DNA of 64,000 nt from Eubacterium sp. (GTDB lineage: Bacteria > Bacillota > Clostridia > Oscillospirales > Acutalibacteraceae). The stretch lies in assembly GCA_017450645.1 (NCBI GenBank), contig JAFSTE010000031.1, positions 1 through 64,000 of the forward strand, read 5' to 3'. A program made the position numbers and the translations under genes. Of the stretch, positions 1 to 64,000 are shown one piece after another. Positions within the stretch are counted from its first letter, which is position 1, and each line of letters starts with the position of its first letter. Below the pieces are notes generated by a model. That model was not told the DNA's origin and did no database searches. It was given only the letters and a program-made list of their open reading frames with translations.

Positions 1-1
1 A

Positions 2-1249
2 GAGAACAACTCATATACTGTTATCAACGGCGGTAATTTCACAGGCGGTTCATCATTTGTAAGAGCTAATTCAGGTGCCACAACAGAAGTTAACGACGGT
101 AATTTCGCTTGCCTCGGAACAGAAAGCGAATCAAACTGGATTGTTAACGGCGGTAATGTTAACGCTATCACTGTTGACGAAAATACAGAGGATATTTCAA
201 TAACTGTTAACGGTGGTGAAATCAAAGCACTTCCTTCAACAAGCATTGTAAGCCAAGCCACCAATGTTACTGTTGAAGTCAGCGGCGGTAGTTTCGACAG
301 CGTTGTTCCCGAAGCGTATTGTGCAGACGGTTATGTTCCTGTAACCGAGCCAAACGAACAGGGCAAGTACAGCGTACATCAGGGCGAGGCTAACAACGGT
401 GTTAACATCACTATTGAAGACAGCATCAGCGAAAACTTCTACCTTGACGACGATTTCTACGGCGAGGGCGCATATGTGGCTGTTAACTACAACCACAACA
501 GTGACGTCAGCGAGCAGCCTGAGTTTAAAACAGACGTAAAGGCAATGGCATCGCTTGACGATTACACAGACGGCAGAAAGAAGTTTTCTGTAGACCAGGC
601 ACCGGCACAGTCAACCGAGCCTATTACAATTAACATTTACGCTTCTCAGGCAGACGCAGAGGCTGGTATAAATCCTGTAGACACAATTACCTACAGCGTT
701 TACAGCTACTGCCGCGAGATTATTCAAACCAGCAACGACGCAGAGCTCGTAGAGCTTGCAGAGTCAACTCTTGACTACGCTGCAACCGCACAGACTCTGT
801 TTGGTTACAATACAGACGATATGGCAACTAAGGACGTAGCAGGCTTCTACAACAACGTTGACGGCGCAGACCTTACAGACGTAGCAGGTTTTGCATCGCT
901 TCCGTCGTGCGTAACAAGCGCAACAATGGTTGTTAAGTCAGACCTCGAAATCAACCTTCTTGCTAACAGAGAGGTTGTTGTAGAGGGTGCGACAATTGAC
1001 GCAGACGGCTCAGGCAGCTTTGGCGTAACTACACCTGGCTGGAACGGCGACTACTATGTAATCCACATCTCAGGCATCGAGGCTGAGGATATGGACGCAA
1101 ATATTACTATCCATACCGACGCAGGCGAGATTGAGTTTACAGCTAATACTATTATGAAGGTATTTGCTGCAAGCGATAACGCAAATCTTGCAATGCTTGC
1201 AAAGGCTATGTACCTTTACGGTCAGGCTGCGAATAACTATTTTGATTAA
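2..1249 (+). CDS. Large secreted repeat protein, 3' part only
   Basis: The frame is open from base 2 with no start in the window, so only the last 415 residues are visible. The first ~110 residues are short degenerate repeats built around paired glycines (NGGNF, NGGNV, NGGEI, SGGSF), the pattern expected of a parallel beta-helix or other solenoid. A VPEAYCADGYVP segment follows, a motif I associate with large extracellular proteins of gut Firmicutes. The last ~200 residues are an acidic globular domain ending LYGQAANNYFD. I see no LPXTG anchor, dockerin or SLH domain. The next gene starts 13 bases after the stop, so the two are probably co-transcribed. Function unknown; extracellular location is inferred. 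Confidence 0.8.
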   Translation, partial: ENNSYTVINGGNFTGGSSFVRANSGATTEVNDGNFACLGTESESNWIVNGGNVNAITVDENTEDISITVNGGEIKALPSTSIVSQATNVTVEVSGGSFDSVVPEAYCADGYVPVTEPNEQGKYSVHQGEANNGVNITIEDSISENFYLDDDFYGEGAYVAVNYNHNSDVSEQPEFKTDVKAMASLDDYTDGRKKFSVDQAPAQSTEPITINIYASQADAEAGINPVDTITYSVYSYCREIIQTSNDAELVELAESTLDYAATAQTLFGYNTDDMATKDVAGFYNNVDGADLTDVAGFASLPSCVTSATMVVKSDLEINLLANREVVVEGATIDADGSGSFGVTTPGWNGDYYVIHISGIEAEDMDANITIHTDAGEIEFTANTIMKVFAASDNANLAMLAKAMYLYGQAANNYFD

Positions 1250-1262
1250 GGAGGTAAGCACA

Positions 1263-1412
1263 ATGAAAAAATTTGAATACAAAGAACCCGAATTTAAAGT
1301 TGTTGTAACCTCCACACAGGATGTTATCACAACCTCTAATCCCGATACTTACACCTTAGGCGCATTTGAAACAGGTATCACAAGATTAGGCGGTCCGGTA
1401 ATCGGTCTGTAA
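1263..1412 (+). CDS. 49-residue Y-x-x-P-E peptide, possible RiPP-like precursor
   Basis: A short gene with a consensus Shine-Dalgarno site (GGAGG at 1251-1255) and an ATG at 1263; a terminator follows within 10 bases. The product begins MKKFEYKEPEF, has a Thr/Ser-rich centre (VITTSNPDT) and ends in a Gly-rich hydrophobic tail (RLGGPVIGL). It has no signal peptide. The YxxPxF segment near the N-terminus resembles the YxxPxL leader motif that RRE domains bind in lasso-peptide precursors, but no maturation enzyme is visible here. A second peptide of the same general plan lies at 61029-61160, also beside a secreted protein gene. Function unknown. Confidence refers to it being a real gene. Confidence 0.7.
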   Translation: MKKFEYKEPEFKVVVTSTQDVITTSNPDTYTLGAFETGITRLGGPVIGL

Positions 1413-1421
1413 AAAAAAATA

Positions 1422-1452
1422 AATAAGCTCGCTTCGGCGGGCTTATTTTTTT
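1422..1452 (+). terminator. Intrinsic terminator
   Basis: AATAAGC/GCTTATT stem extended by TCGC/GCGG, with a TTCG tetraloop, followed by a T-run. It closes the secreted-protein/peptide transcript. Confidence 0.85.
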
Positions 1453-1526
1453 ACCTGTTACCCGGCTAGCCCTGAGGGTAAGCTGTCACTATGTGACTGA
1501 TGGGATGCAGATGCAACGCACAATAC

Positions 1527-1560
1527 AAAAAAACAACCACTGTTTAAGTGGTTGCTTTTG
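1527..1560 (-). terminator. Intrinsic terminator
   Basis: Read on the minus strand, GCAACCACTT/AAGTGGTTGT forms a hairpin followed by seven T. It ends the DUF711/ACT transcript. Confidence 0.8.
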
Positions 1561-1566
1561 CTGTTA

Positions 1567-2922
1567 TTAGTTTTTAAGCGAGTGGAGTGGTGCGGGGATT
1601 TTGCCGCCGCGGTTAATGAATTTTTCGGGAGAATTCGTGTTAACCGCCATAACAGGACCGCTGCCGAGCAGTCCGCCGAATTCGAGCTCCTCGCCGACCT
1701 TTTTGCCGATTGCGGGGATAATACGAACGGCGGTGGTTTTACTGTTAACCATACCGATTGCGGCCTCGTCCGCGATAATACCGCTGATAACCTCGGGCGT
1801 GGTGTCGCCGGGTACAACAATCATATCAAGTCCTACCGAGCAAACCGCCGTCATAGCTTCGAGCTTTTCGATAGACAGCGCGCCCATCTTAGCAGCGTCA
1901 ATCATACCTGCGTCCTCGGAAACGGGGATAAATGCGCCTGAAAGACCGCCGACGCTTGAGGAAGCCATTACGCCGCCTTTTTTAACCGCGTCGTTAAGCA
2001 TTGCAAGACACGCCGTAGTGCCTGCGCCGCCGCATTTTTCAAGACCGATTTCCTCTAAAATATGCGCTACCGAGTCGCCGACAGCGGGAGTCGGCGCGAG
2101 CGACAGGTCAACTATTCCGAACGGCACGCCGAGTCTTTCGCTTGCAACAGTGCCGACAAGCTGACCCATACGCGTAATCTTAAACGCCGTCTTTTTAATA
2201 AGCTCGGCAATCTCGTTAATCGAGTAGTCGGGGTATTTTGAAACAGCAGCCCTTACAACACCGGGACCCGATACGCCTACATTAATTACGCAGTCGGGCT
2301 CGCTGACACCGTGGAAAGCGCCCGCCATAAACGGATTGTCCTCAGGTGCGTTACAGAACACAACGAGCTTGCCCGCGCCGATACAGTTATTGTCCTTAGT
2401 AAGCTCGGACGCCTCTTTAATCTTCTGACCCATTATCTTAACCGCGTCAAGGTTTATGCCCGCTTTAGTTGAGCCGATATTAACCGACGAGCAGATGTGC
2501 TCGGTTCTCGAAAGCGCTTCGGGGATAGAGTTAATAAGCTCTAAGTCGCCTGCGGCAAAGCCCTTTTGTACAAGAGCGGAGTAGCCGCCGATAAAGTTTA
2601 CGCCGATAGTCTGCGCCGCCTTTTCGAGAGTAAGAGCGTATTTAACGGGGTCGCCGCCGCTGATACCCGCCATAATTGCGATAGGCGTTACGCTGACGCG
2701 TTTATTAATAATCGGAATACCGTATTCCTTTTCGATATTACTGCCCGTTTCTACGAGCTTTTCAGCCTTTTTACAAATCTTGTCGTAAATCTTGTTACAG
2801 GACTTGTCGATATCGCTGTCGCCGCAGTCAAGCAGCGAAATACCCATAGTGGTGGTACGGATATCAAGGCATTCGTCCTGAATCATCCTTATTGTTTCAA
2901 GAATGTCGTATGTATTAATCAA
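1567..2922 (-). CDS. PFL-family protein, DUF711 / UPF0210
   Basis: 451 residues, matching the usual length of the UPF0210 (DUF711) family, which has a glycyl-radical-enzyme-like barrel fold but no established reaction. The family signature is visible at the N-terminus ([27 protein letters not shown]) and later in Gly-rich loops. The start is a TTG at 2922 behind AGGAGG; the family alignment begins at about this point, and no ATG fits better. It lies 11 bases downstream of an ACT-domain gene, the arrangement usually seen for this family. The ACT partner suggests amino-acid sensing, which is inference. Confidence 0.88.
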
Positions 2923-2933
2923 AGCCCTGCCTC

Positions 2934-3203
2934 CTAAATTCTGTGCATCGAGTTAAAAATATCCTCGTGCATAACATGAATTACAAGATTATTGTCCTTG
3001 CCGAGGGCTTCGAGCTTATCGTTAAACTCGGTAAAATCTATTTTGCACTCCGAAGTGTCAGCCATCATAATCATACAAAACATATCCTGTAAAATGGACT
3101 GAGTAACCTCTATAATATTAACATTATCCTTTGCGCAGATAGTGGATACCTTTGCGAGTATGCCGACCATATCTTTGCCGACAACGGTAATTACAGCTCT
3201 CAT
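2934..3203 (-). CDS. ACT domain protein, UPF0237
   Basis: An 89-residue stand-alone ACT domain beginning [20 protein letters not shown]. That opening strand with a GxDxxGIxA loop is the ligand-binding signature of ACT domains, which sense amino acids in regulators such as GcvR. The start at 3203 is preferred over the upstream ATG at 3230 because a GGAGG site sits correctly before it and the domain begins there. It is the first gene of a two-gene unit with the DUF711 protein. What it binds cannot be told from the sequence. Confidence 0.88.
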
Positions 3204-3341
3204 AATTAGTCCTCCATTAAAAAATAACACAATGATTATAGCAAATAATTATATATTTTTCAAGAAAGTTATAAAATTATATTTAATTTTTAACTAATAT
3301 GTGTTATATTATTATAAATAATCGTTAAAGGAGGTATTATT

Positions 3342-4151
3342 TTGAAGTACAGGAACATAATTGATATGCACACGCACTCGGATAACTCCTTTGACGGCCA
3401 CCACTCGTGCATACTGCTTTGCGAGGGCGCTCTAGATAACGGCGGCAGGGGGCTTGCAATTACCGACCACTGCGATATCGACGGCAAAAACTACGATTTC
3501 AGGGCGTTCGTGCTTAATCAGTACACGCAGTCGTTCGCCGCTAAAAAAGCGTTCGAGGGAAGGCTGCTCGTTATGCAGGGGCTCGAGCTCGGGCAGGGTA
3601 TTTACGAAAAGGAAAAGTCGCTTGATATAATTAACTCGTTTGACTACGATATTATTCTCGGCTCTATTCATAACCTTAAAGACACGCCCGATTTTTACTA
3701 CTTAAACTACGACGAAAACGATGTTGACGACTTACTTAGGCGGTATTTTGAGGCGGTGCTGGAGCTTTGCGAGTGGAACGAGACGGACTCGCTCGCGCAC
3801 CTTACATATCCGCTGAGGTACATTGTCGGAAGGGCGAAAAAGAGCGTTGACCTCAGTCGCTACAGCGAGCTTACGGACGCGATTTTCGAGTCGCTTATTA
3901 AAAACAAAAAAGCGCTCGAAGTTAATGTTAGCGAACTCGACAGAGCTTACGGGCTTCCGATGCCCGAAAAGAGCCTTATTAAGCGCTATAAAGAGCTTGG
4001 CGGCGAGTATATAACCGTCGGCAGCGACTCGCATTATTATAGCAAAATTTGCCTTAATATCGACAGGGGCTACGACTTGATTAAGGAATGCGGTTTTGAG
4101 CATTTTACAATATTTAAAAACAGAGAACCTATGAACATTACCATAGAATAG
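3342..4151 (+). CDS. PHP-domain phosphoesterase, histidinol-phosphatase-like
   Basis: 269 residues. The PHP metal ligands are clear: DMHTHSDNSFDG at the N-terminus, ITDHCD at about residue 40, a GSIHN motif mid-protein and GSDSHYY near the C-terminus. This is the size and layout of the HisK-type histidinol-phosphate phosphatases. However, no other histidine-biosynthesis gene is nearby, so the substrate is uncertain and it may be a general phosphoesterase. Translation starts at a TTG (3342) with AAAGGAGG seven bases upstream. An Lrp-type regulator follows after 9 bases, so co-transcription is likely. Confidence 0.8.
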   Translation: MKYRNIIDMHTHSDNSFDGHHSCILLCEGALDNGGRGLAITDHCDIDGKNYDFRAFVLNQYTQSFAAKKAFEGRLLVMQGLELGQGIYEKEKSLDIINSFDYDIILGSIHNLKDTPDFYYLNYDENDVDDLLRRYFEAVLELCEWNETDSLAHLTYPLRYIVGRAKKSVDLSRYSELTDAIFESLIKNKKALEVNVSELDRAYGLPMPEKSLIKRYKELGGEYITVGSDSHYYSKICLNIDRGYDLIKECGFEHFTIFKNREPMNITIE

Positions 4152-4160
4152 GAGAACATT

Positions 4161-4640
4161 ATGGAAAAATTACTTAGCATTATCGAAAAGAATCCACGCC
4201 TTTCTAACGCCGAAATGGCTATAATGCTCGGCGTCAGCGAGGACGAGGTTAAAAAGGACATCGCAACCCTTGAGGAAAGCGGAATTATCAAGGGCTACAG
4301 AACTATTGTTGATAAGGATAAAGCGAATATACAAACTGTAAGCGCGCTTATCGAAATTCAGGTTAAGCCGAAGTCGGACTACGGTTTCGAGGAGATTGCC
4401 GAGCGTATTTCGAACTTTGACGAGGTGGAGAGCGTTTACCTTATCAGCGGCGGCTACGACCTTTGCGCGCTTGTAAATAATGTGTCGTTCCAGGAGGTTG
4501 CAATGTTTGTAGCTAAGAGGCTTTCGAGCCTTGAGGATGTGCTCTCCTGCGCTACGCACTTTATTTTAAAAAGATATAAGGAGCAGGATGTTATTCTTTT
4601 TGACGCTTCTAAAGACGACAGGAGGAACATCTCGTTGTGA
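4161..4640 (+). CDS. Lrp/AsnC-family transcriptional regulator
   Basis: 159 residues, typical for the family. Residues 1-50 form a winged helix-turn-helix (NPRLSNAEMAIMLGVSEDEV, then a wing at GIIKGYRTIV). The rest is the AsnC/RAM ligand-binding domain (VSALIEIQVKP, then VESVYLISGGYDLCALV). These proteins bind DNA as oligomers and usually respond to amino acids. The stop codon overlaps the GTG start of the following aminotransferase (GTGA), which implies translational coupling. It may control the operon or sense its product, but the sequence does not prove this. Confidence 0.9.
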   Translation: MEKLLSIIEKNPRLSNAEMAIMLGVSEDEVKKDIATLEESGIIKGYRTIVDKDKANIQTVSALIEIQVKPKSDYGFEEIAERISNFDEVESVYLISGGYDLCALVNNVSFQEVAMFVAKRLSSLEDVLSCATHFILKRYKEQDVILFDASKDDRRNISL

Positions 4641-5824
4641 TTGACTATAATAAATTCTTAAATAAGAGCCTTGTCGATGTTAAACCGTCGGGTATAAGAA
4701 AGTTCTTTTCTATTGCCGAGGAAATGGATAATGTTATCTCTCTCGGCGTAGGTGAGCCTGACTTTAAAACCCCGTGGCACATAAGACAAAGGGGAATAGA
4801 ATGCCTTGAGCGCGGAACTACCCGCTACACCTCTAACGCGGGTCTGCTTCAGCTCAGGGAGGAGATTTCCGTTTACTACAAAAGAAGATTTAATATTGAA
4901 TACAACCCTAAGGACGAGGTGCTGATTACTGTCGGCGGCTCGGAGGGTATAGATATGGCTATCCGCAGCATTGTGTCGCCCGGCGACGAGGTGCTTGTAG
5001 TTGAGCCGTCCTTCGTGTGCTACAAGCCGATAGTCGAGGTTAGCGGCGCAAAGGCTGTTCCTATAGTAACTAAGGAAGAAAACGAGTTTCGCCTTATGCC
5101 CGACGAGCTTAAAGCGGCGATTACACCTAAAACTAAGCTCCTTGTGCTGCCGTTTCCAAACAACCCGACGGGCGGAATAATGACGCGTGAAGACCTTGAA
5201 AGCATAAGGCAAATCATCATTGATAACGACCTTTTTGTACTGTCTGACGAGATTTACAGCGAGCTTACTTACACGAGCGAGGGTCACACCTCTATCGCGT
5301 CCCTCGAGGGTATGCGCGAGCGCTGCGTCGTTATTAACGGCTTTTCAAAGACATATTCTATGACGGGCTGGAGACTCGGCTACGCGCTCGGTCCCGCACC
5401 GGTAATTCAGCAGATGACTAAGTTGCATCAGTTCGCAATTATGTCCGCTCCCACTAACTCTCAGTACGCTGCTATCGAGGCGCTTAAGCACGGCGATAAG
5501 GATATAGAAAAAATGAAGCGCGAGTACGATATGCGCCGCCGCTTTACTGTTGACGGTTTTCGTAAAATCGGGCTTGACTGCTTCGAGCCCAAGGGCGCGT
5601 TTTATGTGTTCCCGTGCATTAAGTCGACAGGTCTTTCAAGCGAAGAATTTGCCGAGCGTTTAATTATGGCTAAGCGCGTTGCGGTCGTACCGGGCAACGC
5701 TTTCGGCGACTGCGGCGAGGGCTTTATAAGGGTTTCGTATTGCTATTCTATAGACAATATTAAAGAAGCTATTAAGCGAATAGGCGAATTTGTTAAGGAA
5801 ATAAAGGATGAAAGTAAAGACTAA
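4637..5824 (+). CDS. Class I PLP-dependent aminotransferase (aspartate/aromatic type)
   Basis: 395 residues, fold-type I aminotransferase. The PLP lysine lies in GFSKTYSMTGWRLGY. LPFPNNPTGG and VLSDEIYSEL carry the other cofactor-binding residues, and the N-terminus has the GVGEPDFKTP substrate loop. Sequence alone cannot choose among aspartate, aromatic or N-acetyl-diaminopimelate substrates. The GTG start overlaps the stop of the Lrp gene. Pairing with an Lrp regulator is common for this enzyme group and points to amino-acid metabolism. Its 3' end overlaps ispE by 17 bases. Confidence 0.9.
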   Translation: MIDYNKFLNKSLVDVKPSGIRKFFSIAEEMDNVISLGVGEPDFKTPWHIRQRGIECLERGTTRYTSNAGLLQLREEISVYYKRRFNIEYNPKDEVLITVGGSEGIDMAIRSIVSPGDEVLVVEPSFVCYKPIVEVSGAKAVPIVTKEENEFRLMPDELKAAITPKTKLLVLPFPNNPTGGIMTREDLESIRQIIIDNDLFVLSDEIYSELTYTSEGHTSIASLEGMRERCVVINGFSKTYSMTGWRLGYALGPAPVIQQMTKLHQFAIMSAPTNSQYAAIEALKHGDKDIEKMKREYDMRRRFTVDGFRKIGLDCFEPKGAFYVFPCIKSTGLSSEEFAERLIMAKRVAVVPGNAFGDCGEGFIRVSYCYSIDNIKEAIKRIGEFVKEIKDESKD

Positions 5825-6680
5825 GGCATATGCAAAAATAAATCTGCTGCTTGACATCGAGGGGCTGAGGACCGACGGCTATCACGAGCTGTTTATGATT
5901 ATGCAGAGCGTGAGCGCAGCCGATACGGTTACCGTCGAGAAGGTCAGGGGCGGCGGTATCGGCGTTACCTGTAATGTAGAGGGGATACCCTGCGACGAGA
6001 GTAATATCGTTTATAAGTGCGCGAGGGAGTTCTTCAGGTACAACAGGATAACGCGTTACGGCATTAATATAGATATTAATAAGCGTATCCCGCACGCCGC
6101 AGGGCTTGCAGGCGGCAGCGCTGACGGCGCAGGCACGTTAGTTGCTCTTAACGAGCTTTACGGTACTGAGCTGAGCGCCGACGAGCTTTGCGAAATCGGG
6201 CTTAAGGTCGGCTCGGACATACCGTTTTGTATTGTCGGCGGAACTAAGCTCGCGCAGGGCAGAGGGGAAGTGCTGTCTAAGGTTAAACCGCTCAGGAAGT
6301 GCTATATCGTCCTTGCAAAACCCGAAATCTCGGTAAGCACAGGTAAGGCGTACGCCGCGTTTGACGAGTTCGGAAAGTCGAGAACGCCCGATAAACTCGG
6401 TATGCTCTGCGCTGTTCAGTCGAGGGATTTGCGCGCTGTCTGCGACAAGCTCGACAATGTGTTCGAGCAGTTTATCGAAGTACCTGCAAGGGTAGACATA
6501 AAGCAGGTAATGAGGGATAACGGCGCGCTCGGCGCTTGTATGAGCGGCTCGGGACCTACGGTGTTCGGTATTTTTGAAAATAAGGACGACGCTGAAAATG
6601 CCGCCGCAGAGCTTAAAACCTTTGTTAAGGATGTGCTTGTCACTACGCCCGTAAGTAAAGGTGTAAAAATTTGTAAATAA
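5808..6680 (+). CDS. ispE: 4-diphosphocytidyl-2-C-methyl-D-erythritol kinase
   Basis: 290 residues, GHMP-kinase fold. It phosphorylates the 2-OH of CDP-methylerythritol with ATP in the MEP route to isoprenoids. The family features are an N-terminal AYAKINLLLDI strand, the ATP-binding loop PHAAGLAGGSADGAG at about residue 95, and the C-terminal GACMSGSGPTVFG motif. The ATG at 5808 lies inside the end of the aminotransferase gene with AAAGG just upstream, so translation is probably coupled. It precedes spoIIR, the order seen in many Clostridia. Confidence 0.95.
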   Translation: MKVKTKAYAKINLLLDIEGLRTDGYHELFMIMQSVSAADTVTVEKVRGGGIGVTCNVEGIPCDESNIVYKCAREFFRYNRITRYGINIDINKRIPHAAGLAGGSADGAGTLVALNELYGTELSADELCEIGLKVGSDIPFCIVGGTKLAQGRGEVLSKVKPLRKCYIVLAKPEISVSTGKAYAAFDEFGKSRTPDKLGMLCAVQSRDLRAVCDKLDNVFEQFIEVPARVDIKQVMRDNGALGACMSGSGPTVFGIFENKDDAENAAAELKTFVKDVLVTTPVSKGVKICK

Positions 6681-6695
6681 CTGAATAAAAATTAG

Positions 6696-6734
6696 TAACC
6701 TGCCTATAATTCATTTGAAAGGCAGGTTATTTTT
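6696..6734 (+). promoter_or_regulatory. Hairpin with T-run directly before the spoIIR start
   Basis: A perfect 9-bp inverted repeat (TAACCTGCC ... GGCAGGTTA) is followed by TTTTT and at once by the GTG start of spoIIR. It could end the ispE transcript. The only purine-rich ribosome-binding sequence for spoIIR (GAAAGGCAGG) lies in its loop and 3' arm, so folding should also hide that site. Confidence 0.6.
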
Positions 6735-7322
6735 GTGAAAAAGATTTATGTTTTTGTGCCGGTATTTCTTAGCCTTGTGCTGATTATAAGCGGCTTTAAA
6801 CCGCTTGTTAGTAAGTGCGAAAATATCAGCGAAAATGTGTTCAGGCTGCATATTCTTGCAAACAGTGACAGCGACTGCGACCAAAGCCTTAAGCTAAAGG
6901 TAAGAAACCGAGTTCTGCGGCTGTCAAAAAGCCTTTACGCTGACTGTAAGAGCGTTGACGAAGCAGTCGAAATTACAAGGCGCAACATTAAAGAGATTAA
7001 GTCCGCGGCGCAGAGCACGCTCGCGTTTTACGACTGCGATAAAGAGGTGCGCGTGCTCGTTACAAAGGAGTATTTCAGCACCCGAAAGTACGGTGATTTC
7101 AGCCTCCCCGCAGGCGTCTACAACTCGCTTAAAATCGTTATAGGAGAGGGGAGAGGGCATAACTGGTGGTGCGTTATGTACCCGAGCGTTTGCCTTTCGG
7201 GCTGCACCGACGACTTTAAGGAAGAGCTAACCGACGAGGAGGTCGAAATGCTAAAATCCCGCAAGTATATCGTGCGATTTAAGATAGTTGAAATATATGA
7301 ACGTATAAAAAATATCAGTTAA
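6735..7322 (+). CDS. spoIIR: Stage II sporulation protein R
   Basis: 195 residues with an N-terminal hydrophobic segment (VFVPVFLSLVLIISG) for export. In Bacillus, SpoIIR is made in the forespore under sigma-F, is secreted into the intermembrane space and triggers SpoIIGA to process pro-sigma-E. The family core is visible: VFRLHILANSDSDCDQSLKLKVR, then LPAGVYNSLKIVIGEGRGHNWWCVMYPSVC. It starts at GTG (6735). Its presence is the strongest evidence in the window that the organism can sporulate. The stop codon lies in the 5' arm of its terminator. Confidence 0.95.
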   Translation: MKKIYVFVPVFLSLVLIISGFKPLVSKCENISENVFRLHILANSDSDCDQSLKLKVRNRVLRLSKSLYADCKSVDEAVEITRRNIKEIKSAAQSTLAFYDCDKEVRVLVTKEYFSTRKYGDFSLPAGVYNSLKIVIGEGRGHNWWCVMYPSVCLSGCTDDFKEELTDEEVEMLKSRKYIVRFKIVEIYERIKNIS

Positions 7323-7347
7323 CCCTTGTGGTCAACTGATATTTTTG
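7307..7347 (+). terminator. spoIIR terminator
   Basis: AAAATATCAGTT pairs with AACTGATATTTT around a short loop, followed by T. The stem overlaps the last codons of spoIIR and runs into the downstream copy of the tRNA-Leu 3' end. Confidence 0.75.
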
Positions 7348-7465
7348 GTGCCGGCGGCGGGGGTCGCTACGAAGCTGCCGCTTCTACACGCCCGCGTCGG
7401 CGAAAACGCTCCACCGGAGCCTTTTCTTCCGAACCGCAAGCGGTTCTCCCTCCTGTTCGACCCCC
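7346..7465 (-). repeat. tRNA-associated structured element (type A) with a tRNA-Leu 3'-end copy
   Basis: Bases 7346-7366 repeat exactly the last 21 bases of the tRNA-Leu at 7521-7541. An 11-base inverted copy of the same T-arm (GTTCGACCCCC) lies at 7455-7465. On the tRNA strand the body between them holds several hairpins: AACCGC/GCGGTT, GGCTCC/GGAGC and GAAGC/GCTTC. No protein is encoded. The same arrangement, with an unrelated body, occurs at the second tRNA-Leu (15139-15276). It may be a short mobile or tRNA-derived element; origin unknown. Confidence 0.6.
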
Positions 7466-7484
7466 TTGATTCAACGAATCAAAA

Positions 7485-7520
7485 AAATACAGCCAAGCAC
7501 AAAAGCGCTTGACCGTATTT
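7485..7520 (-). terminator. tRNA-Leu terminator
   Basis: On the minus strand AAATACGGTCAAGC pairs with GCTTGGCTGTATTT, followed by a T-run, directly after the encoded CCA. Confidence 0.8.
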
Positions 7521-7607
7521 TGGTGCCGGCGGCGGGGGTCGAACCCGCACCCTGTCGCCAGGACCGGATTTTGAGTCCGGCACGTCTGCCAATTCCATCA
7601 CGCCGGC
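7521..7607 (-). tRNA. tRNA-Leu, anticodon CAA
   Basis: 87 bases including an encoded CCA. The acceptor stem GCCGGCG/CGCCGGC, a D-arm with GG, the anticodon loop CTCAAAA (CAA, reads UUG), the long class II variable arm expected of tRNA-Leu, and a T-loop GGTTCGACCCC are all visible. Confidence 0.96.
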
Positions 7608-7678
7608 GGCTGTATCTAATAGTATATTTACTTTAACGTCAAATGTCAATAACTTTTTAAAGCAAGATATCCCTTTTC

Positions 7679-7707
7679 TTGCTTTTTTATTTTAAATATG
7701 ATATAAT
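7679..7707 (+). promoter_or_regulatory. Sigma-A-type promoter
   Basis: TTGCTT at 7679, a 17-base spacer, and TATAAT at 7702, upstream of the secreted FN3 protein gene. Confidence 0.65.
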
Positions 7708-7736
7708 ATACTGTAATAAATTATGGAGGCGTTATT

Positions 7737-9296
7737 ATGAAAAAAATCACTTCATTTATTCTTGCTGCGGTTTTGGTAATCACCACGCTTTTTGCTATGC
7801 CGCTCAGCAGCTTTGCTGAGGACGAGGTTAAGCTTGGCGAGAACATTCTTGCAGTGTTTGACGACACTATTTACCACGATTACGACGAAAATACCGAGTA
7901 CGATATCGATAACTCTAATTCTCAGTTTTACTTTAAGCCGACTGAGACGGACTACTATACTATCGACTTTGATAACAGCGACTTTTATCTTGCGTTTAAC
8001 CCCGATGTAACCGTTGTTAACGAAAAGTATTACTATATGGAAAAGGGCACCGATTACCTTGTCAGCTTTGACTATGCGCCTACTGCTGAGGACGAGCAGA
8101 GAATCGGCGATTTTGATAATATGGTAGCTGAGGGTAAAGAGAGGGGCGACACAGGAACGGTATCTATTAATTTCCACGCCGAGTGTCACGCCGTTATTAA
8201 CAAGGCGCCCGAGTCACATTCCGACACCTACACCTTTGAGGTTGACGGCGACGAGGTACATATCACCGCTTATAAGAAGCCGATTACTCAGAGCGAGGAA
8301 ATAATTAATGTACCGAGCACTATCTTAGGTCTTCCCGTTACTCAGATTTCGGGTACAGAGGCGTTCAGATGGGCTTATAAGGCTAAGGAGATTAACATCC
8401 CTTCGTCGGTTAATAAGATTGCGTTTGCGGCGTTTAACTCAATGAAAGAAGCTGAAATTAATATAGCTAACCCGAATTGCGTATTCGAGGTTAGTAAGAC
8501 TATCGCTTCTATCGAGGTTAAAAACGGCGAGGCGAGCCAGCTTTCGTTCGATAAGCTCTTTGACCTCTATATCGCGGCTAACGGCGAGGGTATGAGCGAG
8601 CTCGAAAAGAGAGCGCTTAAAATCGCTATGAAGGCGCTTTACGATGTCGACTCGGACGGTAATGTTATCCTCTGGACGATTAACCCTGCCGCAACAATTA
8701 AATCTGCGCACTCGTCCACAACTCACGATTACGCGACGACCTACGGCAACAAGTTTATCGGCACCGACGCTCACACAATTACTACAACAACCAAGGCGTC
8801 GACCTGCACCGTTAACGGTAAAAAGACCGAAACCTGCTCCGATTGCGACTATGTTAAAGAGACTGCTCTTAAGCTCGCGGCGCACACGCCCGTAACCGAT
8901 AAGGCAGTTGCTCCGACCTTCGCAAAAGCAGGAAAGACCGAAGGCTCACACTGTAAGGTATGCGGTAAGATTCTTAAAGAGCAAAAGACAGTTGCAAAGC
9001 TCGTTCCTACAGCTACTTCAATTAAGTCGATTAAGGCTAAGAAAAAGGGCTTTACCGTAACCTGGGCTAAGAAAACTAAGAATAATACGGGCTACGAGCT
9101 TCAGTATTCTTTAAAGAGCAACTTCAGCAAAAAGACCACCAAAAAGATTAAGACCACTAAGACAACAACCTTTACAGCTAAGAAGCTTAAGGCTAAAAAG
9201 ACCTACTATGTCCGCATAAGAGCATACAAGGTCTACAAGGGCAAAACCTACTACTCCAAGTGGTCGGCAAAGAAATCAGTAAAAACTAAGAAATAA
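7737..9296 (+). CDS. Exported protein with Cys-pair and C-terminal FN3 domains
   Basis: 519 residues. The N-terminus is a standard signal peptide (MKKITSFILAAVLVITTLF, cleavage probably after SSFA). Residues 25-150 are acidic and Tyr/Asp-rich. Residues 180-290 include a leucine-rich-repeat-like stretch (ITQISGTEAFRWAYKAKEINIPSSVNKI, split here by eye). Two Cys-pair segments (CSDCDYVKET, CKVCGKILKEQ) follow, a repeat common in gut Firmicutes surface proteins. The last ~95 residues are a fibronectin type III-like domain rich in Lys, ending in SAKKSVKTKK. The following gene ends in a near-identical domain. Probably cell-surface or secreted; ligand unknown. ATG preceded by TGGAGG. Confidence 0.85.
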   Translation: MKKITSFILAAVLVITTLFAMPLSSFAEDEVKLGENILAVFDDTIYHDYDENTEYDIDNSNSQFYFKPTETDYYTIDFDNSDFYLAFNPDVTVVNEKYYYMEKGTDYLVSFDYAPTAEDEQRIGDFDNMVAEGKERGDTGTVSINFHAECHAVINKAPESHSDTYTFEVDGDEVHITAYKKPITQSEEIINVPSTILGLPVTQISGTEAFRWAYKAKEINIPSSVNKIAFAAFNSMKEAEINIANPNCVFEVSKTIASIEVKNGEASQLSFDKLFDLYIAANGEGMSELEKRALKIAMKALYDVDSDGNVILWTINPAATIKSAHSSTTHDYATTYGNKFIGTDAHTITTTTKASTCTVNGKKTETCSDCDYVKETALKLAAHTPVTDKAVAPTFAKAGKTEGSHCKVCGKILKEQKTVAKLVPTATSIKSIKAKKKGFTVTWAKKTKNNTGYELQYSLKSNFSKKTTKKIKTTKTTTFTAKKLKAKKTYYVRIRAYKVYKGKTYYSKWSAKKSVKTKK

Positions 9297-9297
9297 T

Positions 9298-9325
9298 AAA
9301 TGCTCCCGAAGGGGAGCATTTTTAT
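9298..9325 (+). terminator. Intrinsic terminator
   Basis: AATGCTCCC/GGGAGCATT with a GAAG loop and a T-run. Confidence 0.88.
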
Positions 9326-9370
9326 TTCAGACTCAATACTCATTGAGAGGAGTTTGCAAGGACGCAATTC

Positions 9371-9399
9371 TTGACACATTAAACATAATGTAGTATATT
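9371..9399 (+). promoter_or_regulatory. Strong sigma-A-type promoter
   Basis: TTGACA at 9371, 17-base spacer, TATATT at 9394, upstream of the BspA-type gene. Confidence 0.75.
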
Positions 9400-9438
9400 T
9401 AATTCATAAATATTGCTATATGAAAGGATGTTAAATTT

Positions 9439-11424
9439 ATGAAGAAAATAATCAGTATTGTGCTGTCGGTTGTTATGCTGCTGTCGCTCACTGCAGGGCT
9501 TGACTTTTCAGCTTACGCATTCGACCCAACCGGACAAATCGGCGACGACGTAACCTATTCGTTTGATGACACAACAGGTACGCTTACCATCAGCGGTACG
9601 GGTGAAACATATAACTATGATGATACTGCTTATGACGAATCTAAGCATTCACCTTTCCAATCTTCAACAGAGATTGATAGTGTTGTTGTAGAAGAGGGTG
9701 TTACTAAATTAGGTAAGTACTTGTTTTGTTACAGCTCAATAACAAAAATCACTTTGCCCGTCTCATTGAAAACAATCGGCAACTATGCTTTTATGAACTG
9801 TAAAAGCTTAGTTTCCGCCGAATTGCAGGAGGGACTTAAATCTATTACATACGGAGCATTTTTGAATTGCGAAAGCTTAGTAGATATTCAGATACCTTCT
9901 ACTTCTTATATTGATAACTATGCATTTTCTCATTGCTCAAGCATTGAAGAACTTACTATTCCTGATACAGCAATAATTCATTGTGGCGCATTTCATAGTT
10001 GCACAAGTTTAAAGAAAATTAATATTCCTGATACCGTTTGTGAAATTGAATCTGATGCATTTTCTGAGTGCTTAAGCTTAGAGGAAATCCGTATTCCTAA
10101 AAAGTGTACCAAGATTCGCCCTTCATGTTTTCAGGGTTGCGGTGGATTAAAAAAGATTACTGTTGTAAGTGGTAATGCTAAGTACGACAGTAGAGATAAC
10201 TGCAATGCAATAATTAACACCGAAAGCAACACAATTGTACGTGGTTGCAAAAATACCAAGATTCCTTCGGGCATAAAGTATATAGGCTCATATGCCTTTG
10301 ATTATAGTAAAGGTCTTGAAAAAATTACAATTCCTAAAGGGATTATTACAATTAGTGATTATGCTTTTTCATATTGTCCGGACTTAAAAACCGTAAGTTT
10401 ACCCAAAAGTTTAAAGTATTTAAAGACAGGTGCTTTTGCTTTTTGTAAATCTATGAAAACGTATAAAGTTAATTCAAAGAATAAGTATTTCTCTGCAAAA
10501 AACGGCATATTGTATAACAAGAAAAAGACAGAACTTGCATATTATCCTGTTGGTAAAACTGTAACTACTTTTACTGTACCTAAAAAAGTAAAAAATATTG
10601 GTGATTACGCATTTTCCGGCTCGAGAAACCTAAAAAATGTTAAGCTTCAAAAAGGTTTGAAATCAATAAATATATATGCTTTCAGTGGTTGTAAAAAGCT
10701 TGAATCATTAAAAATTCCTAAAGGCTGCAAAAATGTTTGGAGTTATGCTTTAGAAGATTGTAAAAAACTTAAAGAGTTAACTTTCTACAAGGGAACAACA
10801 TTTACACAGGATACATTCGGCGAATATTATGATAGTGAAACCGGGAAAACACGTGCATTCACTTATATTGAAAAAATAAACTTTAAAGGCACATTTAAGG
10901 ATTTGAATACGCCAACTGTATATTACGATGGCGGCGAAGGCGACGGTGCAGGCGTTCCTATAAATGAATTCTTCCCAGAAATTAATATCTTCTGCACTAA
11001 CGGACTTGTACAAGGTGAGCACAAATGCTACGAAAAGGATGCTAAGGTAACCAAGCAGCCGACATTTAAGTCAACCGGCAAAAAGGTTTACAAATGTAAA
11101 GACTGTAAAAAGAAGATTACCGTAACTCTGCCGAAACTCGGCAAGGCTAAGCTCAGCAAGGTAACTAAGGGCAAGCGTTCCTTTACCGCTAAGTGGAGCA
11201 AGGTAGCTAATGTCGGCGGATATCAGATTCAGTATTCAACCTATAAGAGCATGAAGAATGCCAAGAAGGTTAAGATTAAGGGCAATAAGACCTTTAAGAA
11301 GACCGTTAAGAACCTTAAGGGCGGCAAGAAATACTTCGTGCGCATAAGAGCGTATAAGAAGATTAACGGCAAAACCAAATACTCCGCTTGGTCGGCAAAG
11401 AAGTCAGTAAAAACTAAGAAATAA
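9439..11424 (+). CDS. BspA-type leucine-rich-repeat exported protein with FN3 domain
   Basis: 661 residues. A signal peptide (MKKIISIVLSVVMLLSLTAG, cleavage after AYA) is followed by a short GTLTISGTG strand. Then come about 14 BspA/TpLRR repeats of roughly 23 residues (for example LKTIGNYAFMNCKSL and IPDTVCEIESDAFSECLSL), up to about residue 480. A Cys-pair segment (YKCKDCKKKIT) and a Lys-rich FN3-like domain ending SAKKSVKTKK close the protein. BspA repeats in oral and gut bacteria mediate adhesion, so a surface role is likely. The repeat part uses mainly A/T-ending codons (AAA, ATT), while the C-terminal module uses mainly AAG and C-ending codons, suggesting the module was joined or converted from a resident gene. 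Confidence 0.9.
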   Translation: MKKIISIVLSVVMLLSLTAGLDFSAYAFDPTGQIGDDVTYSFDDTTGTLTISGTGETYNYDDTAYDESKHSPFQSSTEIDSVVVEEGVTKLGKYLFCYSSITKITLPVSLKTIGNYAFMNCKSLVSAELQEGLKSITYGAFLNCESLVDIQIPSTSYIDNYAFSHCSSIEELTIPDTAIIHCGAFHSCTSLKKINIPDTVCEIESDAFSECLSLEEIRIPKKCTKIRPSCFQGCGGLKKITVVSGNAKYDSRDNCNAIINTESNTIVRGCKNTKIPSGIKYIGSYAFDYSKGLEKITIPKGIITISDYAFSYCPDLKTVSLPKSLKYLKTGAFAFCKSMKTYKVNSKNKYFSAKNGILYNKKKTELAYYPVGKTVTTFTVPKKVKNIGDYAFSGSRNLKNVKLQKGLKSINIYAFSGCKKLESLKIPKGCKNVWSYALEDCKKLKELTFYKGTTFTQDTFGEYYDSETGKTRAFTYIEKINFKGTFKDLNTPTVYYDGGEGDGAGVPINEFFPEINIFCTNGLVQGEHKCYEKDAKVTKQPTFKSTGKKVYKCKDCKKKITVTLPKLGKAKLSKVTKGKRSFTAKWSKVANVGGYQIQYSTYKSMKNAKKVKIKGNKTFKKTVKNLKGGKKYFVRIRAYKKINGKTKYSAWSAKKSVKTKK

Positions 11425-11426
11425 GA

Positions 11427-11452
11427 ACAGCTCCCGTAGGGGAGCTTTCTTA
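11427..11452 (+). terminator. Intrinsic terminator
   Basis: AGCTCCC/GGGAGCT hairpin with GTAG loop, followed by a T-rich tail; nearly the same hairpin as after the preceding exported protein. Confidence 0.75.
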
Positions 11453-11456
11453 TTTC

Positions 11457-11698
11457 AGTGGACAGTGGATAGTGGATAGTGTAGTCGCACTCAAACCGGC
11501 AAGCCCTACAAATTACACCGCTCCCGTTACACAGTGGTGCCTAATTTATAACAGCCGTGCGCAGCACCCTTCACTGTCCACTGTTCACTGTCAACTGTCC
11601 ACTAATTACACCGCTCCCATTACACAGTGCTGCCTTATTTATAACAGCCGTGCGCAGCACCCTTCACTGTCCACTGTTCACTGTTCACTGTCCACTAA
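11457..11698. repeat. Short-repeat-ended intergenic element (copy E1), core duplicated
   Basis: The left end is iterated CAGTGGA/TAGTGGA units and the right end the inverted form (CACTGTCCACTGTTCACTG). The core is present twice in tandem with a 93-base period (11511-11603 and 11604-11696, only a few differences). Each core holds TTTATAACAGCCGTGCGCAGCACCC. No credible gene: the open frame across it exists only because of the repeat. It is related to elements at 16307, 19918 and 40840. Confidence 0.75.
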
Positions 11699-11765
11699 TT
11701 AACAAATTATTCTTAATTTGTTAAATAAAAGTTCTCAACTTTTATATTTAGTTAATATTTATGTA

Positions 11766-11794
11766 TTGACAAGTTAATAAATTAATTTTATTAT
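11766..11794 (+). promoter_or_regulatory. Strong sigma-A-type promoter
   Basis: TTGACA at 11766, 17-base spacer, TATTAT at 11789, upstream of the C39-like peptidase gene. Confidence 0.75.
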
Positions 11795-11824
11795 GTTTAT
11801 AGTATTTGAAAAGGGCGTATAGAT

Positions 11825-13186
11825 ATGTCGAAAAAGATTATTGCATTAGTATTATCATTAGTAATTGTGGCTTCAATTCCGATTGAGGTCTTTGCTATTA
11901 TACCTAAGGACAGCTCAATGCAGTTTAACGACGATAATATCGTACTTCAGGCACAGGTTAATAACGAGGAGAATAAGGACGAGTACAGCGATATTGTAGA
12001 GCTTTATATTAAGCCATACTCAGATAGTGCTGAGCTTTATTTTAAACAGTCTATTATGTCGCTTAGGATTGAGGAGTATAACCTGCTTTTAGGTAAGTGG
12101 GTAGAGCTTGAATACTCTAATCAGGGTAAGTACTTCAGTCTTGATAACCTGCAGCCGAACACCTATCACATTATTAAGGTGTATTTCGGCGATAAGTTTA
12201 ACGGTCTTTACACCTTCTACACTAAGCCCTCTAACATCCGCAAGGTGCAAAACGAGGTTTCTAAGAGTAATGTAATACTCGAGTGGTCCAACCCTAACAA
12301 CCTCGTTACCGAGATTTACAGACGCGAAATCGAGGTTGAGGAGCTCGAGGAAGCGGACACCGACGCTAAAGAGGCTGACGAAGAAAGCGAAGAAACCGAG
12401 CCCGAAAAGGTTATCGTTAAAACCGGAAAGTGGGAGCTTTTAAGGAGAAAAAGAGGTAGTAAGTATAAGGACGCTACCGTTAACCCCGACACCTATTATC
12501 AGTACAGAATAAGATATATCTGCAGGAATAATAACGGCGAGGAGTACTCCGACTACAAGCAGTTCGAGGATATCTATGTTCCGTTTGAAATAAACAATAT
12601 TTTAGAAGCGAACGGCTATATTATTGTTCGCCAGAACGACCCGCTTAATAAGACTATTCCGTATCCTTACTATAAGGAGAACGACAACAGAACTATCGGC
12701 TCAAGCGGCTGCGGCGTATGTTCGTCGCTGATGGTTATTCGTAACCTGACTAACTACGCGCCCACGCTCGAAGCGTACACTAACGAGCTGCTTAAAATCG
12801 GCGCAAGAGAACCGTACGGCTCTAATATGTTCAAAATCGCTTCTTATATGAAAAATAAATATCACCTTAATTACACCGTAACTAAGGACGAGCAAAAGCT
12901 TAAAGCCGCAATTAAGTCGGGCAAAATGGCTGTAGCCCATGTAGGTCAAAACCGCTTGTTCGCCGTAACCGGCGGCCACTTTGTGGCTGTTGTAGGCGTT
13001 GTTAAGGGCAAGGGCGGCGAGGATATGGCTATCGTGCTCGACCCGTATTTCTCGGTAAGTAAATATAACGACAAGCGCCGCAAGGAAGCGGGCATAAGAT
13101 ACTCTAATAACGGTATCGTAACCTGTCCGTTTTCCGCTCTTAAAGAGGACGGACGCGGCGAAATGTTTACAATCTTTTCTAAATAG
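11825..13186 (+). CDS. Exported C39-like cysteine peptidase with FN3-like region
   Basis: 453 residues. A signal peptide (IIALVLSLVIVASIPIEVFA) is followed by ~230 residues that look like two FN3-type beta domains (TYHIIKVYFG, TYYQYRIRYIC), interrupted by a very acidic Glu-rich insert at about residues 175-200. The last ~180 residues match the papain-fold peptidase C39-like family: catalytic Cys in SSGCGVCSSLMV, then GGHFVAVVGVV with the His, and an Asp at VLDPYF. Such proteins may cleave peptides or cell-wall cross-links at the surface; the substrate is unknown. The site before the ATG (AAAGGGCG) is weak. The GH13 gene begins 10 bases downstream. Confidence 0.82.
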   Translation: MSKKIIALVLSLVIVASIPIEVFAIIPKDSSMQFNDDNIVLQAQVNNEENKDEYSDIVELYIKPYSDSAELYFKQSIMSLRIEEYNLLLGKWVELEYSNQGKYFSLDNLQPNTYHIIKVYFGDKFNGLYTFYTKPSNIRKVQNEVSKSNVILEWSNPNNLVTEIYRREIEVEELEEADTDAKEADEESEETEPEKVIVKTGKWELLRRKRGSKYKDATVNPDTYYQYRIRYICRNNNGEEYSDYKQFEDIYVPFEINNILEANGYIIVRQNDPLNKTIPYPYYKENDNRTIGSSGCGVCSSLMVIRNLTNYAPTLEAYTNELLKIGAREPYGSNMFKIASYMKNKYHLNYTVTKDEQKLKAAIKSGKMAVAHVGQNRLFAVTGGHFVAVVGVVKGKGGEDMAIVLDPYFSVSKYNDKRRKEAGIRYSNNGIVTCPFSALKEDGRGEMFTIFSK

Positions 13187-13196
13187 AGGTGTAAAA

Positions 13197-15098
13197 ATGC
13201 TTAAAATTACTCCTTCTACTACGCTTAAAGAGGCTATGGTAAACCCGATGGCTAAGGATGTTATCGAAAAGCTTATGTTAGCGCTTCGGCTTCCTGCGGA
13301 TTTACCTAATAAAAGCGGCGTTTTCGGCTCGCTTAAATTCAAGACTCTTACCACCTTAACCGCAGGTCTGCTCGACAAAAACACCGTTCAGACCATCTGC
13401 GATATGCTCAATCTCGAAAAGGACGAGGTCATCACAGACGAGGGCGAGCTTAAGGAAAAATGGTGGAAAGAAGCCATTATTTACCAGATTTATCCTCGCT
13501 CGTTTTACGACTCGAACGGCGACGGTATCGGCGATTTAAGGGGCATAATTCAAAAGCTTGATTACCTTAGTGAACTCGGCGTCACCGCAATCTGGTGTTC
13601 GCCGTTTTACGATTCTCCTAACGACGACAACGGCTACGATATCCGCGATTACCAAAAGATTATGGCGGATTTCGGCACTATGGAGGACTTCGACGAGCTG
13701 CTCGACGAGGTGCATAAGCGCGGTATGAAGCTGATTATCGACCTTGTTGTTAACCACACGAGCGACGAGCATTACTGGTTTAAAGAGGCGCTCAAGGGCA
13801 AGGACAACCCGTACCACGACTACTACATCTGGCGCGATGCGACCGACGGCGACAAGACCCCGCCGAACAACTGGCTGAGCCTGTTTAAAGGTCCCGCGTG
13901 GAATTATTACGAAAAACTTGACGAGTGGGCGATGCACCTTTTCAGCAAAAAGCAGATGGATTTGAACTGGGAAAACGAAAAGGTACGCGAGAGCATCTAC
14001 GAAATGATGCTGTTCTGGCTCGACAAGGGCATTGACGGCTTCAGAATGGACGTAATTAACTTTATCAGCAAGCAGGAAGGCTTACCCGATGCAAACGCGT
14101 TTTTAGGGCTCCTGACGGGCTACAAGGGCGCTGAATACTACTTCTACGGACCGAAGCTCCACGATTATCTAAAGGAAATGCGCTCACGCACGTTCGGCAA
14201 GTACGACGTTTACACCGTCGGCGAGTGCGGCGGCGCGGGAATAGAGATGGACAAAATGCTCACTGCGGACTTTCGCGGCGAGCTTGACACAGTGTTTAAC
14301 TTTGACTTTCTGATAAACCAGGGGCACACGAATTACGACTATTTCGAGTTTGATTTGTTTGAAGCTATGAAGGAGTTTGAAAAGTTTCAGACCCGCTACA
14401 CAAACCACTGCTGGCCGGCTGTGTTCTTTGAAAATCACGACAATCCGCGTATAGTTAATAAGGTCGATAAAAGCGGACTTTACAGGGAGGATATCTCTAA
14501 GCTTTGCGTGCTTATTGAAATGACCTTAAAGGGTACGCCATATATCTATCAGGGTCAGGAGCTTTCGATGGGCGGCGGCTGCTTTGAGAGTATAGACGAT
14601 ATAGACGACAGAGAAGCTATCGGCCACTACAACGAGCTGCTGGCAAAAGGCAAAAGCGCAGATAAGGCGTTTAAAAGGGTTGCCCGCGGCACAAGGGATA
14701 ACGCAAGGCTTCCGTTTCAGTGGTCGGACACCGAAAACGCAGGCTTTACGACGGGTACGCCCTGGCTTAAAACCGCGAGCGACTACCGCTACTATAACGC
14801 CGAGGACGAGGCAAACAGAAGCGACAGCGTTCTGAATTTCTATAAAAAAGCTATCGCGCTCAGAAAGAACAGCAAAACGCTTATTTACGGCGATTTTATT
14901 AAGGTTGAGGGCATAAAAAAGCCGCTTTACTGCTACTACCGCAAGGGTGAGGGCGAGCAATACTTTGTAATGCTCAATCTGTCAAACAAGCCGCACGGCT
15001 GTCCGGTTGACACCGGTGATATGATGCTTGTGCTTGGCACAAAAGAAAACCCTGCCGACATCTTAAGACCGTTTGAGGGCAGAGTTTATAAGCTATAA
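13197..15098 (+). CDS. GH13 alpha-glucosidase / oligo-1,6-glucosidase with N-terminal extension
   Basis: 633 residues. The glycoside hydrolase family 13 barrel starts at about residue 88 (KWWKEAIIYQIYPRSFYDSNGDGIGDLRG, split by family convention). All catalytic regions are intact: DLVVNHTSDEH, GFRMDVINF (nucleophile Asp), VGECGG (acid/base Glu) and FFENHDNPR (third Asp). It should release glucose from malto- or isomalto-oligosaccharides in the cytoplasm, since no signal peptide is seen. The first ~85 residues (starting LKITPSTTLKEAMVNPMAKD) are an extra helical domain absent from classical enzymes of ~560 residues. ATG preceded by AGAGGTG. Confidence 0.92.
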   Translation: MLKITPSTTLKEAMVNPMAKDVIEKLMLALRLPADLPNKSGVFGSLKFKTLTTLTAGLLDKNTVQTICDMLNLEKDEVITDEGELKEKWWKEAIIYQIYPRSFYDSNGDGIGDLRGIIQKLDYLSELGVTAIWCSPFYDSPNDDNGYDIRDYQKIMADFGTMEDFDELLDEVHKRGMKLIIDLVVNHTSDEHYWFKEALKGKDNPYHDYYIWRDATDGDKTPPNNWLSLFKGPAWNYYEKLDEWAMHLFSKKQMDLNWENEKVRESIYEMMLFWLDKGIDGFRMDVINFISKQEGLPDANAFLGLLTGYKGAEYYFYGPKLHDYLKEMRSRTFGKYDVYTVGECGGAGIEMDKMLTADFRGELDTVFNFDFLINQGHTNYDYFEFDLFEAMKEFEKFQTRYTNHCWPAVFFENHDNPRIVNKVDKSGLYREDISKLCVLIEMTLKGTPYIYQGQELSMGGGCFESIDDIDDREAIGHYNELLAKGKSADKAFKRVARGTRDNARLPFQWSDTENAGFTTGTPWLKTASDYRYYNAEDEANRSDSVLNFYKKAIALRKNSKTLIYGDFIKVEGIKKPLYCYYRKGEGEQYFVMLNLSNKPHGCPVDTGDMMLVLGTKENPADILRPFEGRVYKL

Positions 15099-15102
15099 AA
15101 AT

Positions 15103-15139
15103 AAAAAAGACCTACATCAAATGATGTTAGGTCTTTTTT
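15103..15139. terminator. Bidirectional terminator
   Basis: AAAAAAGACCTA ... TAGGTCTTTTTT hairpin; it ends the GH13 gene and could also stop transcription from the tRNA side. Confidence 0.85.
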
Positions 15140-15276
15140 GGTGCTGGTGACCGGACTTTCGTCAAAGCAAATTTCGTGATTGAAGCAAAATGCAAGCATT
15201 TGCTAAAAATCACTTCATATGCTTCTCCTCTCCCCAAAAAATCTTTGATTTTTCGGGGTCCCCTCGGTTCAAGTCC
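15139..15276 (-). repeat. tRNA-associated structured element (type B) with a tRNA-Leu 3'-end copy
   Basis: Bases 15139-15158 repeat exactly the last 20 bases of the tRNA-Leu at 15321-15340. An inverted 12-base copy of its T-arm (CGGTTCAAGTCC) lies at 15265-15276. On the tRNA strand the body carries AGGAGAAGCATATGAAG, then a long hairpin (GTGATT ... AGCAAATGC/GCATTTTGCT ... AATCAC). A related body without a tRNA occurs at 40684-40830. The ATG after the AGGAG is stopped two codons later, so protein coding is unlikely. Confidence 0.65.
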
Positions 15277-15285
15277 TCGATATAA

Positions 15286-15320
15286 ATAAAAAGGACATAC
15301 CCGAAGGTATGCCTTTTTAT
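15286..15320. terminator. Bidirectional terminator of tRNA-Leu
   Basis: ATAAAAAGGACATACC ... GGTATGCCTTTTTAT hairpin directly after the encoded CCA. Confidence 0.85.
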
Positions 15321-15407
15321 TGGTGCTGGTGACCGGACTTGAACCGGTACGGTATTTCTACCGAGGGATTTTAAGTCCCTTGCGTCTGCCGATTTCGCCA
15401 CACCAGC
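15321..15407 (-). tRNA. tRNA-Leu, anticodon TAA
   Basis: 87 bases with encoded CCA. Acceptor stem GCTGGTG/CACCAGC, anticodon loop CTTAAAA (UAA, reads UUA), long variable arm and GGTTCAAGTCC T-arm are visible. Confidence 0.96.
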
Positions 15408-15444
15408 ACATCTTTAATTATATTAATGTATTTTGTACTTAAAG

Positions 15445-16125
15445 TCAAGATAAATTATCACTTTTAATAATTTTTCCGTCTTCAACAGCCCAGGCGATAA
15501 TCATTTTAGGCATATCGCGCGCGGAGTAATCTGCCGCTTTGTTAAGGTATCTTTCAAGCGCCTCCTCCTCAACAAGCTCGTACAACGCGCAAAGCTGCGA
15601 ATTAGTATAGTTTGTGTAGGTGGTGTCCATATTAAGCATATCGGGAGTATTATAAAAATCATCACTAAGCAGACTTATGTATTTTTTATAAGCAGCAGTA
15701 ACAGCAGGGGAGGTATGCTCTGTTACTTCTCCTGTATCTTCTACTATTTCAATATCAACATCATTTACAATATCTTTATCTATAACTTTATCATTATCTT
15801 TATTTATATCTATATCGGTATTTTTGGTATTTTTTGAAATACCACTTGATACGGTCGTATTGTTATTCCACCTTTTTGCGATATTCTGTCTATTTTTAGC
15901 GCAGGTTTCCTCATACTTCTTATTATTAATGTTAAAAATCTGCTTAATGCTAATCCATAAAATGTTTAAAACTCCGTCCGAAGTGTAAAAGTCAGTACCG
16001 TCGCACTGATAATCATATATCGCTTTCAGCAGGATACCTCTTTGCTCGTCGGTAAGTAAATCGAGCTGCTCCCTCCAGTTTTTCATCATTAAAAACGCGA
16101 CTTCCGACTGCTTACTGTTTGACAT
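15445..16125 (-). CDS. DUF6291-like protein, phage/plasmid replication type
   Basis: 226 residues, AT-rich. The N-terminal half (VAFLMMKNWREQLDLLTDEQRGIL, then AIYDYQCDG, then CAKNRQNIAKRW) has the helical layout of DUF6291-type proteins found in phage and integrative elements. The centre is a low-complexity Asp/Asn/Ile run (NTDIDINKDNDKV), also usual in that group. The C-terminus is helical (LNKAADYSARDMPKMIIAWA). The start at 16125 is preferred to the ATG 18 bases upstream because GAAGG sits seven bases before it. The gene lies 37 bases upstream of tRNA-Leu on the same strand, so it may be a remnant of an integrated element. Family assignment is from memory. Confidence 0.65.
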   Translation of the reverse strand: MSNSKQSEVAFLMMKNWREQLDLLTDEQRGILLKAIYDYQCDGTDFYTSDGVLNILWISIKQIFNINNKKYEETCAKNRQNIAKRWNNNTTVSSGISKNTKNTDIDINKDNDKVIDKDIVNDVDIEIVEDTGEVTEHTSPAVTAAYKKYISLLSDDFYNTPDMLNMDTTYTNYTNSQLCALYELVEEEALERYLNKAADYSARDMPKMIIAWAVEDGKIIKSDNLS

Positions 16126-16164
16126 AAAATAACCTTCTTTCATTAATTTTAAAAGGTAATAATA

Positions 16165-16204
16165 AAAAACCCCTTCACTATTAGAGTGAAAAAGGGTATT
16201 TTTA
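16165..16204. terminator. Terminator-like hairpin in the leader of the DUF6291-like gene
   Basis: CCCCTTCAC ... GTGAAAAAGGG with T-runs on both strands. It lies 40 bases before the start codon, so it could be an attenuator or the end of a lost gene. Confidence 0.5.
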
Positions 16205-16298
16205 TTCAGGTTTTATGCATATTTGGACAGTAATTTTTTAAAAAAAATATTTTTTTAGCGTTTTATTCACGATTTATGCATAATGAATAATTTATTCA
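16201..16298. repeat. Direct repeats, iteron-like
   Basis: TTTATTCA-N-G-N-TTTATGCATA occurs at 16201-16221 and 16262-16282 (21 bases, two mismatches, 61 bases apart). A third TTTATTCA lies at 16291 inside the palindrome AATGAATAATTTATTCATT. The block sits directly upstream of the DUF6291-like gene. Confidence 0.55.
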
Positions 16299-16306
16299 TT
16301 ACATAC

Positions 16307-16426
16307 AATTATGAATTATAAATGATAAATTATGAATTGATGGTGGACTCCGTCCACACCTATTTTATAATGCCCGCGCGGCGAGCGCCCTAAATTCATA
16401 ATTCATAATTCACCATTCATAATTAT
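16307..16426. repeat. Short-repeat-ended intergenic element (copy E2)
   Basis: The left end is iterated AATTATGAATTATAAATG units and the right end the inverted form (ATTCATAATTCATAATTCACC). The core is CCTATTTTATAATGCCCGCG followed by CGGCGAGCGCCC. No gene is present. Core related to those at 11457, 19918 and 40840. Confidence 0.7.
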
Positions 16427-16427
16427 C

Positions 16428-17378
16428 CTAAGGATTAACTACATTCTGAGGGTGACCTTCGAGAAACGCTTTGAGGTTAGCTTCGAGGATTTCGAGGAGC
16501 CTTGCCCTTGTTTCAACCGCAGCCCAGGCGATATGCGGGGTTATAATGCAGTTCTTGGCGCTCAGGAGGGGATTATCCTCGCTCGGCGGCTCAACGCTCA
16601 GCACATCAACGCAGGCGTAGCGGATTCTGTCGCTGTTAAGCGCGTCAGCGAGCGCATCCTCGTCAACTACAGGACCGCGTGAGGTGTTAATAAATATAGC
16701 GCTGCGCTTCATTTTAGCTATAGTGTCTTTATTAATCAGCTTTTCGGTGCTTTCGGTAAGCGGGCAGTGGCAGGTGATTATGTCGGACTCACTTAGCAGC
16801 GTATCAAGAGATACAAAGCTTACATCCTCGCTATCAACAGGGTGCGGAGTGTTCACAAGCACCTTCATACCAAACGCCGTTGCAATATTCGCAACTCGCT
16901 TTCCGATAGAGCCGAAGCCGATTATGCCGATAGTCTTAGAGTCAAGCTCTTCAAGAGGGGACTTCCAGTAACAGAAATCGGGACACGCGCACCAATCTCC
17001 GCTGTGAACGGAGTCGCTGTGAAGCTTTACCTTATTAGTAACCTCTAATATCATAGCGAAAACGAGCTGAGCCACCGCGTTAGTAGAGTACGCGGGGATG
17101 TTCGACACAACGATACCGCGCCTTTTAGCCTCGTGAATATCAATAATATTATAGCCCGTTGACTGAAGACCGACATACTTTAGCTTAGGCAGTTTTGCAA
17201 GCATTTCGTTAGTGATAATTGACTTATTTATAATAATGCAGTCGGCGTCTTTGATGCGGTCATAAATCTCGTCGGGCTCGGTCCTGTCGTAAACCACAAA
17301 GTCGCCGTACTTTTTAAACGGCTCCCATGACAAATCACCGGGATTTGTGCAAACGCCGTCGATGTTAACAATTTTCAT
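16428..17378 (-). CDS. D-2-hydroxyacid dehydrogenase (hydroxypyruvate/glycerate type)
   Basis: 316 residues, NAD(P)-dependent reduction of a 2-keto acid to the D-hydroxyacid. The Rossmann loop is GIIGFGSIGKRVA at about residue 148. The catalytic Arg lies in FINTSRGPVVDE, the Glu in DVLSVEPP and the His in ITPHIAWAA. STGYNIIDI with the following GIVVSNIPAYST is the usual substrate-domain motif. Hydroxypyruvate or glyoxylate is the most likely substrate by similarity, but phenylpyruvate-type activities cannot be excluded. ATG preceded by GAGGTGA. It stands alone, with element E2 at its 3' end. Confidence 0.9.
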   Translation of the reverse strand: MKIVNIDGVCTNPGDLSWEPFKKYGDFVVYDRTEPDEIYDRIKDADCIIINKSIITNEMLAKLPKLKYVGLQSTGYNIIDIHEAKRRGIVVSNIPAYSTNAVAQLVFAMILEVTNKVKLHSDSVHSGDWCACPDFCYWKSPLEELDSKTIGIIGFGSIGKRVANIATAFGMKVLVNTPHPVDSEDVSFVSLDTLLSESDIITCHCPLTESTEKLINKDTIAKMKRSAIFINTSRGPVVDEDALADALNSDRIRYACVDVLSVEPPSEDNPLLSAKNCIITPHIAWAAVETRARLLEILEANLKAFLEGHPQNVVNP

Positions 17379-17434
17379 ATCGTCACCTCACAGAGTAAAT
17401 TATAGTACCATTTATTAAATAAATCAACTTAATA

Positions 17435-17463
17435 TTGAAAGATAGGTAAATATATACTATAAT
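17435..17463 (+). promoter_or_regulatory. Sigma-A-type promoter
   Basis: TTGAAA at 17435, 17-base spacer, TATAAT at 17458, upstream of the amidase gene. Confidence 0.75.
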
Positions 17464-17490
17464 TAATACATAATTATTAATGGTGATTGT

Positions 17491-18165
17491 ATGAAAAAAT
17501 TACTATTAGTAATATTTGTGCTTTGTTTAGTTTTAACTCAAAGCGGCTGTAAAAGAGTAAATTTTACTCAGGGTCAGGCAATTACAACCGGTAGCCGTTA
17601 CACCGTAGTTATAGACGCGGGTCACGGCGGTAAAGACTGCGGCACTATCGGCGCGGACGGTACCGAGGAGAAGGGGATTAACCTCTCTATTGCGCTTTGT
17701 CTTTACGACTTTCTTATGGTTTGCGGAATTGACGCAAGGCTTGTGAGAAGCGACGACAGCGAGCTTTACTACAGCGAAAAAGAAAAGAGCCGTTCCGATT
17801 TATATAACCGTCTTGACTTTGTAAATTCCGTAAAAAATGCGGCGCTTATTTCAATTCATCAGAATCATTTCGAGGACGAAAAAGAGTGGGGATGTCAGGT
17901 TTGGTACTCCAAAAACAACCCCGAAAGCAAGGTAATTGCCGATAATATTTTAGGAAGCGTTAAGCATTTTTTACAGCCCGAAAACGAGCGAGTAAACAAA
18001 GTATCGGACAGCAATTATTACATATTGTATAATGCGCGCGTTCCGTCGGTTATGGTGGAATGCGGATTTATGAGTAATATTAACGAAAATAAACTGTTGC
18101 AAAATACAGATTATCAAAAGAAATTTGCCTTTGCCGTTCTGGCGGGCATATGCGGAGAAGTATAA
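17491..18165 (+). CDS. N-acetylmuramoyl-L-alanine amidase, Amidase_3 (CwlD-like)
   Basis: 224 residues. The N-terminus LLLVIFVLCLVLTQSGC looks like a lipoprotein signal, with Cys at about residue 20. The catalytic domain is the zinc-dependent Amidase_3 fold: VVIDAGHGGKDCGTIG (first His), EEKGINLSIAL (Glu), SIHQNHF (second His) and SVMVECGFMSN (catalytic Glu). It cleaves the bond between muramic acid and the stem peptide outside the membrane. Its size recalls CwlD, which makes muramic-delta-lactam for the spore cortex, fitting a sporulating host. The TAA stop overlaps the ATG of radA. Confidence 0.9.
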   Translation: MKKLLLVIFVLCLVLTQSGCKRVNFTQGQAITTGSRYTVVIDAGHGGKDCGTIGADGTEEKGINLSIALCLYDFLMVCGIDARLVRSDDSELYYSEKEKSRSDLYNRLDFVNSVKNAALISIHQNHFEDEKEWGCQVWYSKNNPESKVIADNILGSVKHFLQPENERVNKVSDSNYYILYNARVPSVMVECGFMSNINENKLLQNTDYQKKFAFAVLAGICGEV

Positions 18166-19529
18166 TGGCTAAAGCAAAAAGTATTTATGTATGCAGCGAG
18201 TGCGGATACGAAAGCGTTAAATGGTACGGTAAGTGTCCGCAGTGCGGCGAGTGGAACACTATGGAGGAAACCGCACCGGCAGTTACCTCAAAGGGAAAGG
18301 GCGTTAAAGTCGCTTCGATTGCGCAGGTACAGCGCCTTACCGAGATTAACAGCGATATCGAAAAGCGCCTTTTAAGCGGTGTCGGCGAGTTTGACAGAGT
18401 GCTCGGAGGCGGTATTGTAGAGGGTAGCCTTATTCTGCTATCGGGCGACCCGGGTATCGGTAAATCCACTATTTTACTCCAAATCTGCCAGAAGCTCGGT
18501 CAAAACAACAGCATACTTTACATCAGCGGTGAGGAAAGCGCCCGCCAGATTAAGCTAAGGGCTAACAGACTCGGCGTAGACACCGAAAACCTCTATATTT
18601 TAGCTGAAACCGATGTTGCAACGATAGTAGAAACGATTAAAGTCGAGAAGCCCGATATGGTGATTATCGACTCGATTCAGACAATGATGATTGACGACGT
18701 TTCGTCCTCGGCGGGCAGCGTAACGCAGGTACGAGAGTGTACTAATGTGTTTATGCACCTTGCTAAAAGCCTTGGTATACCTATATTTATCGTAGGTCAT
18801 GTAAATAAGGACGGCGCTATCGCAGGACCTAAGGTACTCGAGCATATTGTTGATACAGTGCTGTATTTTGAAGGGGAGCGAAACTATTCTTACAGGATAC
18901 TTCGCAGCGCTAAAAACCGCTTTGGCTCGACTAACGAAATAGGCGTGTTCGAGATGACTCAGGAGGGCTTAAAAGAGGTGCAAAACCCGTCTCTTCTGAT
19001 GCTTTCGGGCAGACCTAAGAACACAAGCGGCACCTGCGTTGCGTGCACAATGGAGGGTTCAAGACCGATTTTAGCCGAAGTTCAGGGGCTCGTAACGACT
19101 TCGGGCTTCGGAACTCCGCGCAGAATGAGCACAGGCTTTGATTACAACCGTATGAGTATGATTATTGCGGTGCTTGAAAAGCGCGCGGGCTATGTTTTCG
19201 GCGGTATGGACGCGTATTTAAACGTTGTCGGCGGGCTTAAGCTCTATGAGCCTGCTGCGGATTTAAGCGTAGCTATGGCGCTTATATCGTCCTTAAAAGA
19301 CACTGTAGTTAACGACAACACCCTCGCATTCGGCGAAATCGGACTTGCGGGGGAGATAAGGGCTGTAAACAACTGCGAACAGAGAATTAACGAAGCGTCA
19401 CGACTCGGATTTACAAAATGCGTAATACCGTTTCATAATTATAAATCGTTATCTAAAGAAATTAAAACGAGTATGGACATCGTACCGGTACGAACAATCC
19501 GCGCAGCGTTCGAGGCGGTAACGGAGTAA
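18165..19529 (+). CDS. radA: DNA repair protein RadA (Sms)
   Basis: 454 residues, a RecA-like ATPase that drives branch migration of recombination intermediates. An N-terminal C4 zinc finger (CSECGYESVKWYGKCPQCGEW, two CxxC pairs) is followed by the Walker A loop GDPGIGKST, the RadA-specific KNRFGSTNEIGVFEM motif, and a Lon-like C-terminal domain (DLSVAMALISSLKD, GEIGLAGEIRAV). The start at 18165 overlaps the amidase stop (TAATG) and puts the zinc finger right at the N-terminus; an in-frame ATG 15 bases upstream is less likely. Confidence 0.96.
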   Translation: MAKAKSIYVCSECGYESVKWYGKCPQCGEWNTMEETAPAVTSKGKGVKVASIAQVQRLTEINSDIEKRLLSGVGEFDRVLGGGIVEGSLILLSGDPGIGKSTILLQICQKLGQNNSILYISGEESARQIKLRANRLGVDTENLYILAETDVATIVETIKVEKPDMVIIDSIQTMMIDDVSSSAGSVTQVRECTNVFMHLAKSLGIPIFIVGHVNKDGAIAGPKVLEHIVDTVLYFEGERNYSYRILRSAKNRFGSTNEIGVFEMTQEGLKEVQNPSLLMLSGRPKNTSGTCVACTMEGSRPILAEVQGLVTTSGFGTPRRMSTGFDYNRMSMIIAVLEKRAGYVFGGMDAYLNVVGGLKLYEPAADLSVAMALISSLKDTVVNDNTLAFGEIGLAGEIRAVNNCEQRINEASRLGFTKCVIPFHNYKSLSKEIKTSMDIVPVRTIRAAFEAVTE

Positions 19530-19538
19530 GGAGGGCTT

Positions 19539-19613
19539 ATGCCGTACATTATTATACTTGTAATAGTAATTGCGTTTATCGTAATCGCAGTGCGACAATC
19601 TAAACAAAAATAG
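19539..19613 (+). CDS. 24-residue membrane peptide
   Basis: A very short gene with a strong Shine-Dalgarno site (TAAGGAGGG) overlapping the end of radA and an ATG 9 bases after the radA stop. The product is MPYIIILVIVIAFIVIAV followed by RQSKQK: a single hydrophobic helix with a positively charged tail, so inside-facing at the C-terminus. Such peptides can be membrane regulators or type I toxins. Nothing in the context decides, and no antisense RNA is evident. Confidence 0.5.
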   Translation: MPYIIILVIVIAFIVIAVRQSKQK

Positions 19614-19917
19614 CCCTTAGCAGGGCAGAAACGACCTCATCAAAAATTATAAGCAATTTCGTAAAATTAATATTTTGCGAAGTAGAGGGGAGTTTTAAAA
19701 CGAAATCAGCTATATATACTCAAAAGCGCGTAAATAAAGGCTATAACACTGTTTTAAGGTGTTGTAGCCTGTTTTTGTTAAAATATACTCTGCTCTGGAG
19801 ACGATAGAAATTTTTTAAACATATAATTGTATTAAACGCTTGCTGTTATTCGATGATTTAGAATTCGTTTATTTATTATATACGAGTGACCGGAGCATTT
19901 TATTCTTATAATTGGTA
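19614..19917. other. Intergenic region without a recognised gene
   Basis: AT-rich. It contains an inverted repeat (TTCGTAAAAT ... ATTTTGCGAA, 19658-19681) and the terminator at 19738. I see no coding frame or known RNA. Confidence 0.6.
19738..19780 (+). terminator. Intrinsic terminator
   Basis: AGGCTATAACAC/GTGTTGTAGCCT stem followed by GTTTTTGTT; a likely end of the amidase-radA transcript. Confidence 0.8.
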
Positions 19918-20030
19918 TTAAGTTTTAAGTGTTAAGCGTTAAGCTTTTGGTTACTCGCTTCGCTCAGACAATATAATGGGTGCGGGTGTCCTGCCATTAA
20001 GCTTAAAGCTTAATGCTCTGAGCTTAAAAC
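19918..20030. repeat. Short-repeat-ended intergenic element (copy E3)
   Basis: Iterated TTAAG units (TTAAGTTTTAAGTGTTAAGC) at the left and inverted CTTAAAGCTTAATG ... CTTAAAAC at the right surround the core GGTTACTCGCTTCGCTCAGACAATATAAT (split: 19950-19978). The left half matches the reverse complement of the element near 40930-40980. Confidence 0.7.
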
Positions 20031-20066
20031 CTTATAAATTTATTTCGATAAAAATTTAAGTTTTTC

Positions 20067-20095
20067 TTGCAAATGGTTCTTCCCTTTGGTATTAT
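20067..20095 (+). promoter_or_regulatory. Sigma-A-type promoter
   Basis: TTGCAA at 20067, 17-base spacer, TATTAT at 20090, upstream of the recombinase. Confidence 0.65.
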
Positions 20096-20142
20096 AGTTT
20101 TGTAATTCCCTAAAAGTTTTGCGAAATTGAGAGGTGTTCCCT

Positions 20143-21126
20143 TTGAAACGTGAAGATTTTTATAAACTGCCAATGCTCGTTCAGGATTACCTGATTTATA
20201 TTGAGGCTATTAAAGGTCACAGCGAGCTTTCGGTAACCGAATATGCTAACGATTTAAAGAATTTCTTTATCTATATTGCCCGCCACAAGGGCTTGTATCC
20301 TAAGTCCTGCGAGGACTCGGAGATTGATTTAACTACAATCGACCTTGCTTTTATTAAGACTATTACGCTTAACGACGCGTATCAGTACATTATTTACTGT
20401 CGTAATGTGCGTAAAAATAACGAGGCTACTCGAGCTCGTAAAGTCGTTGCAATCAGGCGCTTTTTCTCTTATTTAACGGATAATCAGGGGCTTTTGGAGG
20501 TCAACCCTATGAAGAACCTCGACACGCCTAAAATCAAAAAATCCCTGCCGAAATACCTGACTTTAGAGGAAGCGCAAAGGCTTCTTGCGGCGGTTGACGG
20601 TAAGTTTAAGGAGCGCGACTACGCTATTATTACGCTGTTTTTAAACTGCGGTATGCGACTCAGCGAGCTTGTAAGCATTGATTATAACGATATTCGCTCG
20701 GATAACACGCTCGTAATTACCGGTAAGGGCAACAAAGAGCGTACAATTTACCTTAATAACGCCTGTATTGACGCTATTAACGAGTATCGCAAGGTTCGCC
20801 CGAACGAAGGAGTCAAGGACAGAGCCCTGTTTCTGAGCGCGAGAAATCAGCGAATTAACCCGCGCACAATCGAAATTATGGTTAATAACAACCTCGAAAA
20901 AGCAGGTCTCGGCGGACGCGGGCTGTCCGTACACAAGCTAAGGCATACGGCGGCAACGCTTATGTACCAGCACGGTAATGTTGATGTTCTTCTTTTAAAA
21001 GAGATTTTAGGCCACGAAAACCTCGGCACTACCGAAATTTATACACATATAGCCTCCGACGCTACTAAAGCTGCGGTTGAATCTAACCCGCTTGCTAACA
21101 ATAAAGCGCCAAAGGCTAACACTTAA
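20143..21126 (+). CDS. Tyrosine recombinase, XerC/XerD-like
   Basis: About 327 residues. The N-terminal SAM-like DNA-binding domain (YLIYIEAIKGHSELSVTEYANDL) is followed by the catalytic domain with the full set of residues: Arg in CGMRLSELVSI, Lys in TGKGNKERTIYL, HxxR in HKLRHTAATL, His in LGHENLGTTE and the Tyr nucleophile in IYTHIA. This fits chromosome-dimer resolution at dif, but phage-type relatives look similar. I place the start at TTG 20143 because GAGGTG at 20131 spaces well to it. The alternative is that the GTG at 20134 is itself the start. It converges on the spoIIM-like gene, and the two stops overlap by 4 bases. Confidence 0.85.
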   Translation: MKREDFYKLPMLVQDYLIYIEAIKGHSELSVTEYANDLKNFFIYIARHKGLYPKSCEDSEIDLTTIDLAFIKTITLNDAYQYIIYCRNVRKNNEATRARKVVAIRRFFSYLTDNQGLLEVNPMKNLDTPKIKKSLPKYLTLEEAQRLLAAVDGKFKERDYAIITLFLNCGMRLSELVSIDYNDIRSDNTLVITGKGNKERTIYLNNACIDAINEYRKVRPNEGVKDRALFLSARNQRINPRTIEIMVNNNLEKAGLGGRGLSVHKLRHTAATLMYQHGNVDVLLLKEILGHENLGTTEIYTHIASDATKAAVESNPLANNKAPKANT

Positions 21127-21731
21127 TTTAATATAATTATCTCTTTTAACATTATAGTTAATGTTGAATTGATTAGCGCGATTAAGGTCACTGCGAGTGC
21201 ATATACAAGGTATTTTGTAAGCAGTGACTTTATTTCTTTAGCGCTCCCCTGCTCCTTGCCGGACGCGGATTTATATATCATACTGCTGAGCTTTATGCTT
21301 ATATCTATAGTGTAAATCAGCACTGTCATCAGCGCTGCACCCTCGGGAATTATCATTAAAATACTGTAGGCAAAGCCCTTAAAGGCGAAATTTACATAAA
21401 AATAAGCGATTTTAAGCCCTAAAAACAGTCCCGAAAACAGCGAAACGCCGTAAATTACAGAAAATCCGACAATACAAAGTCCGAGCAGGATACACACCAT
21501 AAAGACCGAAAAATACAGCGAAAAATTACTGAAAAACAGCCGTAAAAAGTCGCCTTTTGCGCCTAAGAACAACTCTTTCATCGCTTTAGTAGCGGAGGTG
21601 CTGTTAACTAAAAAGTACAAAAAGCTTCCGAAAACAAGCCCGCAGGAGTAAAAAATAAGCGAATAAAGGGTGCCTTTTTCCTTATCTATAAGGTCGGTTA
21701 CGGAAAAACCGGATAAATCGGGCTTATTCAT
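21123..21731 (-). CDS. SpoIIM-like integral membrane protein
   Basis: 202 residues with about five hydrophobic segments (LYSLIFYSCGLVFGSFLYFL, VFMVCILLGLCIVGFSVIYG, and three more). The size and the central GLFLGLKIAYF/YSILMIIPEG region fit the stage II sporulation protein M family. In Bacillus, SpoIIM joins SpoIID and SpoIIP in the peptidoglycan-remodelling complex that drives engulfment. In Bacillus spoIIM also lies near a xer gene, and a Xer-like recombinase is the convergent neighbour here. The ATG overlaps the stop of the upstream membrane gene (ATGA). Confidence 0.7.
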   Translation of the reverse strand: MNKPDLSGFSVTDLIDKEKGTLYSLIFYSCGLVFGSFLYFLVNSTSATKAMKELFLGAKGDFLRLFFSNFSLYFSVFMVCILLGLCIVGFSVIYGVSLFSGLFLGLKIAYFYVNFAFKGFAYSILMIIPEGAALMTVLIYTIDISIKLSSMIYKSASGKEQGSAKEIKSLLTKYLVYALAVTLIALINSTLTIMLKEIIILN

Positions 21732-22132
21732 ATTTTAAACCTTGATTTTCGCGTTCTGTTTACTGCGAGTATGCCGAAAAGCGCACCGATAAGCACGATA
21801 ATTACGCACTTAATTACGAAAAATAAGAAGCTGTTTTCGTTAAAAATCATATTTACAAGGCTGTAAAAAAGCAGCGGTATCTGGGCAGCTATTCCGAGCA
21901 GCGCGCCGCTGTTTTTAACCCCGTAAACCGACACAAACGCTGTTATTGCAGCGACTGCGGCGCATACGATAACGGATAAGAATATGTTTAAATCAAGGTC
22001 TAAATCGAGATTATAGACCACTAGGGTTAGTAAATATGTAACGACCGAAATCGAAATAAGCGTAGATAAAACTACTTTAATTACAAATTTTAAGAGCAGG
22101 TTTTGGCTGCCCCTGGTTTCTATTTTTTTCAT
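21728..22132 (-). CDS. TIGR04086-like membrane protein
   Basis: 134 residues with four predicted membrane helices (VVLSTLISISVVTYLLTLVV, IFLSVIVCAAVAAITAFVSV, LLGIAAQIPLLFYSLVNMIF, FVIKCVIIVLIGALFGILAV). Length, topology and position directly after yajC fit the TIGR04086 family of Firmicutes; function unknown. The ATG follows a hairpin with a T-rich tail, and the only G-rich site for ribosomes (GGGGG) is in that hairpin's 3' arm. The stop overlaps the start of the spoIIM-like gene. Confidence 0.65.
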   Translation of the reverse strand: MKKIETRGSQNLLLKFVIKVVLSTLISISVVTYLLTLVVYNLDLDLDLNIFLSVIVCAAVAAITAFVSVYGVKNSGALLGIAAQIPLLFYSLVNMIFNENSFLFFVIKCVIIVLIGALFGILAVNRTRKSRFKI

Positions 22133-22139
22133 AAAAATT

Positions 22140-22169
22140 CCCCCGAATACATTAATGAGTATTCGAGGG
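22140..22169 (-). promoter_or_regulatory. Hairpin between yajC and the TIGR04086-like gene
   Basis: On the minus strand CCCTCGAATAC ... GTATTCGGGGG forms an 11-bp hairpin followed by AATTTTT and the next start codon. It may act as a partial terminator and hide the ribosome-binding site. Confidence 0.65.
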
Positions 22170-22186
22170 AGTTCTTATTTATTACA

Positions 22187-22627
22187 TTATTTTTCGATTT
22201 TTTCCTCAACTTCTTTAGCTGAATCAGAAATCTGCTTTTCTTTCTTATCCTTTTTGCTCTTAGCAGCTTCGCGTGCAGCCTCAACTTCTTTTCTGTGCTG
22301 CTCGGTCTTGGTAACATTAGTGTTAACAGCCCATCTCTGAAGCTTCATCTTAGTTCTGTCGGCACCGGTTTCGATAACGATATCCTCTTCACGGATTGTA
22401 ACAACCTTACCTACAATACCGCCGATTGTGATAATCTCGTCGCCGATTTCAAGCGAGGAGCGCATTTCCTGCTCTTCCTTCTGGCGCTTTTTCTGCGGTC
22501 TAATCATCATAAAGTACATAACGCCGACAAGTACAACCATAAGGATAATATAGCTGTACGAGCCGCCCTGCTGTGAGCCCGAGCCGCCGCCCTGCTGCAA
22601 CATCTGCGAAAGTAAAAATGTATTCAT
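22187..22627 (-). CDS. yajC: Preprotein translocase subunit YajC
   Basis: 146 residues. One membrane helix near the N-terminus (YSYIILMVVLVGVMYFMMI) is followed by the family signature RPQKKRQKEEQEM and a small basic/acidic domain (GDEIITIGGIVGKVVTI). YajC joins SecDF beside SecYEG. The C-terminal tail (~45 residues) is highly charged and longer than in E. coli YajC. It sits directly downstream of tgt, the classical tgt-yajC arrangement. ATG preceded by TTGGAGG. Confidence 0.95.
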   Translation of the reverse strand: MNTFLLSQMLQQGGGSGSQQGGSYSYIILMVVLVGVMYFMMIRPQKKRQKEEQEMRSSLEIGDEIITIGGIVGKVVTIREEDIVIETGADRTKMKLQRWAVNTNVTKTEQHRKEVEAAREAAKSKKDKKEKQISDSAKEVEEKIEK

Positions 22628-22695
22628 ATTAATTCCTCCAATTAATTTAACTTATTAGATTATATAGTAATTGGCTCAATAATGCAAGGATTATT

Positions 22696-23829
22696 TTATA
22701 TTCTTGTATCAAGCTTGTCAACATACTCTTTTTTATAATCTTCAAACGAGCCGTTTTCGATATTATAACGGATTTCTGCCATTAAATTGTTATAAAAATA
22801 CAGGTTATGCATTACCGCAAGGCGCATACCGAGAATTTCGCCCGCTTTAAAGAGGTGTCGGATGTAGCTCTTGGAGTAGTTTTGGCAAACAGGACAGTTA
22901 CACTCCTCGTCAATCGGCGTGTCGTCGTACGCGTACTTAGCGTTATTAAGGTTAATTACGCCCTTTTTGGTAAATAGCTGACCGTGGCGAGCGTTTCTCG
23001 AGGGCATAACGCAGTCGAAAAGGTCGACTCCCCTGCTGACAGCTTCAATAATATTACCGGGTGTGCCTACACCCATAAGGTAACGCGGCTTGTCCTTAGG
23101 CGCATAAGGCTCAACGGCGCTTATAACGCGGTACATCTCCTCCTTAGGCTCGCCAACGGCGAGTCCGCCGATAGCGTAACCGTCAAGGTCGAGCTTTGCA
23201 ATCTCTTTCATATGCTCGATTCTCAGGTCGTCATAGGTGCAGCCCTGATTAATGCCAAACAAAAGCTGTTGACGGTTAATCGTGGTTTCAAGCGAATTAA
23301 GTCTTTCCATCTCCGCCTTGCAACGCTCAAGCCACCTGAGCGTCCTGCCGCAGGCTTCTTTAGCGTATTCGTACTTAGCAGGGTTTTCAACACATTCGTC
23401 AAACGCCATAGCGATAGTAGAGCCGAGATTCGACTGAATCTGCATACTCTCCTCGGGTCCCATAAAGATTTTTTTACCGTCGATATGAGAGTTAAAGGTC
23501 ACGCCTTCCTCTTTAATCTTATTGAGCTTTGCGAGCGAAAACACCTGAAATCCGCCCGAATCGGTGAGTATCGGACGGATCCAATTTGTAAATTTATGCA
23601 GTCCGCCCATATCTCGCACAAGCTCGTCGTTAGGTCTGACGTGCAGGTGGTAGGTGTTACAAAGCATTATCTGCGCACCCACATCCTCAAGGTCGCGTGT
23701 GCTGAGTCCGCCCTTAATCGCAGCAGAGGTCGCAACATTCATAAAGCACGGTGTTTGTACTGTACCGTGTACGGTTTCAAAGGTTGCGCGCCTTGCGGTA
23801 TTTTCTTGTTTTAATAACGTAAATTTCAT
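22696..23829 (-). CDS. tgt: Queuine tRNA-ribosyltransferase
   Basis: 377 residues. It exchanges guanine-34 of GUN-anticodon tRNAs for preQ1, a step in queuosine synthesis. Visible are the base-binding motif DSGGFQVFSL, the Asp nucleophile in DLFDCVMPSRNARHG, and the zinc site CNCPVCQNYSKSYIRHLF. The start at 23829 (MKFTLLKQENTARRATFET) is where the family begins and has AAGGA upstream; an in-frame ATG 96 bases further upstream runs into the toxin gene and is not used. Its usual partner queA lies upstream, separated by a toxin-antitoxin pair. Confidence 0.96.
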   Translation of the reverse strand: MKFTLLKQENTARRATFETVHGTVQTPCFMNVATSAAIKGGLSTRDLEDVGAQIMLCNTYHLHVRPNDELVRDMGGLHKFTNWIRPILTDSGGFQVFSLAKLNKIKEEGVTFNSHIDGKKIFMGPEESMQIQSNLGSTIAMAFDECVENPAKYEYAKEACGRTLRWLERCKAEMERLNSLETTINRQQLLFGINQGCTYDDLRIEHMKEIAKLDLDGYAIGGLAVGEPKEEMYRVISAVEPYAPKDKPRYLMGVGTPGNIIEAVSRGVDLFDCVMPSRNARHGQLFTKKGVINLNNAKYAYDDTPIDEECNCPVCQNYSKSYIRHLFKAGEILGMRLAVMHNLYFYNNLMAEIRYNIENGSFEDYKKEYVDKLDTRI

Positions 23830-23848
23830 AACAAATCCTTTAAACAAA

Positions 23849-23869
23849 GGTGCAAGAATTTCTTGCACC
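23849..23869 (-). terminator. Hairpin between toxin gene and tgt
   Basis: A near-perfect palindrome GGTGCAAGAA/TTCTTGCACC lies in the 46-base gap, followed on the minus strand by TTTGTTT. It is a weak terminator or processing site after the toxin gene. Confidence 0.5.
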
Positions 23870-23875
23870 ATAACA

Positions 23876-24157
23876 TTATTTAAACAGGTCGCTGTGTGTT
23901 CCGGTACGAAGTAGTTCGAGGACAAGCCTGTCCGAATACACTTTATAAATCAGCAACCAGTCAGGTTTTATATGACATTCACGCACATTGTTGCCTTTTG
24001 CATAGTTAGTCAGAGCGTGGTCACGATACTTGTCCGGCAGCTTCTTTTCATCAGATAACATTCTGATTACTTCAAATAATTCGTCAAGATTATAATTCCT
24101 TTTTACAGCAAGTTTATAGTCCTTTTTGAACTGTCCTGTATATTCAACTTTAAGCAT
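23876..24157 (-). CDS. YafQ/RelE-family toxin
   Basis: 93 residues, the size of YafQ-type mRNA endonucleases that cut mRNA on the ribosome. The fold is recognisable from VEYTGQFKKDYKLAVKR at the start, ALTNYAKGNNVRECHIKPDWLLIYKV in the centre and LELLRTGTHSDLF at the end, which contains the His and Phe typical of YafQ active sites. It overlaps the antitoxin gene by 8 bases, so translation is coupled. Product activity is inferred from the family. Confidence 0.9.
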   Translation of the reverse strand: MLKVEYTGQFKKDYKLAVKRNYNLDELFEVIRMLSDEKKLPDKYRDHALTNYAKGNNVRECHIKPDWLLIYKVYSDRLVLELLRTGTHSDLFK

Positions 24158-24416
24158 TTAACGACTCCATTAATTCTTCAACAGAATCAAAAGGTCCGTA
24201 AACGTCCTCACCGTTCTCCGCCTTTTCTATAGTTGCAAGGGTTACGGAATTAGGAACTTCTGTTGTTATTTCAAACGGAATTCTGTGTTCTCTGACAACG
24301 GTTTTTGCAAACATATTAAATGCGGAGCTTACAGAAATACCTATTTCTTCACAAAAAGCGTTAAACTGCTTTTTTGTATTTTCGTCCATACGAATATTTA
24401 CATTAGTTTGTGCCAT
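24150..24416 (-). CDS. RelB/DinJ-family antitoxin
   Basis: 88 residues. The N-terminus (TNVNIRMDENTKKQFNAFCEE, then IGISVSSAFNMFAKTVV) is the ribbon-helix-helix DNA-binding domain of DinJ. The C-terminal part is acidic and should wrap the toxin. The start at 24416 (MAQTN) is chosen because AAAGGCGG precedes it; an ATG 18 bases upstream lacks a site. Transcription starts at a consensus promoter overlapped by a perfect 9-base inverted repeat, the probable autoregulatory operator. Confidence 0.9.
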   Translation of the reverse strand: MAQTNVNIRMDENTKKQFNAFCEEIGISVSSAFNMFAKTVVREHRIPFEITTEVPNSVTLATIEKAENGEDVYGPFDSVEELMESLNA

Positions 24417-24436
24417 AATAACGCCGCCTTTCAACT

Positions 24437-24467
24437 ATATTATATGCAATATAATATTAATTGTCAA
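24437..24467 (-). promoter_or_regulatory. Toxin-antitoxin promoter and operator
   Basis: On the minus strand, TTGACA (24467-24462), 17-base spacer, TATAAT (24444-24439). ATATTATAT-GCA-ATATAATAT at 24437-24457 is a perfect inverted repeat across the -10 and spacer, the expected site for antitoxin repression. Confidence 0.8.
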
Positions 24468-24493
24468 TATATTTCTATCAATATAATATACAA

Positions 24494-25522
24494 TTATAGA
24501 ATCATCATGCAATCACCGAAGGAAAAGAATCTATACTTTTCTGCGACCGCCGTTTTGTAAGCGTTCATCGTGTTGTCGTAGCCTGCAAAGGCAGAAACGA
24601 GCATAATAAGCGTGCTTTCGGGCAGGTGGAAATTAGTTATCTGTACATCAACGCACTTAAACTCGTAGCCGGGATAGATAAAGATGCTTGTGTCGTCCTC
24701 GTCCTCGCATATACAGCCGTTTTTGGTAGCAACGCTTTCAAGCGTGCGCGTGCTGGTTGTGCCGACGGCGATAACCCTTTTGCCGTTACTTTTTGTTTCA
24801 TTAATAATATCAGCGGTTTCTTTAGATATACTGTAATGCTCCGAGTGCATTTTGTGCTGTGTTACGTCGTCAACCTTAACGGGACGGAAGGTGCCGAGCC
24901 CGACGTGCAGCGTTACATAGCATATTTTAACGCCCTTTTCCTCAATCTTTTTAAGCATTTCTTTAGTAAAATGCAGACCCGCTGTCGGCGCTGCCGCAGA
25001 GCCAAGCTCTCTTGAATAAACTGTCTGATATCTCTCGCCGTTTTTCAGCTCCTCCGTAATGTACGGCGGAAGCGGCATTTTGCCGATTTTATCAAGGATA
25101 TTATATATCTCTTTTTTGTCGCATTTCATCGAAATAAGGCGGTTTCCGTCGTCGGTAATATCAACGACTTCACACTCGACAAGTCCGTCGCCAAACACAA
25201 ATTCAGTGCCGACTTTTGCCCTTTTTCCCGGCTTACAAAGACACTCCCATACATTGTTTTCTTTTTGTTTAAGCAGCAAAAATTCAACAACCGCGCCCGT
25301 CTCTTTTTTTACGCCGTAAATCCTCGCAGGGATAACCCTTGTGTCGTTTAGTACAAGGCAGTCGCCGGGGTTTAAGTAGTCGATTACATCTCTGAATATC
25401 TTATGCTCAATATTGCCGTTTTCTCTGTGAAGCACCATCAGTCTTGACGCGTCACGCGGCTCTATCGGCGTTTGTGCAATTAAATTTTGTGGAAGTTCAT
25501 AGAAAAAATCCGATGTTTTCAT
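24494..25522 (-). CDS. queA: S-adenosylmethionine:tRNA ribosyltransferase-isomerase
   Basis: 342 residues. It transfers the ribosyl part of SAM to preQ1-tRNA to make epoxyqueuosine-tRNA. The family motifs are [23 protein letters not shown] at the N-terminus, [33 protein letters not shown] and [10 protein letters not shown]. The start at 25522 has GGAG eight bases upstream and matches the family; an in-frame ATG 30 bases upstream does not. No terminator separates it from the toxin-antitoxin promoter 27 bases downstream, so read-through to tgt is possible. Confidence 0.96.
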
Positions 25523-25545
25523 TAAATATTCTCCAAATATTTTAA

Positions 25546-25574
25546 TTGACATAAATATATATTAAGTGTATTAT
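25546..25574 (+). promoter_or_regulatory. Strong promoter of the asd-dapA-dapB operon
   Basis: TTGACA at 25546, 17-base spacer, TATTAT at 25569. The ~80-base leader has an inverted repeat TTGCAAT ... ATTGCAA; I do not recognise a lysine riboswitch. Confidence 0.8.
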
Positions 25575-25661
25575 ATATATAATTATTGCAATCTCGTTGC
25601 GGTATGTTTACCTATTATATTGCAATTCAAAAAATTTTACAAGAGCTATAAGGAGAATTCT

Positions 25662-26744
25662 ATGAAAAAGTTTAATGTAGGCGTCGTAGGCGCTACGGGT
25701 ATGGTAGGTCAGAGATTTATGACCCTGCTTGAAAACCATCCCTGGTTTAATGTAACGGTTCTTGCCGCTTCATCAAGAAGCGCCGGCAAAACTTATGAGG
25801 AAGCTATCGGTTCTAAGTGGTGTATGGATACGCCGCTTGCCGACAAATATAAAAAGATGGTTATCCTTGACGCTGAAAACGATATCGATAAGATTACATC
25901 ATCCGTTGATTTTGTATTCTGCGCGGTTAATATGAAAAAGGACGAGATTAAAGCTCTTGAGGAAAAATATGCAAAACACGAGTGCCCCGTTGTTTCCAAC
26001 AACTCGGCTCACCGCTTTACCGACGACGTACCGATGGTAGTGCCCGAGCTTAACGCAGAGCATATCGGTATTATCCCCGCTCAGCGTAAAAGACTCGGTA
26101 CAAAGCGCGGATTTATCGCAGTTAAGTCTAACTGCTCGCTTCAGTCATATGTACCCGCGCTCTTCCCCCTGCACGAAAAGTACGGAGTAAAAGATGTGCT
26201 TGTTTGCACATATCAGGCTATCAGCGGCGCAGGCAAAACCTTTGAGACCTGGCCGGAGATGATTGACAACGTTATCCCGTATATCGGCGGCGAGGAAGAA
26301 AAGAGCGAGAAAGAGCCGCTTAAGCTCTGGGGTAAAATCGAGGGCGACAAAATCGTTTCGGCTGATAAGCCGAACTTCACCGCCCAGTGCATCAGAGTTC
26401 CCGTTTCTAACGGACATCTCGGCGCAGTGTTTGTAAACTTCGAGAACAAGCCTACCGAGGACGAGATGATTGAAATCTGGAACAACTTTAAGGGCAGAGC
26501 TCAGGAGCTTGACCTCCCCTCCGCTCCTAAAAAATTCCTCAACTACTTCACCGAGCCCGACAGACCGCAGATTAACTCCGAGAGAAATCTCGAAAACGGT
26601 ATGGCGGTATCAATCGGCAGACTCAGAGAGGATACTCAGTACGACTATAAATTTGTTTGTCTTTCTCATAACACCCTTCGCGGCGCTGCAGGCGGAGCTG
26701 TGCTTCTTGCAGAGCTTCTCGCAGCTGAGGGTTATATGGACTAA
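25662..26744 (+). CDS. asd: Aspartate-semialdehyde dehydrogenase
   Basis: 360 residues. It reduces aspartyl phosphate to the semialdehyde, the branch-point precursor of lysine, threonine and methionine. The NADP loop is GVVGATGMVGQRFM, the catalytic Cys lies in SNCSLQSYVPAL, CTYQAISGAGK follows, and the His is in PVSNGHLGAVF. The length puts it with the longer archaeal/Clostridial type. The start at 25662 has AAGGAG upstream; in-frame ATGs further up have none. dapA and dapB follow, so this is a diaminopimelate operon. Confidence 0.95.
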   Translation: MKKFNVGVVGATGMVGQRFMTLLENHPWFNVTVLAASSRSAGKTYEEAIGSKWCMDTPLADKYKKMVILDAENDIDKITSSVDFVFCAVNMKKDEIKALEEKYAKHECPVVSNNSAHRFTDDVPMVVPELNAEHIGIIPAQRKRLGTKRGFIAVKSNCSLQSYVPALFPLHEKYGVKDVLVCTYQAISGAGKTFETWPEMIDNVIPYIGGEEEKSEKEPLKLWGKIEGDKIVSADKPNFTAQCIRVPVSNGHLGAVFVNFENKPTEDEMIEIWNNFKGRAQELDLPSAPKKFLNYFTEPDRPQINSERNLENGMAVSIGRLREDTQYDYKFVCLSHNTLRGAAGGAVLLAELLAAEGYMD

Positions 26745-26768
26745 CTACAACGAATAAGGAGAATTTTT

Positions 26769-27659
26769 ATGAAGAATCCCATTTTTACAGGTTCTGCGGT
26801 TGCTATTATCACACCGATGAACGACGATTTTACCGTTAATTACGACGAGTTTAAGAAGTTTATTGACTGGCAGATTGATAACGGCACCGATGCTATCGTT
26901 ATCTGCGGTACAACGGGCGAGTCCTCCACCCTTTCAACTCAGGAGCATCTCGACGCTATTAAGTTTTGCATAGACTACGTTGACCACAGAGTACCCGTTA
27001 TCGCAGGCGCAGGCTCTAATAACACACAGTACGGCATTGATATGGCTGTTAAGTGCTGCGAGTACGGCGCTGACGCACTCCTTCTTGTAACACCTTACTA
27101 TAATAAGTGTACACAAAAGGGTCTTATCAGGCACTATACTATGTTCCACGACGCTACTAATATCCCGATTATCCTTTATAATGTACCGTCAAGAACGGGC
27201 GTTAATATCACACCCGAAACGCTTAAGGAGCTGTCTAAGCTTCCCCGTATCAACGGCGTTAAGGAGGCTTCGGGCAACATCAGCCAGATTATGAAGATTC
27301 GTGCGCTTTGCGGCGACGAGCTTAACATCTGGAGCGGTAACGACGACCAGATTCCCGCTGTTATGGCTTGCGGCGGTAAGGGCGTTATCTCGGTACTCGC
27401 TAATGTTTGTCCTCAGGAAACTCACGATATGGCGCAGGCTTATCTCGACGGCGACGCTAACAAGTGTACAGATATGATGGCTGAGTACCTCGAGCTTGCA
27501 AACGCACTGTTTGTAGAGGTTAACCCAATCCCTGTTAAAGAAGCTTGCAATATGCTCGGCTGGAACGCAGGTCCCTGCAAGATGCCGCTTTGCGAAATGA
27601 GCGACTCTAACCGCGATTATCTTAAGGGCGTTCTTGATAAGTACGGACTTATTAAGTAA
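26769..27659 (+). CDS. dapA: 4-hydroxy-tetrahydrodipicolinate synthase
   Basis: 296 residues, a (beta/alpha)8 aldolase. It condenses pyruvate with aspartate semialdehyde. The Schiff-base Lys is in INGVKEASGN, the Tyr in LLVTPYYNKCTQ, and CGTTGESSTL carries the Thr of the catalytic triad. Consensus length. It has its own AAGGAG site and lies 24 bases after asd. Confidence 0.97.
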   Translation: MKNPIFTGSAVAIITPMNDDFTVNYDEFKKFIDWQIDNGTDAIVICGTTGESSTLSTQEHLDAIKFCIDYVDHRVPVIAGAGSNNTQYGIDMAVKCCEYGADALLLVTPYYNKCTQKGLIRHYTMFHDATNIPIILYNVPSRTGVNITPETLKELSKLPRINGVKEASGNISQIMKIRALCGDELNIWSGNDDQIPAVMACGGKGVISVLANVCPQETHDMAQAYLDGDANKCTDMMAEYLELANALFVEVNPIPVKEACNMLGWNAGPCKMPLCEMSDSNRDYLKGVLDKYGLIK

Positions 27660-27670
27660 GAGGATTTAAA

Positions 27671-28423
27671 ATGACTAAGATTATTATAACGGGCGCGTCA
27701 GGCAAGATGGGCAAGGTTATTCAGAACGTTATCTCGTTAAGAGACGACTGCGAGGTAGTTGCGGGCGTTGATATCGTTAACGACGGCACCGCTCCCTTCC
27801 CCGTTTACAGCAGCATTAAGGATGTTAAGGAAAACGCCGATGTAGTTATCGACTTTTCTAACCCTGCACTGCTTGACGATTTGCTGGAATATTCAAGTAA
27901 CACTTCTACGGCGCTTGTTATCGCCACAACGGGCTTTAACGACGACGAGAAGGAAAAGATTTTTAACGCATCGAAAACCTGCCCGATATTCTTTACCTAT
28001 AATATGAGTATCGGTATCAATCTCCTTGCTAACCTCGCTAAAAAGGCGGTTAACGTACTTGGCAGTGACTTTGACATCGAGATTGTAGAGCAGCATCATA
28101 ACCAGAAGATTGACGCTCCCTCGGGTACCGCATTAATGCTTGCGGACGCTATTAACGAGGAGCTTGAAAAGCCGATGAAGTACGAGTACGACCGCCACTC
28201 AAAGCGCGAAAAGCGCACCAAAAACGAGATTGGCATACACTCAATCAGGGGCGGCACGATTGTCGGCGAGCACGAGATTATTTTTGCGGGCCGTGACGAG
28301 AATATTGCCCTCTCACATTCTGCAAGAAGTAAAGAGGTATTCGCCGTAGGCGCTGTTAACGCAGCGGTTTATATGGACGGTAAGAGCGCCGGTCTTTACG
28401 ATATGGGCGAGCTTGTAAAATAA
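27671..28423 (+). CDS. dapB: 4-hydroxy-tetrahydrodipicolinate reductase
   Basis: 250 residues. It reduces the DapA product with NAD(P)H. The N-terminal nucleotide loop is IITGASGKMGKVI. The family signature EIVEQHHNQKIDAPSGTAL holds the His and Lys that bind substrate. It is the last gene before a strong terminator. Together, asd-dapA-dapB supply diaminopimelate for peptidoglycan, lysine and, in sporulating cells, dipicolinate. Confidence 0.97.
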   Translation: MTKIIITGASGKMGKVIQNVISLRDDCEVVAGVDIVNDGTAPFPVYSSIKDVKENADVVIDFSNPALLDDLLEYSSNTSTALVIATTGFNDDEKEKIFNASKTCPIFFTYNMSIGINLLANLAKKAVNVLGSDFDIEIVEQHHNQKIDAPSGTALMLADAINEELEKPMKYEYDRHSKREKRTKNEIGIHSIRGGTIVGEHEIIFAGRDENIALSHSARSKEVFAVGAVNAAVYMDGKSAGLYDMGELVK

Positions 28424-28429
28424 ACGACT

Positions 28430-28456
28430 CAGGGGGCTTAACCGCCCCCTTGTTTT
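28430..28456 (+). terminator. Intrinsic terminator after dapB
   Basis: AGGGGGC/GCCCCCT hairpin followed by TGTTTT. Confidence 0.85.
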
Positions 28457-28460
28457 AACT

Positions 28461-29639
28461 ATGAACAGAGAACAGAAATACTTTTTAGAATTAATTAAAG
28501 CACATCTTAACAGCACTGACCCTCCGAAGCCTGAAAGCATTGATTTTAAGGCTTTATTTGAGTTGTGCGAGCTGCAGAATATGACGGCGATAGCTGCCGT
28601 TGAGCTTAAAAAGCTAAAGCAACGCGGCGATATTTCCAAAGAGCAGTTCTCCCCTTTTAATCAGGTGCTCGGCTTAACGCTTCAAAACTATGAGCTACGC
28701 CTCGGCGCAAAAAATACGCTCACTGAATACTTAAATGATAACGGCGTTCGCCATATATTTGTTAAAGGCGCTGTTATACGCGAGCTTTACCCCGTACCTC
28801 AGCTGAGGACAAGCGGCGATATAGATGTAATTATTGATAAAACCGAGCTTAAAAAGGTGCTCGGCGGACTTACTGAACTCGGATTTGAAACGCAGCACCG
28901 AAAAGAAAATGAGCTCGATTTGCGCTACGCTAAAGAGTCGTTCGAGATAAAAAGCGAGCTCGGCGGTATAAACGACAGGTCAAGGGCTTATTTTGAAAAT
29001 CCGTTTGATTTATGTGACGAAAACGACGGTTGCTGCTGCAAGCTCAGCGACCTAAACCACCTTACTTATATCACCTGCCACCTGCTAAAGCACTTTAAAT
29101 CGGGCGGCGCAGGTGTTCGTCAGCTTGCGGATATTGACGTTATGCTAAGGAACAAAGACATTGATATAAACGACTATATAACTCTTTGTGAGAAGCTTGC
29201 CTTTGAAAAATCTGCAAAGGTGTTGCTGAAGCTCTGCAAAATGTACTTTGACACGCCGGTTGATTTTGAATACGGGATTGACGACACGCTGTACGAAACG
29301 CTTGAAAATGTAATTCTGGGCGGCGGTGTATTCGGCTACGGTATCGGCAACATCGGCACTGCAAGGCTTATGAACACTATGACCTCGGGCGACACGTCAA
29401 AAGCTTCGTCCTACAAGGCTGTTCTCGGGCTTTTTGCTGTGAATAAGGAATTCCTCTACCACAGTTACGAATACGCGAATAAGCACCATTATCTGCTGCC
29501 TGTAGCGTATATGTCACGCCTGTTTGACGCGGTGTTCAGACGCGGACGGCAAAATATAAAGCACATCAAGTCAATGTTTACCGATCGCGAAATCGCGTCT
29601 AAAATGAGCGAGATGCTAAAAGAATTAGAAATAGATTAA
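28461..29639 (+). CDS. NTP_transf_5-type nucleotidyltransferase family protein
   Basis: 392 residues. The centre has the nucleotidyltransferase-like motif: HIFVKGAVIRELYPVPQLRTSGDIDVIID, with the SGDIDVII metal-binding Asp pair at about residue 118. The rest is mainly helical. This matches the uncharacterised nucleotidyltransferase family often found in polysaccharide clusters and as free-standing genes in Firmicutes. Its target is unknown. It begins only 5 bases after the dapB terminator, with no obvious Shine-Dalgarno site (the C-rich terminator arm precedes it), so expression may be low. Confidence 0.75.
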   Translation: MNREQKYFLELIKAHLNSTDPPKPESIDFKALFELCELQNMTAIAAVELKKLKQRGDISKEQFSPFNQVLGLTLQNYELRLGAKNTLTEYLNDNGVRHIFVKGAVIRELYPVPQLRTSGDIDVIIDKTELKKVLGGLTELGFETQHRKENELDLRYAKESFEIKSELGGINDRSRAYFENPFDLCDENDGCCCKLSDLNHLTYITCHLLKHFKSGGAGVRQLADIDVMLRNKDIDINDYITLCEKLAFEKSAKVLLKLCKMYFDTPVDFEYGIDDTLYETLENVILGGGVFGYGIGNIGTARLMNTMTSGDTSKASSYKAVLGLFAVNKEFLYHSYEYANKHHYLLPVAYMSRLFDAVFRRGRQNIKHIKSMFTDREIASKMSEMLKELEID

Positions 29640-29665
29640 GGAGCTACGTTTGTAGCTCCTTTAAT
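29638..29665. terminator. Bidirectional terminator
   Basis: AAGGAGCTAC/GTAGCTCCTT with T-run, between convergent genes. Confidence 0.85.
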
Positions 29666-29667
29666 TA

Positions 29668-30795
29668 TTAGAATACTTCTTTAATTTTGCCGTTTAAAAG
29701 ACCGGGTATATCAATCATCTGCGGGCAGTGCGTCTTACATTTACCGCATTTAATACAAGCGTTGGCATTAGCGTCTATAGTTAAGTACTGTGCCTTGGCG
29801 TCTGAAAGTGATATATCCTCTGTTTTAAGCTTGTTATATAGCGCAAAAACAGTGCTGATTTTGATGTTCTTAGGGCAGTCTGCGCAGTAGTCGCAACCCG
29901 TGCAGGGTATGATATCGTTTTTGTTAATAATTGCAGCAGCGTTATAACAGATATTCATCTCCTGCTGGGTGTAAGGCTTAAAATCTGTAAGAGTATTGAT
30001 GTTATCCATCATTTGCTCGGGCGCGTTCATACCGCTAAGGATTGTAAGCACATTATCAAAGCTTGCGTCATAGCCAATAGCCCAGGAAGCGATTGATTTG
30101 TCGGGATTTGCCTTGTTAAAGATTTCTTCCGCAGCTTTTGGAACGTTTGCAAGCTTGCCGCCCCTTAGAGGCTCCATAATTATTACGGGAATACCCGCTT
30201 TTTCAAGGATTTCGTACTGCTCTTTAGACTTATAGTTTTTCCAGTCAAGATAATTCATCTGAATCTGGGCAAAATCCCAGTCGTGCGCAGCAACAATTTC
30301 TTCAAGCACGTCAAGCGTACCGTGGAATGAGAAGCCGAAGTACTTAACCTTACCCTCTTTTCTTTTTTGCTCTACAAAATCAATGGCGTTAAATTTTTTT
30401 ACCTTTTCCCAATTACCCTTGTCAAGCGAATGTAACAGGTAAAAATCAAAATAATCAACGTCACATCTTTTAAGCTGTTTGTTAAAGATGCGCTCTAAAT
30501 CATTTTGTTTAAGGCACATCCACATCGGCAGCTTATCTGCCAGAAAATAGGTATCACGCGGGTATTTTTTAAGTGCAGAGCCGATAAACGCTTCGCTTTT
30601 GCCTGCGTGGTAAATATACGCGGTATCGAAATAGTTTACGCCGTTTTGATAAGCTAAATCCACAAGCTCCTGACCTTTTTTGTAGTCAATCAGAGGATTT
30701 GCCTCGCGCTTAAGGGGAGTTTTGCAGGGTAAGCGCATTGTGCCGAGACCGAGTCTGGATACCTCAGTATCCTTGAATTTAACTCTGTCAATCAT
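29668..30795 (-). CDS. Aldo/keto reductase with C-terminal 2x[4Fe-4S] ferredoxin domain
   Basis: 375 residues. The first ~270 form an aldo/keto reductase barrel: GLGTMRLP at the start, FDTAYIYHAGKSEAFIG with the catalytic Tyr, LADKLP with the Lys, and YLLHSLDKG with the His. The last ~90 carry two Cys clusters, CTGCDYCADCP and CIKCGKCKTHCP, for two [4Fe-4S] centres. This fusion is common in anaerobes and suggests ferredoxin-linked reduction; the substrate is unknown. It follows cysS by 18 bases, so it probably belongs to the T-box-controlled cysteine transcript. Confidence 0.92.
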   Translation of the reverse strand: MIDRVKFKDTEVSRLGLGTMRLPCKTPLKREANPLIDYKKGQELVDLAYQNGVNYFDTAYIYHAGKSEAFIGSALKKYPRDTYFLADKLPMWMCLKQNDLERIFNKQLKRCDVDYFDFYLLHSLDKGNWEKVKKFNAIDFVEQKRKEGKVKYFGFSFHGTLDVLEEIVAAHDWDFAQIQMNYLDWKNYKSKEQYEILEKAGIPVIIMEPLRGGKLANVPKAAEEIFNKANPDKSIASWAIGYDASFDNVLTILSGMNAPEQMMDNINTLTDFKPYTQQEMNICYNAAAIINKNDIIPCTGCDYCADCPKNIKISTVFALYNKLKTEDISLSDAKAQYLTIDANANACIKCGKCKTHCPQMIDIPGLLNGKIKEVF

Positions 30796-30813
30796 AATTT
30801 TACTCCTTTATAT

Positions 30814-32205
30814 TTATTCTTTTGTCCAGGTTACGCCCTGCGGCGTGTCCTTAAGAATTATGCCCCTTGCTTTTAAGTCGTCCCTGATTTTGTCTGCCGT
30901 AGCCCAGTCCTTATTCTTGCGGGCTTCCTGACGCTGCTCGATAAGCGCTTCAATCTCGGAATCAAGGTCGTTAGACTTTCTGTTATAAAGTATGCCGAGC
31001 ACGTCGCAAAGCTCATCAAAAAGGTCGGCAGCAGCCTGACATACGTTTTTAGAAACCTCTTTGTCAAGTATTTTGGTATTAATATCGCGTACAAGCTCGA
31101 AAATCGCAGCGAGTCCGTCGGCGGTGTTAAGGTCGTCGTCCATAGCTTCGATAAACTGCTCGCGTCTTGAATTAATAGTGTCAAGCAGCTCCCTGTCGTC
31201 CTCGATATCCTTAGCGTTTTTAATAGCAAAATCAAGCGAATCGCGGCAGGTGTAGAGCCTGTCGAGCGCTGCTTTGCACTGCTCGATAATCTCGAGGTTA
31301 TAGTTAATCGGTGAGCGATAGTGCGACGAAATAAGGAAGTATCTGATAACCTCGTAGCCGTATGCGTCAGCAATTTCGCGAACGGTCTTAAAGTTTCCGA
31401 GCGACTTACTCATCTTAACATTATCTACATTGATATAGCCGTTGTGCATCCAGTATTTAGCAAAAGGCGCGTCGTTAGCTGCCTCGCTCTGTGCAATCTC
31501 GTTTTCGTGGTGCGGGAAAATCAAGTCCTGACCGCCGCAGTGGATATCGATTGTGTTGCCGAGGTACTTTCTGTTCATAGCGCTGCACTCGATATGCCAG
31601 CCGGGTCTGCCCTTGCCCCAGGGTGACTCCCAGTATGGCTCGCCCTCTTTAGCAGCTTTCCACAGCGCAAAGTCGAGCGGATTTTCTTTTTTATCCCCTA
31701 CTGCAATTCTTGCGCCGCTTTGCAAATCGTCAATCGGTTGGTGCGAAAGCTTGCCGTAATCCTTAAACTTTAGCGCCCTGTAGTACACGTCACCGTCTAC
31801 AGCGTATGCGTAGCCCTTATCCTCAAGTGTTTTGATAATATCAATAATTTCGTCAATATTTTCGGTAGCTTTGGGGTGTACAGTGGCGTCTTTAAAATTA
31901 AGTCCGTGCGCGTCCGTCCAGAACTCGTTAATATACTTCTCAGCTACCTCGGTAAAGGTTAAGCCTTCCTCGTTAGCCCTGTTAATAATCTTATCGTCAA
32001 CATCGGTAAAGTTTTGTACGAACTTAACATTATAGCCCCTGTATTCCATATAGCGCCTTAGCACGTCAAACACGCAAAGCGGGCGCGCGTTGCCGATGTG
32101 GATGAAGTTATAAACAGTAGGTCCGCAGGCGTAGATTTTAACCTCGTTTTCGTCAACGGGTACGAACTCCTCTTTCTGCCTAGATATTGTATTCAATATT
32201 CTCAT
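30814..32205 (-). CDS. cysS: Cysteine-tRNA ligase
   Basis: 463 residues, class I synthetase. It charges tRNA-Cys. HIGH appears as NFIHIGNARP and KMSKS as VKMSKSLGNF. Zinc ligands are in IYACGPTVYN and HIECSAMNRKYLG, with GGQDLIFPHHENEIAQ between. The start at 32205 has GGAGG upstream and matches the family; in-frame ATGs before it lie within cysE. It overlaps the end of cysE by 26 bases, so the two are translationally coupled under the T-box leader. Confidence 0.96.
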   Translation of the reverse strand: MRILNTISRQKEEFVPVDENEVKIYACGPTVYNFIHIGNARPLCVFDVLRRYMEYRGYNVKFVQNFTDVDDKIINRANEEGLTFTEVAEKYINEFWTDAHGLNFKDATVHPKATENIDEIIDIIKTLEDKGYAYAVDGDVYYRALKFKDYGKLSHQPIDDLQSGARIAVGDKKENPLDFALWKAAKEGEPYWESPWGKGRPGWHIECSAMNRKYLGNTIDIHCGGQDLIFPHHENEIAQSEAANDAPFAKYWMHNGYINVDNVKMSKSLGNFKTVREIADAYGYEVIRYFLISSHYRSPINYNLEIIEQCKAALDRLYTCRDSLDFAIKNAKDIEDDRELLDTINSRREQFIEAMDDDLNTADGLAAIFELVRDINTKILDKEVSKNVCQAAADLFDELCDVLGILYNRKSNDLDSEIEALIEQRQEARKNKDWATADKIRDDLKARGIILKDTPQGVTWTKE

Positions 32206-32866
32206 TGTTCTTGTCCTCCAATTTATCAATCTCTTGCCTTAATTCGTCAATAAGCTTGCTGTTCTTGGTAATAGCGTCAAACAGCGGGTCGGGCATCGTC
32301 ATCTGGTCGAGGTCGTCAATTCGCTCGCCGTCAAGCCTTACAACCCTGCCGGGAATGCCGACAACCGTAGCGTTCGGCTCAACATCCTTTACCACGACAG
32401 CGCCCGCCGCAACCTTGGCGTGCTCGCCGATTGTAATGGGTCCGAGCACCTTCGCGCCTGCGCCAATCATTACACCGTCCTTAATTGTGGGGTGTCGTTT
32501 GCCGACATCCTTGCCCGTACCGCCCAGCGTTACTCCCTGGTAAATCATAACATCGTTGCCGATCTCACAGGTTTCGCCGATTACGATACCGTGACCGTGG
32601 TCGATACAAACGCGCCTGCCGATAGTAGCGCCGGGGTGAATTTCAATCCCCGTTTTGTGCGCGCTGTGCTGACTTATCCAGCGGGCGATAAACTTCATAT
32701 TATGCTCAAAAAACCAGTGCGCCCTGCGGTGACTGCGAAGCGCCTTAAAGCCCGGATAAAGCAGTATTACCTCAAGCGGATTATTGGTCGCAGGGTCGTG
32801 CTCTATAAAGCTTTTAACATCCTCTTTATAATCACTAAAATAGCTAATTATAATCACTCCATTCAA
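32180..32866 (-). CDS. cysE: Serine O-acetyltransferase
   Basis: 228 residues at most. It acetylates serine in the first step of cysteine synthesis. An N-terminal helical part (FKALRSHRRAHWFFEHNM) is followed by a left-handed beta-helix of hexapeptide repeats (IEIHPGATIGRRVCIDHGHG, with the catalytic DHGHG His). The only ATG is at 32866, but it abuts the T-box terminator and has no ribosome site. GGAG lies inside codons 3-4 and points to an ATT codon (32848), which would give MSYFSDYKEDV, a typical CysE beginning. I keep the ATG but regard the start as open. Confidence 0.9.
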   Translation of the reverse strand: MNGVIIISYFSDYKEDVKSFIEHDPATNNPLEVILLYPGFKALRSHRRAHWFFEHNMKFIARWISQHSAHKTGIEIHPGATIGRRVCIDHGHGIVIGETCEIGNDVMIYQGVTLGGTGKDVGKRHPTIKDGVMIGAGAKVLGPITIGEHAKVAAGAVVVKDVEPNATVVGIPGRVVRLDGERIDDLDQMTMPDPLFDAITKNSKLIDELRQEIDKLEDKNNENIEYNI

Positions 32867-33090
32867 TAAAAAAAGCCCCCGTCTTGCGACAGAGGCAGTA
32901 AAACTGCGGTTCCACTCCGTTTTATACTCGGTGCCTTTAACGGAGCAATCCGTCGTAAAATACTAAACTTCCTTTACGAAACTCGCGGGTGCATTTCGCT
33001 ATGCGTGATATACAGACTTTTCAGCGCCGCCTGCTCTCTTTGATATCCGTTTAAAGCTACTTCTCCCGTTCGAAGTCTTTAATTATCTAT
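32867..33090 (-). promoter_or_regulatory. T-box leader (tRNA-Cys) of cysE-cysS
   Basis: On the minus strand the T-box core AGTGGAACCGCA lies at 32916-32905. The terminator GCCTCTGTC ... GACGGGGGC with T-run lies at 32897-32869. Upstream is an AGAGAGCAGG element and a Stem I with GAAATGCACC, whose UGC (32993-32991) is the likely Cys specifier. Uncharged tRNA-Cys should favour antitermination. Confidence 0.9.
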
Positions 33091-33094
33091 ATAC

Positions 33095-33122
33095 ATTATA
33101 TACATTTTATAAAAAAATGCAA
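33095..33122 (-). promoter_or_regulatory. Promoter of the T-box operon
   Basis: TTGCAT (33122-33117), 16-base spacer, TATAAT (33100-33095) on the minus strand. Confidence 0.65.
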
Positions 33123-33127
33123 CACTT

Positions 33128-33712
33128 TTATTTCGTTTTAATAAGATGCCAGCCGTCTTTCGCGTATTTAAGACCGCTGAGAAGCGTCACAACTCCGCAA
33201 ATCCAGAAGGTAACGGTACAGAAAATGTTAAGCCAGTCGGGCGCGTTAAAGCCCCTTGCGTTAACTATAATCTCGCCGTCCTTTTCAAGTATTGCCAAAA
33301 ACAAAAATACAAGCCCCGTTGACATCATTTGCAAAAATGTTTTAGCCTTGCCAAAGCCGTTTGCGGCGATAACCTCGCCCTCGTTTACGGCAGCCATACG
33401 CATTCCCGCAACGAGAAATTCGCGCGCCATCATAATCATAATAACAATATCGGTGTGCCAGCCGAGGTTAATAAGAATTAAAAACGCAGCCGTTACAAGC
33501 GACTTGTCGGACAACGGGTCCATAAGCTTACCGAAATCCGTTACGAGTCCCCTTTTGCGCGCTATTATGCCGTCCGCCTTGTCGCTCAGGCACGCTAAAA
33601 TATAGATAATAAGCGTAACTGCCCAGTGAAACCTGAACGGAATAAGAGCCGCCGCGAACAAAAACGGCACGCATATAAATCTGAAAACTGTCAGTTTATT
33701 CGGTAAATTCAA
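33128..33712 (-). CDS. pgsA: CDP-diacylglycerol-glycerol-3-phosphate 3-phosphatidyltransferase
   Basis: 194 residues, integral membrane enzyme making phosphatidylglycerol phosphate. The CDP-alcohol phosphatidyltransferase motif is complete: SDKADGIIARKRGLVTDFG, then KLMDPLSDK, giving D-x2-DG-x2-AR-x8-G-x3-D-x3-D. MNLPNKLTVFRFICVPFL is the usual N-terminus. It overlaps rimO by 4 bases, and recX and recA lie upstream in the same direction: the rimO-pgsA-rec cluster known from Firmicutes. Confidence 0.95.
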   Translation of the reverse strand: MNLPNKLTVFRFICVPFLFAAALIPFRFHWAVTLIIYILACLSDKADGIIARKRGLVTDFGKLMDPLSDKSLVTAAFLILINLGWHTDIVIMIMMAREFLVAGMRMAAVNEGEVIAANGFGKAKTFLQMMSTGLVFLFLAILEKDGEIIVNARGFNAPDWLNIFCTVTFWICGVVTLLSGLKYAKDGWHLIKTK

Positions 33713-35046
33713 TCTACTTTCACTCCTAATAAATCATATCCGTCAAAGTCGGTGATTTTCACATTAACGAAGCTTCCGATTTCAAGCTCGCTATCGCTCT
33801 TAAAGATAATACCGCTGTCTATCTCGGGAGCGTCAAGGTAAGACCTGCCGATATAATTCTCGCCGTCAAATTCGTCGATAACAACCTCGTAGACCTTGCC
33901 GATACGGCTCTTGTTAGAGTTCTCGGTAATTGTGTACTGGTTATTCATAAGAATTTCCTGGCGGTGCAGCTTAACCTCCTCGTCGAGCTGATTATCCATA
34001 TCAAATGCGGGCGTATCCTCCTCGGGCGAGAAGGTAAAGCAACCCATCTTGTCGAACTTAACCTCGTTTACAAAGTCGCAAAGCGTCTCAAAATCGTCCT
34101 CGGTTTCGCCCGGGAAGCCCACCATAAATGTAGTCCTTAGCGCTAAATCGGGTATTTTAGCCCTCATTTTACTAAATAAAGCCTTGTATTCGTCGGCGTT
34201 TCCGACTCTGTTCATAGCCTTAAGGACGCTTTCGGAGGCGTGCTGAAGCGGAATATCTATGTAATTACATATTTTATCCTCGGCAGCGATAACATCAATC
34301 AGCTCGTCCGTAATGCGCTGCGGATAACAGTAAAACAGCCTAATCCAGTGAATACCGTCTATCTTAACAAGCTCTTTTAAAAGCGCAGCAAGGCGGTATT
34401 CGCCAAACAAATCGTAGCCGTACTTTGTGGTGTCCTGCGCGATTAAAATAAGCTCTTTAACGCCGTTTTGCGCAAGCTCCTTTGCCTCTTTAATAACTTC
34501 CTCGGGCTGACGGCTCCTGAACTTACCGCGGATTGCGGGTATAGCACAGTAAGAGCATTTGTTGTCGCACCCGTCAGACAGCTTAAGATAAGCCCAGTGT
34601 GACGGCGTAGAAACAAGCCTTTCACCGTCAAGCGGAAGGTAACATTTATTCGGAAAGCTCGAGGTTTCGATACCTAAAAGCGCCTTCTGGCAAACCCTTA
34701 CAATATCAGCGTTTGCTCCTATACCTACAACCGCGTCAACCTCGGGGATTTCTTTTTTAATCTCGTCCTGGTAGCGCTCTGCAAGGCAGCCCGTAACGAC
34801 GATAGCGCCTATTAAGTTCGCCTTTTTGTACTCGGCAACCTCAAGGATTGTTTCGATCGCTTCCTGCTTAGCGGAGTCGATAAAGCCGCAGGTGTTAATA
34901 ATCATAACATCGCTCTTTTCAATCTCGCTAACAATGTTAAAGCCCGCTTCATTCAGTTTTTTAAGCATAATTTCGCCGTCCACCTGATTTTTAGGACATC
35001 CAAGCGAAATCATACCCGCGCTAAAACTAATATTCGTATTCGTCAT
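33709..35046 (-). CDS. rimO: Ribosomal protein S12 methylthiotransferase
   Basis: 445 residues. A radical-SAM enzyme that adds a methylthio group to Asp of ribosomal protein S12. The N-terminal MTTase domain (GMISLGCPKNQVDGEIML) supplies three Cys, the radical-SAM motif is CDNKCSYCAIPAIRGKFRSR, and a C-terminal TRAM domain follows. SLGCPKN and the S12-type motif separate it from MiaB. I choose ATG 35046; a TTG six bases upstream is possible. It overlaps recX by 20 bases. Confidence 0.94.
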   Translation of the reverse strand: MTNTNISFSAGMISLGCPKNQVDGEIMLKKLNEAGFNIVSEIEKSDVMIINTCGFIDSAKQEAIETILEVAEYKKANLIGAIVVTGCLAERYQDEIKKEIPEVDAVVGIGANADIVRVCQKALLGIETSSFPNKCYLPLDGERLVSTPSHWAYLKLSDGCDNKCSYCAIPAIRGKFRSRQPEEVIKEAKELAQNGVKELILIAQDTTKYGYDLFGEYRLAALLKELVKIDGIHWIRLFYCYPQRITDELIDVIAAEDKICNYIDIPLQHASESVLKAMNRVGNADEYKALFSKMRAKIPDLALRTTFMVGFPGETEDDFETLCDFVNEVKFDKMGCFTFSPEEDTPAFDMDNQLDEEVKLHRQEILMNNQYTITENSNKSRIGKVYEVVIDEFDGENYIGRSYLDAPEIDSGIIFKSDSELEIGSFVNVKITDFDGYDLLGVKVD

Positions 35047-35641
35047 TCTCAATTCTGTTAAAAGCCTCTTTTACATCGGAATACTTAAATCCCTTGCGGA
35101 TAAGCGCGGCAAAAACCTTTTCGCGCCCGTTTTCCTTTTGAAGCTTTAATCTGTATTTACTCTGTATCAAATCACACGCCGCCGATACATTGTCAAGCTC
35201 CTCGTTTTCGAGCAGCTCGACGACTATATCGCGCGAAATACCGCGTTTTGCCATCTCCTGCTTAATGAACGACTCGCTCATTTTTTTGTCGTCCTTAAGG
35301 TGCTTTAAAAGCGTTTTGGCGTACTTTTCGTCGTCGAGATAGCCGTACTCCTTCATACGCTCAATAGCCTTATCGGCGTTCTCGCTATCAACGGTGCGCA
35401 GCAGCTTCGTTTTAAGCTCCTTTTCGCTGTGGTCGCGGCGGGAGAGCAGGTCGTAGCACTTATTCAGCGCCTTTTTAAAGTTAATCTTATTAACTAATTC
35501 CTGCCACTCATTTTCGGTGATGTCGGTGCCGTCCTTAACAAAATTCTCCGCCCAGAAGTCGATATCCGTTGTGATTTGGTATTCATTATCAAGAGCTAAG
35601 TGAATTTTCTTTCCCCTGCCCTTTTGGTGAGTTATAATCAT
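35027..35641 (-). CDS. recX: Regulatory protein RecX
   Basis: 204 residues of three-helix repeats (CYDLLSRRDHSEKELKTKLLR, split by family; YLDDEKYAKTLLKHL; IRKGFKYSDVKEAF). RecX binds RecA filaments and limits their activity. It follows recA, and its ATG shares one base with the recA stop (TAATG), so the two are made in a coupled ratio. Confidence 0.93.
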   Translation of the reverse strand: MIITHQKGRGKKIHLALDNEYQITTDIDFWAENFVKDGTDITENEWQELVNKINFKKALNKCYDLLSRRDHSEKELKTKLLRTVDSENADKAIERMKEYGYLDDEKYAKTLLKHLKDDKKMSESFIKQEMAKRGISRDIVVELLENEELDNVSAACDLIQSKYRLKLQKENGREKVFAALIRKGFKYSDVKEAFNRIENDEYEY

Positions 35642-36765
35642 TAATCTTCGTCTTCGATATCTATATCGAGCTTAGCTTTTGCCTGCGCTCTTGTTTCGCC
35701 GATAGGCTTAACATCAAGCTCGGGCTTTGCTTCGATTTCGGTGTAAGGCTCCTCCTCGTCCTTCTTTTTCATAAGGCTCATAACCTTATCCTCAATCTCT
35801 TTTGCAAAGGCGGGGTCGCTCTTAAGCATCTCCTTGAACTTGTCCCTGCCCTGAATACGCTGTTCGCCGTAAGAGAGCCACGAACCGCTCTTTTTAACGA
35901 TACCGAGCGCTACTGCAAGGTCGCAGATTTCGCCGACTCTGTCGATACCCGTACCGTACATAATATCAAATTCTGCCGTCTTAAACGGAGGCGCAACCTT
36001 ATTCTTAACAATCTTAGCCTTGGTGTGAGAGCCCACAAACTCGTTGCCGGGCGCCTTAATCTGCTCGCTCTTTCTGACATCAATACGCATTGACGAATAG
36101 AACTTAAGCGCACGACCGCCGGTTGTAACCTCGGGGTTACCGTAAATTACGCCAACCTTTTCACGAAGCTGGTTAATAAAGATAATAATACAGTTTGACT
36201 TGTTAATAGCGCCTGCAAGCTTTCTGAGAGCCTGCGACATAAGTCTTGCGTGGAGACCAACATGAGAGTCACCCATATCGCCCTCAATCTCGCTTCTCGG
36301 AACGAGAGCCGCAACAGAGTCAACTACGATAATATCAACCGCGCCGCTTCTTACAAGCTGTTCGGTAATCTCGAGCGCCTGCTCGCCGTTGTCGGGCTGC
36401 GCTACAAGAAGGTTATCGACATCTACGCCTAAATTCTTAGCGTATGCGGGGTCGAGAGCGTGCTCAGCGTCAACAAACGCAGCCTCGCCGCCGAGCTTTT
36501 GCGCCTCTGCAACGCAGTGAAGCGCGAGCGTGGTTTTACCCGAAGATTCGGGACCGTAAATCTCTATAATTCTTCCCTTTGGAAGTCCGCCGATACCCGT
36601 AGCGATATCGAGGGTTAAAGAGCCTGTGGAAATAGCGTCAACCTTAAGTCTGTTATTTGCGCCGAGACGCATAATAGCGCCTGCGCCGTACTGCTTTTCA
36701 ATTTGTTTAATAGCGGATTCAAGCGCCGCTTTTTTATCGCTTGATTTGCTTTTATCAACAGCCAT
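35641..36765 (-). CDS. recA: Recombinase RecA
   Basis: 374 residues, the ATP-dependent strand-exchange protein of homologous recombination and SOS. Walker A is [11 protein letters not shown], Walker [15 protein letters not shown], and the N-terminal [15 protein letters not shown]-type helix is present. The last ~45 residues are acidic and longer than in E. coli. I see no clear LexA box before the gene. ATG preceded by GGAGG. Confidence 0.97.
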
Positions 36766-36889
36766 TTGATTTACCTCCGATAATTTTAATTAAATCCTAT
36801 TTATTATATAAAATATATAAGATAAAATCAAGAATTAATACTAAAATGTACATTTATTTTCACTTATTTAAAATAAATTAAAAAAATGC

Positions 36890-36918
36890 TTGCATTTTGG
36901 CGTACTTTCTGTTAATAT
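36890..36918 (+). promoter_or_regulatory. rpmB promoter
   Basis: TTGCAT at 36890, 17-base spacer, TAATAT at 36913. Confidence 0.65.
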
Positions 36919-36953
36919 ATATGCGTTCTTAATTTATAAGGAGGTGTACGCAT

Positions 36954-37139
36954 ATGGCTAAATGTGAATGCTGCGGAAAAAGTATGTCATTCGGTATCAA
37001 GGTATCCCACTCACACAGACGCTCTAACAGAACCTGGAAACCGAACATCAAAAAGGTTAAGGCTATCGTAGACGGCTCACCTAAGAGAATTTATGTTTGC
37101 ACAAGATGCCTTCGCTCAGGTAAGGTAGAAAGAGCGTAA
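36954..37139 (+). CDS. rpmB: 50S ribosomal protein L28
   Basis: 61 residues, the usual length. It is the zinc-binding (C+) form: CECCGKSMSFG near the N-terminus and CTRCLRSGKV near the C-terminus. VSHSHRRSNRTWKPNIKKV is the family core. Strong AAGGAGGTG site. Monocistronic, flanked by its own promoter and terminator. Confidence 0.97.
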   Translation: MAKCECCGKSMSFGIKVSHSHRRSNRTWKPNIKKVKAIVDGSPKRIYVCTRCLRSGKVERA

Positions 37140-37150
37140 TTATAAAGAGT

Positions 37151-37188
37151 AAAAAATAACGGACTGTCAATCGACAGTCCTATTTTTT
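37151..37188. terminator. Bidirectional terminator
   Basis: GGACTGTC/GACAGTCC with A-run before and T-run after, between rpmB and plsY. Confidence 0.88.
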
Positions 37189-37852
37189 ATTCCCTTTGCT
37201 TATCCTTTTTTGAAAATGAGATTTTACTCTCGGTGTGCTCTCGAAGCCTTATTATATTCTCCTTATGCTTTGCTATAACAATCGCCGAAAAGATTAGCGC
37301 GATAACCGTAAGCGGTATGCTGATGTAAAACGCAAAGATATACATAGGATAAAATATAGCCATAAGAATTGAGCCGAGGCTTACATATCCCGTAATGGCA
37401 ACCGTCAGCACGAACATAGCGAGCAGTATAAGCGCGATACGCCAGTCAATCATAAAGACCATACCGCCGCTTGTTGCAACGCCCTTGCCGCCCTTAAAGC
37501 TAAAGAAGCACGGGTAAATATGACCGAGCACGCAAAAGAAGCCCGCAAACGACTTAATCATAATATCGCCGTTTTTAAAGGTGTCGAGCACCGCGTCATA
37601 ACGCTTAGTGAGCTTAAGCAGACCGAACGCTATAAGAATAGCGAGCGCGACCTTAGCCATATCACCTATAATAGTAAGCAGCGCAGGTATTTTGCCGTAG
37701 TTTCTTAGCATATTAGTACTTCCTGCGTTACCGCTGCCGTGCGAGCGAACATCGTCGTGCTTAAGTCTGCGCGACAGAATAACGCCGAAATTAAGGCTTC
37801 CGAGGAGGTAGGAAATAATCGCAATCAGTATAAACATCAACACTGTAAGCAT
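37187..37852 (-). CDS. plsY: Acyl-phosphate glycerol-3-phosphate acyltransferase
   Basis: 221 residues, multi-pass membrane enzyme. It moves acyl groups from acyl-phosphate (made by PlsX) to glycerol-3-phosphate, the first step of phospholipid synthesis. The motifs SHGSGNAGSTNMLR and FKGGKGVATSGG are diagnostic. The start shares one base with the der stop (TAATG); der-plsY pairing is usual in Clostridia. Confidence 0.95.
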   Translation of the reverse strand: MLTVLMFILIAIISYLLGSLNFGVILSRRLKHDDVRSHGSGNAGSTNMLRNYGKIPALLTIIGDMAKVALAILIAFGLLKLTKRYDAVLDTFKNGDIMIKSFAGFFCVLGHIYPCFFSFKGGKGVATSGGMVFMIDWRIALILLAMFVLTVAITGYVSLGSILMAIFYPMYIFAFYISIPLTVIALIFSAIVIAKHKENIIRLREHTESKISFSKKDKQRE

Positions 37853-39180
37853 TACTTGCCCTCCCCTCTTTCACGCACGATAAACCTTACGGGCGTGCCG
37901 TCGAGTCCGAATATCTCGCGAATCTGGTTTTCGAGATAACGCTGATACGAAAAGTGGAACAGCTCGCTGTTATTTACAAAAAATACAAATGTAGGCGGTC
38001 TTGTCGACGCCTGAGTCATATAGTAAATCTTAAGCCTCTTACCCTTGTCGGTGGGAGGCTGTACTCTTGCCGTAGCGTTGGCAAGCACCTCGTTAAGCCT
38101 GCCGGTCGAGATACGCATAGAGTTCTGAGAATGAACGAACACAATCGTTTCAAAGAGCTTATCTATACGCTGGCCCGTCTTAGCGGAAATGAAAATAACC
38201 GGAGCGTAGGACATAAACGAGAAGTCAACCGCGAGCTTTTCGCGAAACTCCTTCATAGTGTTTCCGTCTTTTTCGATAGCGTCCCACTTGTTGACCGCGA
38301 TAACGCAAGCCTTGCCCTGCTCTATCGCAATACCGGCAACCTTGCTGTCCTGCTCGGTGAAGCCCTCGGTAGCGTCTATCATAATAACGCACACATTAGC
38401 CCTGTCGACCGCCATTCTCGCCCTAATAATGCTGTAACGCTCTATGTCGTCGTTAACTCTGCTCTTGCGGCGAAGTCCCGCAGTGTCGATAAAATTGAAC
38501 TTGCCGAACTCGTTTTCGATATAAGTATCGGTCGTGTCGCGCGTTGTGCCCGCAATATCGGATACGATTGTGCGCTCGGTACCGCTGATTTTGTTAACGA
38601 GCGAGGATTTACCCGCGTTAGGCTTGCCGATAACGGCAACATTAATAACTTCCTCGTCCTCTTCCTCTTCTTCGGTATTTTCGGGGAAATACTTAACAAT
38701 CTCGTCGAGTAAATCGCCCGTACCGTGACCGTGTACCGAGGATACCGCAATCGGGTCTCCGATACCGAGGTTGTAAAACTCGTAAAACTCGGGCTCAGGG
38801 TCGCCTATGCTGTCGCATTTGTTGACGCAAAGGACAATCGGCTTATTGCTCTTCATAAGCATTGCGGCAACCTCCATATCGCTTGCAACAACGCCGCATC
38901 TAAGGTCGCACACAAGCACGATTACATCAGCTGTTTCTATAGCTATCTGCGCCTGCGAGCGCATCTGCTTAAGGATTACATCGTCGGTCTTAGGCTCGAT
39001 ACCGCCCGTATCAACCAACAAAAAGTTGTGCCCCAGCCACTCGCAGTTGCCGTAAATTCTGTCGCGCGTAACGCCCGGCGTGTCGTCAACTATCGAAAGC
39101 CTTGCGCCTATTAACTTGTTAAAAAGCGTTGATTTGCCGACGTTCGGACGACCGACAATAGCAACAACGGGTTTTGCCAT
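37852..39180 (-). CDS. der: Ribosome biogenesis GTPase Der
   Basis: 442 residues with two tandem GTPase domains and a C-terminal KH-like domain. G1 loops GRPNVGKST and GKPNAGKSS, G4 loops NKCD and NKWD. Der acts in 50S subunit maturation. The C-terminus (KIYYMTQASTRPPTFVFFVN) is the KH-like part. Both GTPase sites look intact. Confidence 0.97.
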   Translation of the reverse strand: MAKPVVAIVGRPNVGKSTLFNKLIGARLSIVDDTPGVTRDRIYGNCEWLGHNFLLVDTGGIEPKTDDVILKQMRSQAQIAIETADVIVLVCDLRCGVVASDMEVAAMLMKSNKPIVLCVNKCDSIGDPEPEFYEFYNLGIGDPIAVSSVHGHGTGDLLDEIVKYFPENTEEEEEDEEVINVAVIGKPNAGKSSLVNKISGTERTIVSDIAGTTRDTTDTYIENEFGKFNFIDTAGLRRKSRVNDDIERYSIIRARMAVDRANVCVIMIDATEGFTEQDSKVAGIAIEQGKACVIAVNKWDAIEKDGNTMKEFREKLAVDFSFMSYAPVIFISAKTGQRIDKLFETIVFVHSQNSMRISTGRLNEVLANATARVQPPTDKGKRLKIYYMTQASTRPPTFVFFVNNSELFHFSYQRYLENQIREIFGLDGTPVRFIVRERGEGK

Positions 39181-39207
39181 AGTAGCACCTACCTTTATAA
39201 CAAGAAA

Positions 39208-39226
39208 GGCGGCTGCTTCAGCCGCC
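39208..39226 (-). terminator. rpmF terminator
   Basis: GGCGGCTG/CAGCCGCC hairpin followed by TTTCTT on the minus strand. Confidence 0.7.
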
Positions 39227-39240
39227 GCATACTTGTGAAA

Positions 39241-39420
39241 TTATCTTACTTCAATAACCTCTTTGCCATTGTAGTATCCGCAGCTCGGGCATACCTTGTG
39301 CGGTACTGTGTACTCTGAGCAATTCGGGCATTTTACAAGAGTCGGAGCGTCTAACTTCCAAACACTTGAGCGTCTCTTATTCTTTCTTGTCTTTGAAGTT
39401 CTTCTTGCAGGTACTGCCAT
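39241..39420 (-). CDS. rpmF: 50S ribosomal protein L32
   Basis: 59 residues. It starts [18 protein letters not shown], the invariant L32 opening, and carries a zinc ribbon [32 protein letters not shown] precedes the ATG at 39420. It lies downstream of the yceD gene, the order conserved across bacteria. Confidence 0.97.
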
Positions 39421-39456
39421 TTTTATTCCTCCTAATTAAACTAATAGTTAATTTAC

Positions 39457-39963
39457 TTAATCTTCATCAAAATTGAGCTGCAAAAGCGCCGCCAGTCTCG
39501 GGTCAACATCCTTTTCGCAGTCGCATTTTCCGTCGTTCAGGTTTTTACCGCATTTCTGACAAATGCCGGCGCAGTCGTCTTTGCACAGCATTTTGTGCGG
39601 CAAATAGAGCTGAATTTCCTGATAAATAAAATCGTCTAAATCGAGCTTGCAGCTTTCTACTACAACGAATTCGTCGAAATCGTCGTCCTCGTTTTCAAGC
39701 TTTTCTACAACAATTTTATTAATGTCAAAGCTAAAGCTTTTTTCAAATTCCTCGGCGCATCTGTCGCACACGCCGAAAAACTCAAAGCTTACATTAACTT
39801 CAAGGTAAACTACATCAGCCTTGCAAAACGCCTTCCCTTTAACCTTAACACCGTTTTTGAGTGGTCTATAGGTGTCGTATTCAAAGTCGTTAAACGCTAA
39901 ATTAGTATCGATATCAACGACTTCGTTATCAAAATTAAAAAGACTCGTTAAATCAAGCTGCAT
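39457..39963 (-). CDS. DUF177 / YceD-family protein
   Basis: 168 residues. The YceD family helps large-subunit rRNA accumulate and is nearly always encoded before rpmF, as here. Family features are CDRCAEEFEKSF in the centre and the Cys-rich C-terminus CAGICQKCGKNLNDGKCDC followed by DPRLAALLQL. ATG 39963 is chosen, with GGGTGA upstream; a GTG at 39975 is an alternative. Confidence 0.92.
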   Translation of the reverse strand: MQLDLTSLFNFDNEVVDIDTNLAFNDFEYDTYRPLKNGVKVKGKAFCKADVVYLEVNVSFEFFGVCDRCAEEFEKSFSFDINKIVVEKLENEDDDFDEFVVVESCKLDLDDFIYQEIQLYLPHKMLCKDDCAGICQKCGKNLNDGKCDCEKDVDPRLAALLQLNFDED

Positions 39964-40154
39964 AGTATCACCCACTTTGCACTTTAAGTATTATATATAT
40001 AAAGGGCAAATTTGTCAAGCATTTAAATTAAATTAGTTAAAAATAATAGAGAAAGGCGCAAAAAGCCCTTCTCCGTTGGTATAGGTAAACCCGAACAGTT
40101 GACCGTTAGTATATAGTAAATAGCAAGGCACCAGCTATTTTGCTGTTTCACATT

Positions 40155-40582
40155 TTAGCGCAAAGGTGTGTTATCAATGCCGTTTTTCTGAATTATTGTA
40201 TTTAAAATGTCCGCATCAATTTTATTAAGCTCAGCAAAGCCATTATTGTCAAGTATTCTATACGAATTATTGTTTGACAGGACTATTTTTGTTGCATTTT
40301 TTTGCGCTTAATTGATACAATATCGCTCTGTTTGAATTGTATCTGCCGATTATTTAACAATACAGCTAAATAACTATCACCATCATCAACTAAACTTTTA
40401 ATTGAATTTTTGTAATAATTTAGAACAAAAGTAGAAACAATAATTATTAAAATAAAGAAAATAACATTCACGATTTTCATAAAAAGTTCTTCGTGTAAAA
40501 ACGCATAACCCACTTTAACCGTCATTAATATTAGCGCAAATGCAATCGGTATATAACTCATTTTATATATATTGATAAACAA
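40155..40582 (-). pseudogene. Small two-helix membrane protein, frameshifted at an A7 run
   Basis: A TTG at 40582 behind CGGAGG opens a frame with two hydrophobic helices (YIPIAFALILMTVKVGYAF, IVNVIFFILIIIVSTFVL), then a soluble part that stops at 40283 (99 residues). In the -1 frame the sequence stays open to 40155 and continues the same kind of domain: SIKRKK joins to NATKIVLSNNNSYRILDN and ends NGIDNTPLR. The shift falls at a run of seven A at about 40299-40305. The joined product would be about 141 residues and would resemble a PH-like or stress-membrane protein. AT-rich compared with neighbours. It may be a mutation, a phase-variable site, programmed slippage or a read error. Confidence 0.6.
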
Positions 40583-40683
40583 AATATTGCCTCCGTTTTT
40601 CTATTCAGCATAGAAAGAATTGATAAAAATTATTAAAGAGTTCAAAATTATTATACATAAAGCAAAACTATCTGTCAATATAT

Positions 40684-40830
40684 TTGCCTGAGCGCCTCCA
40701 AACACATTTCGTGATTAGGACAAAACAAAAGTTTTGCTGACAATCGCTCCATATGTTTCTCCTTATCAAATAAAAATTTGGCTTCGCTGCTTATTGATTT
40801 GTATTTGATGATGACGCGCTTGGAACCATT
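40684..40830 (-). repeat. Orphan copy of the type B structured element
   Basis: On the minus strand it shares with 15158-15240 the order AGGAGAA-R-CATATG-R-AG, a long hairpin, then AATCACGAAAT. The hairpin here is AGCAAAAC/GTTTTGT instead of AGCAAATGC/GCATTTTGCT, so pairing is kept while bases differ. No tRNA is adjacent; the flanks are GCGCCTCCAA and TTGGAA-like inverted ends. The ATG after AGGAG opens a 25-codon frame, but the other copy does not conserve it. Confidence 0.6.
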
Positions 40831-40839
40831 AGCCATTTA

Positions 40840-40986
40840 TTGCCCTTACGGGCAATCGAAAAATCCGTTTGATTTTTCGCGGGACGCCGAGGACGTCGTC
40901 CCCTACAATTCATCGTTGATACGAGTATAATATTGTCCGAGGCGCAGCCGAGTAACCACAAGCTTAAAACTTAAAACTTAAAGCAT
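40840..40986. repeat. Short-repeat-ended intergenic element (copy E4)
   Basis: It ends with iterated CTTAAAACTTAAAACTTAAAG. Its core (ATTGTCCGAGGCGCAGCCGA, then GTAACCACAAGCTT) is the reverse complement of copy E3. A GGGACG ... CGTCCC hairpin lies at the other side. Confidence 0.6.
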
Positions 40987-41012
40987 AAAAGGCTGCCACA
41001 AGACAGCCTTTT
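40987..41012 (-). terminator. clpX terminator
   Basis: AAAAGGCTG/CAGCCTTTT hairpin 2 bases after the clpX stop. Confidence 0.8.
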
Positions 41013-41013
41013 A

Positions 41014-42297
41014 CTACGCATTCTTAATATCTTTATCTGTGAGCTTAAGCGGCTCGCGCTTTTTATTAGTACGGATTAGCGGTTGAGTGTTATTCTTAAC
41101 GCTCTCCTCGGTTACAACTATCTTTTCGATAGTGTAATCCGACGGCACTCTGTACATAAGGTCGCCGAGAACATTCTCGAATACCGAACGAAGTCCGCGC
41201 GCGCCCGTCTTGCGTTCGAGAGTGATGTCCGCCATCGCTTCAAGCGCTCCCTTTTCAAAGGTAAGCTCAACATCGTCCATCTCAAAAAGCTTAGTGTACT
41301 GCTTAACTATCGAGTTTTTAGGCTCGGTCATTATGCGTACAAGCGCGTCCTTATCCAAATCCTGAAGCACTGTAACAACGGGAATTCGTCCGATAAGCTC
41401 GGGAATTAAGCCGTATTTTACGAGGTCGTGCTGAGTGATATTCTTAAGGATTTCGTCCTGCTCGTCCTTATTTTTCTCCATATCTGAGCCAAAGCCGAGC
41501 GAGTTTCTGCCGATACGGTTCTCGATAATCCTCTCTATACCGTCAAACGCACCGCCGCAGATAAACAGAATATTAGTAGTATCTATCTGTATAAACTCCT
41601 GCTGCGGGTGCTTCCTGCCGCCTCCGGGAGGAACATTAGCCTGTGTGCCCTCAAGGATTTTAAGGAGCGCCTGCTGTACGCCCTCGCCGCTTACATCACG
41701 GGTGATGGAACGGCTCTCGCTCTTGCGCGAAATCTTATCAATTTCGTCGACATAGATAATGCCCTTCTCCGCCTTTTCGATATCGAAATCGGCAGCCTGA
41801 ATTAGCCTTAAGAGTATATTCTCAACATCTTCGCCGACATAGCCCGCCTCGGTAAGAGTCGTGGCGTCAGCGATAGCAAAAGGCACATTGAGTATCTTAG
41901 CAAGCGTCTGCGCAAGCATAGTCTTGCCAACGCCGGTTGAGCCGAGAAGCAGGATATTGCTCTTTTGAAGCTCGACATCGCCGTCGTTCTGGTAAAAAAT
42001 CCTCTTGTAGTGGTTATAAACCGCTACCGAAAGCGTCCTCTTGGCATCGTCCTGACCGATAACATACTCGTCAAGCTTTTCCTTGATTTCCATAGGTTTC
42101 GGCAACGTCATGCCCGCACTGTCGCTGTTTGATGTCTTTTCTTTAAACGCGTCCTGCGCGGTGATAAGGTCGTTACAAAGGGATACGCATTCATCGCAGA
42201 TATACACATTGTTCGGACCTTCAATCAGCCTGTACACCATTGATTCACTTTTACCGCAAAACGAACATCTTGCGCTGTGTAAATCGTCTCTTTCCAT
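41014..42297 (-). CDS. clpX: ATP-dependent Clp protease ATP-binding subunit ClpX
   Basis: 427 residues. An AAA+ unfoldase that feeds substrates to ClpP. The N-terminal zinc-binding domain ([23 protein letters not shown]) is followed by Walker [12 protein letters not shown], Walker [11 protein letters not shown] and the pore loop [16 protein letters not shown] and the IGF-type ClpP loop ([12 protein letters not shown]) are present. Third gene of tig-clpP-clpX. Confidence 0.97.
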
Positions 42298-42308
42298 TGA
42301 AAGCTCCC

Positions 42309-42902
42309 TTATCTCTTGTCAATTACCTTGTCTACAAGACCGTATTCAAGCGCTTCCTCGGCTGACATCCAGTTATCTCTGTCGGTGTCTTTTACAAGGG
42401 TTTCGTAGTCCTTGCCGCAGTTTTCAGCAAGAATTCTGTTAAGCTTTTCCTTAGTCTTGATAAGGTTTTTAGCGGCGATTTCTACATCAGTTGCCTGACC
42501 GGTAATACCGCTGCCGCCAACGAGCGGCTGGTGAATAAGAATTTCGCTGTTCGGAAGCGCAATCCTTTTGCCCTTAGTACCGCTTGAAAGCAGGAACGCG
42601 CCCATGCTCGCAGCCATACCAACGCAGATTGTGGATACATCGCACTTGATGTAATTCATTGTGTCATAAATTGCAAGACCTGCGGTAACCGAGCCGCCGG
42701 GCGAATTGATATAAAGCGAAATATCCTTGTCGCTGTCCTGGCTCTCGAGAAAGAGGAGCTGCGCTACAACGAGCGACGCGGTGTTGTCGTCAACCTGGTC
42801 GGAGAGAACGATAATTCTGTCCGAAAGAAGGCGCGAGAAGATGTCTACGCTTCTTTCGCCGGCGCTTGACTGTTCAATTACATAAGGCACTAATGAAGCC
42901 AT
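42309..42902 (-). CDS. clpP: ATP-dependent Clp protease proteolytic subunit ClpP
   Basis: 197 residues, serine protease forming a 14-mer. Catalytic Ser in [11 protein letters not shown], His in [11 protein letters not shown], Asp in the [13 protein letters not shown] helix. The N-terminus ([20 protein letters not shown]) is typical. Eleven bases upstream of clpX. Confidence 0.97.
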
Positions 42903-42945
42903 ATAATCACTTTCCTTTAAAATATTATTTGCAATTAATTATGTT

Positions 42946-44229
42946 TTACGCTTTTTTAGCGGAGTCAACAATAATGTCAACAGCTTTTCTTGTCTTGATA
43001 TCGCTTTCGAGCTGCTCAGCAGGAACTGCTGCCTTAATCTGCTCTGCGTCCATATCGTACTGCTTAGCGAGCTTATCAATCTCCTCGTTAATCTCGTCCT
43101 CAGTAGCTTCGATATTTTCCTCTTTAGCGATAGCTTCGAGTGCAAGAGAAACCTTTACCTGCTGCTTAGCATTCTCCTCGAACTGAGCCTTAAAGTCCTC
43201 GATTGTCTGACCGAGATACTGAAGGTATGTGTTAAGGTCGATACCCTGCATCTGAAGTCTGTAGCCGTAGTCCTGAACGAGCTCGTCAGTCTTCTGAGCG
43301 TTCATGCACTCGGGAATTTCAGCTTCCATATTATCGATAACCTGCTTAATGAGGTCGTTTTCAAACTCGCGCTTAGCGTTCTCCTCTTTGCGCTCGGAAA
43401 TCTGCTTTTTAAGCTTATCCTTAAGCTCGTCAAGGGTTTCAACCTCTTCGTCTACATCCTTTGCAAACTCGTCATCAAGCTCGGGAAGCTCCTTTTTCTT
43501 AATTTCGTGGATTTTGCACTTGAATACAGCTTCCTTACCTGCAAGGCTTGCTTCGTACTCGTCGGGGAAAGTTACATTAACATCGAATTCCTCGTCTACA
43601 TTATGACCTGCAACCTGCTCCTCAAAACCGGGTATAAAGCTGTTTGAGCCAAGCTCGAGCGGATAATTTTCGCCCTTGCCGCCGTCGAATGCTTCGCCGT
43701 CAACAAAGCCTTCAAAGTCAATCTCAGCGGTGTCGCCCATCTCAGCAGCTCTGTCCTCAACTGTAACAAGACGGCTGTTTCTCTCGAGCATCGAGTTAAG
43801 CTCCTCGTTAACATCCTCGTCTGTAGCTTCAGTCTCGCCGTACTCAGCGCTGAGGCCCTTATAGTCGCCGAGCTTAACCTCGGGATAGGTTGTAACCTTC
43901 ATTTTCATCTCAACGCCCTCAGCCTTGCTCATAACGGTTACATCAAGGTCGAACGGCTGGTCAACTACGCGAAGCTCAGCCTCGTCGATAGCAGCCTGAA
44001 CAGCTTCGGGGTAAACAATCTCGAGTGCTTCCTCGTAGAAAGCGCCCTCGCCGTAAACCTTTTCTACCATACCCTGTGTAGCCTTACCCTTTCTGAAACC
44101 GGGAAGCTGAATAGACTTTCTCTGGCGCATATATGCTGACTTGCAAGCGTCTGTAAAAGTCTGAGAATCAACAGTTACTTCAATTTCGTAAACATTAGTA
44201 TCAACTTTATTTGATGATTTAAGTGCCAT
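42946..44229 (-). CDS. tig: Trigger factor
   Basis: 427 residues. A ribosome-bound chaperone with peptidyl-prolyl isomerase activity. The ribosome-binding signature is LPGFRKGKAT near residue 42. The FKBP-like domain covers about residues 155-235 (GDTAEIDFEGFVDGEAFDGG), and the C-terminal arms are long helices rich in Glu and Lys. First gene of the tig-clpP-clpX operon. Confidence 0.97.
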   Translation of the reverse strand: MALKSSNKVDTNVYEIEVTVDSQTFTDACKSAYMRQRKSIQLPGFRKGKATQGMVEKVYGEGAFYEEALEIVYPEAVQAAIDEAELRVVDQPFDLDVTVMSKAEGVEMKMKVTTYPEVKLGDYKGLSAEYGETEATDEDVNEELNSMLERNSRLVTVEDRAAEMGDTAEIDFEGFVDGEAFDGGKGENYPLELGSNSFIPGFEEQVAGHNVDEEFDVNVTFPDEYEASLAGKEAVFKCKIHEIKKKELPELDDEFAKDVDEEVETLDELKDKLKKQISERKEENAKREFENDLIKQVIDNMEAEIPECMNAQKTDELVQDYGYRLQMQGIDLNTYLQYLGQTIEDFKAQFEENAKQQVKVSLALEAIAKEENIEATEDEINEEIDKLAKQYDMDAEQIKAAVPAEQLESDIKTRKAVDIIVDSAKKA

Positions 44230-44316
44230 TGGAATGACCTCCCTTTAATATTTAAAAATATCTGTCGTTTTGGCATTATAACACAACAGTAATAAAAATA
44301 CAATAAAATTTTTATA

Positions 44317-44997
44317 TTATTTAATAAGTTTGGGTATAAATGACAGCCTGTCGCAGGAAATAAGCTCAAAATCGCAGCCGTCGCACTCACCTTCTACCGC
44401 AAATCGCGTAGCGGCGCCGTGAAGATGACCGTAGTAGCATTTCTTAATTGAGTAGTCCTTAATAACCTGCATAATCGGCTCGCAGGCAGCGTTAGTAGTA
44501 ATCGGCGGATAGTGCAGAAACAGGATTTTATCCTCGCATTTTGCCGAGTCGAGCGACATCTTAATCCTTCCGACCTCGCGGTTCAGAACCTTCTCGTCGT
44601 GCGAGTCCTCGACATCAATAGCCCATCCCCTGCTACCGCAAACCGAAACGCCGTCAACCTCAAACGAATTATTCATAAGAAGCTTAATTCTGTCAAAGCC
44701 GTTTTCCTCGATAAAGGCGTTCATTTTAGTAAGCGTATTCCACCAGTAGTCGTGGTTGCCTTTAACGATAATCTTATTACCGCTCAGGTTATTTATAAAC
44801 TCAAAATCGCTTTTAAGCTCGTCAAAATTCATAGCCCAGCTGATATCCCCTGCAATTACTACGGTGTCGCTGTCTTTGACGATATTATTCCAGTTATATT
44901 CAATTCTTTTAACATAGTCCTTCCAGCCAGGAAATGAGTCCATCGGCTTATCCGTTGTGAAGGATAAATGCGTATCCGCAATCGCAAAAATCGACAT
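44317..44997 (-). CDS. Calcineurin-type metallophosphoesterase
   Basis: 226 residues. Metal ligands: AIADTHLSF, VVIAGDISWAMN, VKGNHDYWW, FLHYPP and YGHLHGAA. This is the layout of small bacterial phosphoesterases of unknown substrate, widely conserved in Clostridia. ATG preceded by AGGAGT. It stands between tig and a convergent DUF1540 gene. Confidence 0.88.
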   Translation of the reverse strand: MSIFAIADTHLSFTTDKPMDSFPGWKDYVKRIEYNWNNIVKDSDTVVIAGDISWAMNFDELKSDFEFINNLSGNKIIVKGNHDYWWNTLTKMNAFIEENGFDRIKLLMNNSFEVDGVSVCGSRGWAIDVEDSHDEKVLNREVGRIKMSLDSAKCEDKILFLHYPPITTNAACEPIMQVIKDYSIKKCYYGHLHGAATRFAVEGECDGCDFELISCDRLSFIPKLIK

Positions 44998-45057
44998 AAT
45001 TACTCCTGAATATTAACTAATTTAGCGCAAAAAATAATTACGAAGGGAGTGAAATTT

Positions 45058-45231
45058 ATGGATAAAGAAATTAAGGGCGTATCGTGCGAAGTAGAAAACT
45101 GCGTTTACCACGATAAAACCAACAACTGCACCGCAGGTCACATCAAGGTCGGAAACCCGAGAGCGCTTCACGAAAGTGAAACGAAATGCGAAACCTTTAC
45201 CTGTTGCGAAAAGCCGTGCGAGTGTGAATAA
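45058..45231 (+). CDS. DUF1540 Cys-rich protein
   Basis: 57 residues with eight Cys arranged as CEVENCVYHDKTNNCTAGHI and CETFTCC-type clusters, the pattern of the DUF1540 family and probably metal-binding. Function unknown; several members are sporulation-linked in Bacilli. The ATG at 45058 follows GAAGGGAGTG; a GTG inside that site is unlikely to be the start. Confidence 0.85.
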   Translation: MDKEIKGVSCEVENCVYHDKTNNCTAGHIKVGNPRALHESETKCETFTCCEKPCECE

Positions 45232-45262
45232 AAAGGAGGGCGTCGCCCTCCTCTTTTTATAA
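45230..45262. terminator. Bidirectional terminator
   Basis: AAAAAGGAGGGCG/CGCCCTCCTCTTTTT, between convergent genes; it overlaps the end of thrC. Confidence 0.88.
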
Positions 45263-46753
45263 GCTTAAAAGTTTGAAGACCATCTCGCTCATATTTTCTT
45301 TATCGCAAACATCGCTAAAGCGTACCGACTTATTTTTAAGAGCCTTAAGCGGTGCGGGAACCTCTGCGCCCGTAACGCGGTTAAGCTCGTCAACAGTTTC
45401 AAACTCGTCAAGGTCAGAAACGCTCTTGCCGATAACTGCGCCGAGAACACTCTTAGAGAACTTATACGGCGAAGCGGTCGAGTCGATAACTGTCGGGATG
45501 TCGTCGCCCGTCTCGGCTACATAATTTTCATAAACCTTAAGCGCAACCGAGGTGTGCGTGTCACAAAGATATTTGTAAGAATCAAAGTGATTTTTAATTG
45601 TGTCGTTAACGCTGTTTTCGTCGCAGAAGCCGGCTTCAAACATAGTCTGAATATTGCTGATAAGCTCAGGCGAAACAGTGTATTTACCGCCATCTGAAAG
45701 GCTCTTCATAAGGCTTGTAACGAGGGTGTCGTCCTCGCCGCTCATATGATAAAGAAGTCTTTCGAGGTTAGAGGAAATAAGTATATCCATAGACGGTGAA
45801 GTAGTGGTGTAAAACTCTCTGTTTTTATCATAGTCACCCGTCTTTAAGAAGTCGGTAAGAATATTATTAGAGTTAGACGCACAAACGAGCTTCTTAATCG
45901 GAAGCCCCATCATTTTAGCATAGTAGCCCGCGAGAATATTGCCGAAATTACCCGTAGGTACAACAACATTAATTTCGTCGCCGAGGTTAATTCTGCCCTG
46001 CTCGATAAGGTCAGCGTACGCCGAGAAATAGTAAACAATCTGCGGCACAAGGCGACCCCAGTTAATCGAGTTCGCGGACGAGAACATCATATTCTTTTTA
46101 GCAAGCTGAGCCTTAATATCGTCGTTAGTAAATATAGCCTTAACCGAGCTTTGAGCGTCGTCGAAATTACCGTTAATAGCGCATACGGCAACGTTTTCAC
46201 CCTCCTGTGTGGTCATCTGGAGCTTTTGCATAGGTGACACGCCGTCAACGGGATAGAACACTAAAATCTTGGTATTATCAACATCCTTAAATCCTTCGAG
46301 AGCAGCCTTACCGGTGTCGCCCGAGGTTGCTACAAGGATAACGATAGTCTTGCCGTCGGCAGTCTTTTTAGCCGAAACTGTCATAAGGTACGGCAAAAGC
46401 TGCAGCGCCATATCCTTAAACGCGCAGGTCGGTCCGTGCCACAGCTCAAGTATATTTTCGTTTTTATTAACGTTAACTACGGGAGCAATCTTTTCGCTTG
46501 AAAACTTATCCTTAGCGTAAGCGCCGCAAACGCAGTAATCAAGCTCCTCCTCACTAAAATCGGTGAGGAATTCACGAAGGACTACCTTAGCCCTGTCGAT
46601 GTAAGAAAGGCTTACCATTTCACCTATTTTATTTAGCGAAAACTCAGGCAGCTCGCAAGGAACGAAAAGACCGCCCTCTTCGCTGATACCCTGCGCGATA
46701 GCCTGCGCAGCAGTAACTTTTATATTATTATTTCGTGTAGATGTGTAAAGCAT
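45257..46753 (-). CDS. thrC: Threonine synthase
   Basis: 498 residues, PLP enzyme converting phosphohomoserine to threonine. The PLP Lys lies in GPTCAFKDMALQLLP, the phosphate loop in VPTGNFGNILAGYYAKMMG, and VATSGDTGKAALEGF is the family signature. The length fits the longer (E. coli/fungal) subgroup. MLYTSTRNNNIKVTAAQAI is a typical start. It draws on the same aspartate-semialdehyde branch as asd. Confidence 0.96.
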   Translation of the reverse strand: MLYTSTRNNNIKVTAAQAIAQGISEEGGLFVPCELPEFSLNKIGEMVSLSYIDRAKVVLREFLTDFSEEELDYCVCGAYAKDKFSSEKIAPVVNVNKNENILELWHGPTCAFKDMALQLLPYLMTVSAKKTADGKTIVILVATSGDTGKAALEGFKDVDNTKILVFYPVDGVSPMQKLQMTTQEGENVAVCAINGNFDDAQSSVKAIFTNDDIKAQLAKKNMMFSSANSINWGRLVPQIVYYFSAYADLIEQGRINLGDEINVVVPTGNFGNILAGYYAKMMGLPIKKLVCASNSNNILTDFLKTGDYDKNREFYTTTSPSMDILISSNLERLLYHMSGEDDTLVTSLMKSLSDGGKYTVSPELISNIQTMFEAGFCDENSVNDTIKNHFDSYKYLCDTHTSVALKVYENYVAETGDDIPTVIDSTASPYKFSKSVLGAVIGKSVSDLDEFETVDELNRVTGAEVPAPLKALKNKSVRFSDVCDKENMSEMVFKLLSL

Positions 46754-46785
46754 ATTGTATCTCCTAAAATAAAGTTCAATATATT

Positions 46786-47139
46786 TTATACTAATTGAAA
46801 CGCATTTTCAAGGGCTTTGATTGATTTTATTTTGCCATTTTTCATAAAAACCTCGATTACATCAAATCTCGGCTGTAAGTTAGTTGGGTTAGCGGCAAGA
46901 TAAAGCTGTGTAGTGGCTATAATTTTAGCCTGCTTTGCTTCGTCAACAAACTCCATAGGCTTTGCGATAGAGTCTGTATCACGCATCTTGACCTCGCAAA
47001 ATACGATGTACTTCCCTTTTTTAGCAATAATATCAATCTCGCCGAAACGCGATTTATAGTTATAATCCAAGATTTTATATCGGTGACGGATTAAGTAATC
47101 CGCAGCCTTCAGTTCAGCAAGTCGTCCCGAATTGTTCAT
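46786..47139 (-). CDS. YraN / UPF0102 nuclease-like protein
   Basis: 117 residues, the usual length. It has the restriction-endonuclease-like core GEIDIIAKKGKYIVFCEVKMR, with the D-ExK active-site pattern. The role is unknown though it is widely conserved, nearly always after rnhB. Its ATG overlaps the rnhB stop by 4 bases. Confidence 0.93.
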   Translation of the reverse strand: MNNSGRLAELKAADYLIRHRYKILDYNYKSRFGEIDIIAKKGKYIVFCEVKMRDTDSIAKPMEFVDEAKQAKIIATTQLYLAANPTNLQPRFDVIEVFMKNGKIKSIKALENAFQLV

Positions 47140-47756
47140 TTTTTAGCGTACCAGGTCTTTAAAAATGTTTTTCTGTGAATTTCGCTCTCGCCGTACTTAT
47201 CGAGCATTTCGTAGTGCAGCTTAGTGCCGTAGCCCTTGTGTTTTTCAAACTGATACTCGGGATATTTTTCAGCCATTTTCAGCATATATCTGTCCCTTGA
47301 TACCTTAGCGAGTATCGAGGCGCAGGCGATAGACGCGGACTTCGCGTCGCCCTTTATAACAAACTCGGCGGGAATGTCAAGCGGCGGTATTCTGTTACCG
47401 TCAATCATGGCAAAGTCAGCCTTCGGCTCAAGCCCCTCAATCGCCCTTTGCATTGCAAGATAAGTTGCTTGCAAAATATTAAGCTCGTCAATTTCTTTTT
47501 CGCTCGCGGACGCAATCGAGTACGCAAGCGCTTCCTCTTTGATTTTGTCAAAAAGCATTTCGCGCTTTTTTTCGCTTAGCTTTTTAGAGTCGTTTACGCC
47601 CTCGACAATATGCCCTTTCGGCAGTATAACCGCAGCGGCAAACACCGGTCCCGCAAGCGGTCCGCGACCTGCCTCGTCGACGCCGCAAACTAAAGTATAG
47701 CCGTTATTTTCGGCTTCTTTTTCATATAATAACCAATCTATTTCTGTTTTATCCAT
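47136..47756 (-). CDS. rnhB: Ribonuclease HII
   Basis: 206 residues. It cuts RNA in RNA-DNA hybrids and removes misinserted ribonucleotides. The catalytic Asp-Glu pair is in CGVDEAGRGPLAGPV, and the remaining acidic residues lie in AMIDGNR and SIACASILAKVSRD. Overlaps rbgA by 8 bases. Confidence 0.96.
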   Translation of the reverse strand: MDKTEIDWLLYEKEAENNGYTLVCGVDEAGRGPLAGPVFAAAVILPKGHIVEGVNDSKKLSEKKREMLFDKIKEEALAYSIASASEKEIDELNILQATYLAMQRAIEGLEPKADFAMIDGNRIPPLDIPAEFVIKGDAKSASIACASILAKVSRDRYMLKMAEKYPEYQFEKHKGYGTKLHYEMLDKYGESEIHRKTFLKTWYAKK

Positions 47757-48618
47757 TTGGTAACTCCAGTGTAATTCTTCCGAGCTTTCCGCCTCTGAAT
47801 TCGTCGGTGACGATAACAGCAGCGCGCTCGTAATCTATCTCGCCGCCTTTGATTAAAAAGCCGCGTTTTCTACCTATCATTTCGAGGATTTCCCAGCCCT
47901 GCAAACCTTCTACGCAATCGAGCTTGTAGCGCTCCTCAATCGCTTCGGGGCGCGTTGCGGCAAGAGTTTCAAGCAGCCTGCAGCAAAGCGTTTCCCTATC
48001 GGTTATTTCGTCCTTAATTGAGCCGATAAATGCGAGCTTGTCACCGACCTCGGGGTCGTCAAATTTAGGCCATAAAACGCCGGGCGTGTCCAAAAGCTCG
48101 ATACCTCCGCCGACAACGAACCACTGATTCTGGCGAGTAACGCCCGCTTTGTCAGCGACCTTCGCCTTCGCATTTTTGCCCATACGGTTTATAAACGAGG
48201 ACTTACCCGTGTTCGGAATACCTACGACCATAAGGCGAAGCGGCTTATTAACCATACCCTTTGACTCGTTTCTTGCGATAACATCCTTTAAGGCTGATTT
48301 AACAACCGTATCGAAATTATTAAGACCCTTGCCCGTCCTGCAGTCAACCGCCATAGCGTACATACCGCGGTCCTTAAAGTATTTAAGCCACATTTTAGTT
48401 GCGTTGTGCTCGGCAACATCGCATTTATTGAGCAGTATAATTCGAGGCATATTCTTAACTATATCGTCTATTTCGGGGTTTCGCGAGCTTTGAGGAACAC
48501 GAGCATCAACAATCTCGACAACGCCGTCAACGAGCTTAAGCGACTCTTTTATAAGTCGCCTTGTTTTAGCCATATGACCCGGAAACCACTGAACATTTTG
48601 CTTAATATATTCGGGCAT
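47749..48618 (-). CDS. rbgA: Ribosome biogenesis GTPase YlqF/RbgA
   Basis: 289 residues, a circularly permuted GTPase: the NKCD motif (IILLNKCDVAE, residue ~60) comes before the G1 loop GIPNTGKSSFINR (~130) and DTPGVLWPKF. It drives a late step of 50S assembly. VQWFPGHMAKTRR is the conserved N-terminus. The order rplS-rbgA-rnhB-yraN is the Firmicutes cluster, here lacking the lepB gene that is often found between rplS and rbgA. Confidence 0.95.
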   Translation of the reverse strand: MPEYIKQNVQWFPGHMAKTRRLIKESLKLVDGVVEIVDARVPQSSRNPEIDDIVKNMPRIILLNKCDVAEHNATKMWLKYFKDRGMYAMAVDCRTGKGLNNFDTVVKSALKDVIARNESKGMVNKPLRLMVVGIPNTGKSSFINRMGKNAKAKVADKAGVTRQNQWFVVGGGIELLDTPGVLWPKFDDPEVGDKLAFIGSIKDEITDRETLCCRLLETLAATRPEAIEERYKLDCVEGLQGWEILEMIGRKRGFLIKGGEIDYERAAVIVTDEFRGGKLGRITLELPNG

Positions 48619-48683
48619 ACCAAACCCTCCGAAAGTTAATAATTGTATTATATAATAATTTTATATAAATTGCAACTTATATG

Positions 48684-48719
48684 AAAATACCGCCTTGCGT
48701 TATGCAAAGCGGTGATTTT
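48684..48719 (-). terminator. rplS terminator
   Basis: ACCGCTTTGC/GCAAGGCGGT hairpin with T-run; it splits rplS from rbgA transcriptionally. Confidence 0.75.
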
Positions 48720-48725
48720 ACATTC

Positions 48726-49070
48726 TTATTTGATGTCTTCCTTAACCTTAGCTGCCTTACCAACTCTGTCACGAAGATAATAGAGCTTAGCGCGTCTAAC
48801 CTTACCCTTACGGATAACCTTAACGTCAACAACGTTGGGTGAATGAAGCGGGAATACACGCTCGATACCTACGCCGTAAGAGATACGACGAACGGTAAAT
48901 GTCTCGGAAACGCCCGAGCCCTTCTTAGCGATTACAGTTCCCTCGAACATCTGAATTCTCTCTCTCGAACCCTCGCGGATGTTAACCGAAACCTTAACGG
49001 TGTCACCGATGTTAAACTTAGGTGCATCAGCTTTTACAGAGTCCTGAGCAATAACTTTAAGTGCGTCCAT
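48726..49070 (-). CDS. rplS: 50S ribosomal protein L19
   Basis: 114 residues, standard length, at the subunit interface. Family motifs: [22 protein letters not shown] (split by convention), [20 protein letters not shown] and the basic C-terminal [19 protein letters not shown]. Own promoter, leader and terminator. ATG preceded by AAGGAGG. Confidence 0.97.
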
Positions 49071-49187
49071 TTTATTTCCTCCTTAATTTTGTTTAGATGT
49101 TCTTATCAGGAGTCTGACATTGGACCATCTCTAAAATGCGTAACGCCCGCATTTTACGCGCAGATAGAGTAATCTACGGCTAAATGC
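49071..49187 (-). ncRNA. Structured leader of rplS
   Basis: About 115 transcribed bases precede the gene. They contain a perfect 9-bp hairpin (TAAAATGCG ... CGCATTTTA) and a second stem AGATG ... CATCT. This could be an autoregulatory ribosomal-protein leader such as the L19 class, but I cannot match it to a known consensus. Confidence 0.5.
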
Positions 49188-49193
49188 TGAAAT

Positions 49194-49222
49194 ATAATAA
49201 CACATTGTAATAAATATGTCAA
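49194..49222 (-). promoter_or_regulatory. rplS promoter
   Basis: TTGACA (49222-49217), 17-base spacer, TATTAT (49199-49194) on the minus strand. Confidence 0.8.
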
Positions 49223-49226
49223 TATT

Positions 49227-49892
49227 TTATTTGTATTCTTTTAAATCTTTAGTAAGAAGTCGTATGCGCGATATGCTTTTCCACTCGAAATCCATATCAA
49301 TAAGCCTTATTATCGTGTCAAAAAGCAGCGATGGGTTCAGGTTCTTTTCGGGACCTGCAAGAAGCCTTGTGTTTAAAACTATGTTCTCTCCCCTTACTGA
49401 AACGCTGTAAGACACGATAAACTCTTTAATGTTAGTTTCTTTAAGTATTCTGCGCTTACCCTTTTTGCCCTTTTTCTGCGCCATAATTTCGTCGCTGTCA
49501 AGGACTGCCTTTATCTTCTCAAGCGCAAGCTCGTTATCCTTAAACTCGAACTTATACACATAGTCGCTGTACGCGATGTCGTGACAGTCCATAAAGTCGT
49601 CGTATACATCTACAACGCGAATTCCCATCGGCAGCGAGTCGTTCATACGGCTTTTAATCTCGTCGTAAGGCATATCGTCGAGTATGCGGATATCCACATT
49701 TTCGCACAGGCTCTCAACGCCGAGCGAAAGCGGCAGCGAAAAGCTCATATACGGGTGCGGATTAAAGCCCTCTGTAAACCAGAGGTTAATCTTAGCCCTT
49801 GCAAATGCACGCGAAAACACCCTGTTAGTGTCGAGGTGGCTTATGTATTTCGCCTGGTCGGTCTTTGAAAAACGGAGTCTAATTTCTTGCAT
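49227..49892 (-). CDS. TIGR03936-family radical-SAM-linked protein (DUF2344)
   Basis: 221 residues. The N-terminus IRLRFSKTDQAKYISHLDTNRVFSRAFARA and the ESLCENVDI/DRP-type regions match the DUF2344 family, which is always found with, or fused to, a TIGR03960-type radical-SAM protein. That is its neighbour here, overlapping by 14 bases. The joint role is unknown. Confidence 0.9.
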   Translation of the reverse strand: MQEIRLRFSKTDQAKYISHLDTNRVFSRAFARAKINLWFTEGFNPHPYMSFSLPLSLGVESLCENVDIRILDDMPYDEIKSRMNDSLPMGIRVVDVYDDFMDCHDIAYSDYVYKFEFKDNELALEKIKAVLDSDEIMAQKKGKKGKRRILKETNIKEFIVSYSVSVRGENIVLNTRLLAGPEKNLNPSLLFDTIIRLIDMDFEWKSISRIRLLTKDLKEYK

Positions 49893-51717
49893 CGCAGTGT
49901 CCTCCGTTTAACATATTTGCCCCGCAGCCCGCACACTTAATACGACAGTGCGGCGTGGTTTTATTCTCGTGCGCCTTCTTATTCTCATTTTCAAGGAACT
50001 TGCGCGAGATACCGAAATCGAGGTGGTCCCACGGCAGAAGCTCGTCGAAGCTGCGCTGTCTTTGAGTATAGAAAAACGGGTCGATACCGTTATCCTCAAA
50101 CGCTTTCATCCACGCGTCAAAATTAAATTTATCATCCCACGAGTCGAACTTACATCCGTTATTAAACGCGTCGAGCAGCACCTTGTTAAGCCGTCTGTCG
50201 CCCCTTGCGAGTACGCCCTCGAGCAGCGAGGTCGGCGTTTCGTGGAACGACACCTTAATCTTACGCGACGGTATGCTCTCGAGCAGGTGCTTTTGCTTAG
50301 CCTTAAGCGACTCCATTGTGTCCTCCGCTTCCCACTGAAACGGCGTGTGCGGCTTTGGAATAAACGATGCGCACGAGATTGATACCTGCACGCCGCTGCC
50401 TTTGGTGTTGGGATTTTTGCCAAAAGCGTGCACTACCTTCATTCCGAGGTCTGCAATACCCTCGATATCCTCCATAGTTTCGGTCGGGAGTCCCATCATA
50501 AAGTAGAGCTTAACCGAGGTCCAGCCGTTATCAAAGGCTTTGTTGCAGGTGGTTAAAACCTCTTCTTCTGTAACGTTTTTATTAATAACGTCGCGCAGCC
50601 TCTGCGTACCTGCTTCGGGCGCAAAGGTAAGTCCGCTCTTGCGAACTTTGTTGAGCTTTTTTACAAGCTCGTCAGAAAAGTTATCTACACGAAGGCTCGG
50701 CAAAGAGAGATTGATCTTATCCTTCTCCGTCCAGTCAATGAGCGAATTTAACATATTATCAACATCGCTGTGGTCGGAGGTAGAAAGCGAACAGAGAGAT
50801 AGCTCGTCATAGCCGGTTGATTCTATAAGCGCCTTGCTTTGTTTATTAATGGTTTCTACGCTCTTTTCCCTTATAGGACGGTAAATAAACCCTGCCTGAC
50901 AAAAACGGCATCCGCGTATACATCCCCTGAAAATTTCCTCCGTCGCTCTGTCGAACACAACATTAATAAACGGCACGACGAATTCAGTGGGATAATAAAC
51001 CGTATTCATATCGCTTATAATACTCTTTTTCGGGCGTGCAGGCGCGTTGTGCGTAGGTTTAAGCTCCTTTAATGTTTCGTCCTCGTTATAGCTGTCCTCG
51101 TAAAATGACGGCACATAAATACCGTTAATGTCCTTAGCTCTTTCGAGGAATTCGAGCTTAGTAGCGCCCTTTTTCTTACAGTCTTTTAAGAGGTCAAGAA
51201 CTTCGTTAGTGCTCTCCTCCCCTTCGCCGATAAATACTATATCCACGAAGTCAACAATAGGCTCGGGATTACAGGTGCAGGGACCGCCTACGGCAATAAT
51301 AGGCGTAAGCTCACATCTGTCCTTAGTAAGTAGCGGAAGCCCCGCCAAATCGAGCATATTAAGCATATTGGTATAACAAAGCTCATACTGCAGCGTAAAG
51401 CCTATCATATCAAAATCTTTAATATAATCGCCGCTTTCAAGCGCGAAAAGAGGCACGCCGTTTTTACGCATAAGCTCTTCCATATCAGTATCGGGTGCAA
51501 ACACGCGCTCGCACCAGGCGTCGTCGCGCTCGTTAGTAACGCCGTAAAGGATTTTAAGCCCGAGGTGCGACATACCTATCTCGTATGTATCGGGAAAGCA
51601 AAACGCATACCTCAGGTCGATTTTATCCTTATCCTTAACCACACTGTTAAGCTCGCCGCCGGTATAACGGGCGGGCTTTTGAACATATTGCAGTAATTTT
51701 TCGACTTCTTTTTTCAT
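49879..51717 (-). CDS. TIGR03960-family B12-binding-like radical SAM protein
   Basis: 612 residues. The N-terminal ~180 resemble a B12-binding domain, though without an obvious DxHxxG. The radical-SAM cluster motif is RGCIRGCRFCQAGFIYRP (CxxxCxxC) at about residue 265, and the Cys-rich end (CRIKCAGCGANMLNGGHC) may hold a further cluster. Substrate unknown. It pairs with DUF2344. The ATG overlaps the stop of the M50 protease gene. Confidence 0.9.
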   Translation of the reverse strand: MKKEVEKLLQYVQKPARYTGGELNSVVKDKDKIDLRYAFCFPDTYEIGMSHLGLKILYGVTNERDDAWCERVFAPDTDMEELMRKNGVPLFALESGDYIKDFDMIGFTLQYELCYTNMLNMLDLAGLPLLTKDRCELTPIIAVGGPCTCNPEPIVDFVDIVFIGEGEESTNEVLDLLKDCKKKGATKLEFLERAKDINGIYVPSFYEDSYNEDETLKELKPTHNAPARPKKSIISDMNTVYYPTEFVVPFINVVFDRATEEIFRGCIRGCRFCQAGFIYRPIREKSVETINKQSKALIESTGYDELSLCSLSTSDHSDVDNMLNSLIDWTEKDKINLSLPSLRVDNFSDELVKKLNKVRKSGLTFAPEAGTQRLRDVINKNVTEEEVLTTCNKAFDNGWTSVKLYFMMGLPTETMEDIEGIADLGMKVVHAFGKNPNTKGSGVQVSISCASFIPKPHTPFQWEAEDTMESLKAKQKHLLESIPSRKIKVSFHETPTSLLEGVLARGDRRLNKVLLDAFNNGCKFDSWDDKFNFDAWMKAFEDNGIDPFFYTQRQRSFDELLPWDHLDFGISRKFLENENKKAHENKTTPHCRIKCAGCGANMLNGGHCDARN

Positions 51718-52259
51718 AAAAATCCTTTAAAGTTAATTGAATAAAAAATTATGTAAATAACAATTAATATCAGCGACAGATTTTTAAAATACACCGCCGC
51801 GGAAAACAGTAAAATAAGAAATACTGCTAAAACAAGCTTATATATTCTGTCTGAAACGCTAAGCGAGAACGCGCTTTTTATGATTAGTACGAACACTCGT
51901 CCGCCGTCAAGCGGATAAACAGGAAGCAGATTTATAAATATAAGCGCTAAGTTTATCTGTCTTTCTATACCAAAGCAGTAAAGCAGAAGATTTACCGCAA
52001 CGCCGCTTAATAAAAAGACTGTTTCTTTAACTACGGATAGATTAGAGCTGTGTTTTAGCCCTATGCCGTAGTAGCTCAACACTATTTCGTCAGCTTTTCC
52101 GCCGAGGAGATAGAGCGCTGCTATATGCCCCGCTTCGTGTAAAACGGACATCAACAGCACAACAAGCACGCTGTTAAAGCCTAAAAGTATCGCAACACTA
52201 AGCAGTATAAACAGCGAATATTCTATCTTAATGCCAACGTCGAACAGCCTTAAACTCAT
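51714..52259 (-). CDS. Site-2 (M50) intramembrane protease, SpoIVFB-like
   Basis: 181 residues with five or so membrane segments. The zinc site is VLHEAGHIAALYLLGG (HEAGH), and the second motif is NLLPVYPLDGGRVF (DGGR). SpoIVFB, which activates sigma-K in Bacillus, has this minimal topology, so a sporulation role is possible. No SpoIVFA partner is adjacent. A short inverted repeat (ACCATT/AATGGT) covers the ribosome site. Confidence 0.85.
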   Translation of the reverse strand: MSLRLFDVGIKIEYSLFILLSVAILLGFNSVLVVLLMSVLHEAGHIAALYLLGGKADEIVLSYYGIGLKHSSNLSVVKETVFLLSGVAVNLLLYCFGIERQINLALIFINLLPVYPLDGGRVFVLIIKSAFSLSVSDRIYKLVLAVFLILLFSAAVYFKNLSLILIVIYIIFYSINFKGFL

Positions 52260-52298
52260 AGTACCACCATTAAATGGTACGGTAAAATTCAGGCTATA

Positions 52299-52709
52299 TT
52301 ACTTATTTTTATCAAGATAGCTTTGTAAAATCATTACGGCGGATACGGCGTCAACGGTTTCTTTACGCTTTTTGCCGCGTACGTTGTTGCTTGACAAAAC
52401 GTCGTGCGCCATAACGGTAGTGAGTCTTTCGTCCTCGAACACAATCTCGATATCGCACGCGTTTTTTATCTCGCCGCCGAGGGCTTTACATTCGTCGCAT
52501 CTGTAGCCGTAAGAGCCGTCCATATTACGCGGAAGCCCTATTACAAGCTTTTCAATATTCTCTTTATTAATAAGCTCACAAATCTTAGTAACGAGCTTTG
52601 GACGGTAGCTCTCGTCAATAACGCAGTAAGGCGACGCGAGCATACCGCGAACATCCGATACGGCAATGCCCGTTCGTTTATCGCCGTAATCAACAGACAT
52701 TATTTTCAT
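52299..52709 (-). CDS. ruvX: Putative pre-16S rRNA nuclease / Holliday junction resolvase
   Basis: 136 residues, RNase H-like fold of the YqgF family. Motifs: IMSVDYGDKRTGIAVSD at the N-terminus with the first Asp, KLVIGLPRNMDGSYG, VFEDERLTTV with the Glu, and VDAVSAVMILQSYL with the last Asp. The family trims the 5' end of 16S rRNA. About 40 bases upstream of the protease gene. Confidence 0.95.
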   Translation of the reverse strand: MKIMSVDYGDKRTGIAVSDVRGMLASPYCVIDESYRPKLVTKICELINKENIEKLVIGLPRNMDGSYGYRCDECKALGGEIKNACDIEIVFEDERLTTVMAHDVLSSNNVRGKKRKETVDAVSAVMILQSYLDKNK

Positions 52710-52726
52710 AAATATATCCTTTTTCT

Positions 52727-52763
52727 AAAAGAACGGAAAACCGCTCGGATTTTCCGTTCTAAA
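52727..52763 (-). terminator. PBP1A terminator
   Basis: AGAACGGAAAA ... TTTTCCGTTCT hairpin just after the pbp stop codon, with T-run. Confidence 0.8.
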
Positions 52764-52767
52764 AGTG

Positions 52768-55272
52768 TTATTCGTCTTCCGAGTCATCTGTCGGCTTAGG
52801 CTTAGGAGCTTCGGAGGATTCCGCCTCGCTCTTAGCCTCTGACGAGGACTCAGGCTCCTGAGAGGTTGACTCCTCTTGTGAGGTAGCCTCGGTAGTTTCT
52901 CTCTGCTGAGTTGTTTCTCTCTCGCTGTCGGAAGTAGACTCCTCTTTTTCCGTAGTGGTCTTAGAGGTTGGCGGCGTGTAGCTTGTGTAACCGGGCATAT
53001 TGTCCTTATCGTACCAGCCGTACATACCGCTGTTGTTACAGATTTTACCGTTATTCGGGCTATACTGTCTTTGTACAATGCCCTCGGGAGTTTTAAACTC
53101 GCTCTTGTTTACGCCCTTCTTTTCGTAGATATTGCGCATAACAAGATTCCAGATAGTTCCGCTCGGGTTCGGCGAAAGGTTATAGTAAACCTCTTTAGGT
53201 GTGTCATAGCCGTACCATACGCCGCCGATATACTCGGGCGTACCGCCGATAAACCAACGGTCCTTATCCTCGGTCGTTGTACCCGTTTTACCGAAGCACT
53301 CAATACCGCTAAGCTTATAGTAATAACCCGTACCCTGAGTCATAACAGTCTGAAGGAGCTTATTCATAATACCTGCGGTATCCTCGGAAAGAGCGGACTC
53401 CTTATCATTTTCGGGCTTCTTTTCGATAATAACGTTACCGAGCGAGTCCTCTATCTTATAGTAAGCGTAGCCCTCGTAGTAGTAACCGCCGTTACCGAAC
53501 GCCTGATAAGCGGTAGTCATTTCGAGAGTAGTAACGCCGTTAGTAAGAGAACCCGTAGCCATAGGTGCGTAGTCCTCGTCGAACACATCAAGAGTAGAGA
53601 TGTGGAAACGGCTTGTAATAAAGTCGTAAGAGTACGACGGTCCTATCATATCGAGCGTTCCTGCCGAGATGGTGTTCATCGAGTATGCAAGACCACGCTG
53701 AATAGTAACCATATCGCCCGAATATCCGCCGCCCTCGTTAGTAGGCCATCTCTTACCGTTTTTAAGGGTAAGAAGCGGAGCGTCGCGAACGGGTGTAGAC
53801 CAGTAAATCTTAGTGTCCTTATCCTGAAGGCTCTTTTCGAGCGCAGGACCGTAAACGGAAAGCGGTTTAATAGTAGAACCGGGCTGACGGGTTGACTGCG
53901 AAGCACGGTTGAGAACACGGTTAGCCTTCTTTTTGCCGCAGCCGCCTACAATGCCGAGTATTCTGCCCTTGTAGTCCATAACTACGCAAGCGCCCTGTAC
54001 GGTTTCGTCGGGCATTCTGCGATAGTTTTCGTAAACATCCTCGATAGCTTCCTGAACATCAAAGTCGATAGCGGTGTAAATCTTAAGTCCGCCGCCGTAA
54101 ATCATATCCCTTGCTTTACGCGAGCTGTAGCCCATCTTCTGCAAGTCGGCTATAACCTCGTCAATAACATAATCGGTATAGTAGGAATTAATCTTTTCTT
54201 TCTTCTTTTTACTGCTCTTGGTCTTTTTACCCTTATAGTTCTTAGAGTTGGTGTAAACCATTTTGTATTCAAGAGCTTCGTCGTACTCTGCCTTAGTAAT
54301 AAAGCCGAGCTCATACATCTTACCTAAAATCCAGTTACGCCTCGATACATCGGTATTAGGATTAATCTGGTCGGGATTAAGAAGCGGGTCGTACCTAGAC
54401 GGGTACTGCGTAATAGCCGCAAGGCAGGCACATTCGGCAATATTAAGGTCTTTAACATCCTTGCCGAAATAGGTTTCCGCCGCAGTTCTTACGCCGTAGC
54501 AGCCGTGAGAAAGATAGATAGTATTTACATATGCTTCGATAATTTCGTCCTTAGAATAATGCTTTTCGATATTAAGCGCGGACAAAATCTCGTTAAACTT
54601 ACGAACGATTGTTACATCGTTTTCGTCAGTAAGGTTTTTAATAAGCTGCTGAGTTATGGTCGAGCCGCCCTGTCCGTGGCTGCCCGATACAAGGATTACG
54701 CCGCCGACACGCTTCCAGTCAACGCCGTGGTGCTTTTGGAAACGCTCGTCCTCACAGGCGATAAACGCCTCGGGAAGATACTCCGGCATATCGTCCTTAG
54801 AAAGCCAGATTCTGTTCTCCTCGCCGTGAAGTCTTGTGATTTCAACAAGCTTCTTTTTATTGTTATTCTCATAACCGTAGATAAACGAGGTCTGGTTCTG
54901 GCTGTATTTTTCTTTATCAAGGTCGAACACTGCGTCGCCGTGAATAACGCTGTAAGCGTAAATAGTTACAACCGACGCGCAAACAACGGTGACAACCGCG
55001 ATTACCATAAGGATAAACAAAAGCACCTTGCCGACCTTACCCATAGCGGTTGCTGCGCCGCCCTTTGGCTTTTTAGGCGCGCTCTTGGTCTTGGCTTTAG
55101 CGCTGCTCTTTGCGGCAGAGCGCTTAGACTTAGAGCTGCTCGCCTTGTTAGAGGTAACGTTATACGAGCTGGGCAACTTGTCCTTTTTCTGAGAATCCTT
55201 ATCGTCGTTATAGACCTTTTGGGAGTTATTCATAAAAGATTCAAGTAAATCATCGTAATCTTTAGAAGCCAT
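52768..55272 (-). CDS. Class A penicillin-binding protein (PBP1A type)
   Basis: 834 residues, bifunctional cell-wall synthase. A Lys/Ser-rich cytoplasmic tail of ~95 residues comes first, then one membrane helix (VLLFILMVIAVVTVVCASVV). The GT51 glycosyltransferase follows (ACEDERFQKHHGVDWKRVGG, GGSTITQQLIKN). The transpeptidase has SxxK in RQPGSTIKPLS, SxN in AYSMNTIS and KTG in CFGKTGTTTE. The last ~70 residues are low-complexity Ser/Glu/Thr (TTEKEESTSDSERETTQQRE), likely a wall-spanning tail. Faces outward. Confidence 0.95.
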   Translation of the reverse strand: MASKDYDDLLESFMNNSQKVYNDDKDSQKKDKLPSSYNVTSNKASSSKSKRSAAKSSAKAKTKSAPKKPKGGAATAMGKVGKVLLFILMVIAVVTVVCASVVTIYAYSVIHGDAVFDLDKEKYSQNQTSFIYGYENNNKKKLVEITRLHGEENRIWLSKDDMPEYLPEAFIACEDERFQKHHGVDWKRVGGVILVSGSHGQGGSTITQQLIKNLTDENDVTIVRKFNEILSALNIEKHYSKDEIIEAYVNTIYLSHGCYGVRTAAETYFGKDVKDLNIAECACLAAITQYPSRYDPLLNPDQINPNTDVSRRNWILGKMYELGFITKAEYDEALEYKMVYTNSKNYKGKKTKSSKKKKEKINSYYTDYVIDEVIADLQKMGYSSRKARDMIYGGGLKIYTAIDFDVQEAIEDVYENYRRMPDETVQGACVVMDYKGRILGIVGGCGKKKANRVLNRASQSTRQPGSTIKPLSVYGPALEKSLQDKDTKIYWSTPVRDAPLLTLKNGKRWPTNEGGGYSGDMVTIQRGLAYSMNTISAGTLDMIGPSYSYDFITSRFHISTLDVFDEDYAPMATGSLTNGVTTLEMTTAYQAFGNGGYYYEGYAYYKIEDSLGNVIIEKKPENDKESALSEDTAGIMNKLLQTVMTQGTGYYYKLSGIECFGKTGTTTEDKDRWFIGGTPEYIGGVWYGYDTPKEVYYNLSPNPSGTIWNLVMRNIYEKKGVNKSEFKTPEGIVQRQYSPNNGKICNNSGMYGWYDKDNMPGYTSYTPPTSKTTTEKEESTSDSERETTQQRETTEATSQEESTSQEPESSSEAKSEAESSEAPKPKPTDDSEDE

Positions 55273-55374
55273 AAATTTTCTCCTTAAAAAATATGCTTAT
55301 ATTATAATACACAACAGATTAAAAATAAAGATATTTTTTAATAATTTACAAAATTATAAATATATATTCAAAAC

Positions 55375-56253
55375 TCATTCAAAATTGTTTCTTAGCTTTC
55401 TTGCGCGTTTCTTGTTCATCTCGACAAATCTCGTCTTAACGATAACGTCGTCAAAGGTCTTTTTAGCCCTTATGAACACCCAAAACGATTTGCGGCATCT
55501 CTTGCACCTTACAGCGCCCTTAAACGCCTTGTTTTGCATAACAAATTTATCGCCGACCTTAAGCTTTTTGCCGCAGTCGGGACATTTAATCTGATACTCA
55601 TAGACATTAAACTCGTCGCTCTCGGGCTCGGTGATGTAGTACGGCTTAAACAAAAGCCTGTCAAAAAAGGTTATGTCGCAGTCGTTGATAAAGCCGCTCA
55701 GCTTGTTTTTATCGTAAACCTTGCTAAAGCAGCTCGCCGTAACATAGCAGTCAGCAAGCGCTCTGTGCAGCTTTTCGGTATCGACCTCAACGCCGAACTC
55801 CTCGGCGCATTTTGCAAGCGCAATCTGATTATTGTTTTCGCTCTCAACAAAGGACATACAGTATTTTTGTACATCGCAGTATTTACGCATAAAGTCAACC
55901 CTGCAGCTGCCGTTGTACATAAGGAAGTTAGAAGAAAGCACATACAAGTCGGAATTACTCCAGCTCATAAACACATTACCTTCCCCGCTCGACCAGCTTG
56001 CGAAGTCCGCAAAAGCGTCGACAAACGGAATACCGTTTTCCTTAAGCTCCTCGTTAGTAATGCCAGTAAGGCGCTTACATCGTGAGGACAGCTTCTTAGT
56101 AAGCGCAGGCGTAATCATCTGCTTAAAAGTGTCTACTATATTTAATTTTTCATCAAGCTTAACAGCGCCGATTTCGATAATCTCGTTCATAAAGCGCTGC
56201 GCTGAGTGGCTGTAAGCGTTGTTCCACTCAAAATCAAAAATAATATAGTACAA
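55375..56253 (-). CDS. DEDDh-type 3'-5' exonuclease with zinc ribbon
   Basis: 292 residues. The DnaQ-like exonuclease core has FDFEWN (D and E), a middle Asp in MSWSNSD, and HRALADCYVTA (H and D of DEDDh). The C-terminus adds a zinc-ribbon-like part, CPDCGKKLKVGDKF ... CKRCRKSFW. Best start: TTG at 56253 behind TTGGAG, which gives MYYIIFDFEWN at the true N-terminus; the frame runs on upstream through the secG terminator without a ribosome site. Target (RNA or DNA) unknown. Confidence 0.85.
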   Translation of the reverse strand: MYYIIFDFEWNNAYSHSAQRFMNEIIEIGAVKLDEKLNIVDTFKQMITPALTKKLSSRCKRLTGITNEELKENGIPFVDAFADFASWSSGEGNVFMSWSNSDLYVLSSNFLMYNGSCRVDFMRKYCDVQKYCMSFVESENNNQIALAKCAEEFGVEVDTEKLHRALADCYVTASCFSKVYDKNKLSGFINDCDITFFDRLLFKPYYITEPESDEFNVYEYQIKCPDCGKKLKVGDKFVMQNKAFKGAVRCKRCRKSFWVFIRAKKTFDDVIVKTRFVEMNKKRARKLRNNFE

Positions 56254-56261
56254 TTTATAAC

Positions 56262-56302
56262 TCCAAATAAAAATAGCCTTGCAACTGCATAAATTGCAAG
56301 GC
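56262..56302 (-). terminator. secG terminator
   Basis: GCCTTGCAA/TTGCAAGGC hairpin followed by TATTTTTATTT on the minus strand. Confidence 0.85.
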
Positions 56303-56313
56303 GTCAAATTAGA

Positions 56314-56565
56314 TTAAACAAAAAGGAATACAAGGAATGCAGCAAGAACAATTACAAAGAATAAACCGATTAACCATTTTGTAAGTCTTTCGAGCTTACC
56401 CTCGATTGTTCTACCCTTAGACCTGTTATTGTCAACTGCGTTTGCACCGCCGGTGATTGCGCCCGAAAGGTTCTGTGAACGACCCTCCTGCATAAGTACA
56501 ACAACGGTGATAACGATTGAAGCGACAATAAGTACTCCGCCAAACACATAATGATACCAAAGCAT
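56314..56565 (-). CDS. secG: Preprotein translocase subunit SecG
   Basis: 83 residues with two membrane helices (YVFGGVLIVASIVITVVVLM, WLIGLFFVIVLAAFLVFLFV) and the connecting QEGRSQNLSGAITGGA signature. Part of SecYEG. ATG preceded by CGGAGG. Confidence 0.95.
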   Translation of the reverse strand: MLWYHYVFGGVLIVASIVITVVVLMQEGRSQNLSGAITGGANAVDNNRSKGRTIEGKLERLTKWLIGLFFVIVLAAFLVFLFV

Positions 56566-56662
56566 AATAATTCCTCCGTATATTTAAAAGTAGATTATTT
56601 CAATTTTTACGCCCGTTAATTATAACACAATGCATTTGAATATGCAAGCCTTTTTTTATTTT

Positions 56663-58900
56663 TTAAAATGTAAGTTGTGCAGAGTTGTCCGCAGGACCGG
56701 GAACTGCACCTGCAGCGGGCAGATTTTTAGTGCGGAAACGCCACTCTTTCTCGAATTCGCCCTCCTGATAATGATGCATGGATTCGAGTTTATGATTTTT
56801 CTTTTGAGTCATAACAGAAACGCCGATAGTATCCTTAGTAGTTTTAGAGGTAATAGCGCCCGTATTAAGCAGCAGCATCCTGCCGTTAGTTGAACACAAA
56901 ACAAGCTCGGTGTCCTCGGGGATATACTCAATAGCCGCAAGCGGCACCTTAGCCGAGTACGCCTTAAGAAGCTTTTTACGGTTAGTTTTAGTCTGATACG
57001 AAGCGATGTCGACCTTTGCAACCTTACCGTTTTCAAAGGCAAAAATCATATAGCCCTTGTACTCTTTAATAACGCAGATGTAAATAGTCTTTTCGCCGGG
57101 CTCCATCTCAAGCTTAGTGGCAACGAAGGTGCCGAGCTGAGAAGCCTTAGAGTCAGCAAAGTCGTCAACCTTAGCCTTATAGACCTGCGCCCTGTCGGTA
57201 AACACAAGAAGCTCGTCCTTGTTAGAGCACTCATAGACGCGCTCGATAACATCGCCCTCTTTTACCTTTTGTTCACCCGACATACGCAGATTAGCGGTAC
57301 GGATTTTATTGAGGTAGCCCTCTTTAGAGATAAAGAGCGTAACGGGATAATCGGGCACTTCGGGCTCGGAAGCTGTATCGAATTCCTCAATCTCATAGAG
57401 TATCTGAGTCTTTCTCTCGCCCGCGTACTTAGCGGAAACAGCTTCAAGCTCTTTAACGATAATCTTTTTAAGCTTATTCCTGCTTGCAAGAATACCCTCG
57501 AGCTCGGCAATCTCTTTAATAAGATTTTCGATATCCTTAGTGCGCTTTAAAATATACTCTCTGTTTAGGTGGCGCAGCTTAATCTCAGCCACGAATTCTG
57601 CCTGCACCTTGTCGATACCAAAGCCAATCATAAGGTTAGGTACAACATCAGCCTCGGCGTCTGTCTCGCGGATAATCTTAATCGCCTTGTCGATATCAAG
57701 GAGTATCTTTTCAAGACCCTGCAAAAGGTGCAGTCTTTCGGCTTTCTTATCGAGTGTAAACTGAGTTCTGCGCCTTACGCACTCAAGACGGAATTTAATC
57801 CACTCGCCGAGTATTTCGCCGACACCCATAACCTTAGGATTACCGCCGATAAGCACATTAAAGTTACAGGAGAAGGTATCCTCGAGCGGTGTCATTTTAT
57901 AAAGCTTCGCCATAAGCTTGTCGGGGTCTGTACCGCGCTTTAAATCAAGCGTGATGCGCAAGCCTTTAAGGTCGGTTTCGTCGCGTATGTCGCTGAGTTC
58001 CTTAACCTTGTTGCCCTTAACAAGCTCGACTATTTTATCAATAATCGCTTCCGATGTGGTGGTCGGCGGGATTTCGGTTATGTCGATACAGTTATACTTT
58101 TTATCGTAGGTGTACTTGGAACGCACCTTAACAGAGCCCCTGCCCGTTGAGTAAATGCGCTCGAGCTCCTCTTTGTTATAAATAACATATCCTCCGCCTA
58201 CAAAATCGGGTGCAAGGAGTGTCTCGCTGATTTCGTGGTCGGGGTTTTTAATTAGTGAAATCGTTGTGTCACAAAGCTCTTTAAGGTTAAAGGAAGCGAT
58301 TGACGACGCCATACCTACCGCGATACCCGTTGTGACATTACATAGAATTGACGGGAAGGTTACGGGCAGAAGCACCGGCTCCTTCATAGTGTTGTCGTAG
58401 TTATCTACAAAGTCAACGGTGTTTTTGTTGATGTCCTCAAACAGCTCTTTTGAAATAGGCGCAAGCTTAGCTTCGGTATAACGGGAAGCCGCGTACATCA
58501 TATTCTTAGAATACGCCTTACCGAAGTTACCCTTAGACTCAACATAGGGGTACAAAAGGCTCTCGTTACCGCGCGAGAGTCTTATCATAGTTTCGTAAAT
58601 AGAAGCGTCGCCGTGCGGGTTAAGCTGCATAGTACGACCTACGATATTAGCGCTCTTAATTGTGCCTCCGCTGAGAAGCCCCATATTATACATAGTGTAT
58701 AAAAGCTTACGGTGCGAGGGCTTAAAGCCGTCAATCTCGGGGATAGCACGCGAGATAATTACGCTCATAGCGTACGGCATAAAGTTCTCTTTAAGCGTTT
58801 CAACAATGCGCTCGTCCTTTACGGTACCCGCGCCCTGAATGTGAACATTATCCGCCAAAGGCTGATTTACTTCTTCGACTTCTTTTTTTCTTCTTGCCAT
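56663..58900 (-). CDS. DNA topoisomerase IV / gyrase-like subunit A (ParC type)
   Basis: 745 residues. The breakage-reunion domain has the catalytic Tyr in AASRYTEAKLAP, the quinolone region NPHGDASIYETMIRL, and GNFGKAYSKN. A short beta-pinwheel C-terminus lacks a clear GyrA box, favouring decatenation over supercoiling. It follows its B subunit by 12 bases. The IVGRTMQLNPHG spacing differs from the standard GyrA/ParC text, so it belongs to a divergent Clostridial clade; I do not assign a symbol. Confidence 0.88.
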   Translation of the reverse strand: MARRKKEVEEVNQPLADNVHIQGAGTVKDERIVETLKENFMPYAMSVIISRAIPEIDGFKPSHRKLLYTMYNMGLLSGGTIKSANIVGRTMQLNPHGDASIYETMIRLSRGNESLLYPYVESKGNFGKAYSKNMMYAASRYTEAKLAPISKELFEDINKNTVDFVDNYDNTMKEPVLLPVTFPSILCNVTTGIAVGMASSIASFNLKELCDTTISLIKNPDHEISETLLAPDFVGGGYVIYNKEELERIYSTGRGSVKVRSKYTYDKKYNCIDITEIPPTTTSEAIIDKIVELVKGNKVKELSDIRDETDLKGLRITLDLKRGTDPDKLMAKLYKMTPLEDTFSCNFNVLIGGNPKVMGVGEILGEWIKFRLECVRRRTQFTLDKKAERLHLLQGLEKILLDIDKAIKIIRETDAEADVVPNLMIGFGIDKVQAEFVAEIKLRHLNREYILKRTKDIENLIKEIAELEGILASRNKLKKIIVKELEAVSAKYAGERKTQILYEIEEFDTASEPEVPDYPVTLFISKEGYLNKIRTANLRMSGEQKVKEGDVIERVYECSNKDELLVFTDRAQVYKAKVDDFADSKASQLGTFVATKLEMEPGEKTIYICVIKEYKGYMIFAFENGKVAKVDIASYQTKTNRKKLLKAYSAKVPLAAIEYIPEDTELVLCSTNGRMLLLNTGAITSKTTKDTIGVSVMTQKKNHKLESMHHYQEGEFEKEWRFRTKNLPAAGAVPGPADNSAQLTF

Positions 58901-58912
58901 AATCAGCCCTCC

Positions 58913-60895
58913 TTACGAAATATCTGCGGCATCAAGATAAAGATGTCCGTAGTTAGAAATATAATCGCGTCTCATTTCAAGGTTGTCGCCGAGAAGCAGG
59001 TCGAACATTTCGGCAGTAGCTTCTGCGTCGGACGGCGTAACCTTAATAAGCCTTCTTGTAGCGGGGTTCATAGTGGTAAGGCTCATCATCTCAGCCTCAT
59101 TCTCACCAAGTCCCTTAGAGCGCTGTACGGTGTACTTTTTGTCGCCGATTTCCTGACGGATTTCCTCCATCTCGACCTCGTTATAAGCAAAGTAGGTTTC
59201 GTCCTTACAGTGCACCTCGTAAAGCGGTGACTCGGCGATATAAACCTTACCCTCCTCGATAAGCCTTGGCATAAGGCGGTAAATCATTGTAAGAATTAGC
59301 GACCTGATGTGGAAGCCGTCAACATCGGCATCGGTACAAATCATAATCTTGTTCCAGCGAAGCGCGTCCATATCAAAGAGTGACACATCCTTAGCCGCCT
59401 TGCTCTTAACCTCAACTCCGCAGCCGAGCACCTTAATTAAGTCGGTGATAATCTCACTCTTAAAAATCTTATCATAGTCGGACTTAAGGCAGTTAAGGAT
59501 TTTACCTCTGACGGGCATAAGCGCCTGGAAGTTTGCGTCCCTCGCCTGCTTACATGCACCGAGCGCTGAGTCACCCTCTACGATAAAGATTTCTCTCTCG
59601 CTGACATCCTTTGAACGACAGTCAACAAACTTCTGAATACGGTTAGTCATATCGACCTTGGACTGAAGCGTTGACTTAAGGTTTTTACGGGTTTTCTCCG
59701 CCTTAATGCGCGAGCGCATATTAATAAGCATCTGCTGTGCAATCTTATCCGCGTCAATCTTGTTTTCTATAAAGTATACCTCAAGCTGCTTGCGGAAAAA
59801 GTCGGTCATAGCTTCCTGAATGAACTTATTTGTAATCGCCTTTTTGGTCTGGTTTTCGTATGAAGTCTGGGTAGAAAAGCTCGAAACTACGAATATAGCG
59901 CACTCCTCGACATCCTGCGCGTTAATAGGCGAATCGGTCTTGTTGAACTTATTGTTCGCCTTCATATAAGCGTTAATCTGATTTACAAACGCACTTTTAA
60001 ACGCCTTCTCGGGCGCGCCGCCGTACTCAAGAAAGCTCGAGTTGTGATAGTATTCCTTAGCCTGCGTCTTTTGTGAAAAAGCAAGCGCAGCCTTAATCTT
60101 AAGCTTATAGGTGTCTAAATCCTCTCTGTCCTTACCGTAGCGCTCGCACTCCCAGTACTGCGGAGTGGTAAACGCCGTTTCGCCCGCGAGCTCCTTAACA
60201 TAGTCCTGAATACCGTTTTCGTAGCAGTATTCTGTTGTTTCAAACTGAGATGCGGTGAGCTGATTTTTAAATATAAACTTAATTCCGTCGTTTACAATAG
60301 CCTGGCGCTTCATAGTGCGCTTAAAGTACTCGGCGGACACATTAATATCGGTAAATACCTTAAGGTCGGGCTTCCACTTTATTTTTGTACCCGTATCCCC
60401 TTTTCTGCCGTAAGGCTCTTTAGTAAGACCGCCTACATTTTCGCCCCTTTCAAAATGGAGCGAATACTTAAAGCCGTCGCGCTTAATCTCAGCGTCCATA
60501 TACTCGCTTGCAAACTGCGTAGCGCAGAGTCCGAGACCGTTTAAGCCGAGCGAATACTGATAGTTAGACGCGTTATTGTTATCGTACTTACCGCCCGCGT
60601 AAAGCGTGCAGAATAAGAGGACCCAGTTATACTCGTCCTCGCTCTTATTATATTCAACGGGAATACCTCTGCCGAAGTCCTGCACCTCAACAGAGCCGTC
60701 TAAAAATTTAGTAACAACGATTTTACTGCCGTGTCCCTCGCGAGCCTCGTCGATAGAGTTACTCATAATCTCAAATATAGAGTGCTCGCAGCCCTCGATA
60801 CCGTCAGAGCCGAATATTACAGCCGGACGAAGGCGCACCTGGTCGGCGCCCTTTAGGGACTTAATACTGTCGTTACCGTAAGCCTTTTTTGCCAT
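58913..60895 (-). CDS. DNA topoisomerase IV / gyrase-like subunit B (ParE type)
   Basis: 660 residues. The GHKL ATPase has IMSNSIDEAREG, QDFGRGIPVEYN and a modified lid (YSLGLNGLGLCATQ instead of SGGLHGVG). The QTK loop is YENQTKKAI. The TOPRIM part has FIVEGDSALGACKQARD (plain type: EGDSAxG), QALMPVRGKILN and CTDADVDGFHI. Function with its A subunit: ATP-driven passage of one duplex through another. ATG preceded by GGAGG. Confidence 0.9.
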   Translation of the reverse strand: MAKKAYGNDSIKSLKGADQVRLRPAVIFGSDGIEGCEHSIFEIMSNSIDEAREGHGSKIVVTKFLDGSVEVQDFGRGIPVEYNKSEDEYNWVLLFCTLYAGGKYDNNNASNYQYSLGLNGLGLCATQFASEYMDAEIKRDGFKYSLHFERGENVGGLTKEPYGRKGDTGTKIKWKPDLKVFTDINVSAEYFKRTMKRQAIVNDGIKFIFKNQLTASQFETTEYCYENGIQDYVKELAGETAFTTPQYWECERYGKDREDLDTYKLKIKAALAFSQKTQAKEYYHNSSFLEYGGAPEKAFKSAFVNQINAYMKANNKFNKTDSPINAQDVEECAIFVVSSFSTQTSYENQTKKAITNKFIQEAMTDFFRKQLEVYFIENKIDADKIAQQMLINMRSRIKAEKTRKNLKSTLQSKVDMTNRIQKFVDCRSKDVSEREIFIVEGDSALGACKQARDANFQALMPVRGKILNCLKSDYDKIFKSEIITDLIKVLGCGVEVKSKAAKDVSLFDMDALRWNKIMICTDADVDGFHIRSLILTMIYRLMPRLIEEGKVYIAESPLYEVHCKDETYFAYNEVEMEEIRQEIGDKKYTVQRSKGLGENEAEMMSLTTMNPATRRLIKVTPSDAEATAEMFDLLLGDNLEMRRDYISNYGHLYLDAADIS

Positions 60896-60981
60896 AATTT
60901 ACCTCCATAAGAAGTGTACATACAGTGTTAATTATACTATATATAGTATAAAATTGTCAAGTAAGATTATTTCATTTAAAT

Positions 60982-61018
60982 AAAAAAAATCCCCGATTAC
61001 CTAAGTAATCAGGGATTG
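60982..61018 (-). terminator. Intrinsic terminator
   Basis: AATCCCTGATTAC/GTAATCGGGGATT hairpin followed by eight T on the minus strand, 11 bases after the small peptide gene. Confidence 0.88.
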
Positions 61019-61028
61019 TAGCTTAATT

Positions 61029-61160
61029 TTAGCCGTTACCGCCTACATTTTCTTCCGTTCCTGCATTTTCAAGACCGTCGCCGTTGCTGGGGTCGGTAAA
61101 AACAGGTACCGGGTCGTAGTAGTTAACATTAACTTCGGGAGTAATATATTCTTCTTTCAT
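61029..61160 (-). CDS. 43-residue Y-x-x-P-E peptide, possible RiPP-like precursor
   Basis: The ATG at 61160 has GGAGG eight bases upstream and its own consensus promoter (TTGATT-17-TATAAT). The product begins MKEEYITPEVNV, continues with Asp/Pro/Tyr-rich sequence (YYDPVPVFTDPSNGDG) and ends in Gly/Asn/Glu (ENAGTEENVGGNG). It has no signal peptide and no Cys. The YxxPE N-terminus and the position after a secreted protein gene match the peptide at 1263-1412. Function unknown; confidence refers to its being a real gene. Confidence 0.7.
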   Translation of the reverse strand: MKEEYITPEVNVNYYDPVPVFTDPSNGDGLENAGTEENVGGNG

Positions 61161-61184
61161 TTACATAACCTCCATATCAAGATT

Positions 61185-61213
61185 ATTATAAATCATTTTC
61201 GCTAAAAAATCAA
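61185..61213 (-). promoter_or_regulatory. Promoter of the 43-residue peptide gene
   Basis: TTGATT (61213-61208), 17-base spacer, TATAAT (61190-61185) on the minus strand. The expected transcript start is only about 15-20 bases before the start codon. Confidence 0.75.
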
Positions 61214-61217
61214 CATA

Positions 61218-62531
61218 TTATTTAACAATAATTCTACTGCTCTTTTTTATGTTACTAGGCTTGCCCGTGTAAGAAACAGTATATTTGTATGTTCCCTTTT
61301 TATTAAGGTTTTTAATCTTAAATGTTGCAACGCCCTTACTGTTTGTTTTTGCAGTATAGGTCTTGCCTCTAACCTTAAGCTTAAGCTTTTTGCCTTTAGC
61401 AGCTTTTCTGTCTATCTTAAGCGTAATAGGAATCTTCTTAACCTTAGTCTTAACCTTAAAGGTCTTCTTTACGAGCTTAATCGTAATAGAAAGTATCTTT
61501 TTATTATACTGAGCGGTACAGGTTGCGTTACCGGTTTCGCTGTCAATTTTAACGTTCCAGCCCTTGAAGGTGTACTTATATGTATCGTCCTTCGGTCTTA
61601 TTGGAGTAGAGCCCTTGTATTCAAGCTTTTGAGTTACGGGTACATCCTTATCTACTCTGAGCACCTTACCGTTATAGTTTTTCCAGGTAACCGTGCGGGT
61701 TCTTACCTTCTTGGTAAACTGTGCAACATAAGTAGTGTTTTTAGTAATCGGGCCTTCCTTGGGTGACCAGCCGGTAAAGGTATAAACATAAGTAGAGTCA
61801 AAAGGCATTTCCGGGTTAGAAGTACCGGGATAATGAACGGTTGTGCCCTCGTCTACATTAGTCATTTTTGCAAGGAGTTTGCCGTCGGGCAAGGTCCACT
61901 TAACGGTATAGGTATTAGTAATCGGCTTGTCTTTATAAACAACATTAATAAGACCTACATCTAAAAAGCAGTCGCCTAAAGAGATACCCATTTCGGTAAT
62001 CCCTTCGTCAATAGCTTCTTCGGACGGATAAACGGTATGTGTATCCACAATATAGTATAAGTCCGGCGTTTTATCGGAATCGATATCAATATATCCGTCA
62101 AAGCCGGTAGTCTCTTTATCAAGGTCGCCGCCGCTGATAAACTCAAGCATTACATTAAAGAGATATTCGCCGACATCCTCAATGCCGTCCCTTAAATCGA
62201 TATTATAGTCGATTTTATCGTCGTAAACTGCCGAGAAGTGTACATCGTGCGCAGGCATAACAAACGAGTTGTTGTCGCTAATTTGAACATCGGTTTCCTC
62301 GCAGGTAAATCCGCTTATATACTTACCTTCAGGTGCAGTAATAGCACTGAGATAAAGCAGTGCGCCTTCTTCGGCGCCTGAATAAGCGTGAACGAAATCA
62401 TCAGTAGCGAAGCAGCCGGTACATTCAATATTGTAATAAGTCGTAGCAGAAGCGTTAAAACCGAAGCCGAAAAGACTTGTCACAATCATAACAAATGAGA
62501 GTAAAAGACTAATAGATTTTTTGTTATTCAT
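61218..62531 (-). CDS. Exported protein with InlB-type beta-grasp repeats
   Basis: 437 residues. Signal peptide MNNKKSISLLLSFVMIVTSL with cleavage after NASA. Residues 30-190 are an acidic N-terminal region with a YNIECTGCFATDD segment. Two Listeria-Bacteroides (InlB B) repeats follow: YTVKWTLPDGKLLAKM ... YTFTGWSP and RTVTWKNYNGKVLRVD ... YTFKGWNV. The last ~90 residues are a Lys-rich immunoglobulin-like domain (TYTAKTNSKGVATFKIKNL). Probably cell-surface adhesion; ligand unknown. The 43-residue peptide gene lies 57 bases downstream. Confidence 0.87.
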   Translation of the reverse strand: MNNKKSISLLLSFVMIVTSLFGFGFNASATTYYNIECTGCFATDDFVHAYSGAEEGALLYLSAITAPEGKYISGFTCEETDVQISDNNSFVMPAHDVHFSAVYDDKIDYNIDLRDGIEDVGEYLFNVMLEFISGGDLDKETTGFDGYIDIDSDKTPDLYYIVDTHTVYPSEEAIDEGITEMGISLGDCFLDVGLINVVYKDKPITNTYTVKWTLPDGKLLAKMTNVDEGTTVHYPGTSNPEMPFDSTYVYTFTGWSPKEGPITKNTTYVAQFTKKVRTRTVTWKNYNGKVLRVDKDVPVTQKLEYKGSTPIRPKDDTYKYTFKGWNVKIDSETGNATCTAQYNKKILSITIKLVKKTFKVKTKVKKIPITLKIDRKAAKGKKLKLKVRGKTYTAKTNSKGVATFKIKNLNKKGTYKYTVSYTGKPSNIKKSSRIIVK

Positions 62532-62617
62532 AAAAAGCCCTCCTTTTTATACATATATTATAACATAACATAAATGGACATTCAACCACAATTATTGATA
62601 AAAAATCAAAATTAATG

Positions 62618-62646
62618 TTGACTTTTATGATAAAATAGTGTAATAT
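62618..62646 (+). promoter_or_regulatory. tRNA-Trp promoter
   Basis: TTGACT at 62618, 17-base spacer, TAATAT at 62641. Confidence 0.75.
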
Positions 62647-62672
62647 AAATGAGCTTTGACAAGTAAATACAC

Positions 62673-62748
62673 AGGGGTATAGCTCAGTTGGTAGAGCAGC
62701 GGTCTCCAAAACCGCGTGCCGAGGGTTCAAGTCCTTCTGCCCCTGCCA
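62673..62748 (+). tRNA. tRNA-Trp, anticodon CCA
   Basis: 76 bases with encoded CCA. Acceptor AGGGGTA/TGCCCCT, D-arm AGCTCAGTTGGTAGAGC, anticodon loop CTCCAAA (CCA), T-arm GGGTTCAAGTCC. Confidence 0.96.
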
Positions 62749-62754
62749 AGGGAA

Positions 62755-62787
62755 AACAAGATTACCGTAAGGTAATCTTGTTTTTGC
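62755..62787 (+). terminator. tRNA-Trp terminator
   Basis: CAAGATTACC/GGTAATCTTG with GTAA loop and TTTTTG. Confidence 0.88.
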
Positions 62788-62805
62788 TTCGTTTAGTTGA
62801 GAATA

Positions 62806-62826
62806 AAGTCCTTCTGCTCCGGTAAA
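62806..62826 (+). repeat. Partial copy of the tRNA-Trp 3' end
   Basis: AAGTCCTTCTGC (62806-62817) repeats 62729-62740 of the tRNA exactly, and the following bases (TCCGGTA) are a decayed form of CCCTGCCA. Confidence 0.5.
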
Positions 62827-62874
62827 TTAAAATTTTACAAATTTTTTATAGTTATCTAAAAATTAAAATTCGGG

Positions 62875-62903
62875 TTGAATTAATCTATAATTTGTGTTAT
62901 ATT
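62875..62903 (+). promoter_or_regulatory. Promoter of the hydrogenase-maturation operon
   Basis: TTGAAT at 62875, 17-base spacer, TATATT at 62898. Confidence 0.65.
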
Positions 62904-62908
62904 ATTAT

Positions 62909-62989
62909 CAATCTAACGGAAAGTTAACTAACCGAAAGATGGACGAATACTAACTATCGCCGCATCCTTTGGGTGCGGTAATTTTTTTG
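62909..62989 (+). promoter_or_regulatory. Attenuator-type leader with competing hairpins
   Basis: A terminator (CCGCATCC/GGTGCGG, 62960-62978) with a T-run lies 14 bases before the first start codon. An upstream segment CCGAAAGATG (62932-62941) can pair with CATCCTTTGG (62963-62972), which includes the terminator's 5' arm, at nine of ten positions (one G-U). The two structures exclude each other. No known riboswitch is recognised. Confidence 0.65.
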
Positions 62990-63002
62990 AAAGGAAAAGA
63001 TT

Positions 63003-63248
63003 ATGAACACAAGAGTTGCAATTATAGGTATTATTGTAGAAAAAAAGGATAGCGTAAACGAGCTGAACAATCTGCTGTCGGAGTACGGCGATTATATTAT
63101 CGGCAGAATGGGTATCCCCTACGATAAGAAAAATGTAAACTGCATTACAGTAGTTCTCGACGCCGAAAACGATATTATTAACACCCTTTGCGGTAAAATC
63201 GGCAAGATTGACGGCGTAACTTCCAAGGCTGCGTTCAGTAATGTATAA
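63003..63248 (+). CDS. TM1266-type iron-only hydrogenase system regulator
   Basis: 81 residues with the ACT-like/NikR C-terminal fold (VAIIGIIVEKKDSVNELNNL, YGDYIIGRMGIPYDKKNV, VNCITVVLDAENDIINTL, LCGKIGKIDGVTSKAAF). TM1266-family proteins occur next to [FeFe]-hydrogenase maturation genes and are thought to regulate them. It overlaps hydE by 8 bases. ATG preceded by AAAGGAAAAG. Confidence 0.9.
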   Translation: MNTRVAIIGIIVEKKDSVNELNNLLSEYGDYIIGRMGIPYDKKNVNCITVVLDAENDIINTLCGKIGKIDGVTSKAAFSNV

Positions 63249-64000
63249 ACAGCTCATTGACAAGCTCGAAAAGCAACACGCACTATCTAAAGACGAATAC
63301 TTAACGCTGATTAAAAACCGGGACAAGTGTCGCGAGTACATCAGCGAGCGCGCTTCGTTTGTAAGAAACAAAGTATACTCTAATAAGGTATTTATACGCG
63401 GGCTAATCGAGATATCCAACTACTGCAAAAACGACTGCTACTACTGCGGAATAAGACGCTCTAACGCTAATGTAAGCCGTTACAGACTCAGCGAGGACGA
63501 GATTATCTCCTGCGCTGACGAGGGGTATAAGCTCGGCTTCAGGACCTTTGTGCTGCAGGGCGGCGAGGACAGCCATTTTACGGACGAGGTTTTATGCAGA
63601 GTAATCAGCGAAATCAAGTCGCGCCATCCCGACTGCGCTGTAACGCTCTCACTCGGAGAACGCTCTTACGAGAGCTACAAGGCGCTTAGAGAAGCGGGCG
63701 CTGACAGATATCTTTTGCGTCACGAAACGGCGGACTGCGAGCATTACGCAAAGCTGCATCCAAAAGAAATGGATTTCTTTACGCGTATTAGATGCATCGA
63801 GGATTTAAAGAGCCTCGGCTATCAGGCAGGCGTCGGTTTTATGGTGGGCTCACCCTACCAGACGCTCGAAAATCTTGCGGACGAGATGCTGTTTTTAATT
63901 CAGACTAAGCCGCAGATGGTCGGCATAGGACCGTTTATTTCGCACAGCGACACACCGTTTAAGGATAAAGAAAGCGGTACTGCGGAGCTTACAACCTTTA
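63241..64000 (+). CDS. hydE: [FeFe]-hydrogenase H-cluster radical SAM maturase HydE, partial
   Basis: 253 codons visible; the gene runs off the window. HydE is a radical-SAM enzyme acting in assembly of the diiron subcluster. The cluster motif is ISNYCKNDCYYCGIRRSN (CxxxCxxC) at about residue 60. LQGGEDSHFTDE, TLSLGERSYE and GFMVGSPYQT match the HydE barrel. The ATG at 63241 overlaps the regulator's end. hydG and hydF are expected just beyond the window. Confidence 0.95.
   Translation, partial: MYKQLIDKLEKQHALSKDEYLTLIKNRDKCREYISERASFVRNKVYSNKVFIRGLIEISNYCKNDCYYCGIRRSNANVSRYRLSEDEIISCADEGYKLGFRTFVLQGGEDSHFTDEVLCRVISEIKSRHPDCAVTLSLGERSYESYKALREAGADRYLLRHETADCEHYAKLHPKEMDFFTRIRCIEDLKSLGYQAGVGFMVGSPYQTLENLADEMLFLIQTKPQMVGIGPFISHSDTPFKDKESGTAELTTF

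Follow-up and report, generated by a model that had tools for sequence, protein, structure and literature searches.

In anaerobic gut and rumen bacteria, [FeFe] hydrogenases are among the main producers of hydrogen; the maturases that serve them synthesise CO, cyanide and an uncommon iron cofactor. Among leader-based controls, PyrR is a protein-dependent transcription attenuator of operons. Other described systems that come close to the locus reported here are the hairpins bound by ANTAR proteins, which according to the accessible part of PMC3369931 require hexanucleotide terminal loops with A1 and G4, and the Moco RNA motif, which the accessible part of PMC5651825 reports upstream of a hydrogenase cluster in Eubacterium limosum. 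The TM1266 family, a member of which heads the operon studied here, is annotated only as a putative regulator; in the portions of the two papers available, TM1266 is named a transcription factor by homology in a data paper (PMC9679718) and the Thermotoga maritima protein (2NZC) is described as a homotetramer (PMC12626770). In the literature searched we found no report of RNA-binding activity of TM1266, no known target of TM1266 / TIGR03959 / PF21699 and no report of RNA-level control of maturase genes. An element like the one below is not described in the open-access literature searched, a scope that leaves outside it a 2017 survey of 224 candidate RNAs. Term searches of the accessible text of PMC6429828, PMC8040213, PMC2864571 and PMC11109978 gave no occurrence, and the accessible text of PMC9431212 mentions neither regulator nor riboswitch nor terminator.

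The locus lies in a stretch of 64,000 nucleotides from Eubacterium sp. (contig JAFSTE010000031.1, positions 1 to 64,000), the whole of which is called the window here. The leader RNA that we describe is a real feature, widespread in its class, and undescribed as far as Rfam 15 and the open-access literature searched reach.

Results

The leader in the window

The original prediction, made from the letters of the window, had placed a promoter, a leader of about 80 bases and a terminator 14 bases before the first start codon ahead of a regulator-hydE operon, and all of these were found (Table 1). The 14 bases run from the terminator U run to the ATG of TM1266. The promoter call rests on a consensus match, and 2 kb holds 9 promoter-like sites as against 4.5 in shuffles; a TATAAT-like box stands at the same distance in many relatives, as read in the upstream regions of genus TM1266 genes. 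After hydE come hydG and hydF, mostly beyond the window, in an apparent operon TM1266-hydE-hydG-hydF. TM1266 is a small protein whose sole Pfam match is its own family, and the only convincing relative with a solved structure is T. maritima TM1266 (2NZC). Residues R4, R35 and K75 are invariant in 22 homologues, and R4 is nearly so in 30. No clear residue difference was seen between the TM1266 proteins of leader-bearing and leader-free loci, the leader-free set including several leaders that the descriptor used below had missed. A tRNA-Trp(CCA) with its own terminator-like hairpin is found at 62673-62785 (+), just upstream of the leader promoter. An ordinary T-box leader lies elsewhere in the window, at 32888-33082 (-), before genes that by eye are serine O-acetyltransferase-like and cysteinyl-tRNA synthetase-like.

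Table 1. Features of the TM1266-hydE leader and operon, in window coordinates
Feature	Coordinates	Strand	Basis or remark
Promoter, sigma-70-like TTGAAT-17-TATATT, TG before -10	62875..62903	+	Consensus match, 9 of 12
Attenuator leader RNA	62910..62988	+	Start inferred from promoter, end = U run
P1 hairpin 5' strand, AUCU-AA-CGG-AA-AG	62911..62923	+	Fold; covariation in relatives
P1 hairpin 3' strand, CU-AA-CCG-AA-AGAU	62928..62940	+	Fold; covariation
Two 2x2 purine loops of P1	62915-62916/62935-62936 and 62920-62921/62930-62931		Fold
Antiterminator 5' strand CCGAAAGAUG, overlaps P1	62932..62941	+	Window evaluation; class-wide pairing test
Antiterminator 3' strand CAUCCUUUGG, within terminator 5' arm and loop	62963..62972	+	Pairing test
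Intrinsic terminator hairpin, 9 pairs	62959..62979	+	U run of seven U at 62982-62988
TM1266-family protein (TIGR03959 / PF21699), proposed trans-acting partner	63003..63248	+	First gene of operon
hydE, runs off window	63241..64000	+

A repeated CGGAAAG / CCGAAAG motif had also been noted. Its copies, CUAACGGAAAG (62913-62923) and CUAACCGAAAG (62928-62938), can now be read more sharply as the two strands of one hairpin, P1, which is the minimum-energy fold of the 5' part of the leader (AUCU-AGAU / AA-AA loop / CGG-CCG / AA-AA loop / AG-CU, closed by the loop UUAA). When the 97-nt stretch was dinucleotide-shuffled 200 times, only 1 shuffle folded equally well or better, the terminator contributing most. 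The predicted 10-base segment able to sequester the terminator arm is the antiterminator strand CCGAAAGAUG, which pairs with CAUCCUUUGG at 9 of 10 positions. When the window transcript is cut at 62972 the antiterminator is in the best fold (-10.9; P1 alone, -5.3), and in the full leader at equilibrium P1 plus terminator reaches -20.1 as against -7.8 with the antiterminator, which is therefore best only until the terminator is complete. Since P1 plus terminator is favoured at equilibrium in the window RNA, the switch must be kinetic and timing matters. The window copy is a weak example of the element, with CUAA for CUGA, AA/AA loops and an antiterminator duplex of -6.6 by the common measure.

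That the leader fits no known riboswitch consensus was borne out, because no Rfam 15 family matched the searched leaders at or above threshold. At the gathering score the window gave 4 matches, none of them to the leader, and looser E-values on 10 genus loci gave only a tRNA. Among 20 divergent loci there were 3 sub-threshold matches, of which two overlap leaders (L10_leader, E 0.054, in L241; rli42, E 0.083, in L235), and 17 hyd loci gave tRNAs and two sub-threshold matches in L416. The 17 class C loci (a variant defined below) gave 7 sub-threshold matches, including L10_leader in 2 of the 17 (E 0.046 and 1) and PyrR in 1 (E 1.3); the L10_leader alignment in these loci rests mainly on A/U-rich stretches and the terminator. 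A T-box leader was rejected, as RF00230 does not match this leader. An ANTAR target was likewise rejected: the A1/G4 hexanucleotide loops are absent, terminal loops vary, and two copies occur in only 8 of 100 fetched loci.

Occurrence upstream of TM1266 genes

In 60 genomes of the same genus we found 29 TM1266 genes, and 26 of the 29 (the window's own included) have the motif upstream, each preceding a terminator-like sequence as read by eye. The 3 loci without it (L023, L024, L029) closely follow an upstream gene. TM1266 genes were further found in 146 of 300 family genomes and in 235 of 391 class genomes. The 185 upstream regions that were compared comprise the 29 from the genus, 28 from the family and 28 from the class returned by searches, and 100 that we chose from match lists (70 class, 30 family). 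By automatic criteria the element stands upstream of TM1266 in 117 of the 185, and conservation of the leader at orthologous operons thus extends from the genus to the family and the class. This number is made up of 106 found by a descriptor or the class C pattern and 11 found by the model R2 among the 100 fetched; it includes at least two likely false positives (L186 and L197, whose genomes, G674 and G707, are treated as leader-less elsewhere) and misses 17 regions judged leader-like by eye.

The descriptor looks for a CUGA-like sequence, a helix of 3-5 bp and RAAG, with a bonus for inner loop and helix. At a score of at least 11 it finds 81 of the 185 regions (shuffles 4.5, reverse strand 2), and at a score of at least 14 it finds 64 (shuffles 0.3 per 185, reverse strand 1). 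The class C variant, which has a larger outer loop (as in CAUGAGGGUUCGUCCCGAAUG..AAGGC), is found in 33 of the 185 regions; shuffles give 1.2 and the reverse strand gives 0. With strict filters and E <= 0.001, a genus model, R1, matched no more than 7 of the 300 family genomes; because R1 was too narrow, R2 was built from 33 diverse leaders. Most of the 100 fetched loci have a single hairpin, and 8 have two tandem copies in one leader (L219, L221, L227, L228, L236, L239, L289, L292). At L188 and L192 (1442-1481, + in both) some 30 bases separate the end of the element from the start of TM1266. Another copy can be made out by eye further upstream and neither locus shows a clear terminator; these are perhaps translational platforms.

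The species-genome collection was also scanned for the DNA pattern without regard to neighbouring genes, both middle positions being allowed to vary. This gave at least 119 stretches with at least 136 expression matches in them, and at least 40 of these have TM1266 or HydE within 2.5 kb downstream. In the 40 listed the nearer of TM1266 and hydE stands 28-265 bases downstream, and the middle pair is complementary (G-C, A-U or C-G) in 39, the exception being L142; several of the 40 are genus-set leaders, and L056 and L144 share one genome. Among the other 96 listed, L048 and L085 are leader-like and those read are mostly identical tandem repeats. The class assignment follows from the named records among the matches listed, which are mostly Clostridia MAGs.

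Covariation of the hairpin

The consensus of the element is CUGA-(3-4 bp)-RA...GA-(3-4 bp)-RAAG, in which two purine 2x2 loops flank a short helix with nearly dyad symmetry. The hairpin covaries. In the alignment A2 the covariation score is 0.637 as against 0.202 in shuffles, of which 0 of 500 reach 0.637, and it is at most 0.148 when the pairing is slid. Seven of the 9 pairs change on both sides, a number that 20 of 500 shuffles also reach, and RNAalifold recovers the same structure unaided from A2. The helix takes forms as different as CACC/GGUG, CGCC/GGCG, UACU/AGUA, UUCA/UGAA and GCGC/GCGC, and around it CU, GA or AA, RA and AG are nearly fixed. Terminal loops differ in length and sequence across leaders and the internal loops are conserved. 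Both strands in A2 mostly read YUGA-N4-RAA, as would be expected of a symmetric binder. Among genus leaders no more than two pairs vary on both sides, and three of these leaders have CAG/CUG in place of CGG/CCG. Some members have broken helix pairs (CGC/CCG in 3 of 26 genus leaders, CAC/CUG in several, and one C.U, in L142).

The 33 R2 leaders were picked by a descriptor that requires complementarity, and thus the percentage of them that is paired is partly built in. An anchor-only test, which uses CTGA and AAAG and selects without regard to pairing, was applied to the 68 of the 185 regions with one candidate, omitting 70 without an anchor pair and 47 with several. In 39 of the 68 the first three helix positions pair, and partner swaps gave a mean of 11.0 and a maximum of 19 in 2000. 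The element thus shows what marks a structured RNA class, namely a covarying helix with conserved unpaired positions.

Terminator and antiterminator

A terminator-like hairpin is present in 103 of 106 leaders before TM1266. The antiterminator is formed by RAAG of the P1 3' strand and the bases that follow, paired with the terminator 5' arm, and it excludes both P1 and the terminator. This pairing is specific to each leader's own terminator: the own duplex averages -9.75 kcal/mol as against -7.50 with swapped partners (sd 0.22, minimum -8.16 of 300). When the conserved RAAG is left out the values are -5.50 and -4.88 (sd 0.16, minimum -5.40), a smaller excess that is still beyond all 300 swaps. 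These leaders therefore have the marks of an attenuator, an intrinsic terminator between promoter and first gene and an upstream strand that co-evolves with the terminator arm. As P1 and the antiterminator share the P1 3' strand, holding P1 should cause termination.

The element away from TM1266 leaders

The element reaches further than the original prediction had it: copies also occur in front of hydG and hydE genes at a distance from TM1266 and, directly after TM1266, in front of hydG, hydE or hydF. The genomes compared are mostly drafts. In 38 leader-bearing whole genomes R2 gave 42 matches in 35 genomes, comprising one TM1266 leader per genome, 2 tandem copies, 2 between hydE and hydG, 2 at transporter genes and 1 probably due to chance, inside an unrelated ORF (G090). 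Another 37 genomes bear TM1266 but have no convincing TM1266 leader; 17 of them have one R2 match each, and all 17 matches are at hyd loci. These stand before hydG (9), hydE (5) and hydF (1), after hydE at a contig end (1) and before a FecCD permease lying about 2 kb upstream of hydE (1), and the neighbour genes of 16 of the 17 were confirmed by NCBIfam profiles. The remaining 20 gave no R2 match at E <= 0.02. Copies before hydG often end in or near the Shine-Dalgarno region (L346, L347, L404, L407, L412, L417, L418), and control there is thus probably translational.

Against these stand 37 genomes that bear hydE and, by protein or Pfam search, have TM1266 in none. They gave 4 matches, of which 2 before hydG are credible and 2 inside other ORFs are taken as chance. 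With kinship not corrected for, Fisher p is 1e-4 for 17/37 against 2/37 and 1.6e-3 against 4/37. The two exceptions that keep the element before hydG without TM1266 (G547 and G369) are drafts 93 and 97% complete from genera, g205 and g156, that also contain TM1266-bearing members; given these sister genomes and the draft status, assembly gaps are possible in both. None of 27 hydE upstream regions from TM1266-less genomes carries the element. In 12 hydE upstream regions from genomes with TM1266 elsewhere the descriptor found none, and one weak R2 match (L394, E 0.1) was not counted.

A leader directly before hydE is found at L144 and L156, and both genomes encode TM1266. In G739, one of these two, a separate leader (L358) with a different helix and the same kind of loops precedes TM1266, which speaks for a factor that acts in trans and recognises the loops. 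From these sequences, TM1266 is the obvious candidate for such a factor.

Element-like stretches were also seen at transporter genes. At L085 (6228-6330, +), in a Lachnospiraceae MAG in which TM1266 too is preceded by a leader (L353), a second leader-like stretch with P1 CCG/CGG and a terminator-like hairpin precedes a NitT/TauT-type ABC permease and ATPase. Its minimum-energy fold lacks P1 and is not exceptional (z -1.1); the copy suggests that a transporter is in the regulon. Other matches are at L413 (1065-1105, +), before a FecCD/BtuC-type permease and then hydE; at L344 (3090-3132, -), where the match covers the start of a Peripla_BP_2 gene some 5.5 kb away from TM1266; and, weakly (E 0.018), at L348 (2267-2306, -), before an SsuA-like operon.

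Discussion

On balance we favour the interpretation that this leader is an attenuator of [FeFe]-hydrogenase maturation genes and represents a new class of cis-regulatory RNA, with TM1266 as its most likely effector. In the absence of effector the nascent RNA would pass through the antiterminator and RNA polymerase would read on; an effector that holds P1 would keep the antiterminator from forming, and transcription would stop. Before some hydG genes the same hairpin probably acts on translation. It would be the TM1266 protein that binds the nearly symmetric RNA, which at its own operon would amount to autoregulation, and this binding may couple maturase expression to some signal of H-cluster supply. 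The original prediction was that a ligand, protein or metal acting on this RNA decides transcription of the regulator-hydE operon. That the decision is made at the RNA is supported by the conservation of the leader, the covariation of the hairpin and the leader-specific antiterminator. As to ligand, protein or metal, co-occurrence across genomes leans, short of proof, towards a protein, TM1266. Against TM1266 as the partner are the 2 exceptions among the 37 TM1266-less genomes and the 20 of 37 TM1266-bearing genomes without a match.

A farther-reaching proposal, which we put forward tentatively as plausible though somewhat short of probable, is that TM1266 would found a new family of RNA-binding regulators. 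The protein would sense the assembly state of the H-cluster (an organometallic intermediate, iron or redox) and bind a dyad-symmetric duplex of two YUGA-N3/4-RAAR strands. Across its bacterial class it would in this way switch the transcription, and at hydG the translation, of the entire maturation pathway and of some transporter genes.

The main rival, which we find possible but rather doubtful, is a riboswitch independent of any protein, in which the purine loops of P1 would bind a small molecule or metal of H-cluster assembly (e.g. Fe2+, a HydG or HydE product, or SAM) and bring about termination or hide a ribosome site, TM1266 merely accompanying the operons. Fixed purine internal loops on a free helix do resemble a ligand pocket, the tandem copies recall some tandem riboswitches, a few copies precede ABC transporter genes, and two TM1266-less genomes have the element before hydG. 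This reading is opposed by the association with TM1266 in 17 of 37 genomes as against 2 (or 4) of 37 and by the lack of the element in all 27 hydE leaders of TM1266-less genomes. The conserved core is also small (about 14 bases) and nearly symmetric, which is unlike most metabolite aptamers. It is improbable that some other conserved RNA-binding protein (ANTAR-, BglG- or PyrR-like) takes the place of TM1266 at the attenuator: tandem small hairpins before a terminator do recall the ANTAR targets in the accessible part of PMC3369931, but here it is the internal loops that are conserved and not A1/G4 hexaloops, and the tie to TM1266 would be left unexplained. That the repeats serve a transcription factor as its DNA operator, with RNA folding incidental, is disfavoured as very improbable. 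In its favour, the genus element can for the most part be read as the direct repeat CTGACSGAAAG, a short way behind the -10 box. Against it, both sides of the helix change with pairing kept, half-site spacing in genus leaders varies from 4 to 20 bases, copies lie inside operons beside Shine-Dalgarno sites, and nearly all leaders (the 103 of 106) have the terminator-like hairpin.

The element offers a concrete short RNA target that makes both the function of TM1266, which marks many maturase operons, and the maturase-supply signal testable.

Comparison with known systems

The protein-dependent transcription attenuators PyrR and, as far as the accessible parts of the sources describe them, L10(L12)4 and TRAP resemble the present system in that antiterminator and terminator exclude each other, an upstream structure stabilised by the effector leads to termination, and autoregulation by an operon product is possible. 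The RNA, however, is different here, a short helix lying between two purine 2x2 loops, the gene set is different and the partner is putative. The dual hairpins bound by ANTAR proteins, in the accessible part of PMC3369931, are alike in being small hairpins, sometimes in tandem, that overlap a terminator and have a symmetric protein partner, which here is proposed; they differ in that their conserved positions are in A1/G4 hexaloops and not in internal loops, and in that the ANTAR hairpin is itself an antiterminator whereas P1 opposes one. The Moco RNA motif, in what is accessible of PMC5651825, shares with this element that it is a structured leader before hydrogenase genes, but it is a known Rfam family, unmatched by the leaders searched, and it precedes hydrogenase complex genes whereas the present element precedes maturases. 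Lastly, TM1266 / TIGR03959 / PF21699 (PDB 2NZC) is the family to which the first gene of the window operon belongs, and the RNA element described here is proposed as its target.
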